In this document: positions 1 through 64,000 of the stretch, piece after piece
How the letters are laid out: each line of letters begins with the position of its first letter
Numbering within the stretch: the stretch's first letter is position 1
DNA from: Methanomassiliicoccus sp.
Lineage (GTDB): Archaea; Thermoplasmatota; Thermoplasmata; Methanomassiliicoccales; Methanomassiliicoccaceae
Reading direction: 5' to 3'
DNA: 64,000 nt
NCBI GenBank assembly: GCA_018262895.1
Contig: JADFDJ010000002.1
Coordinates: 124,001 to 188,000 of the forward strand
Notes under the pieces: model-generated
The model's input: the letters and a program-made list of their open reading frames with translations, nothing else
The model's database searches: none
What the model was told of the DNA's origin: nothing
Program-made: the position numbers and the translations under genes

Positions 1-335
1 GCCTCCCTGTAGTCCAGCCCTCTCCACAACAGGTACGCCGTTATCATCTGCACCGGCGACATCCAGGCTATGGCCCTCGCTTCCTGCGGGACCACTGCCA
101 TTCGCTCCCGCAATCGGTTGGCATCGGCCATCACGTCCAAGCCGTCGATGCTTGCCCCTCCCTCGCTAGGCTCGAGCAGGGTGGAGAGGATGCGGGTCAG
201 CGTGGTCTTACCTGCGCCGTTCCTTCCAATGAGGGCGAAGACACCTGAGGTAGGGATGCGAAAGCTAACGGACGAAAGCGCCCTTTTACCGCCGCTATAG
301 ACCTTCCCCAAGCCGTCGCATACAAGCTCTCCCAT
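1..335 (-). CDS. ABC transporter ATP-binding protein, N-terminal part (runs off window start)
   Basis: Reverse-strand reading frame from ATG at 335: MGELVCDGLGKVYSGGKRALSSVSFRIPTSGVFALIGRNGAGKTTLTRILSTLLEPSEGGASIDGLDV; Walker A GRNGAGKTT. Not in the ORF track because truncated. Confidence 0.85.
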   Translation of the reverse strand, partial: MGELVCDGLGKVYSGGKRALSSVSFRIPTSGVFALIGRNGAGKTTLTRILSTLLEPSEGGASIDGLDVMADANRLRERMAVVPQEARAIAWMSPVQMITAYLLWRGLDYRE

Positions 336-640
336 GGCCGATCCCGCCCTGCTCGATGAAAGGTCGGGTCCACTTAAAATCATTGGCGAAATGCTATGGG
401 CAGGTCAGCCATCGAGGCGGTTGTGCCTTTGAGGGCGGGTGCTCTCGACCCCCGCCCCTGTAAAACATCTTCCCTGGGAAAGTTAGCGAACAGCACGACC
501 CGAGGCAGCTTATAATGCAGATTAAAAATACAGAACGCAAGATAATTGTATTGTTCCAGGAAGTAAACAGTAAGATGAAAAAGCGACAAATTGCCTCCGT
601 ACGGCGATTCTATCCGTTCTCGGCCGCCGTACAAGCGTAG

Positions 641-1165
641 GTGACCCCTCATTCGAAGGTTCAGGAGCCAATCTATAAATCGTCCGATGAGCCATTGAAG
701 TGGCTGGTAGGTGGTGGGAGAGCGGTCACCGTCGATGAGATGAACCAGCGTATCCTAAGGCTCCTGAAGATGGACGGGAAGATGACCTACCGAGAGGTAG
801 CGGAGAAGCTCCGGAGATCACCCTCCACGGTCCGTGACCGCATCAAGAGGATGGAGGACTTCAACGTGATCCTGGGGTACTCGGCCATCGTCAACAACGA
901 GCTCATGGGCATGGAGTCCGACGCCATCGTGCTCGCCAACATCGGAGATGGGGTGACCGTCAAGGACCTCCGCAAGCTGCGGAACGTGGATGGGGTGATG
1001 GAGGTCCTCCTAGTTAGCGGAGGGAGGGGGGTCCTGATCCGGCTGCACGCGCCGGACAATCACACCCTGGAGAGCACCATCGCCAACTCCATCATCCCCC
1101 TGGGCCTGAAGGACGTGGAGGTCCGCATCATCCTCGAATCGGTCATGCGGTTCCCCGGGTTCTAG
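641..1165 (+). CDS. Lrp/AsnC-type winged-helix transcriptional regulator
   Basis: MNQRILRLLKMDGKMTYREVAEKLRRSPSTVRDRIKRME HTH followed by an AsnC-like ligand domain; the true start may be internal (about 740). Confidence 0.7.
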   Translation: MTPHSKVQEPIYKSSDEPLKWLVGGGRAVTVDEMNQRILRLLKMDGKMTYREVAEKLRRSPSTVRDRIKRMEDFNVILGYSAIVNNELMGMESDAIVLANIGDGVTVKDLRKLRNVDGVMEVLLVSGGRGVLIRLHAPDNHTLESTIANSIIPLGLKDVEVRIILESVMRFPGF

Positions 1166-2007
1166 TTCCAGATGGCCGTCGAATCGAACCGTCCAGTGAA
1201 CGGCCTCGAGGACAGGGGCTTTATCTTGGTGAACTTGCTCCAGTCCCTCTCCACCTTGACATTGAAGGCGTTCTCGAAGTCGGTGATCAGCTCATCAAGC
1301 AGCTTAACGTCCTCAGCGCCCAGATCGGAGATGGACGCTCCCATGCCCAGCTGGTGCTTCTCCACCTTCCCTCGGACGTAGATGCTCCCTCCGTGGATGC
1401 CCGTACCTATGAAGGAGCCCACCGGGGACTCGCCCTCTGGCACGCCCTCGCCCAGGACCAGGATGTTGCCTCCGGCCATGTACTCCCCGAGATAATCGCC
1501 GGTGGTACCACCGATCACGATGGCCGGCCTTTCTTTGCCGAACTCCTTCATGTGTATGCCCACCCGGAACCCGGAGCTGCCGCGGACCAGGATGCGGCCG
1601 CCACGGAGGGAGAGGCCGGTGACGTCCCAGGCGTTGCCGTGGACGACGATGCGTCCGGAGGACATGGTGTTGCCTGTCATGTCCTGGGCGTTGCCGAAGA
1701 CCTCGATGGTGGGGCCGTCCAGGAATGCGCCCAGGTCATTGCCCGGGGTTCCCTTGATGGCCACGTACAGGTCCTTGGCCTTGGCTGCGGACCCAATGTA
1801 CCGCTGTCCCATCACCCCATCGATGATTATGCGCTTGGACCCCTCTGCTATGGCCTTGCGGACCTCGGAGTTGAGGGCCATATGCTCCAGGGGCCTACCC
1901 CAACGGTCCCTGCTCGTGGCATCGATGATCGTCTCTGAAATACCATCTCTATTCTTGCGAACTGTAACTTTATAGATAGGACTAATTCTCTCACCCCCAC
2001 CCCTCAC
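1162..2007 (-). CDS. Glutamate synthase GXGXG (alpha-subunit C-terminal) domain protein
   Basis: Beta-helix repeats such as GRIVVHGNAWDVTG, GRILVRGSSGFRVG, GNILVLGEG; adjacent to the FMN domain and amidotransferase ORFs. Confidence 0.85.
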   Translation of the reverse strand: MRGGGERISPIYKVTVRKNRDGISETIIDATSRDRWGRPLEHMALNSEVRKAIAEGSKRIIIDGVMGQRYIGSAAKAKDLYVAIKGTPGNDLGAFLDGPTIEVFGNAQDMTGNTMSSGRIVVHGNAWDVTGLSLRGGRILVRGSSGFRVGIHMKEFGKERPAIVIGGTTGDYLGEYMAGGNILVLGEGVPEGESPVGSFIGTGIHGGSIYVRGKVEKHQLGMGASISDLGAEDVKLLDELITDFENAFNVKVERDWSKFTKIKPLSSRPFTGRFDSTAIWN

Positions 2008-3547
2008 CGACGTGTTTCACACCCATGACCTCGGCGATCTTGGGATTGGGGCCGAAGTACCGTAACCGGTCCCGGTTGCCCACCAGGGACTCCACGGCAT
2101 CAATGCCCATGGCCCCCAGAACTTCTTTCAGCTCTTCGTTCCACGCTGTGTACAGCCGGGTGACCCGGGCCGCCCCGATGGCTGGATCAAGGCGGGAGAC
2201 CAGGTCCGGCCGCTGGGTGGTGATCCCCCAAGCACAAACCCCACGGTGGCAGGACTGGCACACCTGGCAGCCCATGGCTATGAGTGCCGAAGTGCACACG
2301 CTAGCGACGTCAGCCCCCAGCGCGATGACCTTGATCATGTCCGCCGAGCTGCGGATGGAGCCACCGGCGATCAGGGTGATGCGGTTCCTCAGGCCCTCGG
2401 CTGTGAGCCGCTTGTCCACCACCGCGGTCGCCACCTCGATGGGCAGGCCCGCGTGGTCCCTGATGACCCTCGGTGACGAACCGGTACCGCCCCGGAACCC
2501 GTCGAGGGTGATGAAGTCCGCACCCGCCCGGACCACGCCAGAAGCGATTGCGCCCACGTTGTGGACCGCGGCGATCTTGACCCCCACGGGGACACGGTGC
2601 TCCGTGCTCTCCTTCAGGGCGGCGATGAGCTGCTGAAGGTCTTCGATGGAGTAAATGTCGTGATGAGGGTACGGGGATAGGGCGTCGGTCCCCAGCGGGA
2701 TCCGCCTGGACGAGGATATGAGCTCCGTGACCTTCTCCCCCGGCAGGTGGCCGCCGACACCGGGCTTGGCGCCCTGGCCGATCTTGATCTCCACAGCCGC
2801 CGTCCTCTGCAGATAGTCCGCGGTGACGCCGAAGCGGCCGGAGGCGACCTCGCCGATGACGTTTTCGGCGAAGGGGAAGAAGTCAGAGTGCAGCCCCCCC
2901 TCGCCCGAACCGGCCAGTATGTGGAGGTTCTTGGCCGCCTGCAGTAGGGCCAGCTGGGTGTTGTAGCTGACCGCCCCCAGGGAGATGTGGCCGATCATCA
3001 GGGGCATGTCCATGGCCACAATGGGGCTGGTGGCCTCGCTTCCGGTGATATAGCCGTCACTGGAGAGTGTGATCTTCCCGGTCCGACGGCCCACATAAGT
3101 GCGTGTCTCCACCTCCTCCCTCAGCGGATCGATGGAGGGGTTGGTGACCTGCGCGGAGTCGAGGATTAGGTCATCGAAGATCATTCCGTACGGCATGTCC
3201 GTGCCGCATGATGATAGGAGAACGCCACCGGAGGTGGCCTGCGCGGTGATGGCCTGCCTCACCCTCTCCGTGTAGCTGGCATGGGGAGGGTACTGGGTCG
3301 GCAGATGGACTATGTCGATGGCCTTCACTGGGCAGGTCGCCACGCATCTCTGGCAAGCGACGCAGTTGCCCTTGTACCGTATGCCATCATCATCCCATTC
3401 CAGGGCCCCGAAGCTGCATTCCTTGACGCACCTCTTGCACTTTATGCAGAGGTTGCGGTCGATCGAGGGCTTGAACTTCTCGTGGATAACATTGCGGTAG
3501 ATGCTCTCCGGGTCCTTTCTTTTGGCCGTCTGATCGCCCTCGCTCAT
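1991..3547 (-). CDS. gltB: Archaeal-type glutamate synthase, FMN-binding domain with N-terminal 2x[4Fe-4S]
   Basis: CIKCKRCVKEC and CVACQRCVATCP ferredoxin motifs, then the FMN-binding glutamate synthase barrel (GEGGLHSDFF, GQGAKPGVGGHLPGEKV, LDGFRGGTGSSP). Confidence 0.9.
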   Translation of the reverse strand: MSEGDQTAKRKDPESIYRNVIHEKFKPSIDRNLCIKCKRCVKECSFGALEWDDDGIRYKGNCVACQRCVATCPVKAIDIVHLPTQYPPHASYTERVRQAITAQATSGGVLLSSCGTDMPYGMIFDDLILDSAQVTNPSIDPLREEVETRTYVGRRTGKITLSSDGYITGSEATSPIVAMDMPLMIGHISLGAVSYNTQLALLQAAKNLHILAGSGEGGLHSDFFPFAENVIGEVASGRFGVTADYLQRTAAVEIKIGQGAKPGVGGHLPGEKVTELISSSRRIPLGTDALSPYPHHDIYSIEDLQQLIAALKESTEHRVPVGVKIAAVHNVGAIASGVVRAGADFITLDGFRGGTGSSPRVIRDHAGLPIEVATAVVDKRLTAEGLRNRITLIAGGSIRSSADMIKVIALGADVASVCTSALIAMGCQVCQSCHRGVCAWGITTQRPDLVSRLDPAIGAARVTRLYTAWNEELKEVLGAMGIDAVESLVGNRDRLRYFGPNPKIAEVMGVKHVGEGWG

Positions 3548-4773
3548 CTGAACACCCCCTCGAACGGTGCCTCCGTGCCCTTGCGCATCAGGCCCTTGCC
3601 CACCTGCGCGATCATGGGGCTGCCGGGATTCCCCACCCAGGTGATGGCCTGCTCCTCCACGACCCGGACGGCGCTCTCCTCGGAGACAGCGTAGTAGCGG
3701 CTGCCGTCCATGGATCGGCCGAACAGAAGGGGCCGGAGCTTCTTGCGGTCGGCCATGGCGATCATGGAAATGTCGGGTCTGCTCCTGCCCACCAGGATGG
3801 AGAACGGCCCGTTGAGGAAAGCCTCCTTGTACGTCATCCGGATCTGCTCGGCGAGCTTCCTGCTTCTTTCGTCCATACGCTCGATCTGTGAATAGTATTG
3901 CGGAGCAAGAGCGAACGCAGCCACCTGTGGCGGCAGGTTATGGCGGCGGACCAGGAGGTCCCAGAGGTAGGTGACGACCTCGGTGTCAGTGAGGAGAGAG
4001 AGGCGATAGCCGTTCATCTCCACGAGCTTGCGGTTGACTCCGTAGGAGGTGATCTCCCCGTTGTGGCAGACCGACCAGTCCAGGAGGCTGATCGGATGTG
4101 CGCCGGCCCACCACCCCGGGGAGTTCGTGGGGAACCTGGAATGGGAGAGCCACATGGAGGCCTGGTAGCGCTCGAGGTCATAGTACTCGGCGATCTCATA
4201 GGAGTAGCCATTCCCTTTAAACACGGCCATGTCCTTACCGCTGGACACGCACATCGCCCCCGGGATGGTGCCGTTGATGCCCAGCACGATGTCGACGATG
4301 CACTCATCAGGGGTCTGGTCCCGCATGACGAACATTTTGGACCTGGGCTGGGGATCGAAGAAATAGCGCCACACACCGGGGAAGGGAGGTCTCATGGAGC
4401 GGACCCTCTTCGTGGGGACGGAACCTTCTCGCACGATCTCCCCGCGGTCCTTCAGATACTCCTCCGCAGCTATCCTCGCGTCCTCATCATCGAAGAAGAA
4501 CTGCATGCAATAGTGGTCCTTGTACTCCTTCGGAAAGAGCCCATACGCAGAGTATCCGGCCCCTAGGCCGTTCTCGCGCTCCCTCATGGTGGTGAGCATG
4601 CTCGTGATGGTGCTGCCCGGTATCTTACCTCCGTTCACATCAATGGTGCCAGCGATCCCACAACCGCCCATCATGTATTGGAGCCCCGGTGGCCGTTGGG
4701 CTCCGAAGCTTGGAAGTAAGGGAAGATCTTCGCGTCTGTCGAACTCGGCCTCGTCGTCGTACCCCTTCTTCAT
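3544..4773 (-). CDS. Glutamate synthase class-II glutamine amidotransferase domain
   Basis: CGIAGTIDVNGG N-terminal nucleophile region, SHSRFPTNSPGWWAGAHPISLLDWSVCHNGEITSYGVNR; overlaps the next gene by 4 nt. Confidence 0.88.
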   Translation of the reverse strand: MKKGYDDEAEFDRREDLPLLPSFGAQRPPGLQYMMGGCGIAGTIDVNGGKIPGSTITSMLTTMRERENGLGAGYSAYGLFPKEYKDHYCMQFFFDDEDARIAAEEYLKDRGEIVREGSVPTKRVRSMRPPFPGVWRYFFDPQPRSKMFVMRDQTPDECIVDIVLGINGTIPGAMCVSSGKDMAVFKGNGYSYEIAEYYDLERYQASMWLSHSRFPTNSPGWWAGAHPISLLDWSVCHNGEITSYGVNRKLVEMNGYRLSLLTDTEVVTYLWDLLVRRHNLPPQVAAFALAPQYYSQIERMDERSRKLAEQIRMTYKEAFLNGPFSILVGRSRPDISMIAMADRKKLRPLLFGRSMDGSRYYAVSEESAVRVVEEQAITWVGNPGSPMIAQVGKGLMRKGTEAPFEGVFR

Positions 4774-4901
4774 AACATTCTACCTGCCAATGGACCTCGG
4801 ATGCCGAACGGCATCAATGCAATTGCTAGGTTCCCTCATCTAAACAGCTCCCTTTATTAATCGTTGTTATTTACTCGATTCCCTTGAGAATTTTTTACTA
4901 G

Positions 4902-4976
4902 AATTTCATACAGAAATGAAATTAGTGTTTAAAATATCATCTATATAGATATTGTGAAAATAGATGAATATCTATT
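4902..4976. promoter_or_regulatory. Cluster of three perfect palindromes in the gltB / HTH-CBS intergenic region
   Basis: AATTTCAT-N6-ATGAAATT (4902-4923), ATCTATATAGAT (4939-4950), AATAGAT-gaat-ATCTATT (4959-4976). Confidence 0.5.
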
Positions 4977-5250
4977 TGGAGTAAAAAACGATCTCTTACG
5001 GAAGCGACCTCCTTTCCTGCCCCCGAAGGAGGTCCGTCACCCTACCAGTCTCCGCAGCTATGGAGCATCTTCCCTCAGCGGCCCCCCCAATACATTCATC
5101 GATGATTCCTGCAAGAATGAGGCCGTTCTTAAAGATCTCAGTATCCAGGAGTGGATAAGATGGTTTCTCGGTAATCACCTATCGTCCCATTATATTACTA
5201 TAAGATTCTTTATAGATGACCAGGTAATAACAGGGTGACGGTGACGGTAT

Positions 5251-5883
5251 TTGTCATCATTGAAGTTGACCCTTGTTCCGCAGCTCCCTGATCTGTCGGA
5301 GATCCGGCAAATGAGAAAAAGACTGGACCTCTCACAAAGGGAGCTGGCCTCGCTCGCGGGAGTGTCTCAATCGCTCATAGCCAAGATCGAGAAAGGAAGC
5401 ATCGACCCTTCCTATGACAACGTGTGCAAGATCTTCAACGCCTTCGAGGGGATCCTCAAGAAGAGGGCATTGGAGGGGAAGAACACCGGCGCCCGCTTCA
5501 CCGTGGGGGACTTGGCCACGCGGGGCGTGATTTCGATCTCACCTGAGGCCACATTGGCGGAGGCCGTGGACAAGATGATGAAGGGTCGCTTCACCCAGCT
5601 GCCGGTGATGGTCGGAGAACGGATCGTTGGTGGTGTGACCGACGATCGTATACGTGATTATACCATCGAGCAGACGAGGAACCAGCGAATGTCCTACGAT
5701 GATGTCATGCAGACCAAGGTGGACTCCATAATGGAGCCCCCCTTCCCCATACTGGCAGAGGACACTCCCATAGAGCTAGCATCCCTGCACCTGCAGCGGG
5801 AGGAGGCGGTGCTGGTGACCAGAAGGGGAACGATCATCGGGATCCTCACCAGCGCCGACTTCCTGGACCTGGGGCTGCACTGA
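5251..5883 (+). CDS. XRE-type HTH regulator with CBS domain pair
   Basis: [45 protein letters not shown], then [29 protein letters not shown] repeats. Confidence 0.85.
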
Positions 5884-5887
5884 CATC

Positions 5888-6496
5888 ATGAAGAAGAAAG
5901 AGCTGGAGCGGGCCCTGCAACGCGTAACGCCCCATACCCGGCCCCGCCCGGACCTGGAGCAGTACTCTACCCCGGCGACGATCGCCGCGGACATGCTCTA
6001 TACCGCGCACACCTTCGGTGACGTTGAGGGAAGGGAGGTGGTCGACCTGGGCTGCGGTGGCGGCATCCTATCCATCGGGGCCGCTCTCCTGGGGGCGGAG
6101 AGGGTCACCGGAATCGACGTGGACCCCAATGCCATAGATGACGCCCGGCGTAACGTCGAGGAGGCAGGGGTAAAGGTGGAGCTTCTGAACATGGACATCA
6201 GGGATGCGGACCTTAAAGCGGACACTGTCATCATGAACCCTCCCTTCGGGGCCCAGCGCCGCAATGCTGACCGTCCGTTCCTGGAAACGGCCCTCAGGAT
6301 CGCTCCCCGTGCCTACTCCCTTCACAACGCCCGGACCCTGGACTTCCTAGTGGGAATGATAGGAGCGATGGATGCGACAATATTCTTCCATAAAAGCTAT
6401 AAATTCGAGATTCCTCATCTGTTCGAGTTCCACGACAGGAAGAAGAAAGAGATCGAAGTTGTGCTGTTGTGCATATCATCGGAAGTGACAAAATGA
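5888..6496 (+). CDS. SAM-dependent methyltransferase (METTL5/PrmC-like, NPPF motif)
   Basis: [29 protein letters not shown] and [17 protein letters not shown] motifs. Confidence 0.8.
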
Positions 6497-7050
6497 CCAA
6501 GAAGACGGTTTTTCCCGGCGACGAGGTAGCGGTCGCCGAGGAGTACATGCCTGCAGAGGGCACATATGAATATGACGGCAAGATACTTGCCAGCCTCGCG
6601 GGAGACCTGGATCTGGACCAGGAGGAGAAGGTCGCCAAGGTGACCCCCAAGAACCCCCTGGTGGTGCTGAGGAACGGGGACAGCGTGTTCTGCCGGATAA
6701 CCGATGTCCGGGCGAGCATGGCCATATGCGAGATCTTCGCAGCGGAGGGAAAGGACCGGGACATCACCGGAGATACGTCAGCGACCATCCACATCTCCAA
6801 GCTGTCCTCGGACTACGTTCAGGACGTGGGCAGGGAGTTCCGCCCGGGAGACCTAATACGGGCGAAGGTCATCCAGACCAAGCCATCTGTCCAGCTGTCT
6901 ACGCAGGAGCCCCACTTCGGTGTCGTCAAGGCATCTTGCCGCAAGTGCCGCGCCCCTCTGAGCGTTCACGGAAAGGCGCTGAAGTGCGAGCCGTGCGAGC
7001 GCGTGGAGAACCGCAAGGTCGCCGACGATTACGGCGACATAAACTTCTGA
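6469..7050 (+). CDS. csl4: Exosome complex RNA-binding protein Csl4
   Basis: N-terminal [25 protein letters not shown]1 domain, C-terminal zinc ribbon [12 protein letters not shown]. Confidence 0.85.
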
Positions 7051-7164
7051 AACACCTTCCTCCAACATCTGTCTGGACATCCTTTTCTCTGTCCCAGCAG
7101 CGCATTGGTATGGCCGGGAATATGCTTATATCAATGGTCAGTATTAGTCGCCAACAGGTGGAAC

Positions 7165-7341
7165 ATGACCAAGAACAACGAAGACCTCATCCGTGAGATC
7201 AATGAGCTCAAGAACGAGATGAAGCAGATGAGAGAGGTCCTAAATGTATTGTTCTCCATGGTCATGGAGTCCGATGATGGTGATGAAGAAGAGGTCAATT
7301 ATCCTGGATTCGTCCAGGACGTCCCTCGCTTCAACAACTGA
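7165..7341 (+). CDS. Small coiled-coil/acidic hypothetical protein
   Basis: In-frame ATG within ORF 7105..7341, preceded by an AGGTGG-like SD; MTKNNEDLIREINELKNEMKQMREVLNVLFSMVMES. Confidence 0.55.
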   Translation: MTKNNEDLIREINELKNEMKQMREVLNVLFSMVMESDDGDEEEVNYPGFVQDVPRFNN

Positions 7342-7386
7342 TCCCTTTTTTTGATCGGTTGAACGATATAGATCAGGACGGTCCCC

Positions 7387-8037
7387 ATGATCAAGGTCGT
7401 CTGCCTGTTGTCCGGAGGTATCGACTCCCCCGTGGCCGCATACTCGATGGGGCTTAGCGGAGCTGATATCGTTCTCCTCCACATGGACAACCGGCCTTAC
7501 TGCGATGATATGGACCTCAGCAAGGTAATGGACCTCTCTGTGCAATTGGAGAGAACGCTGGGACGCAAGGTGGAGCTGTACGTCGCTCCCCATGGTCCCA
7601 GCCAGCTTCAGATCTACGAACGTTGCCAGCGCAATCTCCAGTGCGTCCTGTGCAAGCGCACCATGCTCAAGGTGGCCAGGAACTTAGCGCGGAGGATCGG
7701 CGCTGACGCGGTCGTCACCGGAGAATCCCTGGGGCAGGTGGCCTCCCAGACGCTTCACAATCTGGTCTCAGAGCAGTCCGGCCTTGACTTCCCAGTTCTG
7801 AGGCCGTTGATCGGCCTGGACAAGCTGGAGATCGAGAACATCGCCAAGCGCATAGGGACCTATGAGATCTCCATAAGGAAGAGCAATCCCTGCAGCTTGG
7901 TTCCCTACCATCCGGCCACCATGGCCACACCTGGGCTTATCTGGGCTCAGGAGAAGCGATTGGACATAGAATCGGTAGCTCGCCGTGCCGCCGAAGAGGC
8001 CGTGCCCCTCAGAACAGTGAACAGCTCTCCAGCCTAG
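7387..8037 (+). CDS. PP-loop (ThiI-like) tRNA sulfurtransferase domain protein, no THUMP domain
   Basis: LLSGGIDSPVAAYSMG PP-loop; VLCKRTMLKVARNLARRIGADAVVTGESLGQVASQTLHNL typical of the ThiI C-terminal domain. Confidence 0.8.
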   Translation: MIKVVCLLSGGIDSPVAAYSMGLSGADIVLLHMDNRPYCDDMDLSKVMDLSVQLERTLGRKVELYVAPHGPSQLQIYERCQRNLQCVLCKRTMLKVARNLARRIGADAVVTGESLGQVASQTLHNLVSEQSGLDFPVLRPLIGLDKLEIENIAKRIGTYEISIRKSNPCSLVPYHPATMATPGLIWAQEKRLDIESVARRAAEEAVPLRTVNSSPA

Positions 8038-8260
8038 ACTCGTCGAGCATATCGGGGGTGACCCTGTCGATGTACCTGGCCTGCACCCTGGAGATGTAAA
8101 GCGTATTCTGCCCCACCTTTACCTTGAGATCGGTCTCTTTAGGTGGTTTCACTGTTGTCGGGACGATCACCGGTCCAGAGCAGGAGGTGGAGACCCTATA
8201 GTCCCTCTCGTTACGCAAGATGAAGTCGACAACCTCCTGATCGACCGTTATGCGTTGCAT
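8009..8260 (-). CDS. Small conserved hypothetical protein
   Basis: 83-aa ORF MQRITVDQEVVDFILRNERDYRVSTSCSGPVIVPTT...; convergent overlap with the ThiI-like ORF. Confidence 0.55.
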   Translation of the reverse strand: MQRITVDQEVVDFILRNERDYRVSTSCSGPVIVPTTVKPPKETDLKVKVGQNTLYISRVQARYIDRVTPDMLDESRLESCSLF

Positions 8261-8796
8261 TGTACGGCATTATCGGGTTCGTATATTACGGTTACGAACC
8301 TATTTGTCGGCCCTGCGACATGTGTCCGTTCGTGAGATATGTTCTGGACACCTCGGCCCTGTTCTCCATGCAGGACCTCCCCCCAGGCGAGGTGCATGTG
8401 ACTCCAGGGGTCCTCCGGGAGCTGCGTAAGTACGAGGACCCGCGCCTCCGGTACTGGGAGGACCTACTGAGGATATCCTCCCCTGGTCCCGAAACTGTCG
8501 AGGAAGTAAGGGAGGCGGCAAAGAGGACAGGTGACGATGCAAGGCTGTCCCCCACCGACGTGGAGGTCCTGGCGCTGGCGGCAGAGATAAAGGCGTGCCT
8601 GCTTACCGATGACTACTCCATTCAGAACGTGGCCCGGGTCATGGGCGTCAGGCATTCAGGAGTGGGGTTGAAGGGGATAAAGGAGGTCTTCAAGTGGAAG
8701 TACCGGTGCACCGGCTGCCGCAAGGTATGGGACGAGAACCACCCCGACTGCCCCATCTGCGGCAGCCCTCTGCGCTCCATCCGCTCACGGGAATGA
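8260..8796 (+). CDS. nob1: rRNA maturation endonuclease Nob1 (PIN + zinc ribbon)
   Basis: YVLDTSALFSM PIN start, TDVEVLALAAEIKACLLTDDYSIQNVA, C-terminal CTGCRKVWDENHPDCPICGSPL. True start may be downstream of 8260. Confidence 0.85.
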   Translation: MYGIIGFVYYGYEPICRPCDMCPFVRYVLDTSALFSMQDLPPGEVHVTPGVLRELRKYEDPRLRYWEDLLRISSPGPETVEEVREAAKRTGDDARLSPTDVEVLALAAEIKACLLTDDYSIQNVARVMGVRHSGVGLKGIKEVFKWKYRCTGCRKVWDENHPDCPICGSPLRSIRSRE

Positions 8797-9867
8797 GGGG
8801 CGGCACCTGAGGATGTTCCCCATCCTCCGCTCCCCCAGGACCACCATGGAGAACTCCAGGCGTCGGGGGCTACCGAAGAAGAAGGAGGCCAGCCATTGAG
8901 TGTGGACCGCGGTCCGCAGGGGTTTGTACACCTGCTCCCGGCACAGCTCCTCGTAGCGGGATAGCGGTGTTCCCTTGTTGACGCGCTCCGCGGCCGCACG
9001 GCCTGCCAGGCGTCCGCATATCATGGCGATGGGGATCCCCCCACCGTTGACCGCTATCACATGGCCGGCAGCATCGCCCACCAGCATGCCGTTCTCAGTG
9101 AACGACCGGGAGATGGGCCCGCTGGAGGGAACGTACTTGCCCATCATCCTTCCCACGGTCTCCAAGCCCCTGGCCTTCACGAATTCCTGGAAGTAATCTC
9201 CTGCCCTCTTCTTGGCCCATCTCGGGGAGACCCCCGCCCCGACGTTGGCGCCCTTCCCCTTGGGCAGCACCCAGGCGTATGCGCCGGGGGCGATGCCGAA
9301 GTGCATCTCCATGACCGGCTCGAAGTCCCCCACGGCCTGCTGGGTCACCGCGGGGTAAAGCACCTTGTTGGGAGGCAGGCCAAGGCCCTTGGCCACCCTA
9401 GATACCGGGCCGTCCGCTCCCACGATGACCTTCGCCCGATACACCTCGTTTCGCGTCCGGACCTCGTTCCCCTGTACCGCTGTAACCAGAGTATCGGTGA
9501 GAATCGTGGCCCCGGCCTTCTGGGCCTTGGATGCTAGATGCTTGTCGAAGCGGTCCCTATCGGTGGTGTATCCCTGGAAGGGGATGTTCCAGTACCGGCC
9601 CCGAGGGGAGTAAATGCGGAACGTCTCCATGGGCCTGGAGATCAAGGTCGAGGGGACCTCAAAAAGGGGATGCAGATCATCGGCCTTGGGCATTATGGCC
9701 TTGATCTCCTCGGTAGAGGGAAGGAACTCCCCGCAAGCCACCGGCTCCCCCACAGCCTTCTTTCTCTCAAGGACCAGTACACGCGCTCCACCCAGGGCGG
9801 CGTGCTCGGCCGTGGTGCTGCCCGCCGGGCCTGCTCCGACGATCACCACGTCGTAGTCAGTGTTCAT
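8785..9867 (-). CDS. Geranylgeranyl reductase family FAD protein
   Basis: DYDVVIVGAGPAGSTTAEHAALGGARVLVLERK; MLVGDAAGHVIAVNGGGIPIAMICGR. Confidence 0.85.
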   Translation of the reverse strand: MNTDYDVVIVGAGPAGSTTAEHAALGGARVLVLERKKAVGEPVACGEFLPSTEEIKAIMPKADDLHPLFEVPSTLISRPMETFRIYSPRGRYWNIPFQGYTTDRDRFDKHLASKAQKAGATILTDTLVTAVQGNEVRTRNEVYRAKVIVGADGPVSRVAKGLGLPPNKVLYPAVTQQAVGDFEPVMEMHFGIAPGAYAWVLPKGKGANVGAGVSPRWAKKRAGDYFQEFVKARGLETVGRMMGKYVPSSGPISRSFTENGMLVGDAAGHVIAVNGGGIPIAMICGRLAGRAAAERVNKGTPLSRYEELCREQVYKPLRTAVHTQWLASFFFGSPRRLEFSMVVLGERRMGNILRCRPSFP

Positions 9868-10835
9868 CAGCTGCTGCGCTCCAGCACCGTGGCCGCAAGC
9901 TCCCTAAGGCCGTCTCGGTACTTGGAAGGGGGAATATCATCCAGGGCGCTCAGGGCCTTGTCGCGGAAGTCCGCCGCATTCTTCCTGGCCTCGTCCACAG
10001 CTCCGCTGAAACGCACCAGGGCCAGGGCCTCATCGATCTCCTCCCAGGTCTTCTTGGGAGCGTTGAAGATCTCCCTGATGCGCTCGCTCTCCTTTCCCCC
10101 TCTATGCATGGCGATCATGAGGGGAAGGTTCGCCTTGCTGTCCAGGATGTCCATTCCCAGCGGTTTCCCGATGGAGGCTTCCTGCCCGTCGATGTCCAAG
10201 ATGTCGTCCACGATCTGGAAGGCATAGCCGATGTTCAGCCCGTACTCTCCAAGCGCATCGATCTGGCCCGCCGACCCCTTACCAAAGTAAGCTCCCACCA
10301 TCGCGCTCGCCATGATGGGCCGAGCGGTCTTGCCATCGATGATCCTCATGTACGTCTCGAGGGGCAGGTCGGAGTCGCGCTCCACGTTCAGCTGAAGGAT
10401 CTCGCTCTCTGCCATAGCGGTGCATGCATCGCCGACTATCTCCACTATCTCCCGGCTATTGTGGGACGCGCCCAAGCGGAAGCCCTGGACAAAAAGGAAA
10501 TCACCGGTGATGATGGCCTTCTGGATCCCATATTTCTTATAAGCGGCTATGCGTCCCCGGCGGGTGTCAGAGCCATCATTGATGTCATCATGAATGAGCG
10601 TAGCAGAGTGAATAAGCTCGACGCCGGCCGAGACCTTGATGACGCTCTCGATATCCTCCCCTCCCACGGCGCGGAAGGAGAGTATGGCGACGCCCGGCCG
10701 CAACCTCTTGCCTCCCCCTTGGATGACATGCATGGCGATCTCTTTGAGAAGAGGTTGACTTGAGCCGACGCTCCTCGCGATCTCCTCTTCGACCAGGCGG
10801 AGCTCGTCCTTGATGTGAGCGTCCCAGCTTGCCAT
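9867..10835 (-). CDS. Polyprenyl (geranylgeranyl-type) diphosphate synthase
   Basis: GGKRLRPGVAIL, LIHDDINDGSDTRRG and QIVDDILDIDG aspartate-rich motifs. Confidence 0.9.
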   Translation of the reverse strand: MASWDAHIKDELRLVEEEIARSVGSSQPLLKEIAMHVIQGGGKRLRPGVAILSFRAVGGEDIESVIKVSAGVELIHSATLIHDDINDGSDTRRGRIAAYKKYGIQKAIITGDFLFVQGFRLGASHNSREIVEIVGDACTAMAESEILQLNVERDSDLPLETYMRIIDGKTARPIMASAMVGAYFGKGSAGQIDALGEYGLNIGYAFQIVDDILDIDGQEASIGKPLGMDILDSKANLPLMIAMHRGGKESERIREIFNAPKKTWEEIDEALALVRFSGAVDEARKNAADFRDKALSALDDIPPSKYRDGLRELAATVLERSS

Positions 10836-11028
10836 ACGCGAGATAATACGGAGGGATTACTTAATCGTTATTAGCCTGGCAAAATAGAAATGAAAATCAT
10901 CATTGTGTGCAGGCTCCACATCCACCTTGGCCAGTGTCGCCTATGCCGGGATCAAGGGTGCTTGAACGAAGGTGGAGGAGTTTGAAGGACCCGCAAGGAT
11001 ATATCCCTCCAGTTCTGAAGGTATAGCC

Positions 11029-11457
11029 ATGCGACAAATGATGGAGGAGGAAGAGATACCCAAGGTCAAGGTCTTCATGAGAAGAGACCCTCCCAGGTTG
11101 TCGAGCGACGGTTCGTTGGAGGACGCTCTGGCCGAGATGATCGAGAAGGACAGCAGCCTCGTTCTGGTGATCGATGGCGATGAACTGCTGGGAATGGTGG
11201 GCGACAGCGATATCGGGCGCCTGGTGGCCAAGGGCGTGACCCTGAAGGAGGCAAAGATGATGGACTTCATTGCAGCCTGCATGCTCACTGGGAATCAGCC
11301 CTGCGTTCAGATCCGGGATGAGGACTCCATCCTCAACGTATTGAGAGTGATGGACCTGTCGAACGCCACGAATTTGGTGGTGGTTGATAAAAACGACAAG
11401 GTGGTCGGGACCATATCCGTCCTCGACGCCCTAAGAGGTTGGAAAGAAAAGGTTTAA
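11029..11457 (+). CDS. CBS domain pair protein
   Basis: Internal ATG of ORF 10972..11457, downstream of an ATATAT box; KVFMRRDPPRLSSDGSLEDALAEM..VGTISVLDAL. Confidence 0.75.
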   Translation: MRQMMEEEEIPKVKVFMRRDPPRLSSDGSLEDALAEMIEKDSSLVLVIDGDELLGMVGDSDIGRLVAKGVTLKEAKMMDFIAACMLTGNQPCVQIRDEDSILNVLRVMDLSNATNLVVVDKNDKVVGTISVLDALRGWKEKV

Positions 11458-11466
11458 AGCGCCCTC

Positions 11467-12936
11467 TCATCCAGCGAACAATGCTCTGGCGGCCTGTTCG
11501 CAGACGTCTATTACGGGGTCAGGCCACACACCGATGACGATGGTCGCTATAACGCAGATGGCAACAGCGGCGGTCATAGACCAAGGTACCTTGATCCTAT
11601 CCTTCGTGGACCCCTCGTCAACGTACATGTACTTTATCACGCGGACGTAATAGTACAGGGACAGTGCGCTGTTGAGGATGGCCGCAATAGCAAGCCAGAA
11701 CATCCAGTTCTGGTCCGCGATCTGCGAAGCATCGATGGCCGCGGAGAACAGGACGAACTTGCTCACGAACCCGGACAGCGGCGGTATGCCGGCTAGAGCG
11801 AAGAGCAGCAGCGTCATGGAGATCGCCAGGAACGGTGCCCTCTTTGCCAGGCCCTTGTAGTTAGCGATGTTCTCCCCCAACGCTACATAGGCGAGAGCGG
11901 CCACGATCATGAACGCCCCACCCTTCATGAAGGCATGGGTGATGATGTGGAATATGCTGCCCTCGACCGCATAGGGTGTGGCTACCGCGAGAGCGATGAT
12001 CATGTAACCAGCTTGCCCCACCGAGGAGTACGCCAGCATCCTCTTGATGTTGGTCTGCTGGACCGCGATGACGTTCCCGACCGTCATGGTCAGTACTGCC
12101 AACACTCCAGCCAGCAGCTGCCAGTCTGCCTTGATGGCGATGAGGCCGACCAGGAAGACCTTGAACAGGAGGACCATACCCATCTTCTTGGAGCCTGCAG
12201 CGAGCAGACCGGCGATGGGGTCGGGGGCTCCTTCGTATACATCAGGGGCCCACATGTGGAACGGAACAAGGGCTACCTTGAAACCGAAACCGGCGATCAG
12301 GAGGCCTATGGCGAGCAGCAGGGCGATGTCCAGCTCCGAGCCCATTCCGGCCAGGACGGTGTTGATGCCTGCAATGTTGGTCGTGCCCGTTATCCCGTAC
12401 AGCAGGGAAATGCCGTACAGGGCTATGGCCGATGACAGCCCGCCTATGACGTAGTACTTAGCACCAGCCTCCGCACCCCTCTTGTCCTTCTTGCGGAAGG
12501 CCGTAAGTGCAAAGGAGGAAATGGAAGCGACCTCGAGGCCCGCGAACAGGGTTATCAGGTCGACGGCCATGGCCACGACCATCATACCGGCGGTGGCCAG
12601 CAGGATGAGCGAGAAGTACTCCGCCTGATGGCGGTCCTTCTCCACGTACCTGGCCGAGGCCAGGACCACATAGAAGGCGACAGCCAGGAACACCAATGCG
12701 AACAGCGCCGCGAACACGTCCAGCCTCAGCAGCTCCACGGAGGCGCCGCCGATAGCAGCGGGGTATTCGCCGGACACTATGTACATCAGCTCCAGGGCCA
12801 TGGTCACGAATATTCCCACGAGCGAAACACCGGCCAGTACGCGGCTGGACTTTGCGACGGCGTGGATCGCAGGAAGGGCGGCGGCGAAGACCACCATGAC
12901 CATTACGGGATATAGTGCGCTGTAATCGATTGCCAT
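11467..12936 (-). CDS. nuoN: NADH dehydrogenase/F420H2 dehydrogenase-type subunit N
   Basis: Antiporter-like TM protein; VPFHMWAPDVYEGAPDPIAGLLAAGSKKMG. Confidence 0.9.
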   Translation of the reverse strand: MAIDYSALYPVMVMVVFAAALPAIHAVAKSSRVLAGVSLVGIFVTMALELMYIVSGEYPAAIGGASVELLRLDVFAALFALVFLAVAFYVVLASARYVEKDRHQAEYFSLILLATAGMMVVAMAVDLITLFAGLEVASISSFALTAFRKKDKRGAEAGAKYYVIGGLSSAIALYGISLLYGITGTTNIAGINTVLAGMGSELDIALLLAIGLLIAGFGFKVALVPFHMWAPDVYEGAPDPIAGLLAAGSKKMGMVLLFKVFLVGLIAIKADWQLLAGVLAVLTMTVGNVIAVQQTNIKRMLAYSSVGQAGYMIIALAVATPYAVEGSIFHIITHAFMKGGAFMIVAALAYVALGENIANYKGLAKRAPFLAISMTLLLFALAGIPPLSGFVSKFVLFSAAIDASQIADQNWMFWLAIAAILNSALSLYYYVRVIKYMYVDEGSTKDRIKVPWSMTAAVAICVIATIVIGVWPDPVIDVCEQAARALFAG

Positions 12937-12937
12937 T

Positions 12938-14431
12938 TTAGATCACCGCCGCAAGGGGCGCGACCGACGGCAAGATGATGTCCATGAGCAGGGACGGGAA
13001 GATACCGAACAGCGCTATGAGTCCAATGAGGACAGCCAGCGGCACGGTCTCGAACCAGTACGAGTCATGGATGTGCTTGGTGTCGATCTTAGTTGTCAGA
13101 TCCCCAAATATGGTCCTCTGCATGGCCCATATATAGTAGGCCGCAGTGATGGCGACGCTCATCACCGGTATCAGCACCCACAGGTCGAATATATTGTAGG
13201 TGGCGGTGAACACCGAGAACTCGGCGATGAACCCGACCAATCCGGGAAGCCCAAGGGAGGCCATGAATCCGATCATCATTATGGTGGCCACGATGGGCAT
13301 CTTCGGTGCTAGACCTCCCAGCAGGGGTATCTCCCTGGTACCCGCTTTGTGCTGGAACATGCCGCAGGTCATGAAGAGCACTGCTGTGATCAGGCCGTGA
13401 GAGAACATCTGGAACACAGCCGCTGCCAGTCCCAGCTCGGTCATGGTAGCGATACCCAGCAGGACGATGCCCATGTGGCTGATGGAGGAGTAGGCGACCA
13501 TCTTCTTGAGGTCGGTCTGCGCCAGGCAGGCGAACGCCCCATAGATGATTGAGACTACACCTATCACCGCCAGGGCGACCATGATGGTGGCCTCGTGAGA
13601 GAGGTCGTTGAAGGTTGTTATGCAGACCCTTATCACACCGTACGACCCCATCTTCAGCAGGAGTCCGGCCAGAAGGACCGACCCTGCGGTAGGGGCCTGC
13701 ACGTGCGCGTCCGGCAACCAAGTGTGGAACGGCACCATCGGCATCTTGACGATGAAGCCGAACAGGAGCGCCGAGAACACGATCAGTGCTAGATCGTGAC
13801 CGAAGCTACCGGCCACCGAAGCGATCGCCTCCATGCCGAAGCTCGGAGAGCCCAGCAGGGGGGATGCGGTGAAGTACAGGGCGAAGATACCGAGCAGCAT
13901 CACCAGCGACGCGATATGGGTGTATATGAAGAACTTTATCGAGGCGTAGGCCCGGCTGGGACCTCCCCATATCGCTATGAGGAAATACATGGGTATGAGG
14001 ACGACCTCCCAGAACACATAGAAGATGAAGTAGTCCAGGGCCATGAAGACGCCCAGCACTCCTACTTCCAGTATCAGCATGAGGCCCATGTAGGTCCTGG
14101 TCCTCTCTTCCACGTCCCAGGAGAACAGGATGGAGAGGAACACCAGCAGGGCGGACAGGAAGACCATAGGTAGGCTGATCCCGTCCACTGCCAGGTTGTA
14201 CGATATTCCCAGCTGCTGGATCCAAACGTAGTTCTCCCTGAACTGGAACGCTTCAGTGGAGCTCAGCGAGAAATTGAACAGCAGGAGCACCGATAGGACC
14301 AACGTTATCCCGGAAAAGACCAGGGCTAAGTACTTGGAGGCCTTGGGCGAAGTTCCCAGCAGTAAGGTCGTCATCGCTCCAACGAACGGGACGATCAACA
14401 GCAGGGACAAGATGGGTACGTTCTCTAACAT
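12938..14431 (-). CDS. nuoM: NuoM/FpoM-type subunit
   Basis: VPFHTWLPDAHVQAPTAGSVLLAGLLLKMGSYG. Confidence 0.93.
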   Translation of the reverse strand: MLENVPILSLLLIVPFVGAMTTLLLGTSPKASKYLALVFSGITLVLSVLLLFNFSLSSTEAFQFRENYVWIQQLGISYNLAVDGISLPMVFLSALLVFLSILFSWDVEERTRTYMGLMLILEVGVLGVFMALDYFIFYVFWEVVLIPMYFLIAIWGGPSRAYASIKFFIYTHIASLVMLLGIFALYFTASPLLGSPSFGMEAIASVAGSFGHDLALIVFSALLFGFIVKMPMVPFHTWLPDAHVQAPTAGSVLLAGLLLKMGSYGVIRVCITTFNDLSHEATIMVALAVIGVVSIIYGAFACLAQTDLKKMVAYSSISHMGIVLLGIATMTELGLAAAVFQMFSHGLITAVLFMTCGMFQHKAGTREIPLLGGLAPKMPIVATIMMIGFMASLGLPGLVGFIAEFSVFTATYNIFDLWVLIPVMSVAITAAYYIWAMQRTIFGDLTTKIDTKHIHDSYWFETVPLAVLIGLIALFGIFPSLLMDIILPSVAPLAAVI

Positions 14432-16429
14432 CTAAATCAGACCTCCGAGTAAAAAGAGGAGGATTACGATCAGCGACAAACCCGCCAATACAACTCCCGC
14501 ATAGGTCTGAACGAACCCGGTCTGCCCCTTTCTCAGGACATTGCCCAGGTGCACCGTGATGCTGGCGAAGCCGTTCACGATGCCATCGATGACCTTGCGG
14601 TCGAACCAGTCCACCACGAGGGACAGCCCGTAGACGACCTTCAGACCTATCCAGTCGTAACCGGCGGTGAAGCCATACCTGGCAAGGAGGAAGTCATACA
14701 CCTTCTTGCGTCCAGGGGTGGCCACGAACACATCGGGGTTGATGGACTTCTTTATGTACATCAGGTAGGCCAGATAGATACCTAAGGCCGCTGCGATGAT
14801 GGACAGGTAGGTCTGCCACTCTGAGAATATCGTCGTCAGTATTCCGGCGATGTCCTCGGAGTGGGCGTGCCAGTGCTCGATGCTGGGGACGATGGCCTCC
14901 CCGAAGCCCATGAACAGGGCGAAACCCGAGCCGAACGCCAGTACAGCGAGGATGGCCAGTGGCACCCACATTACCTTGGGGGCCTCATGCGCATGCTCGT
15001 ATGCATGGTGGTCGCGGGGTTCTCCCTTGAAGGTCATGAACCACAGGCGGAACATGTAGAACGCGGTCATGAACGCGGTCAGTATGCCCATTATGTAAAG
15101 AAGATAGAAGATGGGGTTCTCCGCTCCGGTCTCCCACACCGAGGCCAGGATCTCGTCCTTGGACCAGAACCCGGAAAGCGGCGGGATACCGGCTATGGAG
15201 ATGCAACCTATCAGCATCACCAAGGAGGTTATCTTCAGCTTCTTCGACAGACCTCCCATGAGGCGCATGTCCTCAGTGTGCACGGCGTGGATGACCGCAC
15301 CGGCGCTCAGGAAGAGCAGGGCCTTGAAGAACGCATGGTTCATCAGGTGGAACATGCCGGAGGTGTATCCGGCGTTGGCCTCCTGGGTCAGGGCAAAGAA
15401 GTACCCGCCAGTCCCCAGGGCCAGGAACATGTATCCCAGCTGGCTGATGGTCGAGTAGGCCAGAACCCTCTTGATGTTGGGGTTGTTCAGTGCCATGGTC
15501 GCTGCCATCAGGGCGGTTATGCCTCCGACGATGGCAACTATGAGCATCGTGTCCGGGGTCTCTACCATCACGGGGTAGGAACGGGCCACGAGGTACACAC
15601 CGGCCTTGACCATGGTAGCAGCATGGATAAGGGCCGAGACCGTGGTCGGGCCCTCCATGGCATCAGGAAGCCAGTCGTGCAGGGGGAACTGGGCGGACTT
15701 ACCGACCGCACCTCCAAAGATGAAGAAGGTGCCGAGGGTCAGCATGCTGTTCCCGCCTACGAAGTCCTCGAAGTTAAAGTTGAAGATGTGCTCGTAGTCC
15801 AGGTTCCCGCCGAAGCCGACGAAGAATATGAACAGGCCGAGCATGAACATTATGTCGCCAACCCGGGTGACCAGGAAGGCCTTCTTGGCCGCGGAGGCCG
15901 CGGAGGGCTTGGTGTACCAGAACCCGATGAGCAGGTAGGAACAAAGGCCGACCAGCTCCCAGAAGATGAACATCTGCAGGTAGTTGGACGACAGGACCAG
16001 GCCCAGCATGACACCGATGAACAGGGAGATGATCGCATAGTACCGGCGCTTCTTCTCCCCCTCCTCGTGCATGTAGCCGACGGAGTAGATGACGACCAGG
16101 GTGGATATGAAGGACACCACGATCAGCATCAGGGCGGCCAAGGTATCGATGTAGATGCCTATGTTGAAGGTGAAGCTCAGGTCCTGTCCAGGGACGTTTA
16201 TCCACAGCAGGCTCTGCTTGAACAACTCGCCAGGGTATCCACCGCTAAGGATCTCATAAGCTACCATCAGGGATATGAAGCAGGAGATCGCCGCCATGGC
16301 GATCGCCACATATCCGCCTCCTTCAGCTTTCTTGAACAATTTGTTCCCCAGGAATCCGATGACCACGAACGCGATCAGCGGAAAGATGGGGATCAACCAC
16401 GCTAGCTCGCTCCAATACACTATTACCAC
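14432..16429 (-). CDS. nuoL: NuoL/FpoL-type subunit
   Basis: FPLHDWLPDAMEGPTTVSALIHAATMVKAGVYLVAR; extended C-terminus. Confidence 0.94.
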   Translation of the reverse strand: MVIVYWSELAWLIPIFPLIAFVVIGFLGNKLFKKAEGGGYVAIAMAAISCFISLMVAYEILSGGYPGELFKQSLLWINVPGQDLSFTFNIGIYIDTLAALMLIVVSFISTLVVIYSVGYMHEEGEKKRRYYAIISLFIGVMLGLVLSSNYLQMFIFWELVGLCSYLLIGFWYTKPSAASAAKKAFLVTRVGDIMFMLGLFIFFVGFGGNLDYEHIFNFNFEDFVGGNSMLTLGTFFIFGGAVGKSAQFPLHDWLPDAMEGPTTVSALIHAATMVKAGVYLVARSYPVMVETPDTMLIVAIVGGITALMAATMALNNPNIKRVLAYSTISQLGYMFLALGTGGYFFALTQEANAGYTSGMFHLMNHAFFKALLFLSAGAVIHAVHTEDMRLMGGLSKKLKITSLVMLIGCISIAGIPPLSGFWSKDEILASVWETGAENPIFYLLYIMGILTAFMTAFYMFRLWFMTFKGEPRDHHAYEHAHEAPKVMWVPLAILAVLAFGSGFALFMGFGEAIVPSIEHWHAHSEDIAGILTTIFSEWQTYLSIIAAALGIYLAYLMYIKKSINPDVFVATPGRKKVYDFLLARYGFTAGYDWIGLKVVYGLSLVVDWFDRKVIDGIVNGFASITVHLGNVLRKGQTGFVQTYAGVVLAGLSLIVILLFLLGGLI

Positions 16430-16725
16430 CTCAGGAGGCTGACCTCATCGAGACCGATGGTATCCCGAGTCTTGTACAGGTTCATTATGATGGCCAGACC
16501 GACCGCGACCTCGGCCGCCGCGATGGCGATGGACACGAGAGCGAACACTTGTCCGGTTAGGTTGCCATAATATGCGGAAAAGGCCACGAAGTTGATGTTG
16601 GCGGCGTTCAGCATGAGCTCTATGCACATCAACACTACGATGGCGTTCTTCTTAACCAGTACTCCCATGGCCCCAATCGCGAAAAGTATCGCCGACAGGC
16701 CTAGGAAGTACTCTATCGCGATCAT
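16423..16725 (-). CDS. nuoK: NuoK/FpoK-type subunit
   Basis: 100 aa; MCIELMLNAANINFVAFSAYYGNLTGQVFALVSIAIAAAEVAVGLAI. Confidence 0.92.
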   Translation of the reverse strand: MIAIEYFLGLSAILFAIGAMGVLVKKNAIVVLMCIELMLNAANINFVAFSAYYGNLTGQVFALVSIAIAAAEVAVGLAIIMNLYKTRDTIGLDEVSLLRW

Positions 16726-16964
16726 CTCCTATCCTCCTCCTGGGCCAGGTATACGCCGCCTAGCATGGAGACGAACAGGACGATGCCGACGATCAGGACC
16801 ACGATGCCGTACTCGTTGAAGAGCAGGCTTGAGAGGTCGTTGTTGTTGGTAGAGCTTAATGTCCCGGCCGGCCACTGGGCCGCCAATATGGAGCCCAGGA
16901 TTATGACCAGGAACAGCACGAGGGTGCCGGCGAGGAGCGCATTGCGCCTATTCACAGCGGTCAC
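16722..16964 (-). CDS. NuoJ C-terminal-type subunit (split J2)
   Basis: 80 aa TM protein between K and J1; EYGIVVLIVGIVLFVSMLGGVYLAQEEDRR. Confidence 0.75.
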   Translation of the reverse strand: MTAVNRRNALLAGTLVLFLVIILGSILAAQWPAGTLSSTNNNDLSSLLFNEYGIVVLIVGIVLFVSMLGGVYLAQEEDRR

Positions 16965-17220
16965 CTCCGAGCAGGCGGCGTTTCGTCAGCATGATACCGA
17001 ACAGCATCAGGACCGACACCGCTCCGACGTAGATCATGATCTGCACCACTGCCAGATATTCGGCGTTCAGGAAGACGTAGGTGAAACCGATGCATAGGAA
17101 CACCAGCGCCAGGAACACCACGCTGCGCACGACCTCCTTGGACCAGACGACCGCCAGGGCAGCCCCGATGGCCACCGCGGAGATGAACAGAAATATGAGC
17201 AGGTCCCACTCGAGCGGCAT
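16948..17220 (-). CDS. nuoJ: NuoJ N-terminal-type subunit (split J1)
   Basis: 90 aa; SVVFLALVFLCIGFTYVFLNAEYLAVVQIMIYVGAVSVLMLFGIMLTKR. Confidence 0.9.
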   Translation of the reverse strand: MPLEWDLLIFLFISAVAIGAALAVVWSKEVVRSVVFLALVFLCIGFTYVFLNAEYLAVVQIMIYVGAVSVLMLFGIMLTKRRLLGGDRCE

Positions 17221-17976
17221 TTACAGCACCTCCGACATGGTGAGGGCATCCTTGGGACAGACTTCCACACAGGTCTCGCAGGAGACGCATTTCTCCTTAT
17301 CGATGACCGGCCGCTTGATCGGCCTGCCCTTCTCATTCACTCCGAACTCTTTCATCACAATCGCCTCTGTCGGGCAGTCCTTGGCGCATCGCGAGCAGCT
17401 GATGCACTTCTTCTCCTCCAAGATCGGAAGGTCCTTGTTCTCGGTGTTAGGCCTGGGAACAACACCTTCCTTCTTCACCTCGGAGGGTAATACCTCAATG
17501 ATATGGACCTCGTTCCCGGGAACACCCGGGAACTGCAGTTTGTAAGGATCATAGATGATGTCCTCTCTGGTCCATGATGCCAGTTCGTACTCCGGCGTGA
17601 CGATCATGGCGTTGGTGGGGCAATATTCGGCGCAGTAGCCGCACATCATGCACCGGCCAACGTTCACGCGGGGTCGCTTGACCTTCTCCGCCGGTTTCCC
17701 TTCTTCTTTCTTGAGGTCGTCCACCGTGACCAGATCGATGCATCGGGTAGGGCAGATGCGCATGCAGATTCCACAGCCGATGCACTTGTCGAAGATCAGT
17801 CCAGGACGGCCGCGGAAGACGTCAGGGAGGACTATCTTTTCCCATGGGTACTGCACGGTCTGAGGCCGGTGGATGGTCGACTTTATGGTTTGCTTCAGGG
17901 TGAGCAGCATCGGCTTTAGGATGAAGCCAGTAAGGCCCAACTCCTTATCCTTTCGTGTCTTCTGGACTTCAGCCAT
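17221..17976 (-). CDS. nuoI: NuoI/FpoI-like subunit with four [4Fe-4S] motifs
   Basis: CIGCGICMRICP, CMMCGYCAEYCP, CISCSRCAKDCP, CVSCETCVEVCP. Confidence 0.9.
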   Translation of the reverse strand: MAEVQKTRKDKELGLTGFILKPMLLTLKQTIKSTIHRPQTVQYPWEKIVLPDVFRGRPGLIFDKCIGCGICMRICPTRCIDLVTVDDLKKEEGKPAEKVKRPRVNVGRCMMCGYCAEYCPTNAMIVTPEYELASWTREDIIYDPYKLQFPGVPGNEVHIIEVLPSEVKKEGVVPRPNTENKDLPILEEKKCISCSRCAKDCPTEAIVMKEFGVNEKGRPIKRPVIDKEKCVSCETCVEVCPKDALTMSEVL

Positions 17977-19068
17977 TTAGAACCACCCCAGGGTCTTGAA
18001 GATTATCGCTATGAAGATATTGATGGCCGCTAGCGGCAACAACCTCTTCCAGCCGATGGCCAGTATCTGGTCGGTCCTCACACGAGGCATAGCGCCCCTG
18101 ATCCAAATGAAGAGGCCGAACACCGCGAACACCTTTGCCAGGAACCACAGCTCGTCAGGGATGAACTGCAGGAAGGAGGGCATGTCCCAGCCCCCGAGGA
18201 ACAGCAATGTGGCAATCGAAGCGCCGACGAAACCACGGGCATATTCGGACATCATGATGAGACCGAACTTCATGCCTCCGAACTCGGTCATCCACCCTTC
18301 CACAAGTTCCGCCTCCGCCTCCGGAAGATCGAACGGGACCCTTTCCAGCTCGGCGTTCATGGAAATAATGAACACGACGAACCCGAGAATCATGGGAACC
18401 ACCATCCAGACATGAGATTGCTGGTAGGCCACAATGTCCATGAAGTTCAGGCTTCCGGCGAGGATGATAACACCGATCACCGAGAGAAGCAGGGGGATCT
18501 CGTAAGCAATTATTTGGGCTGCTGCACGAAGGCCGCCGATGAGGGTGTACTTGTTGTTAGACGCCCACCCTCCGATCAGTACTCCGAAGGGTACCAGGCT
18601 GAAAATGGCCAACGTCAACAGGACGCTCATTTGTGGGTTGGCCACGTAGAACCCTTGGCTGTATGGGATGGTGACGAACATGAACAAGGAGACACCGATG
18701 ATGATGACCGGTGCCGCATTGTAGACGAGGGGATCGGCCGCATCTGGAATGATGGCTTCCTTTACCAGCACCTTAAGGCCATCAGCGAAGTTTTGGAACA
18801 AGCCTATTGGTCCGACCTGGGTACCCCGCCTATCCATAAGACGCCCGAGCGTCTTACGCTCTTGCCAGATGTGTGTGATTGCCACCAACATCCCTACAGT
18901 GAAGACGATGAGCGCGACCAACAAGATGGTCACGAAGTTCAGTACCCCGGGGCTGCCCAGCCAGCTCTCGAGTCCGTGGAAACCTATCCATCCGAGGATG
19001 GGTCCGATGATGTCCACGAGGAGCCAATGAACAAGGCCACCGAGGAATTGCCAAATATCAATGTACAT
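17977..19068 (-). CDS. nuoH: NuoH/FpoH-type subunit
   Basis: RMDRRGTQVGPIGLFQNFADGLKVLVKE; PFDLPEAEAELVEGWMTEFGGMKFGLIMMSEYA. Confidence 0.93.
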   Translation of the reverse strand: MYIDIWQFLGGLVHWLLVDIIGPILGWIGFHGLESWLGSPGVLNFVTILLVALIVFTVGMLVAITHIWQERKTLGRLMDRRGTQVGPIGLFQNFADGLKVLVKEAIIPDAADPLVYNAAPVIIIGVSLFMFVTIPYSQGFYVANPQMSVLLTLAIFSLVPFGVLIGGWASNNKYTLIGGLRAAAQIIAYEIPLLLSVIGVIILAGSLNFMDIVAYQQSHVWMVVPMILGFVVFIISMNAELERVPFDLPEAEAELVEGWMTEFGGMKFGLIMMSEYARGFVGASIATLLFLGGWDMPSFLQFIPDELWFLAKVFAVFGLFIWIRGAMPRVRTDQILAIGWKRLLPLAAINIFIAIIFKTLGWF

Positions 19069-19074
19069 CTGTGA

Positions 19075-20160
19075 TCACCTGTCCGTCTCGCCCATGCAGA
19101 CATCAAGCATTCCCATGATCGAAGGAACATCGGCGACCTTGTACCCCTTGAGCATGTGAGGCGCCGCGGATAGAGTAACGAAGAACGGACTCCTCACCTT
19201 CAGGCGGTAGGGCTTGTCGGATCCGTCCCCGATCACATACATGAAGCTCTCTCCTCGGGGGTCCTCCATCCTTCCAATGCCGGTGCCAACAGGCGCGTTT
19301 CGTGGCGTCTTGACCCTGATGGGGCCGGACTTAGGCATTTTCTTTAGGATATCCCTAACGATCTGCACGGACATGCGCATCTCGTCGATGCGGACCCGGT
19401 ATCTGGCGTAAACGTCGCCTTCATCGCGGGTGCACATATGCCAATCGATCTCATCATAGACCTCGTAGGGATCGTTCTCACGAACATCGAACTTTACACC
19501 GCTACCTCTGAGGCTGGGGCCGGTGACGCCGAGATTCACGGCATCCTTGCCCGATAAGTATGCCAAGCCCTCCATCCTCATGCGGAAGACGGCATTACGG
19601 TCGACCAGGTCCTCATACTCGTTGATCCTTTTCTCAAAATAGTCCAGAGTGCGCAGGACGTCCCTCTCCCAGTTGGGAGGGGCATCGTTCCTAACGCCGC
19701 CGATCCTACAATAGTTGTAGGTCATCCTGGCGCCGCAAAGGGCCTGGAAGAGGTCGAGGAACATTTCCCTCTCCCTGATCGCGTACAGGAAGATGGTCAG
19801 GTTGCCCAGGTCTGGACCTATTGCCGCCAGCCACATAAGGTGGTTACCTATCCTCTGCAGCTCATCGGACATGGCCCTTATCCACTTGGCCTTCTCCGGT
19901 ACCTCCAGTCCCATGAGGTCCTCCACTGCCATACAGTAGACATGGCTCCAGGTGAACGAGGAACCGTAGCAAAGCCGGTCGGACATGGGAATGATCTGAG
20001 GGTAGGTACGGTTCTCGACCTCCTTCTCCCAACCGCGGTGAAGGTAGCCGATGACGGGCTCAGAATCAGTGATGGTCTCACCATCGACCTTGATCCTCAG
20101 GTTCCACAACCCGTGGGTCATGGGGTGCTGAGGACCCATGTTGATCCACATCTCGGTCAT
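19075..20160 (-). CDS. nuoD: NuoD/FpoD-type subunit
   Basis: NMGPQHPMTHGLWNLRIKVDGETITDSEPVIGYLHRGWEK; C-terminal DVPSIMGMLDVCMGETDR. Confidence 0.94.
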   Translation of the reverse strand: MTEMWINMGPQHPMTHGLWNLRIKVDGETITDSEPVIGYLHRGWEKEVENRTYPQIIPMSDRLCYGSSFTWSHVYCMAVEDLMGLEVPEKAKWIRAMSDELQRIGNHLMWLAAIGPDLGNLTIFLYAIREREMFLDLFQALCGARMTYNYCRIGGVRNDAPPNWERDVLRTLDYFEKRINEYEDLVDRNAVFRMRMEGLAYLSGKDAVNLGVTGPSLRGSGVKFDVRENDPYEVYDEIDWHMCTRDEGDVYARYRVRIDEMRMSVQIVRDILKKMPKSGPIRVKTPRNAPVGTGIGRMEDPRGESFMYVIGDGSDKPYRLKVRSPFFVTLSAAPHMLKGYKVADVPSIMGMLDVCMGETDR

Positions 20161-20161
20161 C

Positions 20162-20635
20162 TTAGATCCCCCCTACCTTGAAGTCCTTCCTCATGGGGAA
20201 GAAGGTGACGTCCTCCGGCAGAAGGATCCTCTCCAGCTTGGGATGTCCTACGAAAATGAAACCAAACATGTCATAGGTCTCCCTCTCATGCCAGTTGGCC
20301 CCCTCCCACAGTGGCGTCACTGAGTCGATCTCCGGGTTTTCCTTAGGAAGGTCGACCACTATCTCCGCGACGATCTTGTTGGCGATGGAGGATATGTGAT
20401 AAACACACTGGAAGCGGTCTATACGGTCAACGCCGCAGACCAAGCTGCAATGCTCGAAGCCCAGCTGGTCCCTTAGCAGCTTGCACAGCTCTAACAGGGA
20501 GCCCTTCTCCGCGGTCATGAATAGGCGACGCGGCTTTTCCTTGTTCACGAACTTCACTGCGGTGGGGAACGCCTCGGATATTCTGCTCTTCACCTGTTCA
20601 ATAGTATAAATGGTACTCTCTGCCAAATCTCCCAC
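20162..20635 (-). CDS. nuoC: NuoC/FpoC-type subunit
   Basis: VTPLWEGANWHERETYDMFGFIFVGHPKLERILLPED. Confidence 0.92.
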   Translation of the reverse strand: MGDLAESTIYTIEQVKSRISEAFPTAVKFVNKEKPRRLFMTAEKGSLLELCKLLRDQLGFEHCSLVCGVDRIDRFQCVYHISSIANKIVAEIVVDLPKENPEIDSVTPLWEGANWHERETYDMFGFIFVGHPKLERILLPEDVTFFPMRKDFKVGGI

Positions 20636-20636
20636 C

Positions 20637-21200
20637 TCAGTCTTCCATGAACTTGCCGATCCCCTGGCCCTTTATCTTGAGGTGCAGCTTGAGGAACCCA
20701 TCGATCAAAGCCTCAGGCCGCGGGGGACATCCGGGTATGTAAACATCTACTGGAATGAACTCATCGACGCCCTGTACCACATTGTATGAATCGTACCAGG
20801 GTCCGCCAGAGATGGCGCACTCGCCCATTGCTATGACCCATTTCGGCTCGGGCATCTCTTCGTACAGCCTCCTAAGGCCTGGACGAAGCTTCTTGGTGAC
20901 CCATCCATTGACCAGCAGGACATCGCACTGTCTCGGGGAGGACCTGAACACCAGTCCCAGCCTCTCGTTGTCGAAACGAGGGCCCGAGCAGGCCGCCATC
21001 TCCAGAGCGCAGCATGCGATACCAAAGTGCAGCGGATACATAGAGTTCCTGACCCCCCAGTTCATCAGAGGGTCGCTCACCTTGTCCAGGGCCTTCTTGA
21101 CACCCGTGGCCTTGACAAGATCGTCCATCACGTTGGTGGACCATTCGATGAACTCCTTGGCGCTCATCGCCAGGGCGTGAGGGTACATGCTTAGATCCAT
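20637..21200 (-). CDS. nuoB: NuoB/FpoB-type subunit
   Basis: [57 protein letters not shown]. Confidence 0.95.
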
Positions 21201-21550
21201 AGTTTCTCCTCCTTCCGAAGGGCATAAAAGACCCCGACCAGAAGCAATCCGAAGAATGCAAGCATAAGCATCTTTGCGTCGAAGGAAAGGTTAGCGAAGT
21301 CCAAAGCCCAGATCATGAGAAAAACAGTAATTAGATCAAAAACGACGAAAATGATAGCGAACATGTAGAACTGGAAGTGGAATTGAATTTTCGCCGTACC
21401 GATGGGTACCTCTCCACATTCGTAGGTCTCCGTCTTCAACGCTGTCTTCTTGGTCGGTCTGAAGAACCGGTTAAGCCAGAACGCGAAGATGGGGACCCCG
21501 AGTGCAATCACGGCAAAGATTGCTATTGGCAAATAGGTGTCCAAGAGCAT
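21191..21550 (-). CDS. nuoA: NuoA/FpoA-type subunit
   Basis: [37 protein letters not shown]. Confidence 0.93.
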
Positions 21551-21651
21551 TGAAGCGAGAATAGTAAGCCTCTATAAATACGTTAGCTAAAATTACAATT
21601 TTCAGGTTATCTGGCCAGACCATAAAGGAAACGGAAAAACGGTATTTTCTA

Positions 21652-21698
21652 GGATTTGAAATCCATGATTATCGCAATTCATATTTTGATAATATGAA
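21652..21698. promoter_or_regulatory. Two palindromes in the divergent nuoA / proC intergenic region
   Basis: GGATTT-g-AAATCC (21652-21664) and TTCATATT-ttgat-AATATGAA (21678-21698). Confidence 0.5.
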
Positions 21699-21869
21699 AG
21701 GCTTTTATCGGTTTTCATCGACCCTTAGCGGACCAGGCGTCCGATAAGGCGGTCCAGCCTGCGGCCGCATATCCGGGCGACCCTGTTCAAGCGTCAAGGG
21801 TAACATGTTTATTAGTGGCGTCACCATTAGCGACGCGTTAGCACGCCCCGGGCGTCTTGAGGTGAAAGG

Positions 21870-22679
21870 ATGAGCAAAAAGTATGGTTTCATTGGTGCCG
21901 GTAACATGGCTGAGGCGTTGATGAAGGGCATGATCTCTTCAGGACTGTGTACCGCTGATGACCTGATCGCCAGCGAGGTCGTGCCGGAGCGCAGGGACTA
22001 TGTGGCGAGGACCCTAGGGATCGTCGTTACCACCGACAACGTGGAGGTTGTGAAGGAGGCAAAGACGATAATCCTGGCGGTGAAGCCCAACGTGGTCTCG
22101 ATCGTCCTGGACGAGCTCAAGCCTCTCCTGACGGCGGACCACCTTGTGATATCCATCGCCGCTGGGGTGAAGATATCTTTCATCGAGGCCCACCTCAACT
22201 GGGGCGTCAGGGTTGTAAGGGTCATGCCCAACCAGCCATGCCTGGTGGGTGCCTCTGCTTCCGGGTTCGCCCTCGGCAAGTCGGCCAAGAAGGAGGACAA
22301 GGACGCAGTCCAGACCATATTAGACTCCGTGGGCGTGGCCTTCGCCATGGACGAGAAGCTCCTGGACGCGGTCACCGGCCTCAGCGGCAGCGGGCCTGCG
22401 TACATCTATCTGGTCATCGAGGCCATGGCCGACGGAGGTGTCCTGGCCGGCCTGCCTCGCGATGTATCTCAGACACTGGCGGCGCAGACGGTGCTGGGAG
22501 CGGCCAAGACCGTTCTCGAGACCAAGGGGCACCCCGCTCAGTTCAAGGACATGGTATCATCCCCGGCCGGGACGACCAGCGAGGGCATGAAGGTCCTGGA
22601 GGAGTCCGCGGTCCGGGGCGCCTTCATCCGCGCGGTGGAGGCGGCCTCCAAGCGCTCCCAGGAGCTTGGCAAGAGCTAA
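21870..22679 (+). CDS. proC: Pyrroline-5-carboxylate reductase
   Basis: [55 protein letters not shown]. Confidence 0.95.
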
Positions 22680-24400
22680 CCCGATCGGCTCTTCCTTTTC
22701 CATACCAGTGAGCGGACGACCCGTGGCACGCTGCGCAGCACCCCCGGGGTGTCCCACTCCAGCTCCCTCTTCTGGCAGATGGTGGACTCCATGAGTTCGT
22801 CCGCTTTGCCCTTGAGGTAGGCCAGCCGCTCCCTCCTCGCCTCTCCGCTCAGGGCCAGGGCCTGATCGACCTCCGCCATGAGCTGCCGGGCGTTCTGGGA
22901 ACGCTCCTGCCGCGCGCTCAGCTCATCCTCGGTCATGAGGCCTGCCTCCACCCTGACTTGGTTCAGCCGGTCCGCGGCCTCGTAGGATGTCTCCACGATC
23001 TGACCCCGTGTCATGTGGATGGTCTCGTACGACAGGACGTCCCTCCAGTTGGGATTTGCCAGCCGGACCCGGTGCTCCTCTAAGGTGCGGGCAAAGAGAT
23101 GGTACCCATATTTATCCGGGTTCTCGAACGCAAAGCTCCCGGGGTCCAGGAACGGAGCTAACGGAGACGTGTACACGAAAAGGCGCCCGTCGTTCTTGTT
23201 GTCCGCGTACAGCTTCCGGGTGAAGTCTGCTGATCCCAGGGCCGACGCCGGGGTCTGTTCCGGCAGGCCGATCATGAAGAACATGTCGAAGCGCTGGCAG
23301 CCGTTTCCAAGGGCATGACGGATGCTCTTCTCCATAGAGGGGTTGTCGAACCTACGGCCAAGTGCGTAGCGCACCTTCTCATCGTGAGAGTCGGGGGAGA
23401 ACTGGATGGAATATCTGTCGAAGGTACCGTTCGCGCTCTGGAAGTACGATTCCGGCGCGGGAGTGAACAGCTCCAGGACCACGTGGTTGTCGATGCCCAG
23501 GGACCTGCACTCACGGAAGAACCTTTCCGCATACGACTCCCCATGCTGTCTGACGTCCCCTACCACGAACACCGGGGCGTCAAGGTAGTTCTGCACATCG
23601 TAGATGTCCAGGGCCACCCTCTCCGGGCTTCGGAAGGCGGGCCTGGTCCTTCCCAGGACCCGCTTCATGGCCCCGCAGCTCCCGCCGCAGACCGCGCAGC
23701 ACTGGGAGCAGCCCCGGACGGTGAATATGGCCGTCAGGGGGTACCTGTCCCAGTCCTTGAACGGCTTGGCCCCCTCCAGGTCCCGGTGCCTGATGACCGA
23801 GCGTATGATCCACCCGTAGTCGATGTCCAAGTAGTCAAGGTCCTCGGGGACGTGGGTGAGGGCGTTGACCACGGTCCTGCCCTTGTGCTTCCACGTGAGG
23901 TTGGGCACGGAGGAAAGGTCCCTTCTCTGAGCCAGTGCGTCCATCAGAGCGACCAGTGGGGCCTCCACCGAGTCCCCCCGCAGGACAAGGTCCACCTGGG
24001 GGTAGGCGATGAGCTCCTCGTGGTAGTAGGAGGAGGAGAACCCCCCGAAGAGGACCTTGGACTCGGGATGGGACCTCTTCACCATCTCCGCCACCGCCAG
24101 CGACCCGTGGGCGTGAGGCAGCCAGTGGAGGTCGATGCCGAAAACGTCGGCGTCCAGCTTCCGGAGAAGGGCCTCGACGTCCAGCCTCTTGTCGTTGAGC
24201 ATCATGCTGGCAAGGTTTACGATGCGCACCCTGTACCCGGCCTTGTGCAGGGCGTTGGCCATGGTGGTGAAACCAAAGGGGTACATCTCGAAGACCGGCG
24301 TGGAAGGCACCAGGTCGCTGACCGGGCCGTAGAACATGGACTCCTTCCTGAAGTCGTAGACGCTGGGAGCGTGTAAGAATATGAGGTCTTCCTTGCGCAA
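22676..24400 (-). CDS. B12-binding-domain radical SAM protein
   Basis: N-terminal cobalamin-binding-like domain ([44 protein letters not shown]) and [15 protein letters not shown] radical-SAM CxxxCxxC. Confidence 0.8.
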
Positions 24401-24453
24401 GAGGCCGCCTCCGAGGCAGTGAGGAGCAAAGGGCGTGCTCTACAAAAATGTTA

Positions 24454-25269
24454 TCATGTCCCGAAGCGCCGGCGCCGCATCTGGTAGGAGCGGATGGCCC
24501 GCAGGAAGTCTATCCTCCGGAAGCCCGGCCAATACACATCTGTGAAGTACAGCTCGGCGTAGGCGAGCTGCCACAGCAGGAAGTTGGAGATGCGCTCCTC
24601 CCCCGAGGTCCGGAGGATGAGGTCGGGGTCCGGGAAGTCCGCCGTGTACAGGTGATTAGAGAAGGTCCTCTCCGTTATATCCTCCACATTCAGCTCCCCG
24701 TCCTTGACCTTCTGGGCGATCTGCTTTATCGCCTGCACGATCTCTTGGCGGGAGCCGTAGGCCGTAGCGATGTTGTAGTAATAGTTAGAGTAGGCCGCGG
24801 TCCTCCTCTCTGCGTACTCGATGGCCTCCTTGACGCTGTCCGGCAGGATGTCCCTCTGTCCTAGGACGGTCACCTTGATCTCGTGGCGATGGACCCTCTC
24901 ATCGTCTCCCAGGCGGTAGAAGTTTTCCTCGAAAAGCTTCATGAGGCTCTCCACCTCATCCGCGTCGCGGTTCATGTTCTCCGTGGAGAATGCATATACC
25001 GTGAGCACCTTCACACCAAGCTCCATGCACCAATCCAGAAGCTCCTCGAGCTTGTCCTTCCCCCGGATGTGCCCCTCGGCGGTGGTGAGACCGAACTCCT
25101 TGGCGAAGCGGCGGTTGCCATCCATGATAACCGCTACATGATGCGGGATCTTGTTCTCCCGCACCTCTTTCAGTAACCGCTTCTCATAGGTATTGTATGC
25201 GGTGCTGGCGATGACCCGGGAGATCTCGTCCTTTATAGGCCTTGCCCCCTCGCTGTTGTCATTAGACAT
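24454..25269 (-). CDS. uppS: Polyprenyl diphosphate synthase, UppS family
   Basis: PHHVAVIMDGNRRFAKEFGLTTAEGHIRG; DLILRTSGEERISNFLLWQLAYAELYF. Confidence 0.94.
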   Translation of the reverse strand: MSNDNSEGARPIKDEISRVIASTAYNTYEKRLLKEVRENKIPHHVAVIMDGNRRFAKEFGLTTAEGHIRGKDKLEELLDWCMELGVKVLTVYAFSTENMNRDADEVESLMKLFEENFYRLGDDERVHRHEIKVTVLGQRDILPDSVKEAIEYAERRTAAYSNYYYNIATAYGSRQEIVQAIKQIAQKVKDGELNVEDITERTFSNHLYTADFPDPDLILRTSGEERISNFLLWQLAYAELYFTDVYWPGFRRIDFLRAIRSYQMRRRRFGT

Positions 25270-25284
25270 GGTGTGCCGCGCTAT

Positions 25285-26241
25285 TTAGAGGATATCCTCG
25301 GGCAGGGCCGCGGCCTTCCACCCCATATCGAAGCATCCTATGCCGGCGACAGCTCCGATGGTCCCCCTCTTTCCGGTGATCTCTATGAGCTGGATCCCGT
25401 TCCGGTCGGCCACCCCGAGCGCGTCGTTTATCTTGAAGATGCGTTCCTTGGCCTCCCGGCCGTAGTCCTGGACCTCCTGGGGGACCTTCAGGCCCTGGTA
25501 GATGGCAAGCGTCGTGTTCTCGCTGTAGGTGTTCTTCCTGATGAAGTCCACGACGAATTCCGTGAGTGCGGGGATGTCCTTCTCCGCGACCGCGAAGGAG
25601 ACGGCCACGGACACGCAGTTGGTGGTCTTCTCAGGAACGTTCGGATTGAGCTGAACGATCTTGTGCTCCAGGTAGTGGCCCACAGGGGCCTCCCGGGCCA
25701 AGCGCAGCATCAGCACCCAGGAGGCGCCCTTCTCCTTGGTGTCAGTATCATCCACGGCATAGATGATCCTCACCAGCTTGGGGGTCACCACGCTGACCTC
25801 CACGCGGTGGGCGCCACCGATCTTGACATCGTCGGGATAGATGGCCTCGATGGTCCCGGGGCCCTGGGGCATGCACGCCCCGATCCCCACGCTGGCACCT
25901 GCCAGTCCCACCCAGGTGGTTATGACCCTGTCGCCGTCGACCTTCAGGGACCTCAGCCCCTGCCCGCCCACGGTCTTGGAGGCAGGGCCGAAGCTCACAT
26001 CGCCCTCGCCGATGATGGCGTCCATGATGAGCGTGGTACCCTCCACTCTAATGCCGGTAAGGGCTCCCCCAGCACGCTTGCGGTTAGCGGCATCCCACTC
26101 CACAGGGCCTTTGGCCATGCATTCCTCGATGATGGTGGCCACACCGTTCTTCTCGTCGACCAGGGTATACACTCCCTTGCAGAAGAGCTTTCCATACTTC
26201 TGAGCGACCTCATCAGGGGTTAGGACAACGGACATGATCAA
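25285..26241 (-). CDS. Methanogenesis marker protein 11-like protein
   Basis: GLAGASVGIGACMPQG..AVDDTDTKEKGASWVL..GHYLEHKIVQLNPNVPEKTTNCVSVAVSFAV, matching remembered MMP11/TIGR03280 features; no database check run. Confidence 0.7.
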   Translation of the reverse strand: MIMSVVLTPDEVAQKYGKLFCKGVYTLVDEKNGVATIIEECMAKGPVEWDAANRKRAGGALTGIRVEGTTLIMDAIIGEGDVSFGPASKTVGGQGLRSLKVDGDRVITTWVGLAGASVGIGACMPQGPGTIEAIYPDDVKIGGAHRVEVSVVTPKLVRIIYAVDDTDTKEKGASWVLMLRLAREAPVGHYLEHKIVQLNPNVPEKTTNCVSVAVSFAVAEKDIPALTEFVVDFIRKNTYSENTTLAIYQGLKVPQEVQDYGREAKERIFKINDALGVADRNGIQLIEITGKRGTIGAVAGIGCFDMGWKAAALPEDIL

Positions 26242-26343
26242 TGCTCCAGATGGATGAGCGGCCGATAATGAGGGTGCTTATAAATATGACTTTCTGCCCC
26301 GTGTTCGTGGGACCTCGCAGCACCTGCGGACCAGCGGCCGCCA

Positions 26344-27189
26344 TCAGTCCAGAACGCATATGCTGCGGGAGGGAAGGTCGCTGAGGTCCAGAAGCCGTGA
26401 TGTCCCTCCCTCGTCCCGGAATATCATGTAGCGGCCCTTGATCCCCATGACCTCCCCCCGGTGGGTTCCCGCGGTCACGACTGGCCGGGGGGCGGTCCGC
26501 GGGAGCTCCCTGATGGGATATCGGTCAAGGAACACGAGCCCCTCGTTCAACGGCTCCCTCCACCGTCCGATCTTTCTGATATAGTGGTCCTGGACATGTT
26601 CGATGGAGCTTCGGGAGGGAGGTGAGGTCCAGGTGCTGGCGATCCGGGGGGCCCTGACCTCCTGAGGGATCTTGAACCGCCTCGAGGTCTCCTTCTCCAG
26701 CTCCCTTGCCTCCCTGCGGTCGCGGCAAATGAAGAGGGGCCTGACCGCGTCCGCTCCCTGCTCTATCGCCCTCTCCCTGAGCCTGCCGACGCTGGTCATG
26801 CCCACCTTTATCATGTTGCTGAACGAGGCCAGGTAAACGTAGTGCTGGCGCTGGCAGAACTCCGGGTGATCGCACCTGTCGCCGCTGCACTGCGGCTCGA
26901 AGATGCAGCTCTGCACCGGTATCCAAGGGGCCATGCACTCCCTGCAAGAGGTGATGCGGCCGACATTGCGGGCCGAGGGGCAGGGAACGTAGCGGTCCTC
27001 ATCAAAACGTCCCACGCAGGTGCGGCCATCCCCCACCTCGAGCGCCAGTCGTTCCAGGGACAGATGGTCGACCTTCCTGGTCACGAGGTCGAAGAACAGC
27101 AGATGGGGCTGGAAATCGTCCCAGTAGAAGGACAGGACGTGCTTGTCCAACCCGTTCATCTCCGATGAGCTTGTTACCTGATATAGCAT
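26344..27189 (-). CDS. DUF2797-like archaeal protein
   Basis: CDHPEFCQRQHYVYLASFSNMIKVGMTSVGRLRERAIEQGADAV plus an upstream Cys-rich region. Confidence 0.75.
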   Translation of the reverse strand: MLYQVTSSSEMNGLDKHVLSFYWDDFQPHLLFFDLVTRKVDHLSLERLALEVGDGRTCVGRFDEDRYVPCPSARNVGRITSCRECMAPWIPVQSCIFEPQCSGDRCDHPEFCQRQHYVYLASFSNMIKVGMTSVGRLRERAIEQGADAVRPLFICRDRREARELEKETSRRFKIPQEVRAPRIASTWTSPPSRSSIEHVQDHYIRKIGRWREPLNEGLVFLDRYPIRELPRTAPRPVVTAGTHRGEVMGIKGRYMIFRDEGGTSRLLDLSDLPSRSICVLD

Positions 27190-27232
27190 GCTCCGTGTCC
27201 GCCTCGGCGGATATCGATCTGATGGCCTTTCT

Positions 27233-27904
27233 TCACTCGTCCTCAGTGGGTTCGGCCTCGACGACTTCCTGCTCCTCCGCCCTCCGGAGGAACTCTGCGG
27301 GAACGGAGCGCACGAGGTAAACCGTTCTCGCCGCCCGCTGAACCTCCTCGCCGGAATCGATGAGCGCCACGGTGTCGATCTCCAGGATCACCGGCGATTC
27401 GGTGCGGACCCTTCCGGCGTTGAGAGCATCGCCATAGGTCTTGGAGAGGTGGACCAGCTTCCTGTCAGAAGGCTTCAGCCCTGTCTCCAGTATGATGTCC
27501 GCCTCCTCCTGTGTGGTCGGATAATAAAGGCAGTCCGGGATGTTGTCGGTGGGCAGGCGCAGGTCCAGCTCCAAGGTGTGCCCATAGGTCGCCCTGATGA
27601 GGTCGTTGCTGACCTGGTAACGTCCCTTGGGGTCGGTCTCGATGAGCGCGACGATGTGGTGTGGTCTCAGCCAGTGGTAGCGGGGATTATACCGCTTGAT
27701 GGCGGATATGAAATCCCTCATATACACGAAGCCCTGATCGTCCATCTTCAGATCGAACTTCTCAGGGAAGTGACGGAGGGCCCCGGCCATGGTCCTCCCT
27801 ATGCGGCTAAGCTCCTCCTCGCTCATCAGGAACTTGCCTGCCTCGCCACAAACCGGGCACTTCTCTCCCCGGAAGTAGCCGTGGTCAACACACTCTCTCA
27901 GCAT
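27233..27904 (-). CDS. kptA: RNA 2'-phosphotransferase (Tpt1/KptA family)
   Basis: LRHFPEKFDLKMDDQGFVYMRDFISAIK..RATYGHTLELDLRLPTDNIPDCLYYPTT..KLVHLSKTYGDALNAGRVR; N-terminal zinc finger. Confidence 0.87.
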   Translation of the reverse strand: MLRECVDHGYFRGEKCPVCGEAGKFLMSEEELSRIGRTMAGALRHFPEKFDLKMDDQGFVYMRDFISAIKRYNPRYHWLRPHHIVALIETDPKGRYQVSNDLIRATYGHTLELDLRLPTDNIPDCLYYPTTQEEADIILETGLKPSDRKLVHLSKTYGDALNAGRVRTESPVILEIDTVALIDSGEEVQRAARTVYLVRSVPAEFLRRAEEQEVVEAEPTEDE

Positions 27905-28038
27905 CCGTTAAGGGAATGAACGCGAATTCTTAATAGTTTTCTATGGGTGCCACGCAAGGGGCGGGGGATGCATGCGCGGCCCCCATGGCCATTGGACGCT
28001 GGACATGCAAGCCCCTAGATCAGGATCGCTACGCTGAA

Positions 28039-28929
28039 CTAGCTGTGCATCCCGGCAGCCCGGCATGCGGCGATGACCGTGTTCTTCATCAGCATCACGA
28101 TGGTCATGGGCCCCACTCCGCCAGGGACGGGGGTGATGGCGGATGCGACCTCCTTCACGTTCTCGAAATCGACGTCCCCGACCCAGCGGTAGCCCCTCTT
28201 GGCTGCGGGATCATCCACGCGGTTCGTCCCCACGTCGATGACCACCGCGCCCGGCTTGATCATATCCGCGGTGATGAACCTGGGCGAGCCTATGGCCGCG
28301 ACCACCACATCACCCATGCGAACCAGGGACGCCAGGTCTCGGGTCCGAGAGTGGCACACGGTGACCGTGGCATTGGCGCCCTTCCTCTTCTGCATGAGTA
28401 TCGCCGCCACCGGCTTGCCCACGATGTTACTGCGGCCGACGACCACAACGTGCTTGCCCTCGGGGTCGTTCCCCGACCTCACCAGCATCTCCTGTATGCC
28501 ATGGGGGGTCGCCGGTAGGAACTGGGGGTTGCCGATGAGCATCCTGCCCACGTTGACCGGGTGGAACCCGTCCGCGTCCTTCTCGGGGTCGATGCGCATG
28601 AGCACCTTGTTCTCGTCTATATGCTTAGGTAATGGCAGCTGGACCAGGAAGCCGTGTATGGCCGGATCGGCGTTGAGCTCGTCCACGATCCTCAGGAGCT
28701 CGTCCTCGGAGGTGCTCACCGGGAGGATGATCGATCGAGAGTAGATGCCCAGCTCCTCGCAGCCCTTGGCCTTGTTGCGCACGTACTGCTGGGATGCAGG
28801 GTCCTCACCCACCAGGACCACCGCCAGCCCCGGGGTCACGCCCCTTCCCTTGAGCTCGGCGATCTTCTCCCTCAGCTCCTTCTTGATCTGCTCAGCGACC
28901 TCTGGACCATGGATGATTGTGGCGACCAT
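28039..28929 (-). CDS. folD: Methylene-THF dehydrogenase/cyclohydrolase
   Basis: PGLAVVLVGEDPASQQYVRNKAKGCEELGI; GKHVVVVGRSNIVGKPVAAIL; TPVPGGVGPMTIVMLMKNT. Confidence 0.95.
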   Translation of the reverse strand: MVATIIHGPEVAEQIKKELREKIAELKGRGVTPGLAVVLVGEDPASQQYVRNKAKGCEELGIYSRSIILPVSTSEDELLRIVDELNADPAIHGFLVQLPLPKHIDENKVLMRIDPEKDADGFHPVNVGRMLIGNPQFLPATPHGIQEMLVRSGNDPEGKHVVVVGRSNIVGKPVAAILMQKRKGANATVTVCHSRTRDLASLVRMGDVVVAAIGSPRFITADMIKPGAVVIDVGTNRVDDPAAKRGYRWVGDVDFENVKEVASAITPVPGGVGPMTIVMLMKNTVIAACRAAGMHS

Positions 28930-29343
28930 GTTAGGGACCGTCCCGGTGTAGTGGTGAATTCGGATTTAACCCTGCTCTTGGCTCGCATCCCCCCCCACGT
29001 GCCGGGCCTTGTGCTCGCGGTCGATGGAGCTATCAGGGACCATCGTCCGCTTGTCGATCGCACCACATAGGGCGAAGGAAGCAGAGATGCCCAGAGTATT
29101 GCCTGTGTGTCGATATGTGGAGATCATTCGATCCCATCTCGCCCTGTTCACAGGATCATGCCGCTCTTTACCAAGAGCTCCTCAGTGCTTTATGAATGCA
29201 GCAGGGATCCGGCCGGAGAGAGTCCTGACAGCGAGCTTCAAGATCCTGGAACAGGGTGGTCCTTATATCTATGCATAAAGACCGCTACCACCTCTCAGCT
29301 CCAAACTGTTTTTTAAGGATGTCACCTTTCCAGGGGAGAGCAC

Positions 29344-31026
29344 ATGAAGGCCGATATCGAGATCGCTCAGGAAGCCATTATGCAGCCCATAGGGGAGATC
29401 GCCGCGAAGGTGGGGCTGTCCCAGGATGACCTGGAGCCACACGGTCGATACATGGCCAAGGTCCCCCTGGAGGTACTCCGCCGGCGGGAGGGCAGAAAGG
29501 ATGGCAAGCTAGTCCTGGTGACGGCCATAACCCCGACCAAGGCGGGAGAGGGCAAGACCGTCACTTCGATAGGGCTGATGCAGGCCCTCGGAAAGATCGG
29601 TATAAAGGTCATGGGCGCACTGCGCGAGCCCTCTTTGGGTCCCGTCTTCGGACTGAAGGGCGGGGCCACGGGAGGGGGGCGGTCTCAGGTGTATCCCATG
29701 TGGGAGATCGACCTTCACTTCACCGGGGACATCCACGCGGTGACCTCGGCCCACAACCTGCTTTCCGCGATGGTCGAGAACCATCTATCGAAGGGCAACG
29801 AGCTGAAGATCGACCCCACCAGGATAGTGTGGAAGAAGGCCATCGACATGAACTGTCGCGAGCTGCGCGACATAGTGGTGGGCCTGGGAGGGAGGAGCGT
29901 GGGGGGCATCCCCCATGAGAGCGGTTTCATCATCACCGCCGCCTCGGAGATCAGCGCGATACTGGCGCTGACCACGTCCATCGAGGACCTGCGCAGACGT
30001 CTGGAAAAGATCGTCGTGGCCTACGACATCATGGGAAATCCAGTGCTGGCAGGGCAGATGAACTGCGTCGGGGCCATGGTCATGCTGCTCAAGAACGCCA
30101 TCAAGCCCAACCTGGTCCAGACCTTGGAGGGCCAGCCGGTCTTCGTTCACGGATTCCCTTTCGCCAATGTCGCTCACGGCAACAACAGCCTCGTGGCCAC
30201 TAAGTACGCGCTCAAGATGGCCGATGTGGTGGTCACCGAGAGCGGCTTCGGCTCGGACCTGGGGGCCGAAAAGTTCTTCGACATCGTATGTCGAGAAGGG
30301 GGCCTACGACCGGACTGCGCGGTCATCGTCGCTTCGGTGCGAGCCCTGAAGATGCATGGCGGGGCCTGCCTGGCGGACGCCCTGACCTGCGAGGAGGCGG
30401 ACCTGGCGGCGCTGAGGAAAGGCTTCGCCAACCTGGACAAGCACATCCAGAACGTGCGCAGCTTCGGGGTACCGGTGGTGGTGGCCCTTAATCACTTCAA
30501 GGGCGACTACCCGGAGGAGATACAGGCCGTGAGGGAGCACTGCGCCCGGGCCAACATCCCATGTGCCCTCTCGGACGTGTACGCAAATGGCGGTGAAGGA
30601 GGAAGGGAGCTCGCAAAGAAGGTCATGGATGTGCTCAGAAACGAACCCAGCGACTTCCATTATCTGTACGATACAGAGCTCACCATCAAGGAGAAGATAC
30701 GCACCATCGCCACCGAGATGTACGGGGCCAGGGATGTCCGTTACATAGGCACTGCGGAGAGGGACATCCGGGCCATTGAGCTGGCCGGTAACGACAACCT
30801 CCCGGTGTGCATGGCCAAGACCCAGCTGTCCATCACCGACGACCCCAAGCTCAAGGGCGCCCCGCGGAACTGGACGCTCAACATCAAGGAGGTGCTGGTC
30901 TCCGCTGGAGCGGGCTTCATAATCCCCCTGTGCGGTGAGATCATGCTCATACCCGGCCTGCCGTCAGAGCCCTCGGCGGAGCGGATGGATTACACCAACG
31001 AGGGAAGGTTCATAGGTCTGAGCTGA
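29344..31026 (+). CDS. fhs: Formate-tetrahydrofolate ligase
   Basis: TAITPTKAGEGKTVTSIGLMQAL; EPSLGPVFGLKGGATGGGRSQVYPM; C-terminal ICLPGLP-like GEIMLIPGLPSEPSAERMD. Confidence 0.95.
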   Translation: MKADIEIAQEAIMQPIGEIAAKVGLSQDDLEPHGRYMAKVPLEVLRRREGRKDGKLVLVTAITPTKAGEGKTVTSIGLMQALGKIGIKVMGALREPSLGPVFGLKGGATGGGRSQVYPMWEIDLHFTGDIHAVTSAHNLLSAMVENHLSKGNELKIDPTRIVWKKAIDMNCRELRDIVVGLGGRSVGGIPHESGFIITAASEISAILALTTSIEDLRRRLEKIVVAYDIMGNPVLAGQMNCVGAMVMLLKNAIKPNLVQTLEGQPVFVHGFPFANVAHGNNSLVATKYALKMADVVVTESGFGSDLGAEKFFDIVCREGGLRPDCAVIVASVRALKMHGGACLADALTCEEADLAALRKGFANLDKHIQNVRSFGVPVVVALNHFKGDYPEEIQAVREHCARANIPCALSDVYANGGEGGRELAKKVMDVLRNEPSDFHYLYDTELTIKEKIRTIATEMYGARDVRYIGTAERDIRAIELAGNDNLPVCMAKTQLSITDDPKLKGAPRNWTLNIKEVLVSAGAGFIIPLCGEIMLIPGLPSEPSAERMDYTNEGRFIGLS

Positions 31027-31689
31027 TCACAGGGTGTTGACGGACCGTATGTCCTTGAGCATCTGTGCCTTTACCTTCAGGAGCTGAGTGACCACGAACG
31101 AGCCCACCGCGGCCAGGTCCTCGGTGCTCATATGCTGCGGGGCGGTATCGTCGAAGAGCAGGTTGGCGCTGCCCCTCACCTTGTCCTCCCCGCTCCACAG
31201 GATGACCGTGACTGGCAGCTTGGGGAACACGGGGATGGAGACCGATGCGATCCCGAACTCCCTCTTCTTGGCCCCCATCAGCTTCACCGCGCCCAGGATC
31301 AGCTTGGGGTTCTCTCGGAACATGCTCCCGATGACCTCCGTCACCCGGCTCCGGAACGATAGATAGTAGCGGTTCCCATCCGGCAGCTGGCGGTAAGAGA
31401 CGGTTTTACCCGAGGGCTGGACACTGCCGGCATTGGTGAGGTAGTGGAGCACCAGGATGGCCCCGAGCTGCTTGACCTCCTTGCCCCCCATGGTTATGGA
31501 GCGGCAGACCGGATCGATGACGCTCTCCCTGCCAAAGATGGGCAGGTACAGCCGTCGGTCGCGGAGGGTCGCACCAGACAGTTCAGCAACTGTCCTCAGG
31601 TCCTTGCCTTTGAGCATATCCCACGCCTCTCCCAAAGTTCCCTCGTAGGCATCCTCCTTGATACCCGGACACCACTCCTCATTGTTCAT
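31027..31689 (-). CDS. DUF3786-like protein
   Basis: YLPIFGRESVIDPVCRSI..VLHYLTNAG..SVSIPVFPKLPVTVILWSGEDKVRGSANLLFDDTAPQHMSTEDLAAVG. Confidence 0.75.
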   Translation of the reverse strand: MNNEEWCPGIKEDAYEGTLGEAWDMLKGKDLRTVAELSGATLRDRRLYLPIFGRESVIDPVCRSITMGGKEVKQLGAILVLHYLTNAGSVQPSGKTVSYRQLPDGNRYYLSFRSRVTEVIGSMFRENPKLILGAVKLMGAKKREFGIASVSIPVFPKLPVTVILWSGEDKVRGSANLLFDDTAPQHMSTEDLAAVGSFVVTQLLKVKAQMLKDIRSVNTL

Positions 31690-32504
31690 GGCGCACCCTC
31701 CATCTGGACATACCTTTCCAGGGTCATGAACTCTACCCCCTGGTCCATGATCCCCTGGAGAATGTCACGCACCTTGCCGACCTCGAGCTCCGCCCGCTCG
31801 GACGCCCGTAGTCCGCTGAGAGATTCCATCACATGCCAGCTGTGGTCCGCAAGAACGAACAGCCCGTCCTGATGCTGTTTGATGAGACAGAGGTAGTCGT
31901 CCACCTTCCTCCTGCCCTCGTGGAGGGGCCACAGATAGGATTGCATGCGCCGCCCTGTGGCATCCCTCCCCTGGGCCAGGGGGACCTCTATAAGTCCTGA
32001 AGGCAGCCGGTAAGGACGGAGACCAGAGGACATCTCCGCGAACAGGGTGGAGTCGTATATGAGCCCCCGTCGCTGCAGTACCCCCTCCACCAGCTCATTG
32101 ATATGCTGGTAAGGGGCCCGGAATCCCCGGGGACGGACCCCGGTCACATCCTCGACCGCCGCCAGAGAGCGGCCGACGATGGCGTCCAGCCATTCCTCCG
32201 AGGGGATGATGCCCGTGCTCTCCCCGGTGAGGTCCTCGTGCGCGTAGCCGTGAGCCGCGACCTCGTGTCCGCTCAGAAGGTTCCGCAGGTCGAGGTCCGC
32301 GGACAGGACCTCCGCGGCCTCCCCCTCCATGAAGAACGTGCCCTTGATCCCGAGCCCGTCGAGCATGTCCAAGATGATCTCCAGCCCCTCCATCGTGGAG
32401 GAGTAACGGGGCACAGGGCTGCCCCTGCACGCCGCCTCCACCGCACCCTCTCGAGGCTCGTTCACATCCCGGTCCACGTCCAACGTGAAGGCCGCACAGC
32501 GCAT
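31686..32504 (-). CDS. Polysaccharide deacetylase family protein
   Basis: AFTLDVDRDV; GIKGTFFMEGEAAEV; GHEVAAHGYAHEDL; GFRAPYQHINELV. Confidence 0.85.
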   Translation of the reverse strand: MRCAAFTLDVDRDVNEPREGAVEAACRGSPVPRYSSTMEGLEIILDMLDGLGIKGTFFMEGEAAEVLSADLDLRNLLSGHEVAAHGYAHEDLTGESTGIIPSEEWLDAIVGRSLAAVEDVTGVRPRGFRAPYQHINELVEGVLQRRGLIYDSTLFAEMSSGLRPYRLPSGLIEVPLAQGRDATGRRMQSYLWPLHEGRRKVDDYLCLIKQHQDGLFVLADHSWHVMESLSGLRASERAELEVGKVRDILQGIMDQGVEFMTLERYVQMEGAP

Positions 32505-32597
32505 GCTCAGTCATCAATCCTGATGTATAAACGCCTTAGGCCGTTGGGCCGCCAACACTTAAATATGGTAAAACATTAGGAAAGCCGGTCCCTGAAG

Positions 32598-33614
32598 GTG
32601 GTTCCGATGAGGCAGGTGGTTATCTTGGGAGGGGGGGCAGCCGGACTTGCGGCTTCTGTGGAGCTGTCCCGCAGGGGCTTGGTCTCGACCATCGTGGAGC
32701 GTTCCCCGACCCTTGGAGGGAGGTCCCTCGACCTCGCCTGCAAGGGCTCCCCGGCCTGCGTGCGCTGCGATGCTTGCTACCCCCACGACCTTCGTCGAGA
32801 GGCCTCAGGGAGCGAGAGGGTCCACGTCATGCTGAGGGCGGAGGTCGAGGAGGTCCGCTGGACCCCTGAGGGGGCCGAGGTCAAGGTATCTACGCCTGAT
32901 GGAATGACGATTCTGGAGGCGGGAGCTGTGATACTGGCCACTGGCTCTACGCCCTTCGATCCAAGCGCGGACCCCCGGCTTCACAGCCAGGATTGCCCCG
33001 ATGTCCTCTCATCGCTGGACGTGGAGCGAAGGCTGGCCGCGGCGAACCGCCTGACCGTACCTTCGACCGGCAGGCCCCCTCAGGAGATGGCCATAGTCCA
33101 GTGCGTCGGCTCTCGCGACGTGAAACGGGGAGCACCATACTGCTCCAAGGCATGCTGCAAGTACGCCTATAAGCTGGGACTGCGTCTCCGGCATCTACAC
33201 CCCGATCTCAGGCTGACCTTCTTCTTCATGGACTGGCGCCCTCTGGAGGATGCCAGGAAGGCTCTCGAGGCCTGGGCCGCCGCGGACAGCCAGGTCCGGC
33301 TGGTGCGTTCACGGCCGGCGGAAGTCATCCCGGGGGAGAGGCCCACGCTCCGCTACGCCACCCCAAGGGAGAGCGTGGAGGAGGAGAGCTTTGACATCGT
33401 GATGCTGTCAGTGGGCATGGTCCCTTGCTCCGCCAATCCCCGCCTCGCAGAGCTCTTCGGGATCGATGTGGACGCCCTCGGCCACCTGCGATCGGACCGA
33501 GAGAGGGTCCTTGTCGCTGGCACCAGCGGCGGGCCCAAGGACATACGGGAGAGCGTGGAGGAGGGGACGGCCGCGGCGGGGTTGGCCGCTAGAATTCTGG
33601 AGGCGAAGGATTGA
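32598..33614 (+). CDS. HdrA-like FAD/Fe-S protein (N-terminal half of a split HdrA)
   Basis: VVILGGGAAGLAASVELSRRGL; CKGSPACVRCDACYPHDLRR; VQCVGSRD..YCSKACCKYAYKL; GTSGGPKDIRESVEEG. Confidence 0.85.
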   Translation: MVPMRQVVILGGGAAGLAASVELSRRGLVSTIVERSPTLGGRSLDLACKGSPACVRCDACYPHDLRREASGSERVHVMLRAEVEEVRWTPEGAEVKVSTPDGMTILEAGAVILATGSTPFDPSADPRLHSQDCPDVLSSLDVERRLAAANRLTVPSTGRPPQEMAIVQCVGSRDVKRGAPYCSKACCKYAYKLGLRLRHLHPDLRLTFFFMDWRPLEDARKALEAWAAADSQVRLVRSRPAEVIPGERPTLRYATPRESVEEESFDIVMLSVGMVPCSANPRLAELFGIDVDALGHLRSDRERVLVAGTSGGPKDIRESVEEGTAAAGLAARILEAKD

Positions 33615-34696
33615 GCGGTCCCACGATACTGGTGGTCGGACCCGGTAAGGCCGCCGTGGATGCGGCCATTGAGATACGGGACCAAGGGGCCGAGGCAGTG
33701 CTGGTCATACCGCGTTTCCCTTACCCCGGTCTGCCCGAGGTATTGCCCGGAATCGATGTGCTCTCAGAACACGAGCTGTTACGGCTGGACGGAGGACCGG
33801 GGGATTTCCGCGCCCATGTCATCAGCTCGGGGAACGTCACGGAGGTACACTGCGCCGCGGTGGTCATGGCCCCCGAGCCTCTCCCGCCTATGCCCTCTGG
33901 GACGGCCGGGGTCATGACGCTGCATCAGGCCTGCTGTGAAGGGATCCCGCACTCGGTCCAACAACTCGTCATCTTCCTGGGTCCGGAGGCTGACCGCCCC
34001 TCGTTCGTGAGGGCCGTCGATCTGGCCATCAAGGCCTGCGCCCTGCCTGCTCATCCAAGGGTCTGGTTGTTCTCCGAAGAGATGCAGGCGTACGGGGCGG
34101 ATGAGCTACTGTACGCGGACGCCCAGGCCGCGGGCGTTACCTTCGTCCGCACCAACGGGCCTGTAACTCTGAACACCGATCCTCTCAGAATTGGCGCCGT
34201 GGACATCCCCTCGGAGGTACCCATCAACATCCTCCCGGACCTCCTGGTCACGGACGGCGTTACCGATAGCGAAGCTCTTTCAAGGTCTGGGCCGGCACAG
34301 CTGTTGGAAGGGACCGTAGGCCATGTGAGCATGGGGCCGGTAGCCACCATGAGGGAGGGGGTGTTCCTATGCTCCTCCTATGATGGCGGGGCGCTGGAGG
34401 GGGAATCCAGGACAGGGGCAAGGGCCGCGGCCGCCCGGGCGGTCACCCTGGCACTGAACCCCCTGACTAGGTCGGCGGCGGTGGTCGACCGTGACAAATG
34501 CTCGGCATGCCTCACCTGCGTACGCAGCTGCCCCTTTCTTGCCGCTCGACCCGGAGATGAGGGAAAGGCGGTCATCGACAGCACCCTGTGCCAGGCCTGC
34601 GGGGTGTGCGTGGGAGGATGCCCCAGCAGGGCCCTCTCCCTACCGGAGGACGGGACCATGGGGCCGAAGGCCGGTCTAAAGGAGGGATTGGAGTGA
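33611..34696 (+). CDS. HdrA-like C-terminal protein with 2x[4Fe-4S] ferredoxin domain
   Basis: Rossmann-like N-terminus TILVVGPGKAAVDAAIEI; CSACLTCVRSCPF and CQACGVCVGGCPS; 4-nt overlap with the upstream ORF. Confidence 0.8.
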   Translation: MSGPTILVVGPGKAAVDAAIEIRDQGAEAVLVIPRFPYPGLPEVLPGIDVLSEHELLRLDGGPGDFRAHVISSGNVTEVHCAAVVMAPEPLPPMPSGTAGVMTLHQACCEGIPHSVQQLVIFLGPEADRPSFVRAVDLAIKACALPAHPRVWLFSEEMQAYGADELLYADAQAAGVTFVRTNGPVTLNTDPLRIGAVDIPSEVPINILPDLLVTDGVTDSEALSRSGPAQLLEGTVGHVSMGPVATMREGVFLCSSYDGGALEGESRTGARAAAARAVTLALNPLTRSAAVVDRDKCSACLTCVRSCPFLAARPGDEGKAVIDSTLCQACGVCVGGCPSRALSLPEDGTMGPKAGLKEGLE

Positions 34697-35097
34697 GCAC
34701 GTCGGAGATAACCTGCTTATGCTGTCGGAGCGCTAGAACGGCCTTGCAGCCGAACGGTGATGAGGAGCTGCCCGAGGGCGTGAGCGTGGTGGAGATGCCC
34801 TGCTCTGGCAGGATCGATGAGGTCATGATGCTCCGGGCTCTCCGCACCGGCTCCCACGTGGTGATGGTCATCGCCTGCCTGGACGGCAACTGCAAGAACA
34901 GGACGGGCAACTACCACGCCCGGCGCAGGGTGGACGAGGCCCGCTCATTGCTCTCACAGCTGGGGCTGGACCCCAGGAGGGTGGCCATGTTCAGCCTGGC
35001 CTCGAACCAGAGCTCCTGCTGGCTGGAGGCGGTGAAGGATATGAGAGAGCTGGCTGATGCTCTGGGACCGATCAAGTTAATGGAGGGTGACCGATGA
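34693..35097 (+). CDS. MvhD-like hydrogenase/heterodisulfide reductase iron-sulfur subunit
   Basis: GTG start overlapping the upstream stop; ITCLCCRSA..VVEMPCSGRIDEVMMLRALRTGSHVVMVIACLDGNCKNRTGNYHARRRVDEA. Confidence 0.88.
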   Translation: MSTSEITCLCCRSARTALQPNGDEELPEGVSVVEMPCSGRIDEVMMLRALRTGSHVVMVIACLDGNCKNRTGNYHARRRVDEARSLLSQLGLDPRRVAMFSLASNQSSCWLEAVKDMRELADALGPIKLMEGDR

Positions 35098-35798
35098 TAA
35101 TCGCCGAGAGGAAGGACCTGGGTCTAATATCGAAGATGCTGGAAGGACGAAGCAAGGTCCTGGTAGCTGGCTGCCGCTCCTGCGTGGCCATATGCCATGC
35201 TGGTGGTGAGAAGGAGGTCGCCGCCACCGCGGAGGCGCTTCGCCTCAGGGCAGCGGCCGAGGGGCGCCACATAGATGTCACCGAAATGACGCTGGAGCGA
35301 CAGTGCGAGAAGGAGTGGGTTCAGGAGATGGGGCCTCACCTGCAGGACCGGGAGATCGTCCTCTCCCTCGCCTGCGGCGTGGGGGCTCAGGTGGTACAGG
35401 AGATGTACCCCGCCACCCTGGTCGTGCCGGGGCTCAACACCTCCAACATGGGAGCACCTGAGGAGCAAGGTATCTATCTCGAGAAGTGCGCTGGATGCGG
35501 CGACTGCGTCCTTCACCTAACCGGGGGTATTTGCCCCTTGGCCCGCTGCTCCAAGTCCATGCTGAACGGTCCCTGCGGAGGTTCCCAGAACGGCAAGTGC
35601 GAGGTGAACCCGGACACCGCCTGCGCCTGGGACCTCATCTTCCACAGCCTCCAGCGGCTGGGCCGCTTGGACCTGCTGGAGGAGAACATACCACCCAAGA
35701 ACTGGCTCCCATCCCGCTCCGGCGGTCCGCGGCGAATAGTCCGCCCCCCGGTCGTTCAGGGCGAGGAGGAGAAGAGGTCGAGGGAGGGTTCGCCATGA
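35094..35798 (+). CDS. metV: MetV-like methylene-THF reductase partner subunit
   Basis: CAGCGDCVLHLTGGICPLARCSKSMLNGPCGGSQNGKCEVNPDTACAWDLIFHSLQRLGR. Confidence 0.88.
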   Translation: MIIAERKDLGLISKMLEGRSKVLVAGCRSCVAICHAGGEKEVAATAEALRLRAAAEGRHIDVTEMTLERQCEKEWVQEMGPHLQDREIVLSLACGVGAQVVQEMYPATLVVPGLNTSNMGAPEEQGIYLEKCAGCGDCVLHLTGGICPLARCSKSMLNGPCGGSQNGKCEVNPDTACAWDLIFHSLQRLGRLDLLEENIPPKNWLPSRSGGPRRIVRPPVVQGEEEKRSREGSP

Positions 35799-36715
35799 GA
35801 TCCGGCAGCAATCTGGAGAGGGTGCTGGAGAGCGGCACCTTCGCCGTAACGGCCGAGATAGCCCCTCCGAAGTCGACCAGCACCGAGGGCCTGAGGAAGA
35901 AGGTCCAGGCGCTTAAGGGGTGCGCGGAGGCGTTCAACCTCACCGATAACCAGACGGCCATCGTGCGGCTGTCGTCCATGGCCTCCTCTGTTGCATGCCT
36001 GCAGGAGGGCGCCGAACCGGTGATGCAGATGACCTGCCGCGACCGCAACCGCATCGCTATGCAGTCCGACCTTCTGGGGGCGGCGTCTTTGGGAATAAGA
36101 AACGTCCTCTGCCTCTCCGGAGATCACCAGACCTTCGGGAACCAGAAGGAGGCCAGGAACGTCTACGATATCGACCCTGTTCAGCAGCTCATGGTCTTCC
36201 GCCAGATGAGGGACCAGGGCCAAGTATGGGGCGGCGACACCATCGAGGAGCGCCCCAAGGTCTACCTGGGGGCAGCGGCCAACCCATTCGCCGACCCCTT
36301 CGAGTACCGCGTGGCCCGCCTGGCCAAGAAGGTCAAGGCCGGAGCGGACTTCGTTCAGACGCAGGCCATCTTCGACCTGGACCGGTTCGAGCGCTTCATG
36401 ACCGAGGTGCGGGCCAGGAGGCTGGACGAGCAGGTGCACATATTGGCTGGTGTGGTGCCTCTGAAGTCCGCCAATGCAGCGCGTTACATGAAGACCAAAG
36501 TCTCCGGCATGAGCGTCCCCGATGAGGTGGTGGTGAGGATGAAGTCCGCGTCCGACCCTAAGAAGGAAGGGATCAGGATATGCGTGGAGACCATCGATCA
36601 TCTTAAGAACATTCCCGGAGTCCACGGTGTCCACATAATGGCCATCGGCTGGGAGGAGATGGTGCCCACCATAGCCGAGCAGAGCGGACTACTTCCCCGG
36701 CCTTGCATCCCGTGA
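35795..36715 (+). CDS. metF: Methylene-tetrahydrofolate reductase
   Basis: In-frame ATG at 35795 (ATGA overlap with metV); VTAEIAPPKSTSTEGL; GIRNVLCLSGDHQTFGNQKEA; GADFVQTQAIFDLDRFERF. Confidence 0.92.
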   Translation: MRSGSNLERVLESGTFAVTAEIAPPKSTSTEGLRKKVQALKGCAEAFNLTDNQTAIVRLSSMASSVACLQEGAEPVMQMTCRDRNRIAMQSDLLGAASLGIRNVLCLSGDHQTFGNQKEARNVYDIDPVQQLMVFRQMRDQGQVWGGDTIEERPKVYLGAAANPFADPFEYRVARLAKKVKAGADFVQTQAIFDLDRFERFMTEVRARRLDEQVHILAGVVPLKSANAARYMKTKVSGMSVPDEVVVRMKSASDPKKEGIRICVETIDHLKNIPGVHGVHIMAIGWEEMVPTIAEQSGLLPRPCIP

Positions 36716-36800
36716 TCTCGTGCCGATATGAACATGCGCAGACGACATCCGGGGATATCAGGTCCACCAAAACCTAAAATGAAATATTGATAAATACGCA

Positions 36801-36820
36801 GAGAGCCCTTGCAGACTCTC
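36801..36820 (-). other. 3' hairpin of microprotein cassette 1 (8-bp stem, GCAA tetraloop)
   Basis: Minus-strand GAGAGUCU-GCAA-GGGCUCUC, 34 nt after the stop codon; same structure in cassette 2. Confidence 0.65.
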
Positions 36821-36854
36821 GGTCGGGTTTGATACGAAGACCATCGATGCACGC

Positions 36855-36941
36855 TTACCGGCGCCTGCCGCTGCTGAACTTCATGTAGGTCCAGGTGGCT
36901 GCAAGGAATATAATTGAACCGGTGAAATATACCCATTCCAT
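36855..36941 (-). CDS. 28-aa single-TM microprotein, copy 1
   Basis: MEWVYFTGSIIFLAATWTYMKFSSGRRR, preceded by GGGAGGTGAcaacgg; paralog at 37379..37465. Confidence 0.8.
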   Translation of the reverse strand: MEWVYFTGSIIFLAATWTYMKFSSGRRR

Positions 36942-37325
36942 CCGTTGTCACCTCCCTTTTCTATATTCCCCCCCCCAAGGGCTAGTATTCCAATTGGTAA
37001 AAGGGTGTATTTATCATTATCTTATTACATAATAATAAAATAATTATACAATTGATTTATCAAATGTAAAAAATTTTTAGAATTTTTTTATACATGTTAG
37101 AGATGGCCGTGCTACATTTTATCATTGTAATTATTTATCGGAAAATTATTAACAGATGGCGAAAAATGAAAAAATGCTTCTGTTCTTATATAGGTCGAAC
37201 ATCGATTGATATAGCATCGAATAGAGTTCTAGTAACGGCTCCACAATACTGCATAAATGCTTTTGACGGACTTTTCATGATGTGATGAGATCAAGAACAA
37301 TCATAACGATGGAAATCGTTTTATT

Positions 37326-37345
37326 GAGAGCCCTTGCGAGCTCCC
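37326..37345 (-). other. 3' hairpin of microprotein cassette 2 (8-bp stem, GCAA tetraloop)
   Basis: Minus-strand GGGAGCUC-GCAA-GGGCUCUC, 33 nt after the stop codon. Confidence 0.65.
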
Positions 37346-37378
37346 TGTTGAGTTTGACAAGGCTGAATCGGCAACTGT

Positions 37379-37465
37379 TTACCGCCTTCCTGCCTTCATC
37401 CTTACATAGGTCCAGGTGGCTGCAAGGAAAATCACAGAGCCCGTGAAGTAGACCATCTCAAACAT
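37379..37465 (-). CDS. 28-aa single-TM microprotein, copy 2
   Basis: MFEMVYFTGSVIFLAATWTYVRMKAGRR, preceded by AAAGGAGGTGAaagcgg; mostly synonymous differences to copy 1 in VYFTGS. Confidence 0.8.
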   Translation of the reverse strand: MFEMVYFTGSVIFLAATWTYVRMKAGRR

Positions 37466-37720
37466 CCGCTTTCACCTCCTTTTATAATGTCCGGACCCCC
37501 CCCCTAGGGGCCTCACCTACTCTTTGGAGCAAGTAGTATATATTCTTATCTTTTTAGATTATTATCTAAATATATTCTAGCCAGATACAAATAATCCTGG
37601 ATGATAATGCTAAGTTATTATTTGTGGTTTTTAAACCAAGATAGCTAATCTTCATCCTTAAAATAATGTAAAAAGGTAAGGGGAAAGGGTTTCAAGCGGT
37701 CGGCCTTCTCGTGCCTCTGA

Positions 37721-39712
37721 TCAGGCGGGGATCTGGCCTTCAGCCACTACGAAGCACGCATACGCTCCGTAGAACAGCATCTGGTCGTTGGTGATGGCGA
37801 AGCCATCGTCACCGATACAGACAGAGACCTGGTTGCAGGCAGCGAGCAGACCCCTCATCTCAACTTCCACTTCCTGGCCGTTGAGGCAGATGGTCATGCA
37901 CTCGTCGTCGTGGGTCACGGTCTGGAATCCGATCTTGCCGCACTTCTCGTCACCGAGGATCTTGGTCGTGCCCTCGTTGTAGATGGTTGTCTTCAGCTCC
38001 TTGCTGACGCTGTCGCACTGGTTGGTGTAGGTCACGGTGGTGACGGCAGTGATGTCAGTCATGGTGCTTATAGTGGTCTCCTCACCGAACACGACCTGGA
38101 CGATCTGGTGGTAGTTGAGCTCGGTCGCGAACTCCATCTGGGGGCCGTTGCAGTCATCGCTCAGGGGAGCAATGGTGCTGGCTCCGTAGACCACCGAGGT
38201 CTCCATGGTCAGCATGGTGGGCAGGAAGGGCACTTTCAGGGGCAGATAGAAGTAGACTCCATCCACCTCAGCGTCGTCATCGTAGTTGCAGATGCTGGCG
38301 TAGGCGACGTTCTGCAGCGGGGTCTCATCGAAGTCGATGAAGGCCACGTTCTCCAGGGTGAAGGTCACCTCATATGCGTAGGTGTAACTCTCACCAGGGC
38401 ACAGAATGGGCTTGGCGCAGGTGTCAACGTTGATGGTAGCGACATCGATCCAGCACTCACCGTTCCACATCTGTATGGTATCGGTGAGAACAAGTCCCTG
38501 AGTGGCGTAGGCACCGGTGTTGATGACGGTGATGCCACCAACGACGGTGAAGGTACCAACATCGCTGAGCACGATCTGGTCGATGATCACGGGATCAGCG
38601 GAGTTGGCGAACTCAACGTCCTCCTGGCTGAGCTGGCTTGCCAGAGCAGCGTCGGGGAAGTCAAGGCCCAGCTGGATGTACTCGGTCCAGGACACATCGG
38701 CGGTCTTGCAGATGCCCAGGGTGGTCTCCAGGTAGCCACCGTAGATAACGATGGGCTCGCTGTCAGAGATCTCCCCGCAGGAGTCCTCAAGGTTCAGGAT
38801 GGCCGTGTTGCAGATGGTGTAGATCTTGTCGCGGCAGGCGTCGACATTGGTCACCTTCAGGTTGACAGAGACCTCGAAGTGGGAGCACTTGTCACCGTTC
38901 ACGAACCAGGGTCCGATTCCGGTGAGGGCCTCGACACAGAAGCCGCTGGGGATGGCACCGATCTTGTCCACGATGCACGCGTTGTCATCGATTATGGTGA
39001 CCTTGGGCTCGCAGGGCAGGTTGAACCCGTCCATGGCCTCGACGCCGTACATCTCACCGGCGTGACCCTCGAAGTTGCAGATGGTCACGTCAGCGACATT
39101 GCGGTAGCAGGCGCCCTTTACAGCATCGAACTCGAAGCAGTAGCTGTAGCAGTAGGACTCACCGGCCGCCAGGATGGGGTGGCTGGAGGTGTCCACGGCA
39201 AAGCTAACGTAGTCCTCGTATCCAACGCAGTCATCCACCAGTATCTGGATGGTGTCCACGATGGTCAGGCTCTGGGTGTCCGCGCAGCCGGTGTTGGTGA
39301 CCGTTATGGTCCCCTTCACACCAATCTTCTCGGTCACAACAGGGCAGGACCTGTCGGCAGTGATCAGGTAGGAGATCACGGCGGACTCACCGGGCTCGAT
39401 CATGAGGTCGTACCCGTTGCAGTCATCGGCAAGTACCACGTAGTCGTTCTCGTACACGGTCTTGTCAATGGTCCAGGTATACAGAATGGTCTTCTCCCAG
39501 AAACCATCGGCGGTCTTCTTCGCAGAAATGGTGGTGGTTGCCGGGGCATCGTTCTGTTCCTCATTCTCAGCCGGGGTCTGGTCTACCAACTCTGGATTCT
39601 GGTCTACTGAGACCGGGGTCGACGGGTTCTGATCGCCGGATCCCTGGTCAGCGGCACCGGTCGTCGTGGTTCCCTGTATGGCTACCAAGGCGACGGCGCT
39701 TATCATTACCAC
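37721..39712 (-). CDS. Secreted/surface protein, acidic, Cys-rich, DUF11-like repeats
   Basis: Hydrophobic N-terminus; repeated VTNTGCADTQSLTIVDTIQ / VINTGAYATQGLVLTDTIQ and AGESYCYSY / PGESYTYAY modules. Confidence 0.75.
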   Translation of the reverse strand: MVMISAVALVAIQGTTTTGAADQGSGDQNPSTPVSVDQNPELVDQTPAENEEQNDAPATTTISAKKTADGFWEKTILYTWTIDKTVYENDYVVLADDCNGYDLMIEPGESAVISYLITADRSCPVVTEKIGVKGTITVTNTGCADTQSLTIVDTIQILVDDCVGYEDYVSFAVDTSSHPILAAGESYCYSYCFEFDAVKGACYRNVADVTICNFEGHAGEMYGVEAMDGFNLPCEPKVTIIDDNACIVDKIGAIPSGFCVEALTGIGPWFVNGDKCSHFEVSVNLKVTNVDACRDKIYTICNTAILNLEDSCGEISDSEPIVIYGGYLETTLGICKTADVSWTEYIQLGLDFPDAALASQLSQEDVEFANSADPVIIDQIVLSDVGTFTVVGGITVINTGAYATQGLVLTDTIQMWNGECWIDVATINVDTCAKPILCPGESYTYAYEVTFTLENVAFIDFDETPLQNVAYASICNYDDDAEVDGVYFYLPLKVPFLPTMLTMETSVVYGASTIAPLSDDCNGPQMEFATELNYHQIVQVVFGEETTISTMTDITAVTTVTYTNQCDSVSKELKTTIYNEGTTKILGDEKCGKIGFQTVTHDDECMTICLNGQEVEVEMRGLLAACNQVSVCIGDDGFAITNDQMLFYGAYACFVVAEGQIPA

Positions 39713-39915
39713 TAGCGCGAGCGCTAGTGCTAGTATCTTCGTTGCATTCTTCGTGTTGTAAACCCCCCAAAAGGTTTGGTACCTCTTTGGTAACTTTCTA
39801 TTTATATACTTTTCTATTAAATAGTAATAATTTTATCAAAAAGGATAACTGCATTTCTTGTATAATATTAATAAAATAGAACTATGACCTCTAATAAAAA
39901 TATTTTCACAAAGAC

Positions 39916-40692
39916 CTAATGCTGGCATATCTCGCAATACTCGCACCATCGACAGAGTGGACCGGTACGGCAGGGAAAGCATCGGCAGCGCTCGATACTG
40001 TCGATCAATACTGCCACGCCCCGCTCCAGGGCGGTCAGCTCTTCCGTCGTCCGCCAGGACGTCATCTCCTTATCATGAGACAAATAATGCCACACGAGGC
40101 GCACCTCCTTTACCTGAGGATAGTTCTGACGGACCCCGATCTCGTACAATGCCAGCTGGCGGTCCTTACGAAGCTCAGCGGCGGTGGGCAGTCTCTTTCC
40201 GGTCTTGTAATCATGTATCTCGAACACACCGTCACCGACCTCGGTGAGGCGGTCTATGAAGCCCACGAACGAGTGCTCCTTGTCCCCCCGGACCTTGAAG
40301 TTGACACCATGCTCTAGCCCTACTGTTCGCCCGCCATCGAACGGATGATAGTGGCGGTGATAGGCGCGAAGCCCGGCCTCCGCCTTCCTTAGGTGATCCG
40401 ACCTCGTCATGTCCTTCTTCACGATGACGATATCATCACCAATGTTCTCCTCCCATCTCTCTCGAAGAAAGGCGATCAGCTCATCTGCATCCAGAACCCT
40501 GCCTTCATCCACATGCTGATGAAGGTGCTGTAGGGCCAGATGCACCATGGAGCCGGAGAAGGCCTCGATTCCCCTGCGCTCCGGTACCAAGCCCTCAATA
40601 TATCTATACCTATACTTACGCGGGCATTGCTCGAAGCAGCTCAGGGAGGAGTGGGAATAGACCCTGTCCGTAGGAGGGCTATTACAGTGCAC
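39916..40692 (-). CDS. PD-(D/E)XK nuclease (RecB/Cas4-like) with Cys cluster
   Basis: SHSSLSCFEQCPRKYRYRYIEGL; VGFIDRLTEVGDGVFEIHDYKTGKR; C-terminal CRTGPLCRWCEYCEIC. Confidence 0.85.
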   Translation of the reverse strand: MHCNSPPTDRVYSHSSLSCFEQCPRKYRYRYIEGLVPERRGIEAFSGSMVHLALQHLHQHVDEGRVLDADELIAFLRERWEENIGDDIVIVKKDMTRSDHLRKAEAGLRAYHRHYHPFDGGRTVGLEHGVNFKVRGDKEHSFVGFIDRLTEVGDGVFEIHDYKTGKRLPTAAELRKDRQLALYEIGVRQNYPQVKEVRLVWHYLSHDKEMTSWRTTEELTALERGVAVLIDSIERCRCFPCRTGPLCRWCEYCEICQH

Positions 40693-40746
40693 GAGGACCA
40701 GCTCACGCGGAACTCACAAGCTTCACGCCCCTTGTCGATCTTGTGA

Positions 40747-40764
40747 CCGCGACCTCAGTCGCGG
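40747..40764 (-). terminator. GC hairpin overlapping the stop codon of the acsE-like gene
   Basis: Perfect 7-bp inverted repeat CCGCGAC-CTCA-GTCGCGG. Confidence 0.35.
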
Positions 40765-41543
40765 AGGAAATCATCACAGTAGAGCCTCTCGTTCATCAGG
40801 ACCTGACCTGCCTTGATGATGTCCATGAGCTCCCGGTCCTCGGGATCGCAGATGGCAGCGGTCAGGCCAGCGCCCATGAGCATGGCCAGGAAGGTGCGGT
40901 TGAGCAGGCTTCGCTGCTTGGTGCCGTTGGACACGTTGCTGAGGCCTACCACCGTGCGGGGGGCCGGCTCATTGAGTGTCTGGAACATCTGCACCGCCTG
41001 GACGATCTTGCGACCCTGGTCCTGGGCGGCACTGGTCGGTAACACCAGAGGATCGAGGTATAGCCTCTCGGGCATTATATCATGCTCCATGGCCTTGGTG
41101 ATCATGAGCATGGCCATCTCCGCCCGGGCCTCGGCGGAGTTGGGAACGCCCTTCTCATCCATGCACAGGCAGATGATCTCCGCATCGTAGTCCTTGCACA
41201 GGGGGAAGAACTTGGCCATCTTCTTCTCCTCGGCGGTCGTGGAGTTCATGATGACATGGTTCTTGGCGGCCTTGAGGCCCGCCTCCATGGTCTTCGGTCC
41301 GGACGTGTCCAGGGACAGCGGCAGAGAGGACACCTCCTGCACCGTGGACACCAGCCACTCCATGGCCGCGGGCCCATCATCACGACCGGGGCCCACATTG
41401 ACGTCCAATGCCTGGGCTCCGCACTCCTCCTGCCGCAGGGCCAGGTCCTGGATGAACTTGGCGTCCCGCTTGTCGATGGCCTTGCCCACGGAAGTGAACA
41501 GACCGTTGATCCTCTCTGAGATGATGAGCATGGTATCGGCCAT
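40755..41543 (-). CDS. acsE: Methyltetrahydrofolate:corrinoid (iron-sulfur) protein methyltransferase, AcsE-like
   Basis: MLIISERINGLFTSVGKAI; EECGAQALDVNVGPGRDDG; LPLSLDTSGPKTMEAGLKA; YLDPLVLPTSA; TVVGLSNVSNG. Confidence 0.88.
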   Translation of the reverse strand: MADTMLIISERINGLFTSVGKAIDKRDAKFIQDLALRQEECGAQALDVNVGPGRDDGPAAMEWLVSTVQEVSSLPLSLDTSGPKTMEAGLKAAKNHVIMNSTTAEEKKMAKFFPLCKDYDAEIICLCMDEKGVPNSAEARAEMAMLMITKAMEHDIMPERLYLDPLVLPTSAAQDQGRKIVQAVQMFQTLNEPAPRTVVGLSNVSNGTKQRSLLNRTFLAMLMGAGLTAAICDPEDRELMDIIKAGQVLMNERLYCDDFLRD

Positions 41544-41677
41544 TGAGGGCCGCCTCCCGATAAAAGGCTTTTGCAGGTCTCGAGAGGGACAGGGTCACGG
41601 GTGGGAGGGGCCCTGTGGGTTAGAAGTAGGACCTATGGCGTATAGGTTGAAGGAAGATCGTTCCGGGGTGAGCTATC

Positions 41678-42022
41678 ATGGCACGCAGGAAGGACGAGGA
41701 TTGGGAAGAGGAAGACGCCGAGGAAGAGGACGATGAAGAGGACATGGAGACGGAGGAAGGCCTCGAGCCAGTTATGTCCGAGAACGCCGTCATAGATGTG
41801 GCCTTCGGAGAGCCGGAGGACGGTAGGGACGAGGAAGAGAGGGTGCTTGATTGGGTCTCCAGCTTCAAGCCCGGCGAGTTCCAGCGCCAGGTGGCCGACC
41901 TTTTCCTGTCCGACGGCGAGGTGTACATCATGATGGACAAGATGACGGTGGTCCTGCCCATGATGGAACTGTTCCGCCTCCTCGAGAGCGCTGGAGGCAT
42001 TGCTGACAACGAAGAGATGTAG
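41678..42022 (+). CDS. Acidic hypothetical protein
   Basis: Highly acidic N-terminus MARRKDEDWEEEDAEEEDDEEDMETEEG, then a folded-looking domain. Confidence 0.65.
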   Translation: MARRKDEDWEEEDAEEEDDEEDMETEEGLEPVMSENAVIDVAFGEPEDGRDEEERVLDWVSSFKPGEFQRQVADLFLSDGEVYIMMDKMTVVLPMMELFRLLESAGGIADNEEM

Positions 42023-42102
42023 GGGATCGAGGTTTCCAAAGGCCCTCGACTCAATATCACTTTTGCTCTGAGGTGCTTGCTGCTCCCTTCATTGGATGGC
42101 GA

Positions 42103-43785
42103 TCACGACGCATTTCTCCATTTACCGGCAGGTACCAGGATCTCAAAGGTGCAGCCCTCTCCGGCCCGCCCCATCTCCCTCATGCTCAATCCCGTGATGC
42201 CTAGTATCTGGCGGGACAGGTACATGCCCAGGCCGGTGTTGCGGCCGTGGCCGAGCTCGAATATCTTCTCCTTCTCCTCGGTAGGCACGCCCACCCCATT
42301 ATCCTCGTAGAAGACCGAGAGGCTCAGGTCCTGGTTCTCCTCGGTCCAAACATGGACCAGGCTCACCCTCTCCCCGTGGCGCACGGAGTTGTCCAGCAGG
42401 TTGGTGAACACCTTCAGCAGCATGAGGTCGGCGTACAGCTCAACGTTCCCGGCATCGATCCGCACATCGATGCCCGGAGGGTGCACCGTCCTTTCGGCCT
42501 CCGTGACCATGGGGCCGAGGGACTGCCACTCCGGGCTTTTCAGGCCCAGGCTCTGGTAGTCCCGGGTGAAGATCATGATGTTCTCCATGTCCTCCACGTT
42601 GGCCAGCATTGTCCGGCGGCGTTCCTCCGTCATCGTGCCCCCGTTATTGAACCCGGCCAGCTCCAGGTAGCCGCGCTGTACGACCAGCTTGTTCATCATG
42701 TCGTGCCTGGCGACCATCGACAGAAGGTTCAGCTTGTCATTTGCCAGGCGAAGAGACTCTTTGGCCTTACGCTCCTCGGTCACGTCGCGTACCGTTATCA
42801 GATGGCCCTGGACCTCCCCGCGGGTCCCAGGGATCTGACGGGTCTTCACATTAAACACCCTCTCGTTCAACCACTTCTCTTGGGATGAGGCGGCATGGCC
42901 GCCGCAGACCGGTCCCAGGCCCAGGGGTGCCAGAACACTCTCGGCCGGCTTGCCCAAGATCTCGGGGCTGAGGCCCAGGACCTCCCGGGCCTTGGAGTTG
43001 GCATAGCCCAGAGCGCCGTCGGAATCGATTATGATGACCCCGTCGTCCATGTTCTCCACCACCGCGTCATAGCTCAAGGGGGTGACGTCGGAGTGCTTGA
43101 AGGTGAAGGTACCGACATAATATAGGCAAGCTGCCAGCGTGAGGGATGTGAAGTTCATCAGTATGTCAACATAGGAGCCTGACATGTAGAACGTGACCGC
43201 CCCCGTGCTCACGAGCCAGGGGAGACAGGAGGCGGCAAGAACTATGCCGGTCTGCTTCTTCTGGGTGCGGGGGGTGTTGCTGAAAAGGTAGAAGACGAAC
43301 AGGCTGCCCACGATGGTGAGCGCATGGATGTAAAGATACAGCAGGAAGAACGCTGTGGAGTAGTCGGTGTACATCTCCACGGTGTCCTGAACTACGTAGA
43401 ACCTCACCCAGTTGTAGAATAGCTGATGTTGATCGTTCGTCCAGTACAGCACCATGGAGACGGCTGGGACCAGGGATACCAGGATAATGTTCCTGACCGT
43501 CATCCATCTCCCCTTCCCCGCATACTCGAGGTCGAAGAACAGCAGCAAAATGCAGGCGATGGAGAACAGCAGGACCTGCATTCCTCCGAGGAAGATCTTG
43601 ACATCTAGGCTCTCCACCCACAGGTCCAGGACCAGCGTTGAGAACAGGCCGCAGAAGGTGAGCATGAGGAGGATGAAGAGGGACCTCAACCGCCCCTTCT
43701 CCTTCCTGAACGCCATGGCTGCCAAGAGCAGGCAGGTCGCGATCAGGATGCCCAGAACGAGCCATTCCACCAACCTCAGCGACAT
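42103..43785 (-). CDS. Membrane sensor histidine kinase with PAS domain
   Basis: Multi-TM N-terminus, PAS (VVENMDDGVIIIDSDGALGYANSKAREVLGLSPE), VARHDMMNKLVVQRGYLEL, HATPase DNGVGVPTEEKEKIFELGHGRNTGLGMYLSRQIL. Confidence 0.88.
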   Translation of the reverse strand: MSLRLVEWLVLGILIATCLLLAAMAFRKEKGRLRSLFILLMLTFCGLFSTLVLDLWVESLDVKIFLGGMQVLLFSIACILLLFFDLEYAGKGRWMTVRNIILVSLVPAVSMVLYWTNDQHQLFYNWVRFYVVQDTVEMYTDYSTAFFLLYLYIHALTIVGSLFVFYLFSNTPRTQKKQTGIVLAASCLPWLVSTGAVTFYMSGSYVDILMNFTSLTLAACLYYVGTFTFKHSDVTPLSYDAVVENMDDGVIIIDSDGALGYANSKAREVLGLSPEILGKPAESVLAPLGLGPVCGGHAASSQEKWLNERVFNVKTRQIPGTRGEVQGHLITVRDVTEERKAKESLRLANDKLNLLSMVARHDMMNKLVVQRGYLELAGFNNGGTMTEERRRTMLANVEDMENIMIFTRDYQSLGLKSPEWQSLGPMVTEAERTVHPPGIDVRIDAGNVELYADLMLLKVFTNLLDNSVRHGERVSLVHVWTEENQDLSLSVFYEDNGVGVPTEEKEKIFELGHGRNTGLGMYLSRQILGITGLSMREMGRAGEGCTFEILVPAGKWRNAS

Positions 43786-43952
43786 AATGGCGGCTAGCTA
43801 CCCAGATATTTTAAAAGGTTGTTGTAAATAAATCAACTCTGGTAATTACGAAGAATCGCTGGATGAATGATCAGAAGCGTCCATCGAGGGGGCGCCGTGA
43901 AGTTATGTTTATGAACCACCGCAACATATAGCCTCGGCAACTGTTCTCTCAG

Positions 43953-45539
43953 TTGGCCCTTCGTGAATATGGAGGCAAGAAATTGGTCAAGATAGAACGC
44001 GCTCTTATCAGCGTTTCCAACAAGGATGGCATTATTGATTTCGCACGCGGACTTAAGGAGCATGGCGTGGAAATAATCTCCACCGGGGGCACGGCCCTTC
44101 TCCTAGAGAGGAACGGGGTGAGAACGGTAGGCATCTCTGATATCACGGGTTTCCCGGAGATGCTCGACGGGCGCGTGAAGACCCTCCATCCCAACATACA
44201 TGCGGGACTTCTTGCACGAAGGGACCTGCCCGATCACATGCATCAGCTGGAGAGAATGAAGATCAAGAAGATCGACATGGTGGTGGTGAACCTCTACCCC
44301 TTCAAGGAAACGGTCCTCAAGCCCGGCGTCTCCTTGGAGGAGGTGATCGAGAACATCGATATCGGCGGCCCCTCCCTGATACGCGCGGCCTCCAAGAACT
44401 ACAGGTCAGTGGCCGTGGTCACAGACCCCGTACGGTACGGCCCCATCCTGGAGGAGATGAACGCATCCCAGGGCCATCTGGGCGAGGTGACGCTGCAGGG
44501 ACTGATGCTGGAGGCCTTCCGGGCCACGGCCAACTACGACGCGCTCATCGCCCAGCACCTGGGCGGGACCTTCCCAGGCCCCATGTTTCCCCAGACCCTC
44601 AACGTGGGGATGGAGAAGGTGCAGGACCTCCGCTACGGGGAGAACCCCAGCCAGCAGGCGGCGTTCTACGGCGATCCGTTCGCGACCGGGGTGGCCGTGG
44701 CGCGCATGAAGCAGCTGCACGGCAAGGAGCTGTCGTTCAACAACATCCTGGACATGGAGTCAGCGCTCTCCCTTCTGCGGGAGTTCGAGGACCGCGCATG
44801 CGCCGTCGTCATCAAGCACACCAACCCCTGCGGCATAGCCTGCGATGACCACATCTACGATGCGTTCATGGTGGCGTACAACGTCGATCCCAAGGCCGCT
44901 TACGGCTGCGTCATCGGCCTGAACCGCGAATGCGACCTCAGGACCGCGGAGGAGATATCCAAGCACTTCGTGGAGATAGTGTTCGCCCCCTCCTTCGACC
45001 CTCAAGCTCTGGAGCTGCTCAGCAAGAAGAAGAACATCCGCCTGATGACCACGCCCGGACCCATCACCCTCGCGGACGCTCCCAAGATCAAGCTGAAATA
45101 CATCAAGGGAGGGATGCTGGTGCAGACCGCGGACAACGGCCAGGTCACGGCGGAGAACCTCAAGGTGGTGACCAAGCGGGCCCCCACCGATGAGGAGATC
45201 AAGGCCATGCTGTTCGCCAACCGCGTGTGCAAGCACATCTGGTCCAACACCGTCATCCTCGCCAAGGGGGAGAGGGTAGTGGGCATCGGGGCCGGCCAGA
45301 TGTCCAGGGTCGACTCCTCCTTCATAGCGGCCCACAAGGCCGGGGAGAACGCCCAGGGCTCGGTAATGGCCTCTGACGCCTTCTTCCCCTTCCGCGACGG
45401 GGTCGACGAGGCCGCCAAGGCCGGGGCCACTGCCATCATCCAGCCCGGCGGAAGCATCCGCGATCAGGAAGTGATAGACGCCGCCAACGAGTACGGGATG
45501 GCGATGGTGTTCACCGGCGTCAGGGTCTTCCGCCATTGA
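43953..45539 (+). CDS. purH: Bifunctional AICAR formyltransferase/IMP cyclohydrolase
   Basis: ALISVSNKDGIIDFARGLKEHGVEIISTGGTA; NPCGIACDD; IQPGGSIRDQEVIDAANEYGMAMVFTGVRVFRH. TTG at 43983 is an alternative start. Confidence 0.94.
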   Translation: MALREYGGKKLVKIERALISVSNKDGIIDFARGLKEHGVEIISTGGTALLLERNGVRTVGISDITGFPEMLDGRVKTLHPNIHAGLLARRDLPDHMHQLERMKIKKIDMVVVNLYPFKETVLKPGVSLEEVIENIDIGGPSLIRAASKNYRSVAVVTDPVRYGPILEEMNASQGHLGEVTLQGLMLEAFRATANYDALIAQHLGGTFPGPMFPQTLNVGMEKVQDLRYGENPSQQAAFYGDPFATGVAVARMKQLHGKELSFNNILDMESALSLLREFEDRACAVVIKHTNPCGIACDDHIYDAFMVAYNVDPKAAYGCVIGLNRECDLRTAEEISKHFVEIVFAPSFDPQALELLSKKKNIRLMTTPGPITLADAPKIKLKYIKGGMLVQTADNGQVTAENLKVVTKRAPTDEEIKAMLFANRVCKHIWSNTVILAKGERVVGIGAGQMSRVDSSFIAAHKAGENAQGSVMASDAFFPFRDGVDEAAKAGATAIIQPGGSIRDQEVIDAANEYGMAMVFTGVRVFRH

Positions 45540-45551
45540 CCGGGTTTCCGC

Positions 45552-46070
45552 TTACGGCATCCCGAGGATCTCCCGCGGCCGCATGGTACGGACCGACCGT
45601 ACCTGGGAGAGGCGGCCCTCGCTGGAGCATACCACCGCGCCGGGGACGCCGCTTCCGATGGCCAGGACGAGGGAGTCGACAGTAGGGAGGCCCTGGGACC
45701 CGCGGGATAGCTTGCTCCCCTTGCCCAGGGAAACATAGTTGCTCTCCCGGATGATCTCGACGGCTGCCAGGGCATGCACCTTCTCCACATTCTGGACCCT
45801 GACGTTCGGCAGCTGCAGCAGAGTTCTCAATGTCCTCCGGGCGCGCCCGGGGTCCTTGGTCACGTCCAGCACCACGTAGTAGATCTCCACGAGGACGGGG
45901 GTGGGAAGGATCCCCAAGAAGTCGCCCTTCTCCACCCTCCTCAGCAGCTCGATGGAGCCCTGGCTGCGGCCGTCGCCCGAGCGTACGAACGCATCGATGA
46001 TGACGTTGGTATCGATGACCACTGGCCTAGGAGCGGACATCCCTAACCCTCTGGCGCAGCTCCCTGACAT
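45552..46070 (-). CDS. PIN-domain putative ribonuclease
   Basis: VVIDTNVIIDAFVRSGD..LVEIYYVVLDVTKDPGRARRTL..TVDSLVLAIGSG. Confidence 0.75.
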   Translation of the reverse strand: MSGSCARGLGMSAPRPVVIDTNVIIDAFVRSGDGRSQGSIELLRRVEKGDFLGILPTPVLVEIYYVVLDVTKDPGRARRTLRTLLQLPNVRVQNVEKVHALAAVEIIRESNYVSLGKGSKLSRGSQGLPTVDSLVLAIGSGVPGAVVCSSEGRLSQVRSVRTMRPREILGMP

Positions 46071-46326
46071 CGGTCACACAGTCGTCCAGGCACCCGATGA
46101 GGTCATCGCAGCATGAGCGTCCGTCCGCGACCCCGCCGCCCTGTAGCCCCACCGCTGCCTCCAGTCGTTCGACCCTCGCCTCCAGTTGTTCTACGCGCTC
46201 CTCAAGCCCCCTTGGAAACCTCCTGCGGTAGTTCCTTCCACTTTTGTCCCTGCGGTCCATGAGCACGCCCCTCGACCCATCATTGGATTCTGGAGAGGAT
46301 AAAGGAACGCAAAGCCCGCACGTCAT
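46027..46326 (-). CDS. Coiled-coil hypothetical protein upstream of and overlapping the PIN gene
   Basis: RGLEERVEQLEARVERLEAAVGLQ heptads; CCDDLIGCLDDCV; the start may be internal. Confidence 0.5.
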   Translation of the reverse strand: MTCGLCVPLSSPESNDGSRGVLMDRRDKSGRNYRRRFPRGLEERVEQLEARVERLEAAVGLQGGGVADGRSCCDDLIGCLDDCVTDVRELRQRVRDVRS

Positions 46327-46430
46327 TACCGGAATTGATAACGAGGAAAACCCAAATCTTATACCTGGACGGCATCGGCCATAAGCACGGTATGAGTTCG
46401 CCTATTTAAACAACAGGAGAACGGACTGCC

Positions 46431-47393
46431 GTGCGTGCCCGAGGGTCCGTCATGAAGAAAAGCGCTTCTGCGTTCTCCCTGACCTTGCTGCTGCTGTCAG
46501 CCGCTCTTCTCGCATCATCGATGAGCGTGGCCACGGTCAACGCATCCACAACCAGCCAGATCTCCATCGCTGGCGATGCCGAACTGGCATCGCAGGCGGC
46601 CGAGAGGGGATGGCCGGGGGACGGAACTTGGTCGAACCCCTACACGATCTCTGACGTCATTATCAGTAACCCGGCGAACGGTCAGGGTATCATCATTTCC
46701 GGTACGAGCAAGCACCTGATCATCGAGAACTGCACCATAAGCGGTACGTCCAGCTATGCCGTCGATGTCACCGGAGCGTCCAACGTGACCGTCAGGGACT
46801 CGGCGATGGGCGCTTGCTTCAGCGCCGTCTTCATGTACACTTCCAGTAACTGCACCATCACCAACAACACCATATCCTCCTGCCAGACGGGGATCCTGCT
46901 GATCTCTTCGTTCGACATCATGATATCCGGCAACACCATCACCGATTCGCTGTACGAAGGCATAGAGCTGTGCACGTCCACCAGCAACAGCATCGCCGGG
47001 AACGTGGTGTCAAGCTGCGGGGACTATGGCCTCTACCTTTCCAGCAGCGACGGGAACACCATCTATGGGAACACCTTCATCGACAACAACGGCGCGGGTG
47101 CAAGCTACAACACGGATCATCCCCAGACCTATGACCGGGGCGTCAACGCCTGGAGCTATGAAGGGCAGGGGAACGTGTGGAGCGACTGGTCCTCCGAGGG
47201 CCCTTATCCCCACGAGGGGAGCGCGGCCGCCAACGATGTCCTTAACACCTTGGACATCGGGGACACTGTCCCTGTCATCCTCGCCATTGCCGTGGTGGTC
47301 GGGGCCATCGTGGCGGCTTTCGTGCTCATCCGGCGGAGGAGGGAGGAGGTTCAAGAGCTCCCTGACCAACAGGCACCCCCTCCTCAGGAGTAG
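46431..47393 (+). CDS. Secreted NosD-like parallel beta-helix protein with C-terminal TM anchor
   Basis: Signal peptide, right-handed beta-helix repeats (NCTISGTSSYAVDVTGASNVTV, NCTITNNTISSCQTGILL), C-terminal VPVILAIAVVVGAIVAAFVLIRRRREE. Confidence 0.8.
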   Translation: MRARGSVMKKSASAFSLTLLLLSAALLASSMSVATVNASTTSQISIAGDAELASQAAERGWPGDGTWSNPYTISDVIISNPANGQGIIISGTSKHLIIENCTISGTSSYAVDVTGASNVTVRDSAMGACFSAVFMYTSSNCTITNNTISSCQTGILLISSFDIMISGNTITDSLYEGIELCTSTSNSIAGNVVSSCGDYGLYLSSSDGNTIYGNTFIDNNGAGASYNTDHPQTYDRGVNAWSYEGQGNVWSDWSSEGPYPHEGSAAANDVLNTLDIGDTVPVILAIAVVVGAIVAAFVLIRRRREEVQELPDQQAPPPQE

Positions 47394-47631
47394 GCGGCCG
47401 GTGTGTCCTTTCTGGTGACGCCCTGATCCAGGCCTAAGAGACCTGCCTTACCATGTTCGAGCTCACCATAGGAATGGCCGCCGGCCAAATGATCGAAAGC
47501 CAGGATCAAGCGTTTCTTAGAACGGCCTCGAAGCAAGAGGCCACACACCTACATGATGAACTCAGCGCACGAAGGCTGGCGGGCAACCGTTATCCGCCTG
47601 TGCGGGATACGGTAGGCCGGAGTTTTAGGCC

Positions 47632-48102
47632 GTGAAGCCCAAGTTCGAGGAACGGAAGGAGGTCCTGATCGCTTACATCGAGCACCAGGGACCCTATGAT
47701 GACATCCCCTGGAGCGAGCTGATGGGAGAGCTGTTCGACTGGGCCAAGGAGCAGAAGGCGATACCCGGCCCCTATCCCATGGGCATTTACCTGGACGATC
47801 CCCAGAAGGTCCCGAGGGAGCGGCGCCGGAGCGAGATCGCCATCACCTTCAGGGGCGAGGGCACGTCCTCCCGAGGCGTCAAGACCAGGACGATGCCGGC
47901 GATGAAGGTGGCCACGCTCTCCTTCAAGGGCCCAGGCAGCGAGCTGGGCAATGCCCATCTGGCGCTGGCGGAGTTCATCCAGGTCCAAGGGTACAAAGCA
48001 CTGGGCCCCATAATCGAGATCTACACCAAGACCCCAGAGATCGTCAATGGCCACATAATAATGTACTCCAAGATCATGACGCCAGTCCAACCATCACAAT
48101 GA
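47632..48102 (+). CDS. GyrI-like/AraC-effector-binding-like small-molecule binding protein
   Basis: VLIAYIEHQGPYDDIPWSELMGELFDWAKEQ..PYPMGIYLDDPQKVPRERRRSEIAI. Confidence 0.75.
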   Translation: MKPKFEERKEVLIAYIEHQGPYDDIPWSELMGELFDWAKEQKAIPGPYPMGIYLDDPQKVPRERRRSEIAITFRGEGTSSRGVKTRTMPAMKVATLSFKGPGSELGNAHLALAEFIQVQGYKALGPIIEIYTKTPEIVNGHIIMYSKIMTPVQPSQ

Positions 48103-48167
48103 TGGCACTTTGTGGTAGGGAGAGGCACCTAGGACGAAGGACCCTCAATTGATATTACCTTTCTGTT

Positions 48168-49151
48168 CTACTCCTGGTCCATCCCCCGCATACGTTGTTC
48201 TCCCGCCCTTGAGGAATTAATTCCATCCATGCGGTTTCGGAGGACTGAGGCTATGATCGTGAGGACCAGTATTGAGATGATGACCCCCAGCGAAGCTATT
48301 ACAGGTAGATGCAGGAAATCAGATGCAGCCATCTTTACACCGACAAACCCAAGGATGGCGGCCAGGCCATACTTGAGATACCTGAATAGTGGCAATGCAG
48401 AGGAGAGGACAAAGTAGAGCGAGCGAAGACCCAGCAACGCAAAGGCATTTGAGGTATAGATTATGAAGGGATCCTTACTGATGGCCAGGACCGCGGGTAT
48501 CGAATCGAGAGCAAACATGATATCGGATGCCTCCACGAAGACCAAAGTTAGGAAGAGAGGAGTGGCCATCATTACACCCTCCTTTCTTATCAGGAAACGC
48601 TCCCCATGTAGCTCTTTTGTGACTGGGACCACTCGACGGAACAATCTGACCATTGCATTATCGTCGGGACAGATCTCGCGGTCCTTTTGCAACACCATCT
48701 TGAGCGCTGTATAGATCAATATTCCGCCAAATATGTAGATGAAGAAGTGGAAGTTTTCCAATACAGTAATTCCAAAGTAAATGAATATTCCACGGAAAAC
48801 CAATGCACCGACGATGCCCCAGAACAATATCTTATGATGGTACATTGTCGGGATACAAAAGTAGGTGAAGACAAGGATGAATACGAAAAGGTTGTCTACG
48901 CTGAGGGTTTTTTCCATAATGTATGCAGCGGTGAACTCAAGTGCCAGATCGGACCCCATCCACAACCATATACCGATGTTGAAGATCGCGGCAAGGGCTA
49001 TCCAGAATGCACTCATTATCAGTGCTTCCCTCATACGAACGACATGGGATTTTCGGTGAACCAATCCAAGGTCAATGAATACCATGGCCGCAATTAGCGC
49101 GAAGAACCCGCCCCATAACATAGATTGATCATCCATCTCAACGAACCTCAA
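48168..49151 (-). CDS. TerC family integral membrane protein
   Basis: EFTAAYIMEKTLSVDNLFVFILVFTYF; EASDIMFALDSIPAVLAISKDPFIIYTSNAFALLGLRSLYFVL. Confidence 0.92.
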   Translation of the reverse strand: MRFVEMDDQSMLWGGFFALIAAMVFIDLGLVHRKSHVVRMREALIMSAFWIALAAIFNIGIWLWMGSDLALEFTAAYIMEKTLSVDNLFVFILVFTYFCIPTMYHHKILFWGIVGALVFRGIFIYFGITVLENFHFFIYIFGGILIYTALKMVLQKDREICPDDNAMVRLFRRVVPVTKELHGERFLIRKEGVMMATPLFLTLVFVEASDIMFALDSIPAVLAISKDPFIIYTSNAFALLGLRSLYFVLSSALPLFRYLKYGLAAILGFVGVKMAASDFLHLPVIASLGVIISILVLTIIASVLRNRMDGINSSRAGEQRMRGMDQE

Positions 49152-49260
49152 AATTCTGACAGGAGCTACGATACGATCTAAGGGAAGTGATGTATTAATA
49201 ATTTCTCATAATCACTCATATTGTTTCATATAGTTAGAATGGATACTAGGTTCAAGGTTA

Positions 49261-49836
49261 GTGCGCATGCTAGTTCTGAATGAGCCGAAAATTGGACATG
49301 GTGCATACGTCGACCCGTCCTCGTCCGTACTGGGAGATGTGACCATAGGCCGACGGGTCTACGTCGCGCCGAACGCATCGATCCGCGCTGATGAGCCTGA
49401 TTCGAAGATAGTCATCGAGGATGAGTGCAACATACAGGACAATGCGATCATCCATGCACTGAGCGGTTCCACCGTCCATGTGGGCGTCGGCAGCACACTA
49501 GCTCATGGCTGCATCGTCCACGGCCCGTGCACGATAGGGAGGGATTGCTTCATCGGCTTTGGATCCATAGTGTTCGATAGCACAATTATGGATGGATGCG
49601 TGGTACTGCACCGAGCCGTAGTGACCAATTCATGCATATCGCATTCCCGTCTCATCAACAACGGCGCGATCATCGATGGCGATCCTGATGGGGAAGGCCT
49701 CCCAGAGGTCCCCGAGCACCATCGCCGGTTCGCCGATTCCGTGCGGGAGATGAACGTTGAACTTGCATCCATGTACCACAGGTCAAGACCAGGCGATTTG
49801 AACCGAATAATCGGTGGGGAGCATCAAAGATATTAA
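49261..49836 (+). CDS. Gamma-carbonic anhydrase-like hexapeptide-repeat protein
   Basis: VLGDVTIGRRVYVAPNASIRADE..IEDECNIQDNAIIHAL..LAHGCIVHGPCTIGRDCFIGFGSIV. Confidence 0.82.
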   Translation: MRMLVLNEPKIGHGAYVDPSSSVLGDVTIGRRVYVAPNASIRADEPDSKIVIEDECNIQDNAIIHALSGSTVHVGVGSTLAHGCIVHGPCTIGRDCFIGFGSIVFDSTIMDGCVVLHRAVVTNSCISHSRLINNGAIIDGDPDGEGLPEVPEHHRRFADSVREMNVELASMYHRSRPGDLNRIIGGEHQRY

Positions 49837-50134
49837 GCGATACGAAAAAGGTGAGGGAGCGCTCTTGAAGGATCTTACCCAATGGATACTGAGTGTCGAC
49901 AGAAGGCTGGATGTCATTAGGGCGTTGGAGGGTGCCGGACCTTTCAATGCGACGGAGATATCCCATCGGACAGGGCGCTCCATACAGAACGTCAGTCGTG
50001 CCATCCATGAGCTCGAGGAGAAGGGCCTGTTGAAGTGCCTTACGCCAGAGAAACAGACCTGGAAACGGTATTTGCTGACGGAGAAGGGAAAATCTGTACT
50101 TTCGGATCTCAGAAACGAGGAGATAGTCCAATGA
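49814..50134 (+). CDS. Winged-helix transcriptional regulator
   Basis: DVIRALEGAGPFNATEISHRTGRSIQNVSRAIHELEEKGLLKCL. Confidence 0.75.
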   Translation: MGSIKDIKRYEKGEGALLKDLTQWILSVDRRLDVIRALEGAGPFNATEISHRTGRSIQNVSRAIHELEEKGLLKCLTPEKQTWKRYLLTEKGKSVLSDLRNEEIVQ

Positions 50135-50180
50135 GCAACCGTGCACATAGATCAGTCCGCATTAGAGAGAACGTGATATC

Positions 50181-51647
50181 ATGATACCAAAGATACCCCG
50201 ATGCATGAGCACCCAGCATCCAGACAACGTCAACGCTCCCTTCTTTTCTGAGAGCTCGGAGCTGGGAGGCGAGGATGAGATCCAGGAAGCGTACTATGTG
50301 TTCTCGCACCTTGACTGTGAGGAGCAGATGTGGGACTGCGAGGGGAAGGAGGTTGACAACTACGTCATCAAGAAGCTGCTGTCGAAGTACGACTGGTACT
50401 TCCGGGACAAGCAGCTGGGGAAGGATGTCTTCCTCACCCTGAGGGTACCCAATCCCAGCGTGGAGAAGGATGAAGCCAAGATCCTCCTGGAGACGCTGGA
50501 GTCCATACCTCGATCTTTCGATACCGCCAAGCTGTTCTACCAGAACGAGGTCCCCCCCATCTTCGAGGTCATCCTTCCCATGACCTCCTCCGCCGCCTCC
50601 TTGGACCGCGTCTATCACTACTACAAGGACTTCGTGGTGGGGAAGCAGCACATGACCTTCAGCAAGGACAGCGTCAGGCTCTCCGAGTGGATCGGCACCT
50701 TCGAGCCCGACGAGATAAACGTCATACCCCTGTTCGAGGACCTGGAGCACATGCTGGACGCGCATCACATCACCCGCAAGTACATGCAGGACAAGGACCT
50801 GGAGTACCAGAGGGTGTTCCTGGCGAGGTCGGACCCCGCAATGAACTACGGTCAGGCGGGGGCCATTCTCATGAACAAGGCCGCGCTGTACAACCTCCAG
50901 CTCCTGGAGGAGGAGACAGGGGTAAGTATCCAGCCCATCATCGGGGTGGGCTCCGCGCCCTTCCGCGGGAACCTGAAGCCCACCAACGTCGAGTCCCTGA
51001 TGAAGGAGTACCCCTCCGTGCAGACGTTCACTGTGCAGTCCGCCTTCAAGTACGATTACTCCCACGACGAGGTGCGCAGCGGGATCCAGAAGATCAACGA
51101 GGGTAAGCGCTCTCCGGCCGTCGAGGTCGACGTGGAGCGGTGCAAGGACATCATAGAGAGGTGCGCCAACTCCTACCGGGAGCAGATCATCAAGCTCGCG
51201 CCTTTGGTGAACGAGGCCGCCAACTACGTGCCCGCTCGCCGCAAGAGGAAGCTGCACATCGGCCTGTTCGGTTACTCCCGCAGCCTCGAGGGCATCAAGC
51301 TGCCTCGCGCCATCAGCTTCTGCTGCGCATTCTACTCCCTGGGCATCCCTCCCGAGGTCCTGGGGCTGGACGCTCTGGACGATACCGACCTGGATTACCT
51401 GCGGCAGCTCAGCCCCCACTTCGATGACAACATGCGGGACGCCCTCCGGTACATGAACCCCGATTCCATGAAGATGCTGCCCCTCAAGGTGCGCATGGCC
51501 GTGGACAACCTGGATATAGAATATGAGGTGGACGAGAAGCACCGCCAGATAACCACGCAGATCATGAACAACCTCAAGAACAGCACGGGGAAGGGAATGG
51601 GGGAGTTCGTGCTCCAGGCCGCCCATCTCCGCGGGTTCCTGGGATGA
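50181..51647 (+). CDS. ppcA: Archaeal-type phosphoenolpyruvate carboxylase
   Basis: IPRCMSTQHPDNVNAPFF; EVILPMTSSAASLDRVYHYY; RSDPAMNYGQAGAI; FRGNLKPTNV. Confidence 0.93.
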   Translation: MIPKIPRCMSTQHPDNVNAPFFSESSELGGEDEIQEAYYVFSHLDCEEQMWDCEGKEVDNYVIKKLLSKYDWYFRDKQLGKDVFLTLRVPNPSVEKDEAKILLETLESIPRSFDTAKLFYQNEVPPIFEVILPMTSSAASLDRVYHYYKDFVVGKQHMTFSKDSVRLSEWIGTFEPDEINVIPLFEDLEHMLDAHHITRKYMQDKDLEYQRVFLARSDPAMNYGQAGAILMNKAALYNLQLLEEETGVSIQPIIGVGSAPFRGNLKPTNVESLMKEYPSVQTFTVQSAFKYDYSHDEVRSGIQKINEGKRSPAVEVDVERCKDIIERCANSYREQIIKLAPLVNEAANYVPARRKRKLHIGLFGYSRSLEGIKLPRAISFCCAFYSLGIPPEVLGLDALDDTDLDYLRQLSPHFDDNMRDALRYMNPDSMKMLPLKVRMAVDNLDIEYEVDEKHRQITTQIMNNLKNSTGKGMGEFVLQAAHLRGFLG

Positions 51648-51745
51648 GGAGGGTACGACCATGGCAGGCGTGGCTTCCCCCGTACATCTCCCGATGCCGC
51701 TGATCGACCAAAACATACATCATTCCCCAGGGAGGTGTTGAGTCC

Positions 51746-53632
51746 ATGTCCCATAAGGTGACCTTCTTTCCGGGCGGGTTGATGACCGAGGTCGAGGACG
51801 GGGAGACGGTCCTGGACGCCGCGGTGGCGGTGGGCGCTCAGATCAACAGCGTGTGCGGGGGAAAGGGCACCTGCACCAAGTGCCTGGTAATCATCGACGG
51901 CCCCAGCGACTCGGAGATGGGCAAGCTGAGCAGGGAGGAGTACGACCTGGGGTACCGAATCGCCTGCCAGACCAAGATCAGGGGCGATGTCTCTGTCTTC
52001 ATCCCCGAGGAATCGCAGATAAGCGAGCACCAGATCCTCGCCGCCTACAGCGGCAGGGAGGCCGGGGAGCTGACACCGCTGACGGTGTGCCGCCGACTGG
52101 ACCTCTCCGCTCCCAGCCTGGAGGACAACCGAGGCGATCTGGAGAGGGTGGTCGACGCTCTGGAGGTCCCCTCCCTGGAGGTGCCACTGCCGCTGCTGCG
52201 GGAGCTGCCCCAGGTGCTGCGGGAGGGGGGCTGGCAGCTCTCGCTGATGCTGTCCCGTTGGGACGGCAGCCACAGGCTCATGGCCATAGAGAAGGGTTCC
52301 AAGTCCCTGGCCAACTACGGAATCGCCGTGGACATCGGCACCACCACGGTGGTGGCGGAGCTGGTGGACCTCAACACGGGGAAGACGGTGGCGCAGGCGT
52401 CCGACTACAACCGCCAGCTGGTGTGCGGAGAGGACGTGCTGTCGCGCATCGCGTACGCCGAGGAGAAGGGGGTGGGGAGGCTCAACGAGCTGGTGCGGGA
52501 CACGGTCAACGGCCTCATCACCCAGCTGTGCGCGGAGAGGGACAAGAGGAGGCGCTTCCACTCCGGGACCTGCGACACCGATATCTCTTCTATTTCCGTG
52601 GGGGGCAACACCGCCATGGTGCACATGCTGCTGGGCCTGGACCCCACGAGCATACGGTACGCTCCGTACATATCCACCACCAACGTGCCACCCGTTCTGC
52701 CCGCATCGGACATCGGCATCCGGTCCCTGCCCGGCGCTCCGGTGTACTGCGTGCCCGGAAGGGCTTCCTACGTGGGCGGCGACATCACGGCCGACATCCT
52801 CCTCTCCGGCCTGCACCTCCGGGACGAGCTGTCCCTCCTGATCGACGTCGGTACCAACGGCGAGGTGGTGCTTGGCAACAAGGAATGGATCGTTGGGTGC
52901 TCCACCTCCGCGGGGCCGGCGTTCGAGGGAGGGGAGGTCTCCTGCGGCATGCGCGCCATGGGCGGGGCCATCGATACCATCAAGATAACGGAGACGGACA
53001 TCGACATTACCATCATCGGGAAGAAGCGCCCGCGGGGCATATGCGGCTCCGGCCTCATCGACCTGATCGCCCAGATGTTCCTGCGGGGTTACATCGACAA
53101 GAAGGGGAGGATCGAGACCGCCTCCTCGGAGAGGGTGCGGTCCTCCGGACGGGGCATGGAGTTCGTCGTCCACCATGAGGCGGGGAAGCGGGACATCGCC
53201 GTGAGCGACGACGATATAGCCAACGTCATCCGGACCAAGGCGGCCATCTATGCCGGGTGCTCGGTGCTGCTCCAGAGCGTGGACAGGTCCTTCGGTGACA
53301 TCGAACGGCTGTACGTCGCCGGCGGCTTCGGGCAGCACATCGACATCGACAACGCCCAGGTCATCGGCCTCCTTCCAGACGTTCCGCGCGATCGCTTCCA
53401 GTTCCTTGGCAACGCCTCCCTGGGCGGCTCCAAGCTGTGCCTCCTCTCCGAGAATATGAGGGCCGAGGCCCTGGACATATACCGGGCCATGACCTACGTG
53501 GACCTGTCCTCATCGCAGGCGTTCTTCGACCAGTACTCCTCAGCGCTGTTCCTTCCGCACACCGACATGGACCAGTTCCCCGAGGTACGTAGGAGGCTCG
53601 AGGCCGCCAGGGGGCAACGGGGCCGGGATTAG
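51746..53632 (+). CDS. Reductive activator of corrinoid protein (RACo-like: N-terminal [2Fe-2S] + ASKHA/DUF4445)
   Basis: VCGGKGTCTKCLVII..RIACQTKI [2Fe-2S]; GIAVDIGTTTVVAELVDL; LLIDVGTNGEVVLGNKEWIVGCSTSAGPAFEGGEVSCGMRAM. Confidence 0.9.
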   Translation: MSHKVTFFPGGLMTEVEDGETVLDAAVAVGAQINSVCGGKGTCTKCLVIIDGPSDSEMGKLSREEYDLGYRIACQTKIRGDVSVFIPEESQISEHQILAAYSGREAGELTPLTVCRRLDLSAPSLEDNRGDLERVVDALEVPSLEVPLPLLRELPQVLREGGWQLSLMLSRWDGSHRLMAIEKGSKSLANYGIAVDIGTTTVVAELVDLNTGKTVAQASDYNRQLVCGEDVLSRIAYAEEKGVGRLNELVRDTVNGLITQLCAERDKRRRFHSGTCDTDISSISVGGNTAMVHMLLGLDPTSIRYAPYISTTNVPPVLPASDIGIRSLPGAPVYCVPGRASYVGGDITADILLSGLHLRDELSLLIDVGTNGEVVLGNKEWIVGCSTSAGPAFEGGEVSCGMRAMGGAIDTIKITETDIDITIIGKKRPRGICGSGLIDLIAQMFLRGYIDKKGRIETASSERVRSSGRGMEFVVHHEAGKRDIAVSDDDIANVIRTKAAIYAGCSVLLQSVDRSFGDIERLYVAGGFGQHIDIDNAQVIGLLPDVPRDRFQFLGNASLGGSKLCLLSENMRAEALDIYRAMTYVDLSSSQAFFDQYSSALFLPHTDMDQFPEVRRRLEAARGQRGRD

Positions 53633-53776
53633 ACCTTTAGGCTCATCAGGCGCCATTTTCCTACATTTATTGACCTAATTTTGTCCTATTGATTCTGATA
53701 TTAATCTGGAGAGTAAAAGATTTGAAATATCGTTCATAGGTCCAGCAAAACAGAGTATAATCAAAATCGAGAAAAG

Positions 53777-54466
53777 GTGTATACCATGTCCTCCCCCGCC
53801 TCCCCCTTCAGCTCCATAATCGTCATGGCCAAGCAGATCCTTGAATCTGGCCGCATAGGTCCCAAGTCCTCCAAGGCGGAGGCGGAAGGCACCGTCAAGG
53901 AGATCATCGGCGCGGCCGACCAGGCGTTCACGGAAGAGCACGAGGTGAACTACTGGGGCTTCCTCAAGGCCACCCTGGGCGAGTACGTCCGGTCCCGCGG
54001 CCTGGAGGAGAGCTTCGTGGTCAAGGGCTCCCCCTTCAACTATCACGGTGCGGTAGGGGCCAGCTGCTCCGCGGTCATGCTCCGGAAGGACTTCTACAGG
54101 GGCGAGGCCCGCGTGGAGCCGGAGATGTTCCTGGAGGTCGGCATGGTCCGCGACCGGCAGGGGAACCTGAGCCCCGGCGTGTGCTGCGGCTTCCACTACC
54201 TCCCCTCCCCCGAGGGCGACCACAGCCGGTTCGTCCAGGGCGTGCTCGAGGACCAGAGGACCAAGTCCATGGCCTGGGCGCTGTCCAACGACGGTTTCCT
54301 CAATCCCTCCTTCCGCTCCTTCGGCAGGGATTCACACTGGGGCATGGACGCCACCCTGACAAAGGTCTGGCCCGAGGACAGCGTCACTCCAGAGATCAAG
54401 GAGAGGGTCTTCCAGGCCCTCGACGAGCTCCTCCCCCTGTTCCTGCGGATAGTGTCCCTGGCATAG
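53777..54466 (+). CDS. Uncharacterised protein within the corrinoid/CODH-ACS accessory cluster
   Basis: 229-aa ORF with SPGVCCGFHYLPSPEGDHSRFVQGV..SHWGMDATLTKVWP; no family recognised. Confidence 0.7.
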   Translation: MYTMSSPASPFSSIIVMAKQILESGRIGPKSSKAEAEGTVKEIIGAADQAFTEEHEVNYWGFLKATLGEYVRSRGLEESFVVKGSPFNYHGAVGASCSAVMLRKDFYRGEARVEPEMFLEVGMVRDRQGNLSPGVCCGFHYLPSPEGDHSRFVQGVLEDQRTKSMAWALSNDGFLNPSFRSFGRDSHWGMDATLTKVWPEDSVTPEIKERVFQALDELLPLFLRIVSLA

Positions 54467-54531
54467 GGATTCGTGTATCTGCCCTCAAGGCAACGCGCAA
54501 GGTTTATCTAAGCTCGTTATATTGAAAGAGC

Positions 54532-55554
54532 GTGGACTGGAACTGCGCCCCTACCGTGATCGGATCCCTTCCCTGCACCGATCCAGCGAAAGCCGTTGAC
54601 CTCATACTGGAAAAGCTCGTGGCCGTGCCCACATGGCCCCAGCTGCCACAGGTCGGTTTCCAGGAGAACATGTACGTCCAGTTCATGGCCGGCCTCCCGG
54701 GGGTGCAGGTGGACAACGACAAGAAGAAGATCCGGGTCAACCTCGCCGACTACGACCCCGAGGCCATCTATACCAGGATCCTGGAGGATAACGCGGACCT
54801 GTTCGCGTTCCCCCAGTACGGCTTCTCCGGCTTCCACGAGTTCATGTCCCGGGAACTGCCGCCATCAGTCCGTGCGCTCAAGGGGCAGATCACCGGACCG
54901 GTGTCCCTGGGGCTGCAGGTCACGGACCTGGACGACAAGCCGGTCATCTACGACGAGGCGTACGCCGAGATCATACGCAAGAGCCTGAACCTAATGGCCC
55001 GGTGGCAGGAGAATAAACTGCGCAAGAAGTTCCCGGAGACCGTCCTGTTCATAGATGAGCCGTACCTGTCCATTATCGGGACGCCCTTCGCCAGCGTCTC
55101 CCAGGCCGACGTGACCTCGTGGATAGCGGAGGTCACTACCGGCCTGGAGGGGATGACGGGCATACACTGCTGCGCCAACACCGACTGGCCCTTCGTCATG
55201 GGCATGGGCATCGATGTCCTGTCCTTCGATGCCTACGACTACGGCTACACCATATCCCTCTACCCCGAGGAGGTGGACCGTTTCCTGGAGAGCGGGGGGA
55301 GCCTTGCGTGGGGCATCGTGCCCAACCACGAGGAGCCGTTCCTCCTGGAGACCGCATCGTCCCTGGCGGACAAGGTCGAGGGCCTCATAGCATCCCTGGT
55401 GAACAAGGGGTTGGACCAGGACCTGCTCCTGCGGCAGTCGCTGCTTACGCCGCAGTGCGGTCTCGGCGGACTCGACGCCGAGATCGGAGAGAAGGTCCTG
55501 GACCTCCTGGTGGAGACATCGGACGAGCTCAGGTCACGGCACTCCCTGGAGTGA
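54532..55554 (+). CDS. Core-MetE/UROD-superfamily methyltransferase-like protein
   Basis: TVIGSLPCTDPAKAVDLIL; LKGQITGPVSLGLQVTD; LFIDEPYLSIIG; GIHCCANTDWPFVMGMGIDVLSFDAYDYG. Confidence 0.8.
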   Translation: MDWNCAPTVIGSLPCTDPAKAVDLILEKLVAVPTWPQLPQVGFQENMYVQFMAGLPGVQVDNDKKKIRVNLADYDPEAIYTRILEDNADLFAFPQYGFSGFHEFMSRELPPSVRALKGQITGPVSLGLQVTDLDDKPVIYDEAYAEIIRKSLNLMARWQENKLRKKFPETVLFIDEPYLSIIGTPFASVSQADVTSWIAEVTTGLEGMTGIHCCANTDWPFVMGMGIDVLSFDAYDYGYTISLYPEEVDRFLESGGSLAWGIVPNHEEPFLLETASSLADKVEGLIASLVNKGLDQDLLLRQSLLTPQCGLGGLDAEIGEKVLDLLVETSDELRSRHSLE

Positions 55555-55555
55555 C

Positions 55556-56299
55556 ATGACCTACATCATCGCCGTGGCCGGCAAGGGCGGGGTCGGCAAG
55601 TCCACATTGTCCGCCCTCCTGGTGCAGGAGCTCGCTGCGCGCACCGGGAAGGTGATACTGGCCGTGGACGCCGATCCTAACTCCAACCTGGGCGAGAAGC
55701 TGGGGGTCACGGTGGAGAAGACCATCGGTGACCTGCGCGAGGACCTGGTGAGGCGCTCCGAGGAGGTCACCGGGTCCAAGCACCAGGAGGCGATGTACCA
55801 GCTCCGCCTGGCGATGGTCGAGGGAAGGGACTTCGACCTGGTGACCATGGGCCGATCCGAGGGCAGAGGCTGCTACTGCTACGTAAACAACCTCCTGCGC
55901 ACCTTTCTCGACGAGATCATGAGCCAGTACGGTCACGTTGTCATAGACAACGAGGCGGGCATGGAGCACCTCTCCCGGAGGACGTGCCAGCGCATGGACG
56001 TCCTGATGGTGGTATCGGACGCCACCAGGGTGGGCCTGGAGACCGCTTTCCGGATACTCTCCCTGGCGAGGGAGATGGAGATCGACATCGGGAAGAGCGT
56101 CCTGGTCATCAACCGCGTTACCGGGGAGCTGCCGGCGAGCCTCAAGGAAATGGTCCCGCCGGGCTTCTCCAGGCTCTTCCTCCTGCCGCAGGACGCCGCC
56201 GTCGAGGAGCTGGCCATGGCCAGCTCGCAGCTCACGTCGCTCCCCAGGGACAGCTTGCTGCGGGAAGCGGTGAACCAGCTCATCCCTGAGCTGAGGTGA
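55556..56299 (+). CDS. cooC: CooC/AcsF-like P-loop Ni-insertion ATPase
   Basis: IIAVAGKGGVGKSTLSALLVQELA; AVDADPNSNLGEKLG; GRGCYCYVNNLLRTFLDEIM; VIDNEAGMEHLSRRTC. Confidence 0.93.
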   Translation: MTYIIAVAGKGGVGKSTLSALLVQELAARTGKVILAVDADPNSNLGEKLGVTVEKTIGDLREDLVRRSEEVTGSKHQEAMYQLRLAMVEGRDFDLVTMGRSEGRGCYCYVNNLLRTFLDEIMSQYGHVVIDNEAGMEHLSRRTCQRMDVLMVVSDATRVGLETAFRILSLAREMEIDIGKSVLVINRVTGELPASLKEMVPPGFSRLFLLPQDAAVEELAMASSQLTSLPRDSLLREAVNQLIPELR

Positions 56300-56417
56300 G
56301 AATAAGATGCATCGGTTTTAAGAATGTAGAATCCACTTCCTTTGCCGGAGAAAGCGGACCAATCCAGGGGGAAGGAATACGCGTCTTAAGAAGCAGTATT
56401 TAGCGGTCATAGTAGTT

Positions 56418-57296
56418 GTGATGATATTATTCACAGTCTTCATCGCATCGTTCGTCGTCAGCTCTGTGCAGGGCTCCCGCGTGGCGTACATGGCGGTCAG
56501 AGCGGACAAGGCCAGCTATGAGATGGGGGAGAACGTGACCTTCACACTTACGCCGCTAAGCCCGGGGGCCAAGTGCACGTTGCAAGGTTACTCCTCTAAC
56601 TCCGGAATAACCATGCTCCGCCTTCCTGACGACATCGATCCCGAGACCTACCTGGATGATGAGCAGGTCCTTGTGAACATAAGCATGTGGTCTCATGGAG
56701 GAAGCTTCCCCCAGGGGCCGTACGTTGCCATTCCAAGCATCACCACCAATGGCGAGCCTCTTTCATTCTCCTGGAACGGCACTATAAGTACTTTTGACCC
56801 GGTCACAGGCAACGTGACCTGGGGCCAGGCCAGTGCAGGGTACTACATCCTGTGTCCGGTCAACTTCCTCAGCTCCGGATCGGCGACCAAGCTCATGCTG
56901 GACCGCAGCTCCATATTCTACCTGGACGGGCTCAGGGTGGCCTTCGACGTCACCTATATCGGTGGAAACTTCTCTGTGCGAGCGGACCTCTCCCTGGGCG
57001 AGGGCACCGAAGGCATAGACGGGATGTTCTCGACGGTCGTCCCCGATCACACTGAGTACCAGGAGGGCAATGTGACCCTTTTCAACGAGACCGTTCACCT
57101 GGTGCCAGGCTCGACCACCAGCATCACCATTGAATACCCAGGTGTGGACATGGGGTATGGACCTCCGACTACCAATCTCCTCTGTTACCTTTACACGGGA
57201 GAGAGAACGTTCACCTTCGGATTCTACCAGTCCTATTATTCCGATGTCAACCCCGACGGGGAGCAGGTCGCGGGGGTACGCAATGTCCAGTACTGA
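56418..57296 (+). CDS. Membrane-anchored extracellular protein (paralog of 59182..60069)
   Basis: N-terminal TM, VAYMAVRADKASYEMGENVTFTL..EPLSFSWNGT; the true start is probably upstream. Confidence 0.65.
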   Translation: MMILFTVFIASFVVSSVQGSRVAYMAVRADKASYEMGENVTFTLTPLSPGAKCTLQGYSSNSGITMLRLPDDIDPETYLDDEQVLVNISMWSHGGSFPQGPYVAIPSITTNGEPLSFSWNGTISTFDPVTGNVTWGQASAGYYILCPVNFLSSGSATKLMLDRSSIFYLDGLRVAFDVTYIGGNFSVRADLSLGEGTEGIDGMFSTVVPDHTEYQEGNVTLFNETVHLVPGSTTSITIEYPGVDMGYGPPTTNLLCYLYTGERTFTFGFYQSYYSDVNPDGEQVAGVRNVQY

Positions 57297-58200
57297 CATC
57301 CTGCTCTCTGGACGGAACCTCTCCAAGACCTACGGCAACATGTTCACCAAGGGCAACATCAGGGCACTGGACAAAGCATCGTTCGAGATACTGCAGGGCG
57401 AGATCTGCGGGCTTGTCGGCCCCAATGGTGCTGGCAAGAGCACCATGCTCAAGCTCATAATGGGCATCGAGCCCAAGACCGAGGGTACCATTGACATGAA
57501 CGGGATGGATCCCAGGAAGGCACTGGGGTACGTGCCTGAACGCCCCACGTTCTTGGAGGACCTCTCCGCCTACTACAACCTGTTGTACATAGCCAGGCTC
57601 AACGACCTCCCCGATGCTGAGGGCACAAGCCGGAGGCTCATCGACGAGTTCGGCCTCAAAAGCCGGGGGGACGACATCGTGTCCACGTTCTCCAAGGGCA
57701 TGAAGCAACGCCTGGCTATTGCCAGAGCGGTGATCCATGAGCCCAAGGTACTGCTCATGGACGAGCCCTTCTCAGGCTTGGACCCAGGGATGATGATAGA
57801 GCTGCGCACCCTGCTGAAGGGGCTCAAGGCCAAGGGCATGGCCATGCTCCTGTCATCTCATGAGCTGAACGAGATAGATCAGCTCTGTGACTCCATACTG
57901 TTCATCCGCTCCGGGCAGATCATCCGCAAGGATGGACGGGGAGAGGTGGAGAAGAGGCACCTCCTCCAGCTCACCCTGGCCACGCCATCGGAGCAGGTGG
58001 TGGCGGCACTTTCGCGTTGGGACGGCGGGACTGTATCCGACGACGGCCTGCTGATATCCAAGATGGTGTCCAAGGAGGATGTGCCGGACATCGTTGCCGA
58101 GGCCGTCCGCGCCGGAGGGAGGGTCATGGACTGCCACATCGCCCAGCGCAAGGCCGAGGACCTATATGCGGAGATTTACCTGAAGGAGGGGAAGGCATGA
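57283..58200 (+). CDS. ABC transporter ATP-binding protein (ABC-2 type)
   Basis: CGLVGPNGAGKSTMLKLIMG; TFSKGMKQRLAIARAVIHEPKVLLMDEPFSGLDPGM; internal ATG of ORF 57130..58200. Confidence 0.93.
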   Translation: MSSTDILLSGRNLSKTYGNMFTKGNIRALDKASFEILQGEICGLVGPNGAGKSTMLKLIMGIEPKTEGTIDMNGMDPRKALGYVPERPTFLEDLSAYYNLLYIARLNDLPDAEGTSRRLIDEFGLKSRGDDIVSTFSKGMKQRLAIARAVIHEPKVLLMDEPFSGLDPGMMIELRTLLKGLKAKGMAMLLSSHELNEIDQLCDSILFIRSGQIIRKDGRGEVEKRHLLQLTLATPSEQVVAALSRWDGGTVSDDGLLISKMVSKEDVPDIVAEAVRAGGRVMDCHIAQRKAEDLYAEIYLKEGKA

Positions 58201-59105
58201 GCGAGTTCATGGTGCACCTGCGCAAGGACGTCAAGCTTCTGACATCGGACTCCTGGTTCATCGTGCTCCTGGTGGCCCTGACGGCCGTCTCCTTCTTCAT
58301 CGCTCTGGCGAGCTGCGCGGCGTACGTCCAGAATATAACCTGGGGCGACCTGGTGGTCACCCGGGCATCTCTGGAGGCCCTTCAGAGAAGTGCCCTGGTC
58401 TCCTATTGGAGCTCGATCGGCAACATCCTAATGGTCATATTCCTGGCCACATCTTCCATGGCCATGAGCGTGGAGAAGGACAGCGGGATGAGCAAGTATA
58501 TCCTCACGCAGAGGGTCAGCAAGATCCGCTTCTACCTCAGCAAGCTTCTCCTCCTGATCGCCCTCGTCCTTTTCGGTCTTATCGTGGCGCTAATCGCCTA
58601 CCTCATCGTCTTTTCCTTCATGGACGTGCCAATGCTCGACCTTGGGAGCCTGATGCTCTCCATGCTGTTCCCCCTCCTCAGCATGCTGGTCTTCACCGCT
58701 ATGGGCTTGATGATCGCCACTCTGGCCAACAAGAAGGGGGCGGTCATCGCCATTGCCGTGGTCCTCTTCATCGCGCTCACTGCCATCTCTCAGCTCTCTA
58801 TCAACCTAGGTGCGGTGGCGGCCATGAGGGACGATCCAACCCTCACAAACTACAACTTTACCTCCGGGCTACCCCTGGAATATCAGCTGCTCATATACAG
58901 CAATCCCGTGATCCTGATCCAGGGAACGAGCTATGCTCTCAACGTCGATAACTCGTACGCGCCGTTGTTCGATACTGGGCAGGGTGTGATCCTGGCGGTC
59001 TTGTACTTCGTCGTCTTTACGGCCCTGGGCCTGCTATCGTTCTCCCGCGAGCGGCTAGACGTTCCATGGTCCACGCGGTTGCTTTCAGCGGTTGGGAGGA
59101 AGTGA
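58197..59105 (+). CDS. ABC-2 type permease
   Basis: ATGA overlap with the ATPase; multiple TM segments; MAMSVEKDSGMSKYILTQRVSKIRFYLSKLLL. Confidence 0.87.
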   Translation: MSEFMVHLRKDVKLLTSDSWFIVLLVALTAVSFFIALASCAAYVQNITWGDLVVTRASLEALQRSALVSYWSSIGNILMVIFLATSSMAMSVEKDSGMSKYILTQRVSKIRFYLSKLLLLIALVLFGLIVALIAYLIVFSFMDVPMLDLGSLMLSMLFPLLSMLVFTAMGLMIATLANKKGAVIAIAVVLFIALTAISQLSINLGAVAAMRDDPTLTNYNFTSGLPLEYQLLIYSNPVILIQGTSYALNVDNSYAPLFDTGQGVILAVLYFVVFTALGLLSFSRERLDVPWSTRLLSAVGRK

Positions 59106-59181
59106 CCTTGTTACCTTTAGGCATGGAACTCATCACAAGTTGTGAACCACATTGCATGAACGAAGGTCAGGCGATTGCTGA

Positions 59182-60069
59182 ATGAAGAAGATCGTCGTGA
59201 TCCTGATGGTCGCCGCCGTCCTATTAGCGGCTATTGCTGCTTATGTGTCGATAAAGAGACCATTCGACCATGGCGTGGTGACCATTCAAGCCGACAAGGA
59301 AGGTTACAACATCGGTGAGGAGATCACGTTCAAGCTGGTGTCGCTGAACCGCAACGCCGACTTCAGGGCATCAGGCTCCTTCGCAGATTGTGGCATCTAC
59401 ATCGGCAAGGTACCAGCAGGCACGAGCATCCATGATCTCAATGCGAATCACTCGGCCATCCAGCAGAACCCCCTCTGGAATGAAAGACCTCCCCAGGTGA
59501 CCTTCTTGAACTTCAATGGCAACAGCGAGCCCCTGGACCTGAGCTGGGATGGCACGTACTCATGGTATAATGAGACATCCGGCGAGCGGGAGGCCTGTCT
59601 GGCGACATCTGGCGACTACCTGATTGTTCCCAAGCTCTGGGTCACCGCAGGGGATTCTCCGGAGGTCAGGTTCGACCACGGCTCCATGTTCCACCTGAAC
59701 AGTCTGGATGTCGATACAGAGCTCAGCTTCAACACCACCAGTGAAGCTTTGACCCTTGACCTCAGCATATCCTCCGGCATGTCCCGTGCCACGAACGGTC
59801 AGCTCAATTCAACCCTGCACTTTCCTGATAAGAAGGCAGTGCCACTAGGCTCCAACGATAGCGACTACATCGAAAGCTACAGATATCTCAACGACTCCCT
59901 ATCCTTCGATAACGGGAGCTGGAGCGGTACCATCACCGTGACCCCGCGGCCTGATAGCCTTTTCGCACGCTTCGAGGCCATCATCATTACCGATGCCGGC
60001 AACTTCATCTTCGGGATCTGGGGGCAGGTCTCGAGCGACTATGCGATCGAGCACATCAACTACCCATGA
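59182..60069 (+). CDS. Membrane-anchored extracellular protein (paralog of 56418..57296)
   Basis: KKIVVILMVAAVLLAAIAAYVSI; VTIQADKEGYNIGEEITFKLVSL..EPLDLSWDGTYSWYN. Confidence 0.8.
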   Translation: MKKIVVILMVAAVLLAAIAAYVSIKRPFDHGVVTIQADKEGYNIGEEITFKLVSLNRNADFRASGSFADCGIYIGKVPAGTSIHDLNANHSAIQQNPLWNERPPQVTFLNFNGNSEPLDLSWDGTYSWYNETSGEREACLATSGDYLIVPKLWVTAGDSPEVRFDHGSMFHLNSLDVDTELSFNTTSEALTLDLSISSGMSRATNGQLNSTLHFPDKKAVPLGSNDSDYIESYRYLNDSLSFDNGSWSGTITVTPRPDSLFARFEAIIITDAGNFIFGIWGQVSSDYAIEHINYP

Positions 60070-60071
60070 CC

Positions 60072-61394
60072 TCAGAGCGACTTCAGCAGCTTGGGGATGC
60101 CGGACGACTCCTTGGGCCCCACCACGACCTTGAGGCCGGTGGCCTCCTGCAGCTTCCCGGACATTCGGGAAAGCATCCCGGGGATGATTAGCAGGCCCTT
60201 CTCGCTCTTGACCATGGCCTCTGTGGACCTCAAGGCCTCGGCCACGCTCTCCGAGGTGAGCTTGCCGGCGGAGAAGGCCGTCAGCACGGACAGACCCTCG
60301 GTGTCCACCACCAGCAGCCAGGCTGGCATGCGGCTCTTTTCAATATCACCGGCCACGGTGAAATACGTCAGGGAGAAGTTCACCGTGAACAGGATGGGCG
60401 AGTCCTTGTCAGGGTTGTTGATGGGATACAGCCCGGCCTTTACCTGGATCGGCACCTGAGGATCGGTGTAGATGTTCTGCCTGAGAACGAACAGGGGCAC
60501 CGCGTGCGCCGGGTCCAGGTCCTCCATGAGCACGATGCCGCCGTACTTCATCGTGGACATCAGCGCCATGGCCATTCCCCGCTCCTTACCGATGACGTTC
60601 GTCAGTATTGGATATCCTAACCCGCGGAACGTCTTCCTTACGGCGTTCTTGCGCACGATGGTGTTCCTCTCAAGGGTCTGCTGCAGGTCCTCCACGCCCA
60701 GGTCGAGCACGATGTCCTCGACCCCTGCGGCCTTGACCTTCTCCACCAGGTCCGCGAGCTCATTGAGGTCGCTGTGCCTAACTGCCAGAGGATACTTCAG
60801 CTCCTTGGCGGCCGCGGCCATGCCCTCGAGGTTATCTAGGGTGGCAGCGTAGATGAGGGGCCGGGAGAGGTTCGCGGCCGATGCCGCGGCGCGAACGGCC
60901 GCGGGATCTTGGGACATGAGGATAAGCGGCAGGGCGCTCTCACGCGACACCCGCTTTACCATCTCCGCGAACCTTGTCGGGTCCCGGGAATCGTTGCGGA
61001 CCGCCAGCATGTCCAGGGCTATCACCTGCCCCACCCTCTCGAACCTTAGGTCTGAGGCCCTGCGCAGCTTGGCCGCGACCTCCTTCTCGGAAGCCTGATC
61101 GGAGATGGTCATGGCGTACCGCGTGGCATGGAAGAACTTCTTGTCGTGGCGGTACAGCTCGGTCTCGTCCCCGATCTCCACCTTGGTCTCGCCCGCCCCG
61201 ATGGTTATGAGCCTAATGGGCGGAGCGGAGGACGCCTCCAGCTTGGCCTTGGCCTCCTCCGTGACGTAGGGGCAGTCGGCCAGCTTGGCCTTGGAGCTGG
61301 CTAGCTGCATGGCGAACGCCAGGCACGTCGGGAAGTTGCACTTGCCGCAGTTCTTCTTGGGCAGGTGCTTGAAGATCTCAATGGCCGTGGGCAT
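60072..61394 (-). CDS. acsC: Corrinoid iron-sulfur protein large subunit (AcsC/CdhE)
   Basis: LPKKNCGKCNFPTCLAFAMQLASSKAKLADCPYV; C-terminal corrinoid-binding domain. Confidence 0.94.
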   Translation of the reverse strand: MPTAIEIFKHLPKKNCGKCNFPTCLAFAMQLASSKAKLADCPYVTEEAKAKLEASSAPPIRLITIGAGETKVEIGDETELYRHDKKFFHATRYAMTISDQASEKEVAAKLRRASDLRFERVGQVIALDMLAVRNDSRDPTRFAEMVKRVSRESALPLILMSQDPAAVRAAASAANLSRPLIYAATLDNLEGMAAAAKELKYPLAVRHSDLNELADLVEKVKAAGVEDIVLDLGVEDLQQTLERNTIVRKNAVRKTFRGLGYPILTNVIGKERGMAMALMSTMKYGGIVLMEDLDPAHAVPLFVLRQNIYTDPQVPIQVKAGLYPINNPDKDSPILFTVNFSLTYFTVAGDIEKSRMPAWLLVVDTEGLSVLTAFSAGKLTSESVAEALRSTEAMVKSEKGLLIIPGMLSRMSGKLQEATGLKVVVGPKESSGIPKLLKSL

Positions 61395-61395
61395 C

Positions 61396-62355
61396 TCACT
61401 TCCCTCCCCTTAGATCGCTGATGGCATCCTGCAGCACCATCGCCGCCAGGGGGCTGCGTACGATAAGCAGGTCCGCGCCGGAGACCAGGGCCGCGAGCCC
61501 TGTAGCCGCCTCCCACCACTTCCCCCTCTCGACCACGTCGCCCCAGGCGGCGTTCTCCTCGGAGGCCTCCCGCGCCTCCCAGGCGGAGGTGACGTCGCAG
61601 AGCATGGGCACCTGCAGCATGCGGTCGCCCATTAGGGCGGCCATGCGTATCCTCTCGTTGACCGAGTAGGAGTACTCCAAACCCATCCCCAGGCCCGCCA
61701 TCAGGGGGTCCATGACGATGTTCTCGGCCTTGACCCCGAAGTCGCTAAGCAGGATGTTGATCTGCTTCGCGAGGTTTATGTCCAGGTTCGAGTACGCGAT
61801 GAGCGCGTGGTGGTTGGACATGGCGGCCGCGGAGATGGTCTTGTATGCGTTCTCCTCCGCTTGGCCCAGGAGCAAGCGCACCTTGGCGCAGGCGTTGCTC
61901 ACCGCCTCCATGGTCCTGGCGTCCTTCTCCTCATGCCCACAGCCGTATACGATCAGGGGAACGTCCACGGCCGCCAGCACCTTGAGGACGGTCTGTGCCG
62001 CGTCCTCCGGGGACGCGTCCTTGCCCTCGGGGTTGGTGGAGCGCAGCCGCAGGCACACCAGGTCCGCGCCGAACTCTTCGACCCACTTCCTCGCCCATGC
62101 GGCAGGGTCGTTGACAGCATCGCCGAACGGACGGACCGCCACCTCAATGAGCTCAGAGGTATCATCGACGACCTCTCCGGCGATGAGCTGCCTGTTTCCC
62201 AGCCCCTCGTACGAAAGGAAGGGCATCCCGGTCTCCCCGCCGATGGACAATACCTTTCTCTCTTTGCTGTCGGCGGTGGACGCTCCCAGCACCACCGTTC
62301 CGACCTTACCTGACCATTTCTCCTTGGGGACCGGCACTTCGACCATGGGGACCAT
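61396..62355 (-). CDS. acsD: Corrinoid iron-sulfur protein small subunit (AcsD/CdhD)
   Basis: LSIGGETGMPFLSYEGLGNRQLIAGEVVDDTSE; DPLMAGLGMGLEYSYSVNERIRMAALMGDRMLQVPMLCD. Confidence 0.93.
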   Translation of the reverse strand: MVPMVEVPVPKEKWSGKVGTVVLGASTADSKERKVLSIGGETGMPFLSYEGLGNRQLIAGEVVDDTSELIEVAVRPFGDAVNDPAAWARKWVEEFGADLVCLRLRSTNPEGKDASPEDAAQTVLKVLAAVDVPLIVYGCGHEEKDARTMEAVSNACAKVRLLLGQAEENAYKTISAAAMSNHHALIAYSNLDINLAKQINILLSDFGVKAENIVMDPLMAGLGMGLEYSYSVNERIRMAALMGDRMLQVPMLCDVTSAWEAREASEENAAWGDVVERGKWWEAATGLAALVSGADLLIVRSPLAAMVLQDAISDLRGGK

Positions 62356-62365
62356 TCCTTCTTCT

Positions 62366-64000
62366 TTATGATATGAGCGGGGGCATCCTCAGCGCAGGGT
62401 GATCGACCTTGGCCATCCACTCCGTAAGCCCATCGGCCTCGGTGGTGACGGTCTCGTCGGCGATCTTGTCCACGAAGCCTGGTTCCCCAAGCTCCTCGGC
62501 CCTCTTCTGCAGGCGATCGCGCAGCGCCTCCTTCAGCTCGCGCGGCATCCATGCGATGCGCAGGAAGCCGCCGTCCGCGGGGATGAACTTTCGACTGGTA
62601 ATATATTTTCTCCCTACGCCGATGAACCCCGGGGTCTGCCGCCCTCCGCCCACGGAGCCTGCGAGGGAGGAGAACTTCATACCTATGGGAGTCATGCCCA
62701 GGTACTCGCGGTTCACGATGATCACGCCCTGCATGTCCGCGGTCATGCCCACTATGACCTCGAAGCACCCGCAGGAGGTCATGGGGTCCTCCATCATGGT
62801 GTAGGCGTTGAACCTCTCCACCTTGTGGTGCGAGTTCTCGTACACCGCCTCGTTGACGCCCTTCCACTGCCCCTTCACCGGGTCGATGCACTCGCCCTTG
62901 ACGACAGCCCGGTTCGGACCGTGGGGATCGATCTCCACCGCCGCCTGGGCGTCCAGCCAGTTCACCGCGCCGCACAGCCCCAGGCGCTCGGGGGTGACGA
63001 TGCACACGTGATCTGGTGCAAAGGAAGAACACAGAAGGCAGGTAAAGAACGTGTCCACCTTCTCGTCGGTGAGGTCTACCATGCGCGCATCGCGCCTCGC
63101 GTACACATCGAGCGCCTCCGGCAGCCGCTTCTGAACCTCGTCCCCATCGGTGATGATGGTGACCTGCACCCGGGACACGATGTTCCCGAACTCCTCCTTG
63201 AGCTTGGCGATGAGGATGTCCCCGAAGTGCTTGAACCTCAAACCCGCGGCCACCGACCGCTTGCTGAGGCGGACCCACAGCACGTTCCTCTGCCCGGTGT
63301 GCCACGCCCCCTCGGCGTAGTTGATGAACAGGTGAATGCGCCTCTCCAGAACGCCCTCGAAGTCCTCCTGCATCTTCTTGCCGTATACGTCGACGAGGAT
63401 GGCCAGAGTGGTCCTGCCGCCCTCAGGGAGGGCGTCGACGTCGGGACCGATGACCGTGATCTTGCCGTCCTCGACGTCGTCCTCGTTGCGCATCCGCAGG
63501 AGCTCGAAGGTCAGCGTCTTGGCCGCGCCCCCCGCCTCGATGTGCGTGTCCGGTCTGCGCACCACCTCGCCCTCGAACGCGGGGCCGTAGGCCACCGGGA
63601 TCTCCACCGGGGCCAGCCTGACCTTGATGCCCCGGGCCTCGATGGCCTCCTGCACCATCTTATCCAGCTCCTTGACGTGGATGAGCTTCTCCGGCACCCC
63701 CTCCACCGGCTGGTCGGTGACTATGGTGGCACCGTTGAGCACCGCGGCCATGGCCGCGCCCGCGAGGATGGGGTCCAATGGACCATACTCCAGGACGATG
63801 ATCTTGGGACGCTTCGCCATGTAGGTGGCGATGCCCTCGCGGTCCCCCCTCTGGACACCGCCGAAGGACAGGGCGGCACGGATGGCGAAGTTGAGCGCAT
63901 GAACGATCTGCGTGCCCGAGCCTACAGGGTACAGCCTGAAGCGCTCCCCCACCTGCGTGCCGCTGGCCAGCAGCTGCTCGATGACCTCACCGCAGGCGAT
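62366..64000 (-). CDS. acsB: Acetyl-CoA synthase, bacterial-type AcsB, 5' end beyond the window
   Basis: A-cluster FFTCLLCSSFAPDHVCIVTPERLGLCGAVNWLDA, DPMTSCGCFE; frame stays open upstream of 63952 (IACGEVIEQLLASGTQVGERFRLYPVGSGTQIVHALNFAIRAALSFGGVQRG), the N-terminal region typical of bacterial AcsB. Confidence 0.94.
   Translation of the reverse strand: MACGEVIEQLLASGTQVGERFRLYPVGSGTQIVHALNFAIRAALSFGGVQRGDREGIATYMAKRPKIIVLEYGPLDPILAGAAMAAVLNGATIVTDQPVEGVPEKLIHVKELDKMVQEAIEARGIKVRLAPVEIPVAYGPAFEGEVVRRPDTHIEAGGAAKTLTFELLRMRNEDDVEDGKITVIGPDVDALPEGGRTTLAILVDVYGKKMQEDFEGVLERRIHLFINYAEGAWHTGQRNVLWVRLSKRSVAAGLRFKHFGDILIAKLKEEFGNIVSRVQVTIITDGDEVQKRLPEALDVYARRDARMVDLTDEKVDTFFTCLLCSSFAPDHVCIVTPERLGLCGAVNWLDAQAAVEIDPHGPNRAVVKGECIDPVKGQWKGVNEAVYENSHHKVERFNAYTMMEDPMTSCGCFEVIVGMTADMQGVIIVNREYLGMTPIGMKFSSLAGSVGGGRQTPGFIGVGRKYITSRKFIPADGGFLRIAWMPRELKEALRDRLQKRAEELGEPGFVDKIADETVTTEADGLTEWMAKVDHPALRMPPLIS

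What the first reader, a model, noticed from the sequence alone, without database searches (positions are those of the whole stretch)
36801..37550. Tandem cassettes encoding an unannotated 28-aa single-TM microprotein family
Two minus-strand micro-ORFs, 524 nt apart, are missing from the ORF track: MEWVYFTGSIIFLAATWTYMKFSSGRRR (36855-36941) and MFEMVYFTGSVIFLAATWTYVRMKAGRR (37379-37465). Both have a perfect GGAGGTGA Shine-Dalgarno and a hydrophobic core ending in a basic tail, as in a single-pass membrane peptide. In VYFTGS, five of six codons differ only synonymously (gta tat ttc acc ggt tca vs gtc tac ttc acg ggc tct). That indicates selection on the protein rather than a recent DNA copy. 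Each copy has its own TATA-like box (about 37006-37014 and 37537-37545). They sit in an AT-rich island between metF and a surface protein. I recognise no family; possible roles are a small subunit or regulator of a membrane complex, or a toxin-like peptide.
Basis: partly seen in the sequence, partly recalled or inferred. Interest (0 to 1): 0.82.

Follow-up and report, generated by a model that had tools for sequence, protein, structure and literature searches.

The report
Tandem microproteins paired with surface protein
Two overlooked genes make 28-amino-acid membrane peptides; across a family of archaea related to methanogens such peptides sit beside, and share a control site with, a large cell-surface protein, so they are probably its small membrane partners.

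Summary
In detail: two real minus-strand micro-ORFs (36855-36941, 37379-37465), each with TATA box, 5' stem-loop and GGAGGTGA Shine-Dalgarno. Related genomes show 20 copies in 12 genomes of the same family. Selection on the protein is purifying (pooled pN/pS 0.38, 0.33, 0.15 in three genera). Protein sequence diverges so far between genera that tblastn missed it; the promoter/leader is better conserved and recovered all copies (50 bits or more; next hit 24.6). All but one copy lie directly downstream of one surface-protein gene (window 37721-39757), and both are absent together from two near-complete family genomes. The surface-gene promoter carries the same dyad TTATC-N6-GATAA at a fixed place in 9 of 12 genomes. 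In one genome a 655-residue secreted beta-solenoid protein ends in a microprotein homologue (63% over 27 residues) as its C-terminal helix. Best explanation: co-regulated, stand-alone membrane helices that partner or anchor surface proteins. Gene reality and family are shown; co-regulation is strongly suggested; the anchor role is inferred.

The parts
36855..36941 (-). microprotein gene a, MEWVYFTGSIIFLAATWTYMKFSSGRRR (28 aa)
   Evidence: orthologue in G003 encodes the identical protein with 2 synonymous changes
36948..36955 (-). Shine-Dalgarno GGAGGTGA of gene a
36968..36982 (-). 5' leader stem-loop GCCCTTGGGGGGGGG of gene a
   Evidence: a stem of the CCC(C/U)..(A/G)GGG kind starts 22-26 nt after the TATA end in 19 of 20 copies
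37008..37014 (-). TATA box ATAAATA of gene a
37017..37032 (-). dyad TTATGTAATAAGATAA upstream of TATA of gene a
36801..36830 (-). 3' GCAA-tetraloop hairpin preceded by AAACCCGAC, gene a (terminator-like)
37379..37465 (-). microprotein gene b, MFEMVYFTGSVIFLAATWTYVRMKAGRR (28 aa)
37472..37479 (-). Shine-Dalgarno GGAGGTGA of gene b
37493..37512 (-). 5' leader stem-loop GGCCCCTAGGGGGGGGGTCC of gene b
37537..37543 (-). TATA box ATATATA of gene b
37546..37561 (-). dyad TAATCTAAAAAGATAA upstream of TATA of gene b
37326..37356 (-). 3' GCAA-tetraloop hairpin preceded by AAACTCAAC, gene b
37721..39757 (-). partner: secreted all-beta surface protein of about 660-680 aa, N-terminal hydrophobic segment, no C-terminal TM
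39833..39848 (-). perfect dyad TTATCCTTTTTGATAA in the surface-gene promoter

Best explanation
The two ORFs belong to a family of 26-34-residue single-helix membrane proteins of the Methanomassiliicoccaceae. Each is made from its own short mRNA (TATA, 5'-terminal stem-loop, perfect SD), from promoters carrying the dyad TTATC-N6-GATAA that is also present in the promoter of the adjacent surface-protein gene. Proposed mechanism: a common regulator switches on the surface protein and its microproteins together; the helices insert in the membrane and act as detached anchor or assembly helices for surface proteins, the job done in cis by the homologous C-terminal helix of a secreted beta-solenoid protein in genome G009. 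Shown: gene reality, protein-level selection, family, synteny, joint presence/absence, shared dyad, one fusion. Inferred: expression, membrane insertion, regulator, physical binding and anchoring.
For: Homologues in 5 of 7 genomes of the genus. The surface protein is in the same 5. In two other genera its orthologue is again followed on the same strand by 1-2 micro-ORFs with AAAGGAGGTGA-type SD. Promoter/leader model R2 over 148 genomes of the order: 20 hits of 50 bits or more, all micro-ORFs in surface-protein genomes, next 24.6 bits. G001 and G007 (both 99% complete) have the metF locus but neither component. pN/pS 0.15-0.38. Dyad at 1 mismatch or fewer in 10 of 12 surface promoters, 9 of them at the same offset; mononucleotide shuffles mean 0.2, maximum 3 of 12; in the 64-kb window only one other such site lies outside these promoter regions. 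C-terminus of a 655-aa secreted protein in G009: PYSFYYSSGVVFFASWTTVA against microprotein PYSFFYSTGVVFFAAWTTIA, 63% over 27 aa, E 1.9e-9 among fetched loci.
Against: No expression or interaction data. Charge pattern is not conserved: C-terminal basic in genus g1, Lys8 near the N-terminus in g3, none in g4, so one fixed topology or binding site is not evident. One copy in G003 and a remote paralogue in G000/G003 lie away from the surface gene. The surface protein may already be held by its own N-terminal hydrophobic segment. The fusion is seen in one genome only. Orthologous promoters are not independent samples; three g1 surface promoters lack a good dyad at that position.
Confidence: 0.5

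Rival explanations
1. Stand-alone small membrane proteins that tune general membrane or envelope state (stress-type, like many bacterial single-TM proteins), merely co-regulated with the surface gene.
For: Own promoters and terminators; copies at other loci without a surface gene nearby; charges vary between genera; shared dyad fits an envelope regulon.
Against: Strict co-occurrence and adjacency with one surface protein; fusion to a secreted protein.
Confidence: 0.3
2. Type I toxin-like hydrophobic peptides controlled by antisense RNA.
For: Length, single helix, tandem copies.
Against: Accessible perfect SD not sequestered by the leader stem; no Rfam family; no viral or plasmid homologue; inherited with one surface gene.
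Confidence: 0.06
3. Leaderless secreted peptides (bacteriocin-like pair).
For: Tandem, recurrently duplicated, hydrophobic peptides.
Against: No immunity or transporter gene in the block; no charge at all in g4; C-terminal fusion argues for a membrane helix.
Confidence: 0.05
4. The transcripts act as RNAs (conserved leader stem and 3' hairpin) and the ORF is secondary.
For: Leader is better conserved between genera than the peptide; the stem shows compensatory changes (CCCC/GGGG to CCCU/AGGG).
Against: Strong synonymous bias in the ORF; the 3' hairpin is replaced by other terminator-like sequences in the G003 solitary copy and in g3; the stem is a short 5' clamp.
Confidence: 0.05

Closest known systems
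SlaA/SlaB two-component S-layer of Sulfolobus
   Same: Extracellular surface protein with a separately encoded membrane-bound partner (PMC10903991).
   Different: SlaB is a 475-aa protein of beta-sandwich domains plus a coiled coil that forms trimers; here the partner is 26-34 aa, one helix, in tandem copies, with no sequence relation found.
C-terminal sorting/anchor tails (PGF-CTERM, GlyGly-CTERM, MYXO-CTERM)
   Same: Short hydrophobic C-terminal helix of surface proteins, as in the G009 fusion; g1 members also have a basic end (PMC6219818, PMC11980579 for the tripartite tails).
   Different: Here mostly encoded as separate genes; no tripartite signature motif identified and no sortase partner sought.
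Bacterial single-TM small proteins (YohP, DinQ)
   Same: About 27-residue single-helix membrane peptides (PMC7549839, PMC3567139).
   Different: No sequence relation shown; DinQ is toxic and antisense-controlled, these are coupled to a surface gene.

Membership tests
C-terminal sorting tails (CTERM class) | located at the C-terminus of larger secreted proteins | tested here: inconclusive
   true for one protein in G009; 20 copies plus 2 remote paralogues are stand-alone genes
C-terminal sorting tails (CTERM class) | match to a curated Pfam model | tested here: not met
   no significant Pfam family for the microproteins
C-terminal sorting tails (CTERM class) | cognate sortase or intramembrane protease | not tested
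   not searched
SlaB-type S-layer anchor | beta-sandwich domains plus coiled coil | tested here: not met
   26-34 residues, one hydrophobic segment
type I toxins | antisense RNA overlapping the gene | tested here: inconclusive
   no Rfam hit above threshold; antisense transcription needs RNA data
type I toxins | toxicity on overexpression | not testable with these tools
   bench test
small single-TM membrane proteins | one hydrophobic segment of about 17-19 residues filling most of a protein under 50 aa | tested here: met
   best Kyte-Doolittle mean 1.25-2.09 in all 22 members

The most novel reading that the evidence does not exclude
A new cell-envelope principle: a surface protein is held or assembled by tiny, separately encoded trans anchor helices, expressed together with it by a dedicated regulator, and occasionally fused to other surface proteins as a C-terminal anchor.
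Probability: 0.3. Interest if true: 0.8.

Novelty: new variant of a known kind. Interest (0 to 1): 0.62.

Why it matters
Small proteins are missed by annotation, and this family is invisible to tblastn between genera; it was recovered through its promoter and synteny, a route that could uncover others. The envelope of Methanomassiliicoccus is unresolved (an outer electron-dense layer, possibly an outer membrane, has been suggested; PMC4243693), and a surface protein with dedicated membrane helices would give a direct handle on how its outer layer is attached.

Tried and rejected
Chance ORFs: rejected by homology, synonymous bias and SD/promoter conservation. Genus-restricted orphan: rejected after locating divergent members beside the surface gene in g3 and g4. 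Virus or plasmid origin: no homologue in IMG/VR scans or PLSDB. Known families: Pfam and PHROGs give nothing significant. Structured RNA: Rfam gives only sub-threshold hits (best Transposase-2, 20.5 bits against 42.7). Surface-protein fold: AF2 pLDDT 82.5, all beta, but PDB matches are generic beta-sandwich proteins at query TM below 0.2. Paralogous surface proteins in g3: C-termini carry no microprotein-like helix. One ancient tandem duplication: not supported by the tree; pairs arose or were converted more than once, with positional orthology clear only in G000/G003 and in part of g3.

Full report
Observation. The two ORFs are present exactly as described. GGAGGTGA followed by ATG at 3-8 nt occurs only at these two places in the window, against 0.32 expected. 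The two cassettes align through dyad, TATA, G-run, SD, ORF and a 3' GCAA-loop hairpin.

Distribution of the protein. tblastn finds relatives only in the same genus: G002, G003 (three), G005, G006. Contig lengths identify G005 with Methanomassiliicoccus sp. UBA6 and G002 with MAG UR.bin18. In order-wide searches the remaining hits are weak and lie inside longer frames or are partial. Selection: own_a and its G003 orthologue are identical proteins with two synonymous changes; pooled pN/pS is 0.38 (g1), 0.33 (g3), 0.15 (g4). The sites are few (about 17 synonymous per pair) and some dS values are saturated, so these are indications, consistent across pairs that are not independent.

Link to the surface protein. 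A 660-680-aa secreted protein (window 37721-39757) occurs in exactly the five genus members with micro-ORFs. Its orthologues in genera g3 and g4 of the same family are also followed on the same strand by one or two micro-ORFs with AAAGGAGGTGA-type SD, but of very different sequence: MFSFTYLKAFAVIAFTYIAINWGF-type in g3, MFALPYSFFYSTGVVFFAAWTTIAASGWLPFF-type in g4. A model of the 100-nt promoter/leader (R2) finds 20 copies in 12 genomes at 50 bits or more, and nothing else above 24.6 bits in 148 genomes of the order. Most of these copies built the model, but those of G013 (two) and G014 (one) did not and were found independently. G001 and G007 (99% complete) retain the metF region but lack both surface gene and micro-ORFs, and in G001 the nuclease gene that normally lies beyond the surface gene directly follows metF, so the block is gained or lost as a unit. 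G004 also lacks both but is only 67% complete.

Regulatory anatomy. The copies share a dyad TTATC-N6-GATAA (some half-sites imperfect), 2 nt, TATA (ATAAATA), 22-26 nt, a short stem (CCCC/GGGG, UCCCC/GGGGA, CCCU/AGGG), then SD (one g3 copy, G008_1, has only a weak stem). The stem has compensatory changes and a loop of 3-7 nt; the variable loop argues for RNA rather than a dimer-binding DNA site. Its position puts it at the 5' end of the mRNA, which suggests a protective clamp (inference). The surface-gene promoters carry the same dyad at one mismatch or fewer in 10 of 12 genomes, 9 at the same offset. Model R1, built on micro-ORF promoters only, had already hit the surface promoter in G000 and G003 (E 0.001-0.002). 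In the 64-kb window, sites with at most one mismatch are three in the micro-ORF region, one perfect in the surface promoter and one upstream of another beta-helix surface protein at 46431.

More members. A weak R2 hit led to a second-locus paralogue, MIELAFGNEIVIGFAALWTAILIRVRVGAGIRFPL in G000 and its orthologue in G003 (BLASTP E 4e-6 to the G002 member in a single comparison). A profile search then hit the C-terminus of a 655-aa secreted beta-solenoid protein in G009: signal peptide, solenoid, proline-rich linker, then HMPYSFYYSSGVVFFASWTTVAMNVGMP. This is 63% identical over 27 residues to the stand-alone g4 microprotein of the same genome. It ties the peptide to secreted surface proteins and implies an N-outside topology for that helix, as expected also for the basic C-terminus of g1 members. 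g3 members have Lys8 near the N-terminus, which does not fit as simply.

Surface protein. No Pfam match; five of ten orthologues touch the DUF11-type repeat below cut-off. AF2 model: confident all-beta domains, disordered N-terminal linker, no C-terminal helix; PDB matches are generic. That it is a surface protein rests on its N-terminal hydrophobic segment and repeat type, not on experiment.

Mechanism. Shown: real genes, selection on protein, family, synteny, joint presence, shared dyad. Strongly suggested: co-regulation. Inferred: the helices are membrane partners or anchors of surface proteins. The main rival is a general envelope small protein in the same regulon. Toxin, bacteriocin and RNA-only readings are disfavoured.

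Limits.

Noticed in passing
window 39700-39790 (-): The surface-protein gene in G000 and G003 has no ATG/GTG/TTG before its hydrophobic N-terminal segment (GGGGGGTTTACAACACGAAGAATGCAACGAAGATA...), unlike other genomes where ATG or TTG follows the G-run; a non-canonical start is possible.
   Followed up: partly
window 28039-63952: FolD, formate-THF ligase, MetV/MetF, a pterin-binding methyltransferase, CODH/ACS-like subunits and a ferredoxin-type activator: looks like a THF-based Wood-Ljungdahl methyl branch in a Methanomassiliicoccaceae genome (mostly recognised by eye).
   Followed up: no
window 46326-46341: Dyad with one mismatch (TTACCGGAATTGATAA) about 100 bp upstream of a beta-helix surface protein with C-terminal TM and RRRR tail (46431-47393); possible regulon member.
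   Followed up: no
L129 954-1061 (G000:C25 from 85453): Second-locus microprotein MIELAFGNEIVIGFAALWTAILIRVRVGAGIRFPL with dyad-like promoter, orthologue in G003.
   Followed up: partly
L098 (G010), promoters of the two copies: The two G010 leaders are identical from TATA to ATG while the ORFs differ, suggesting gene conversion of the promoter.
   Followed up: no
window 36797-36864 (-): Sub-threshold Rfam match to Transposase-2 RNA (20.5 bits, gathering 42.7) over the 3' hairpin of gene a; not repeated in relatives.
   Followed up: partly
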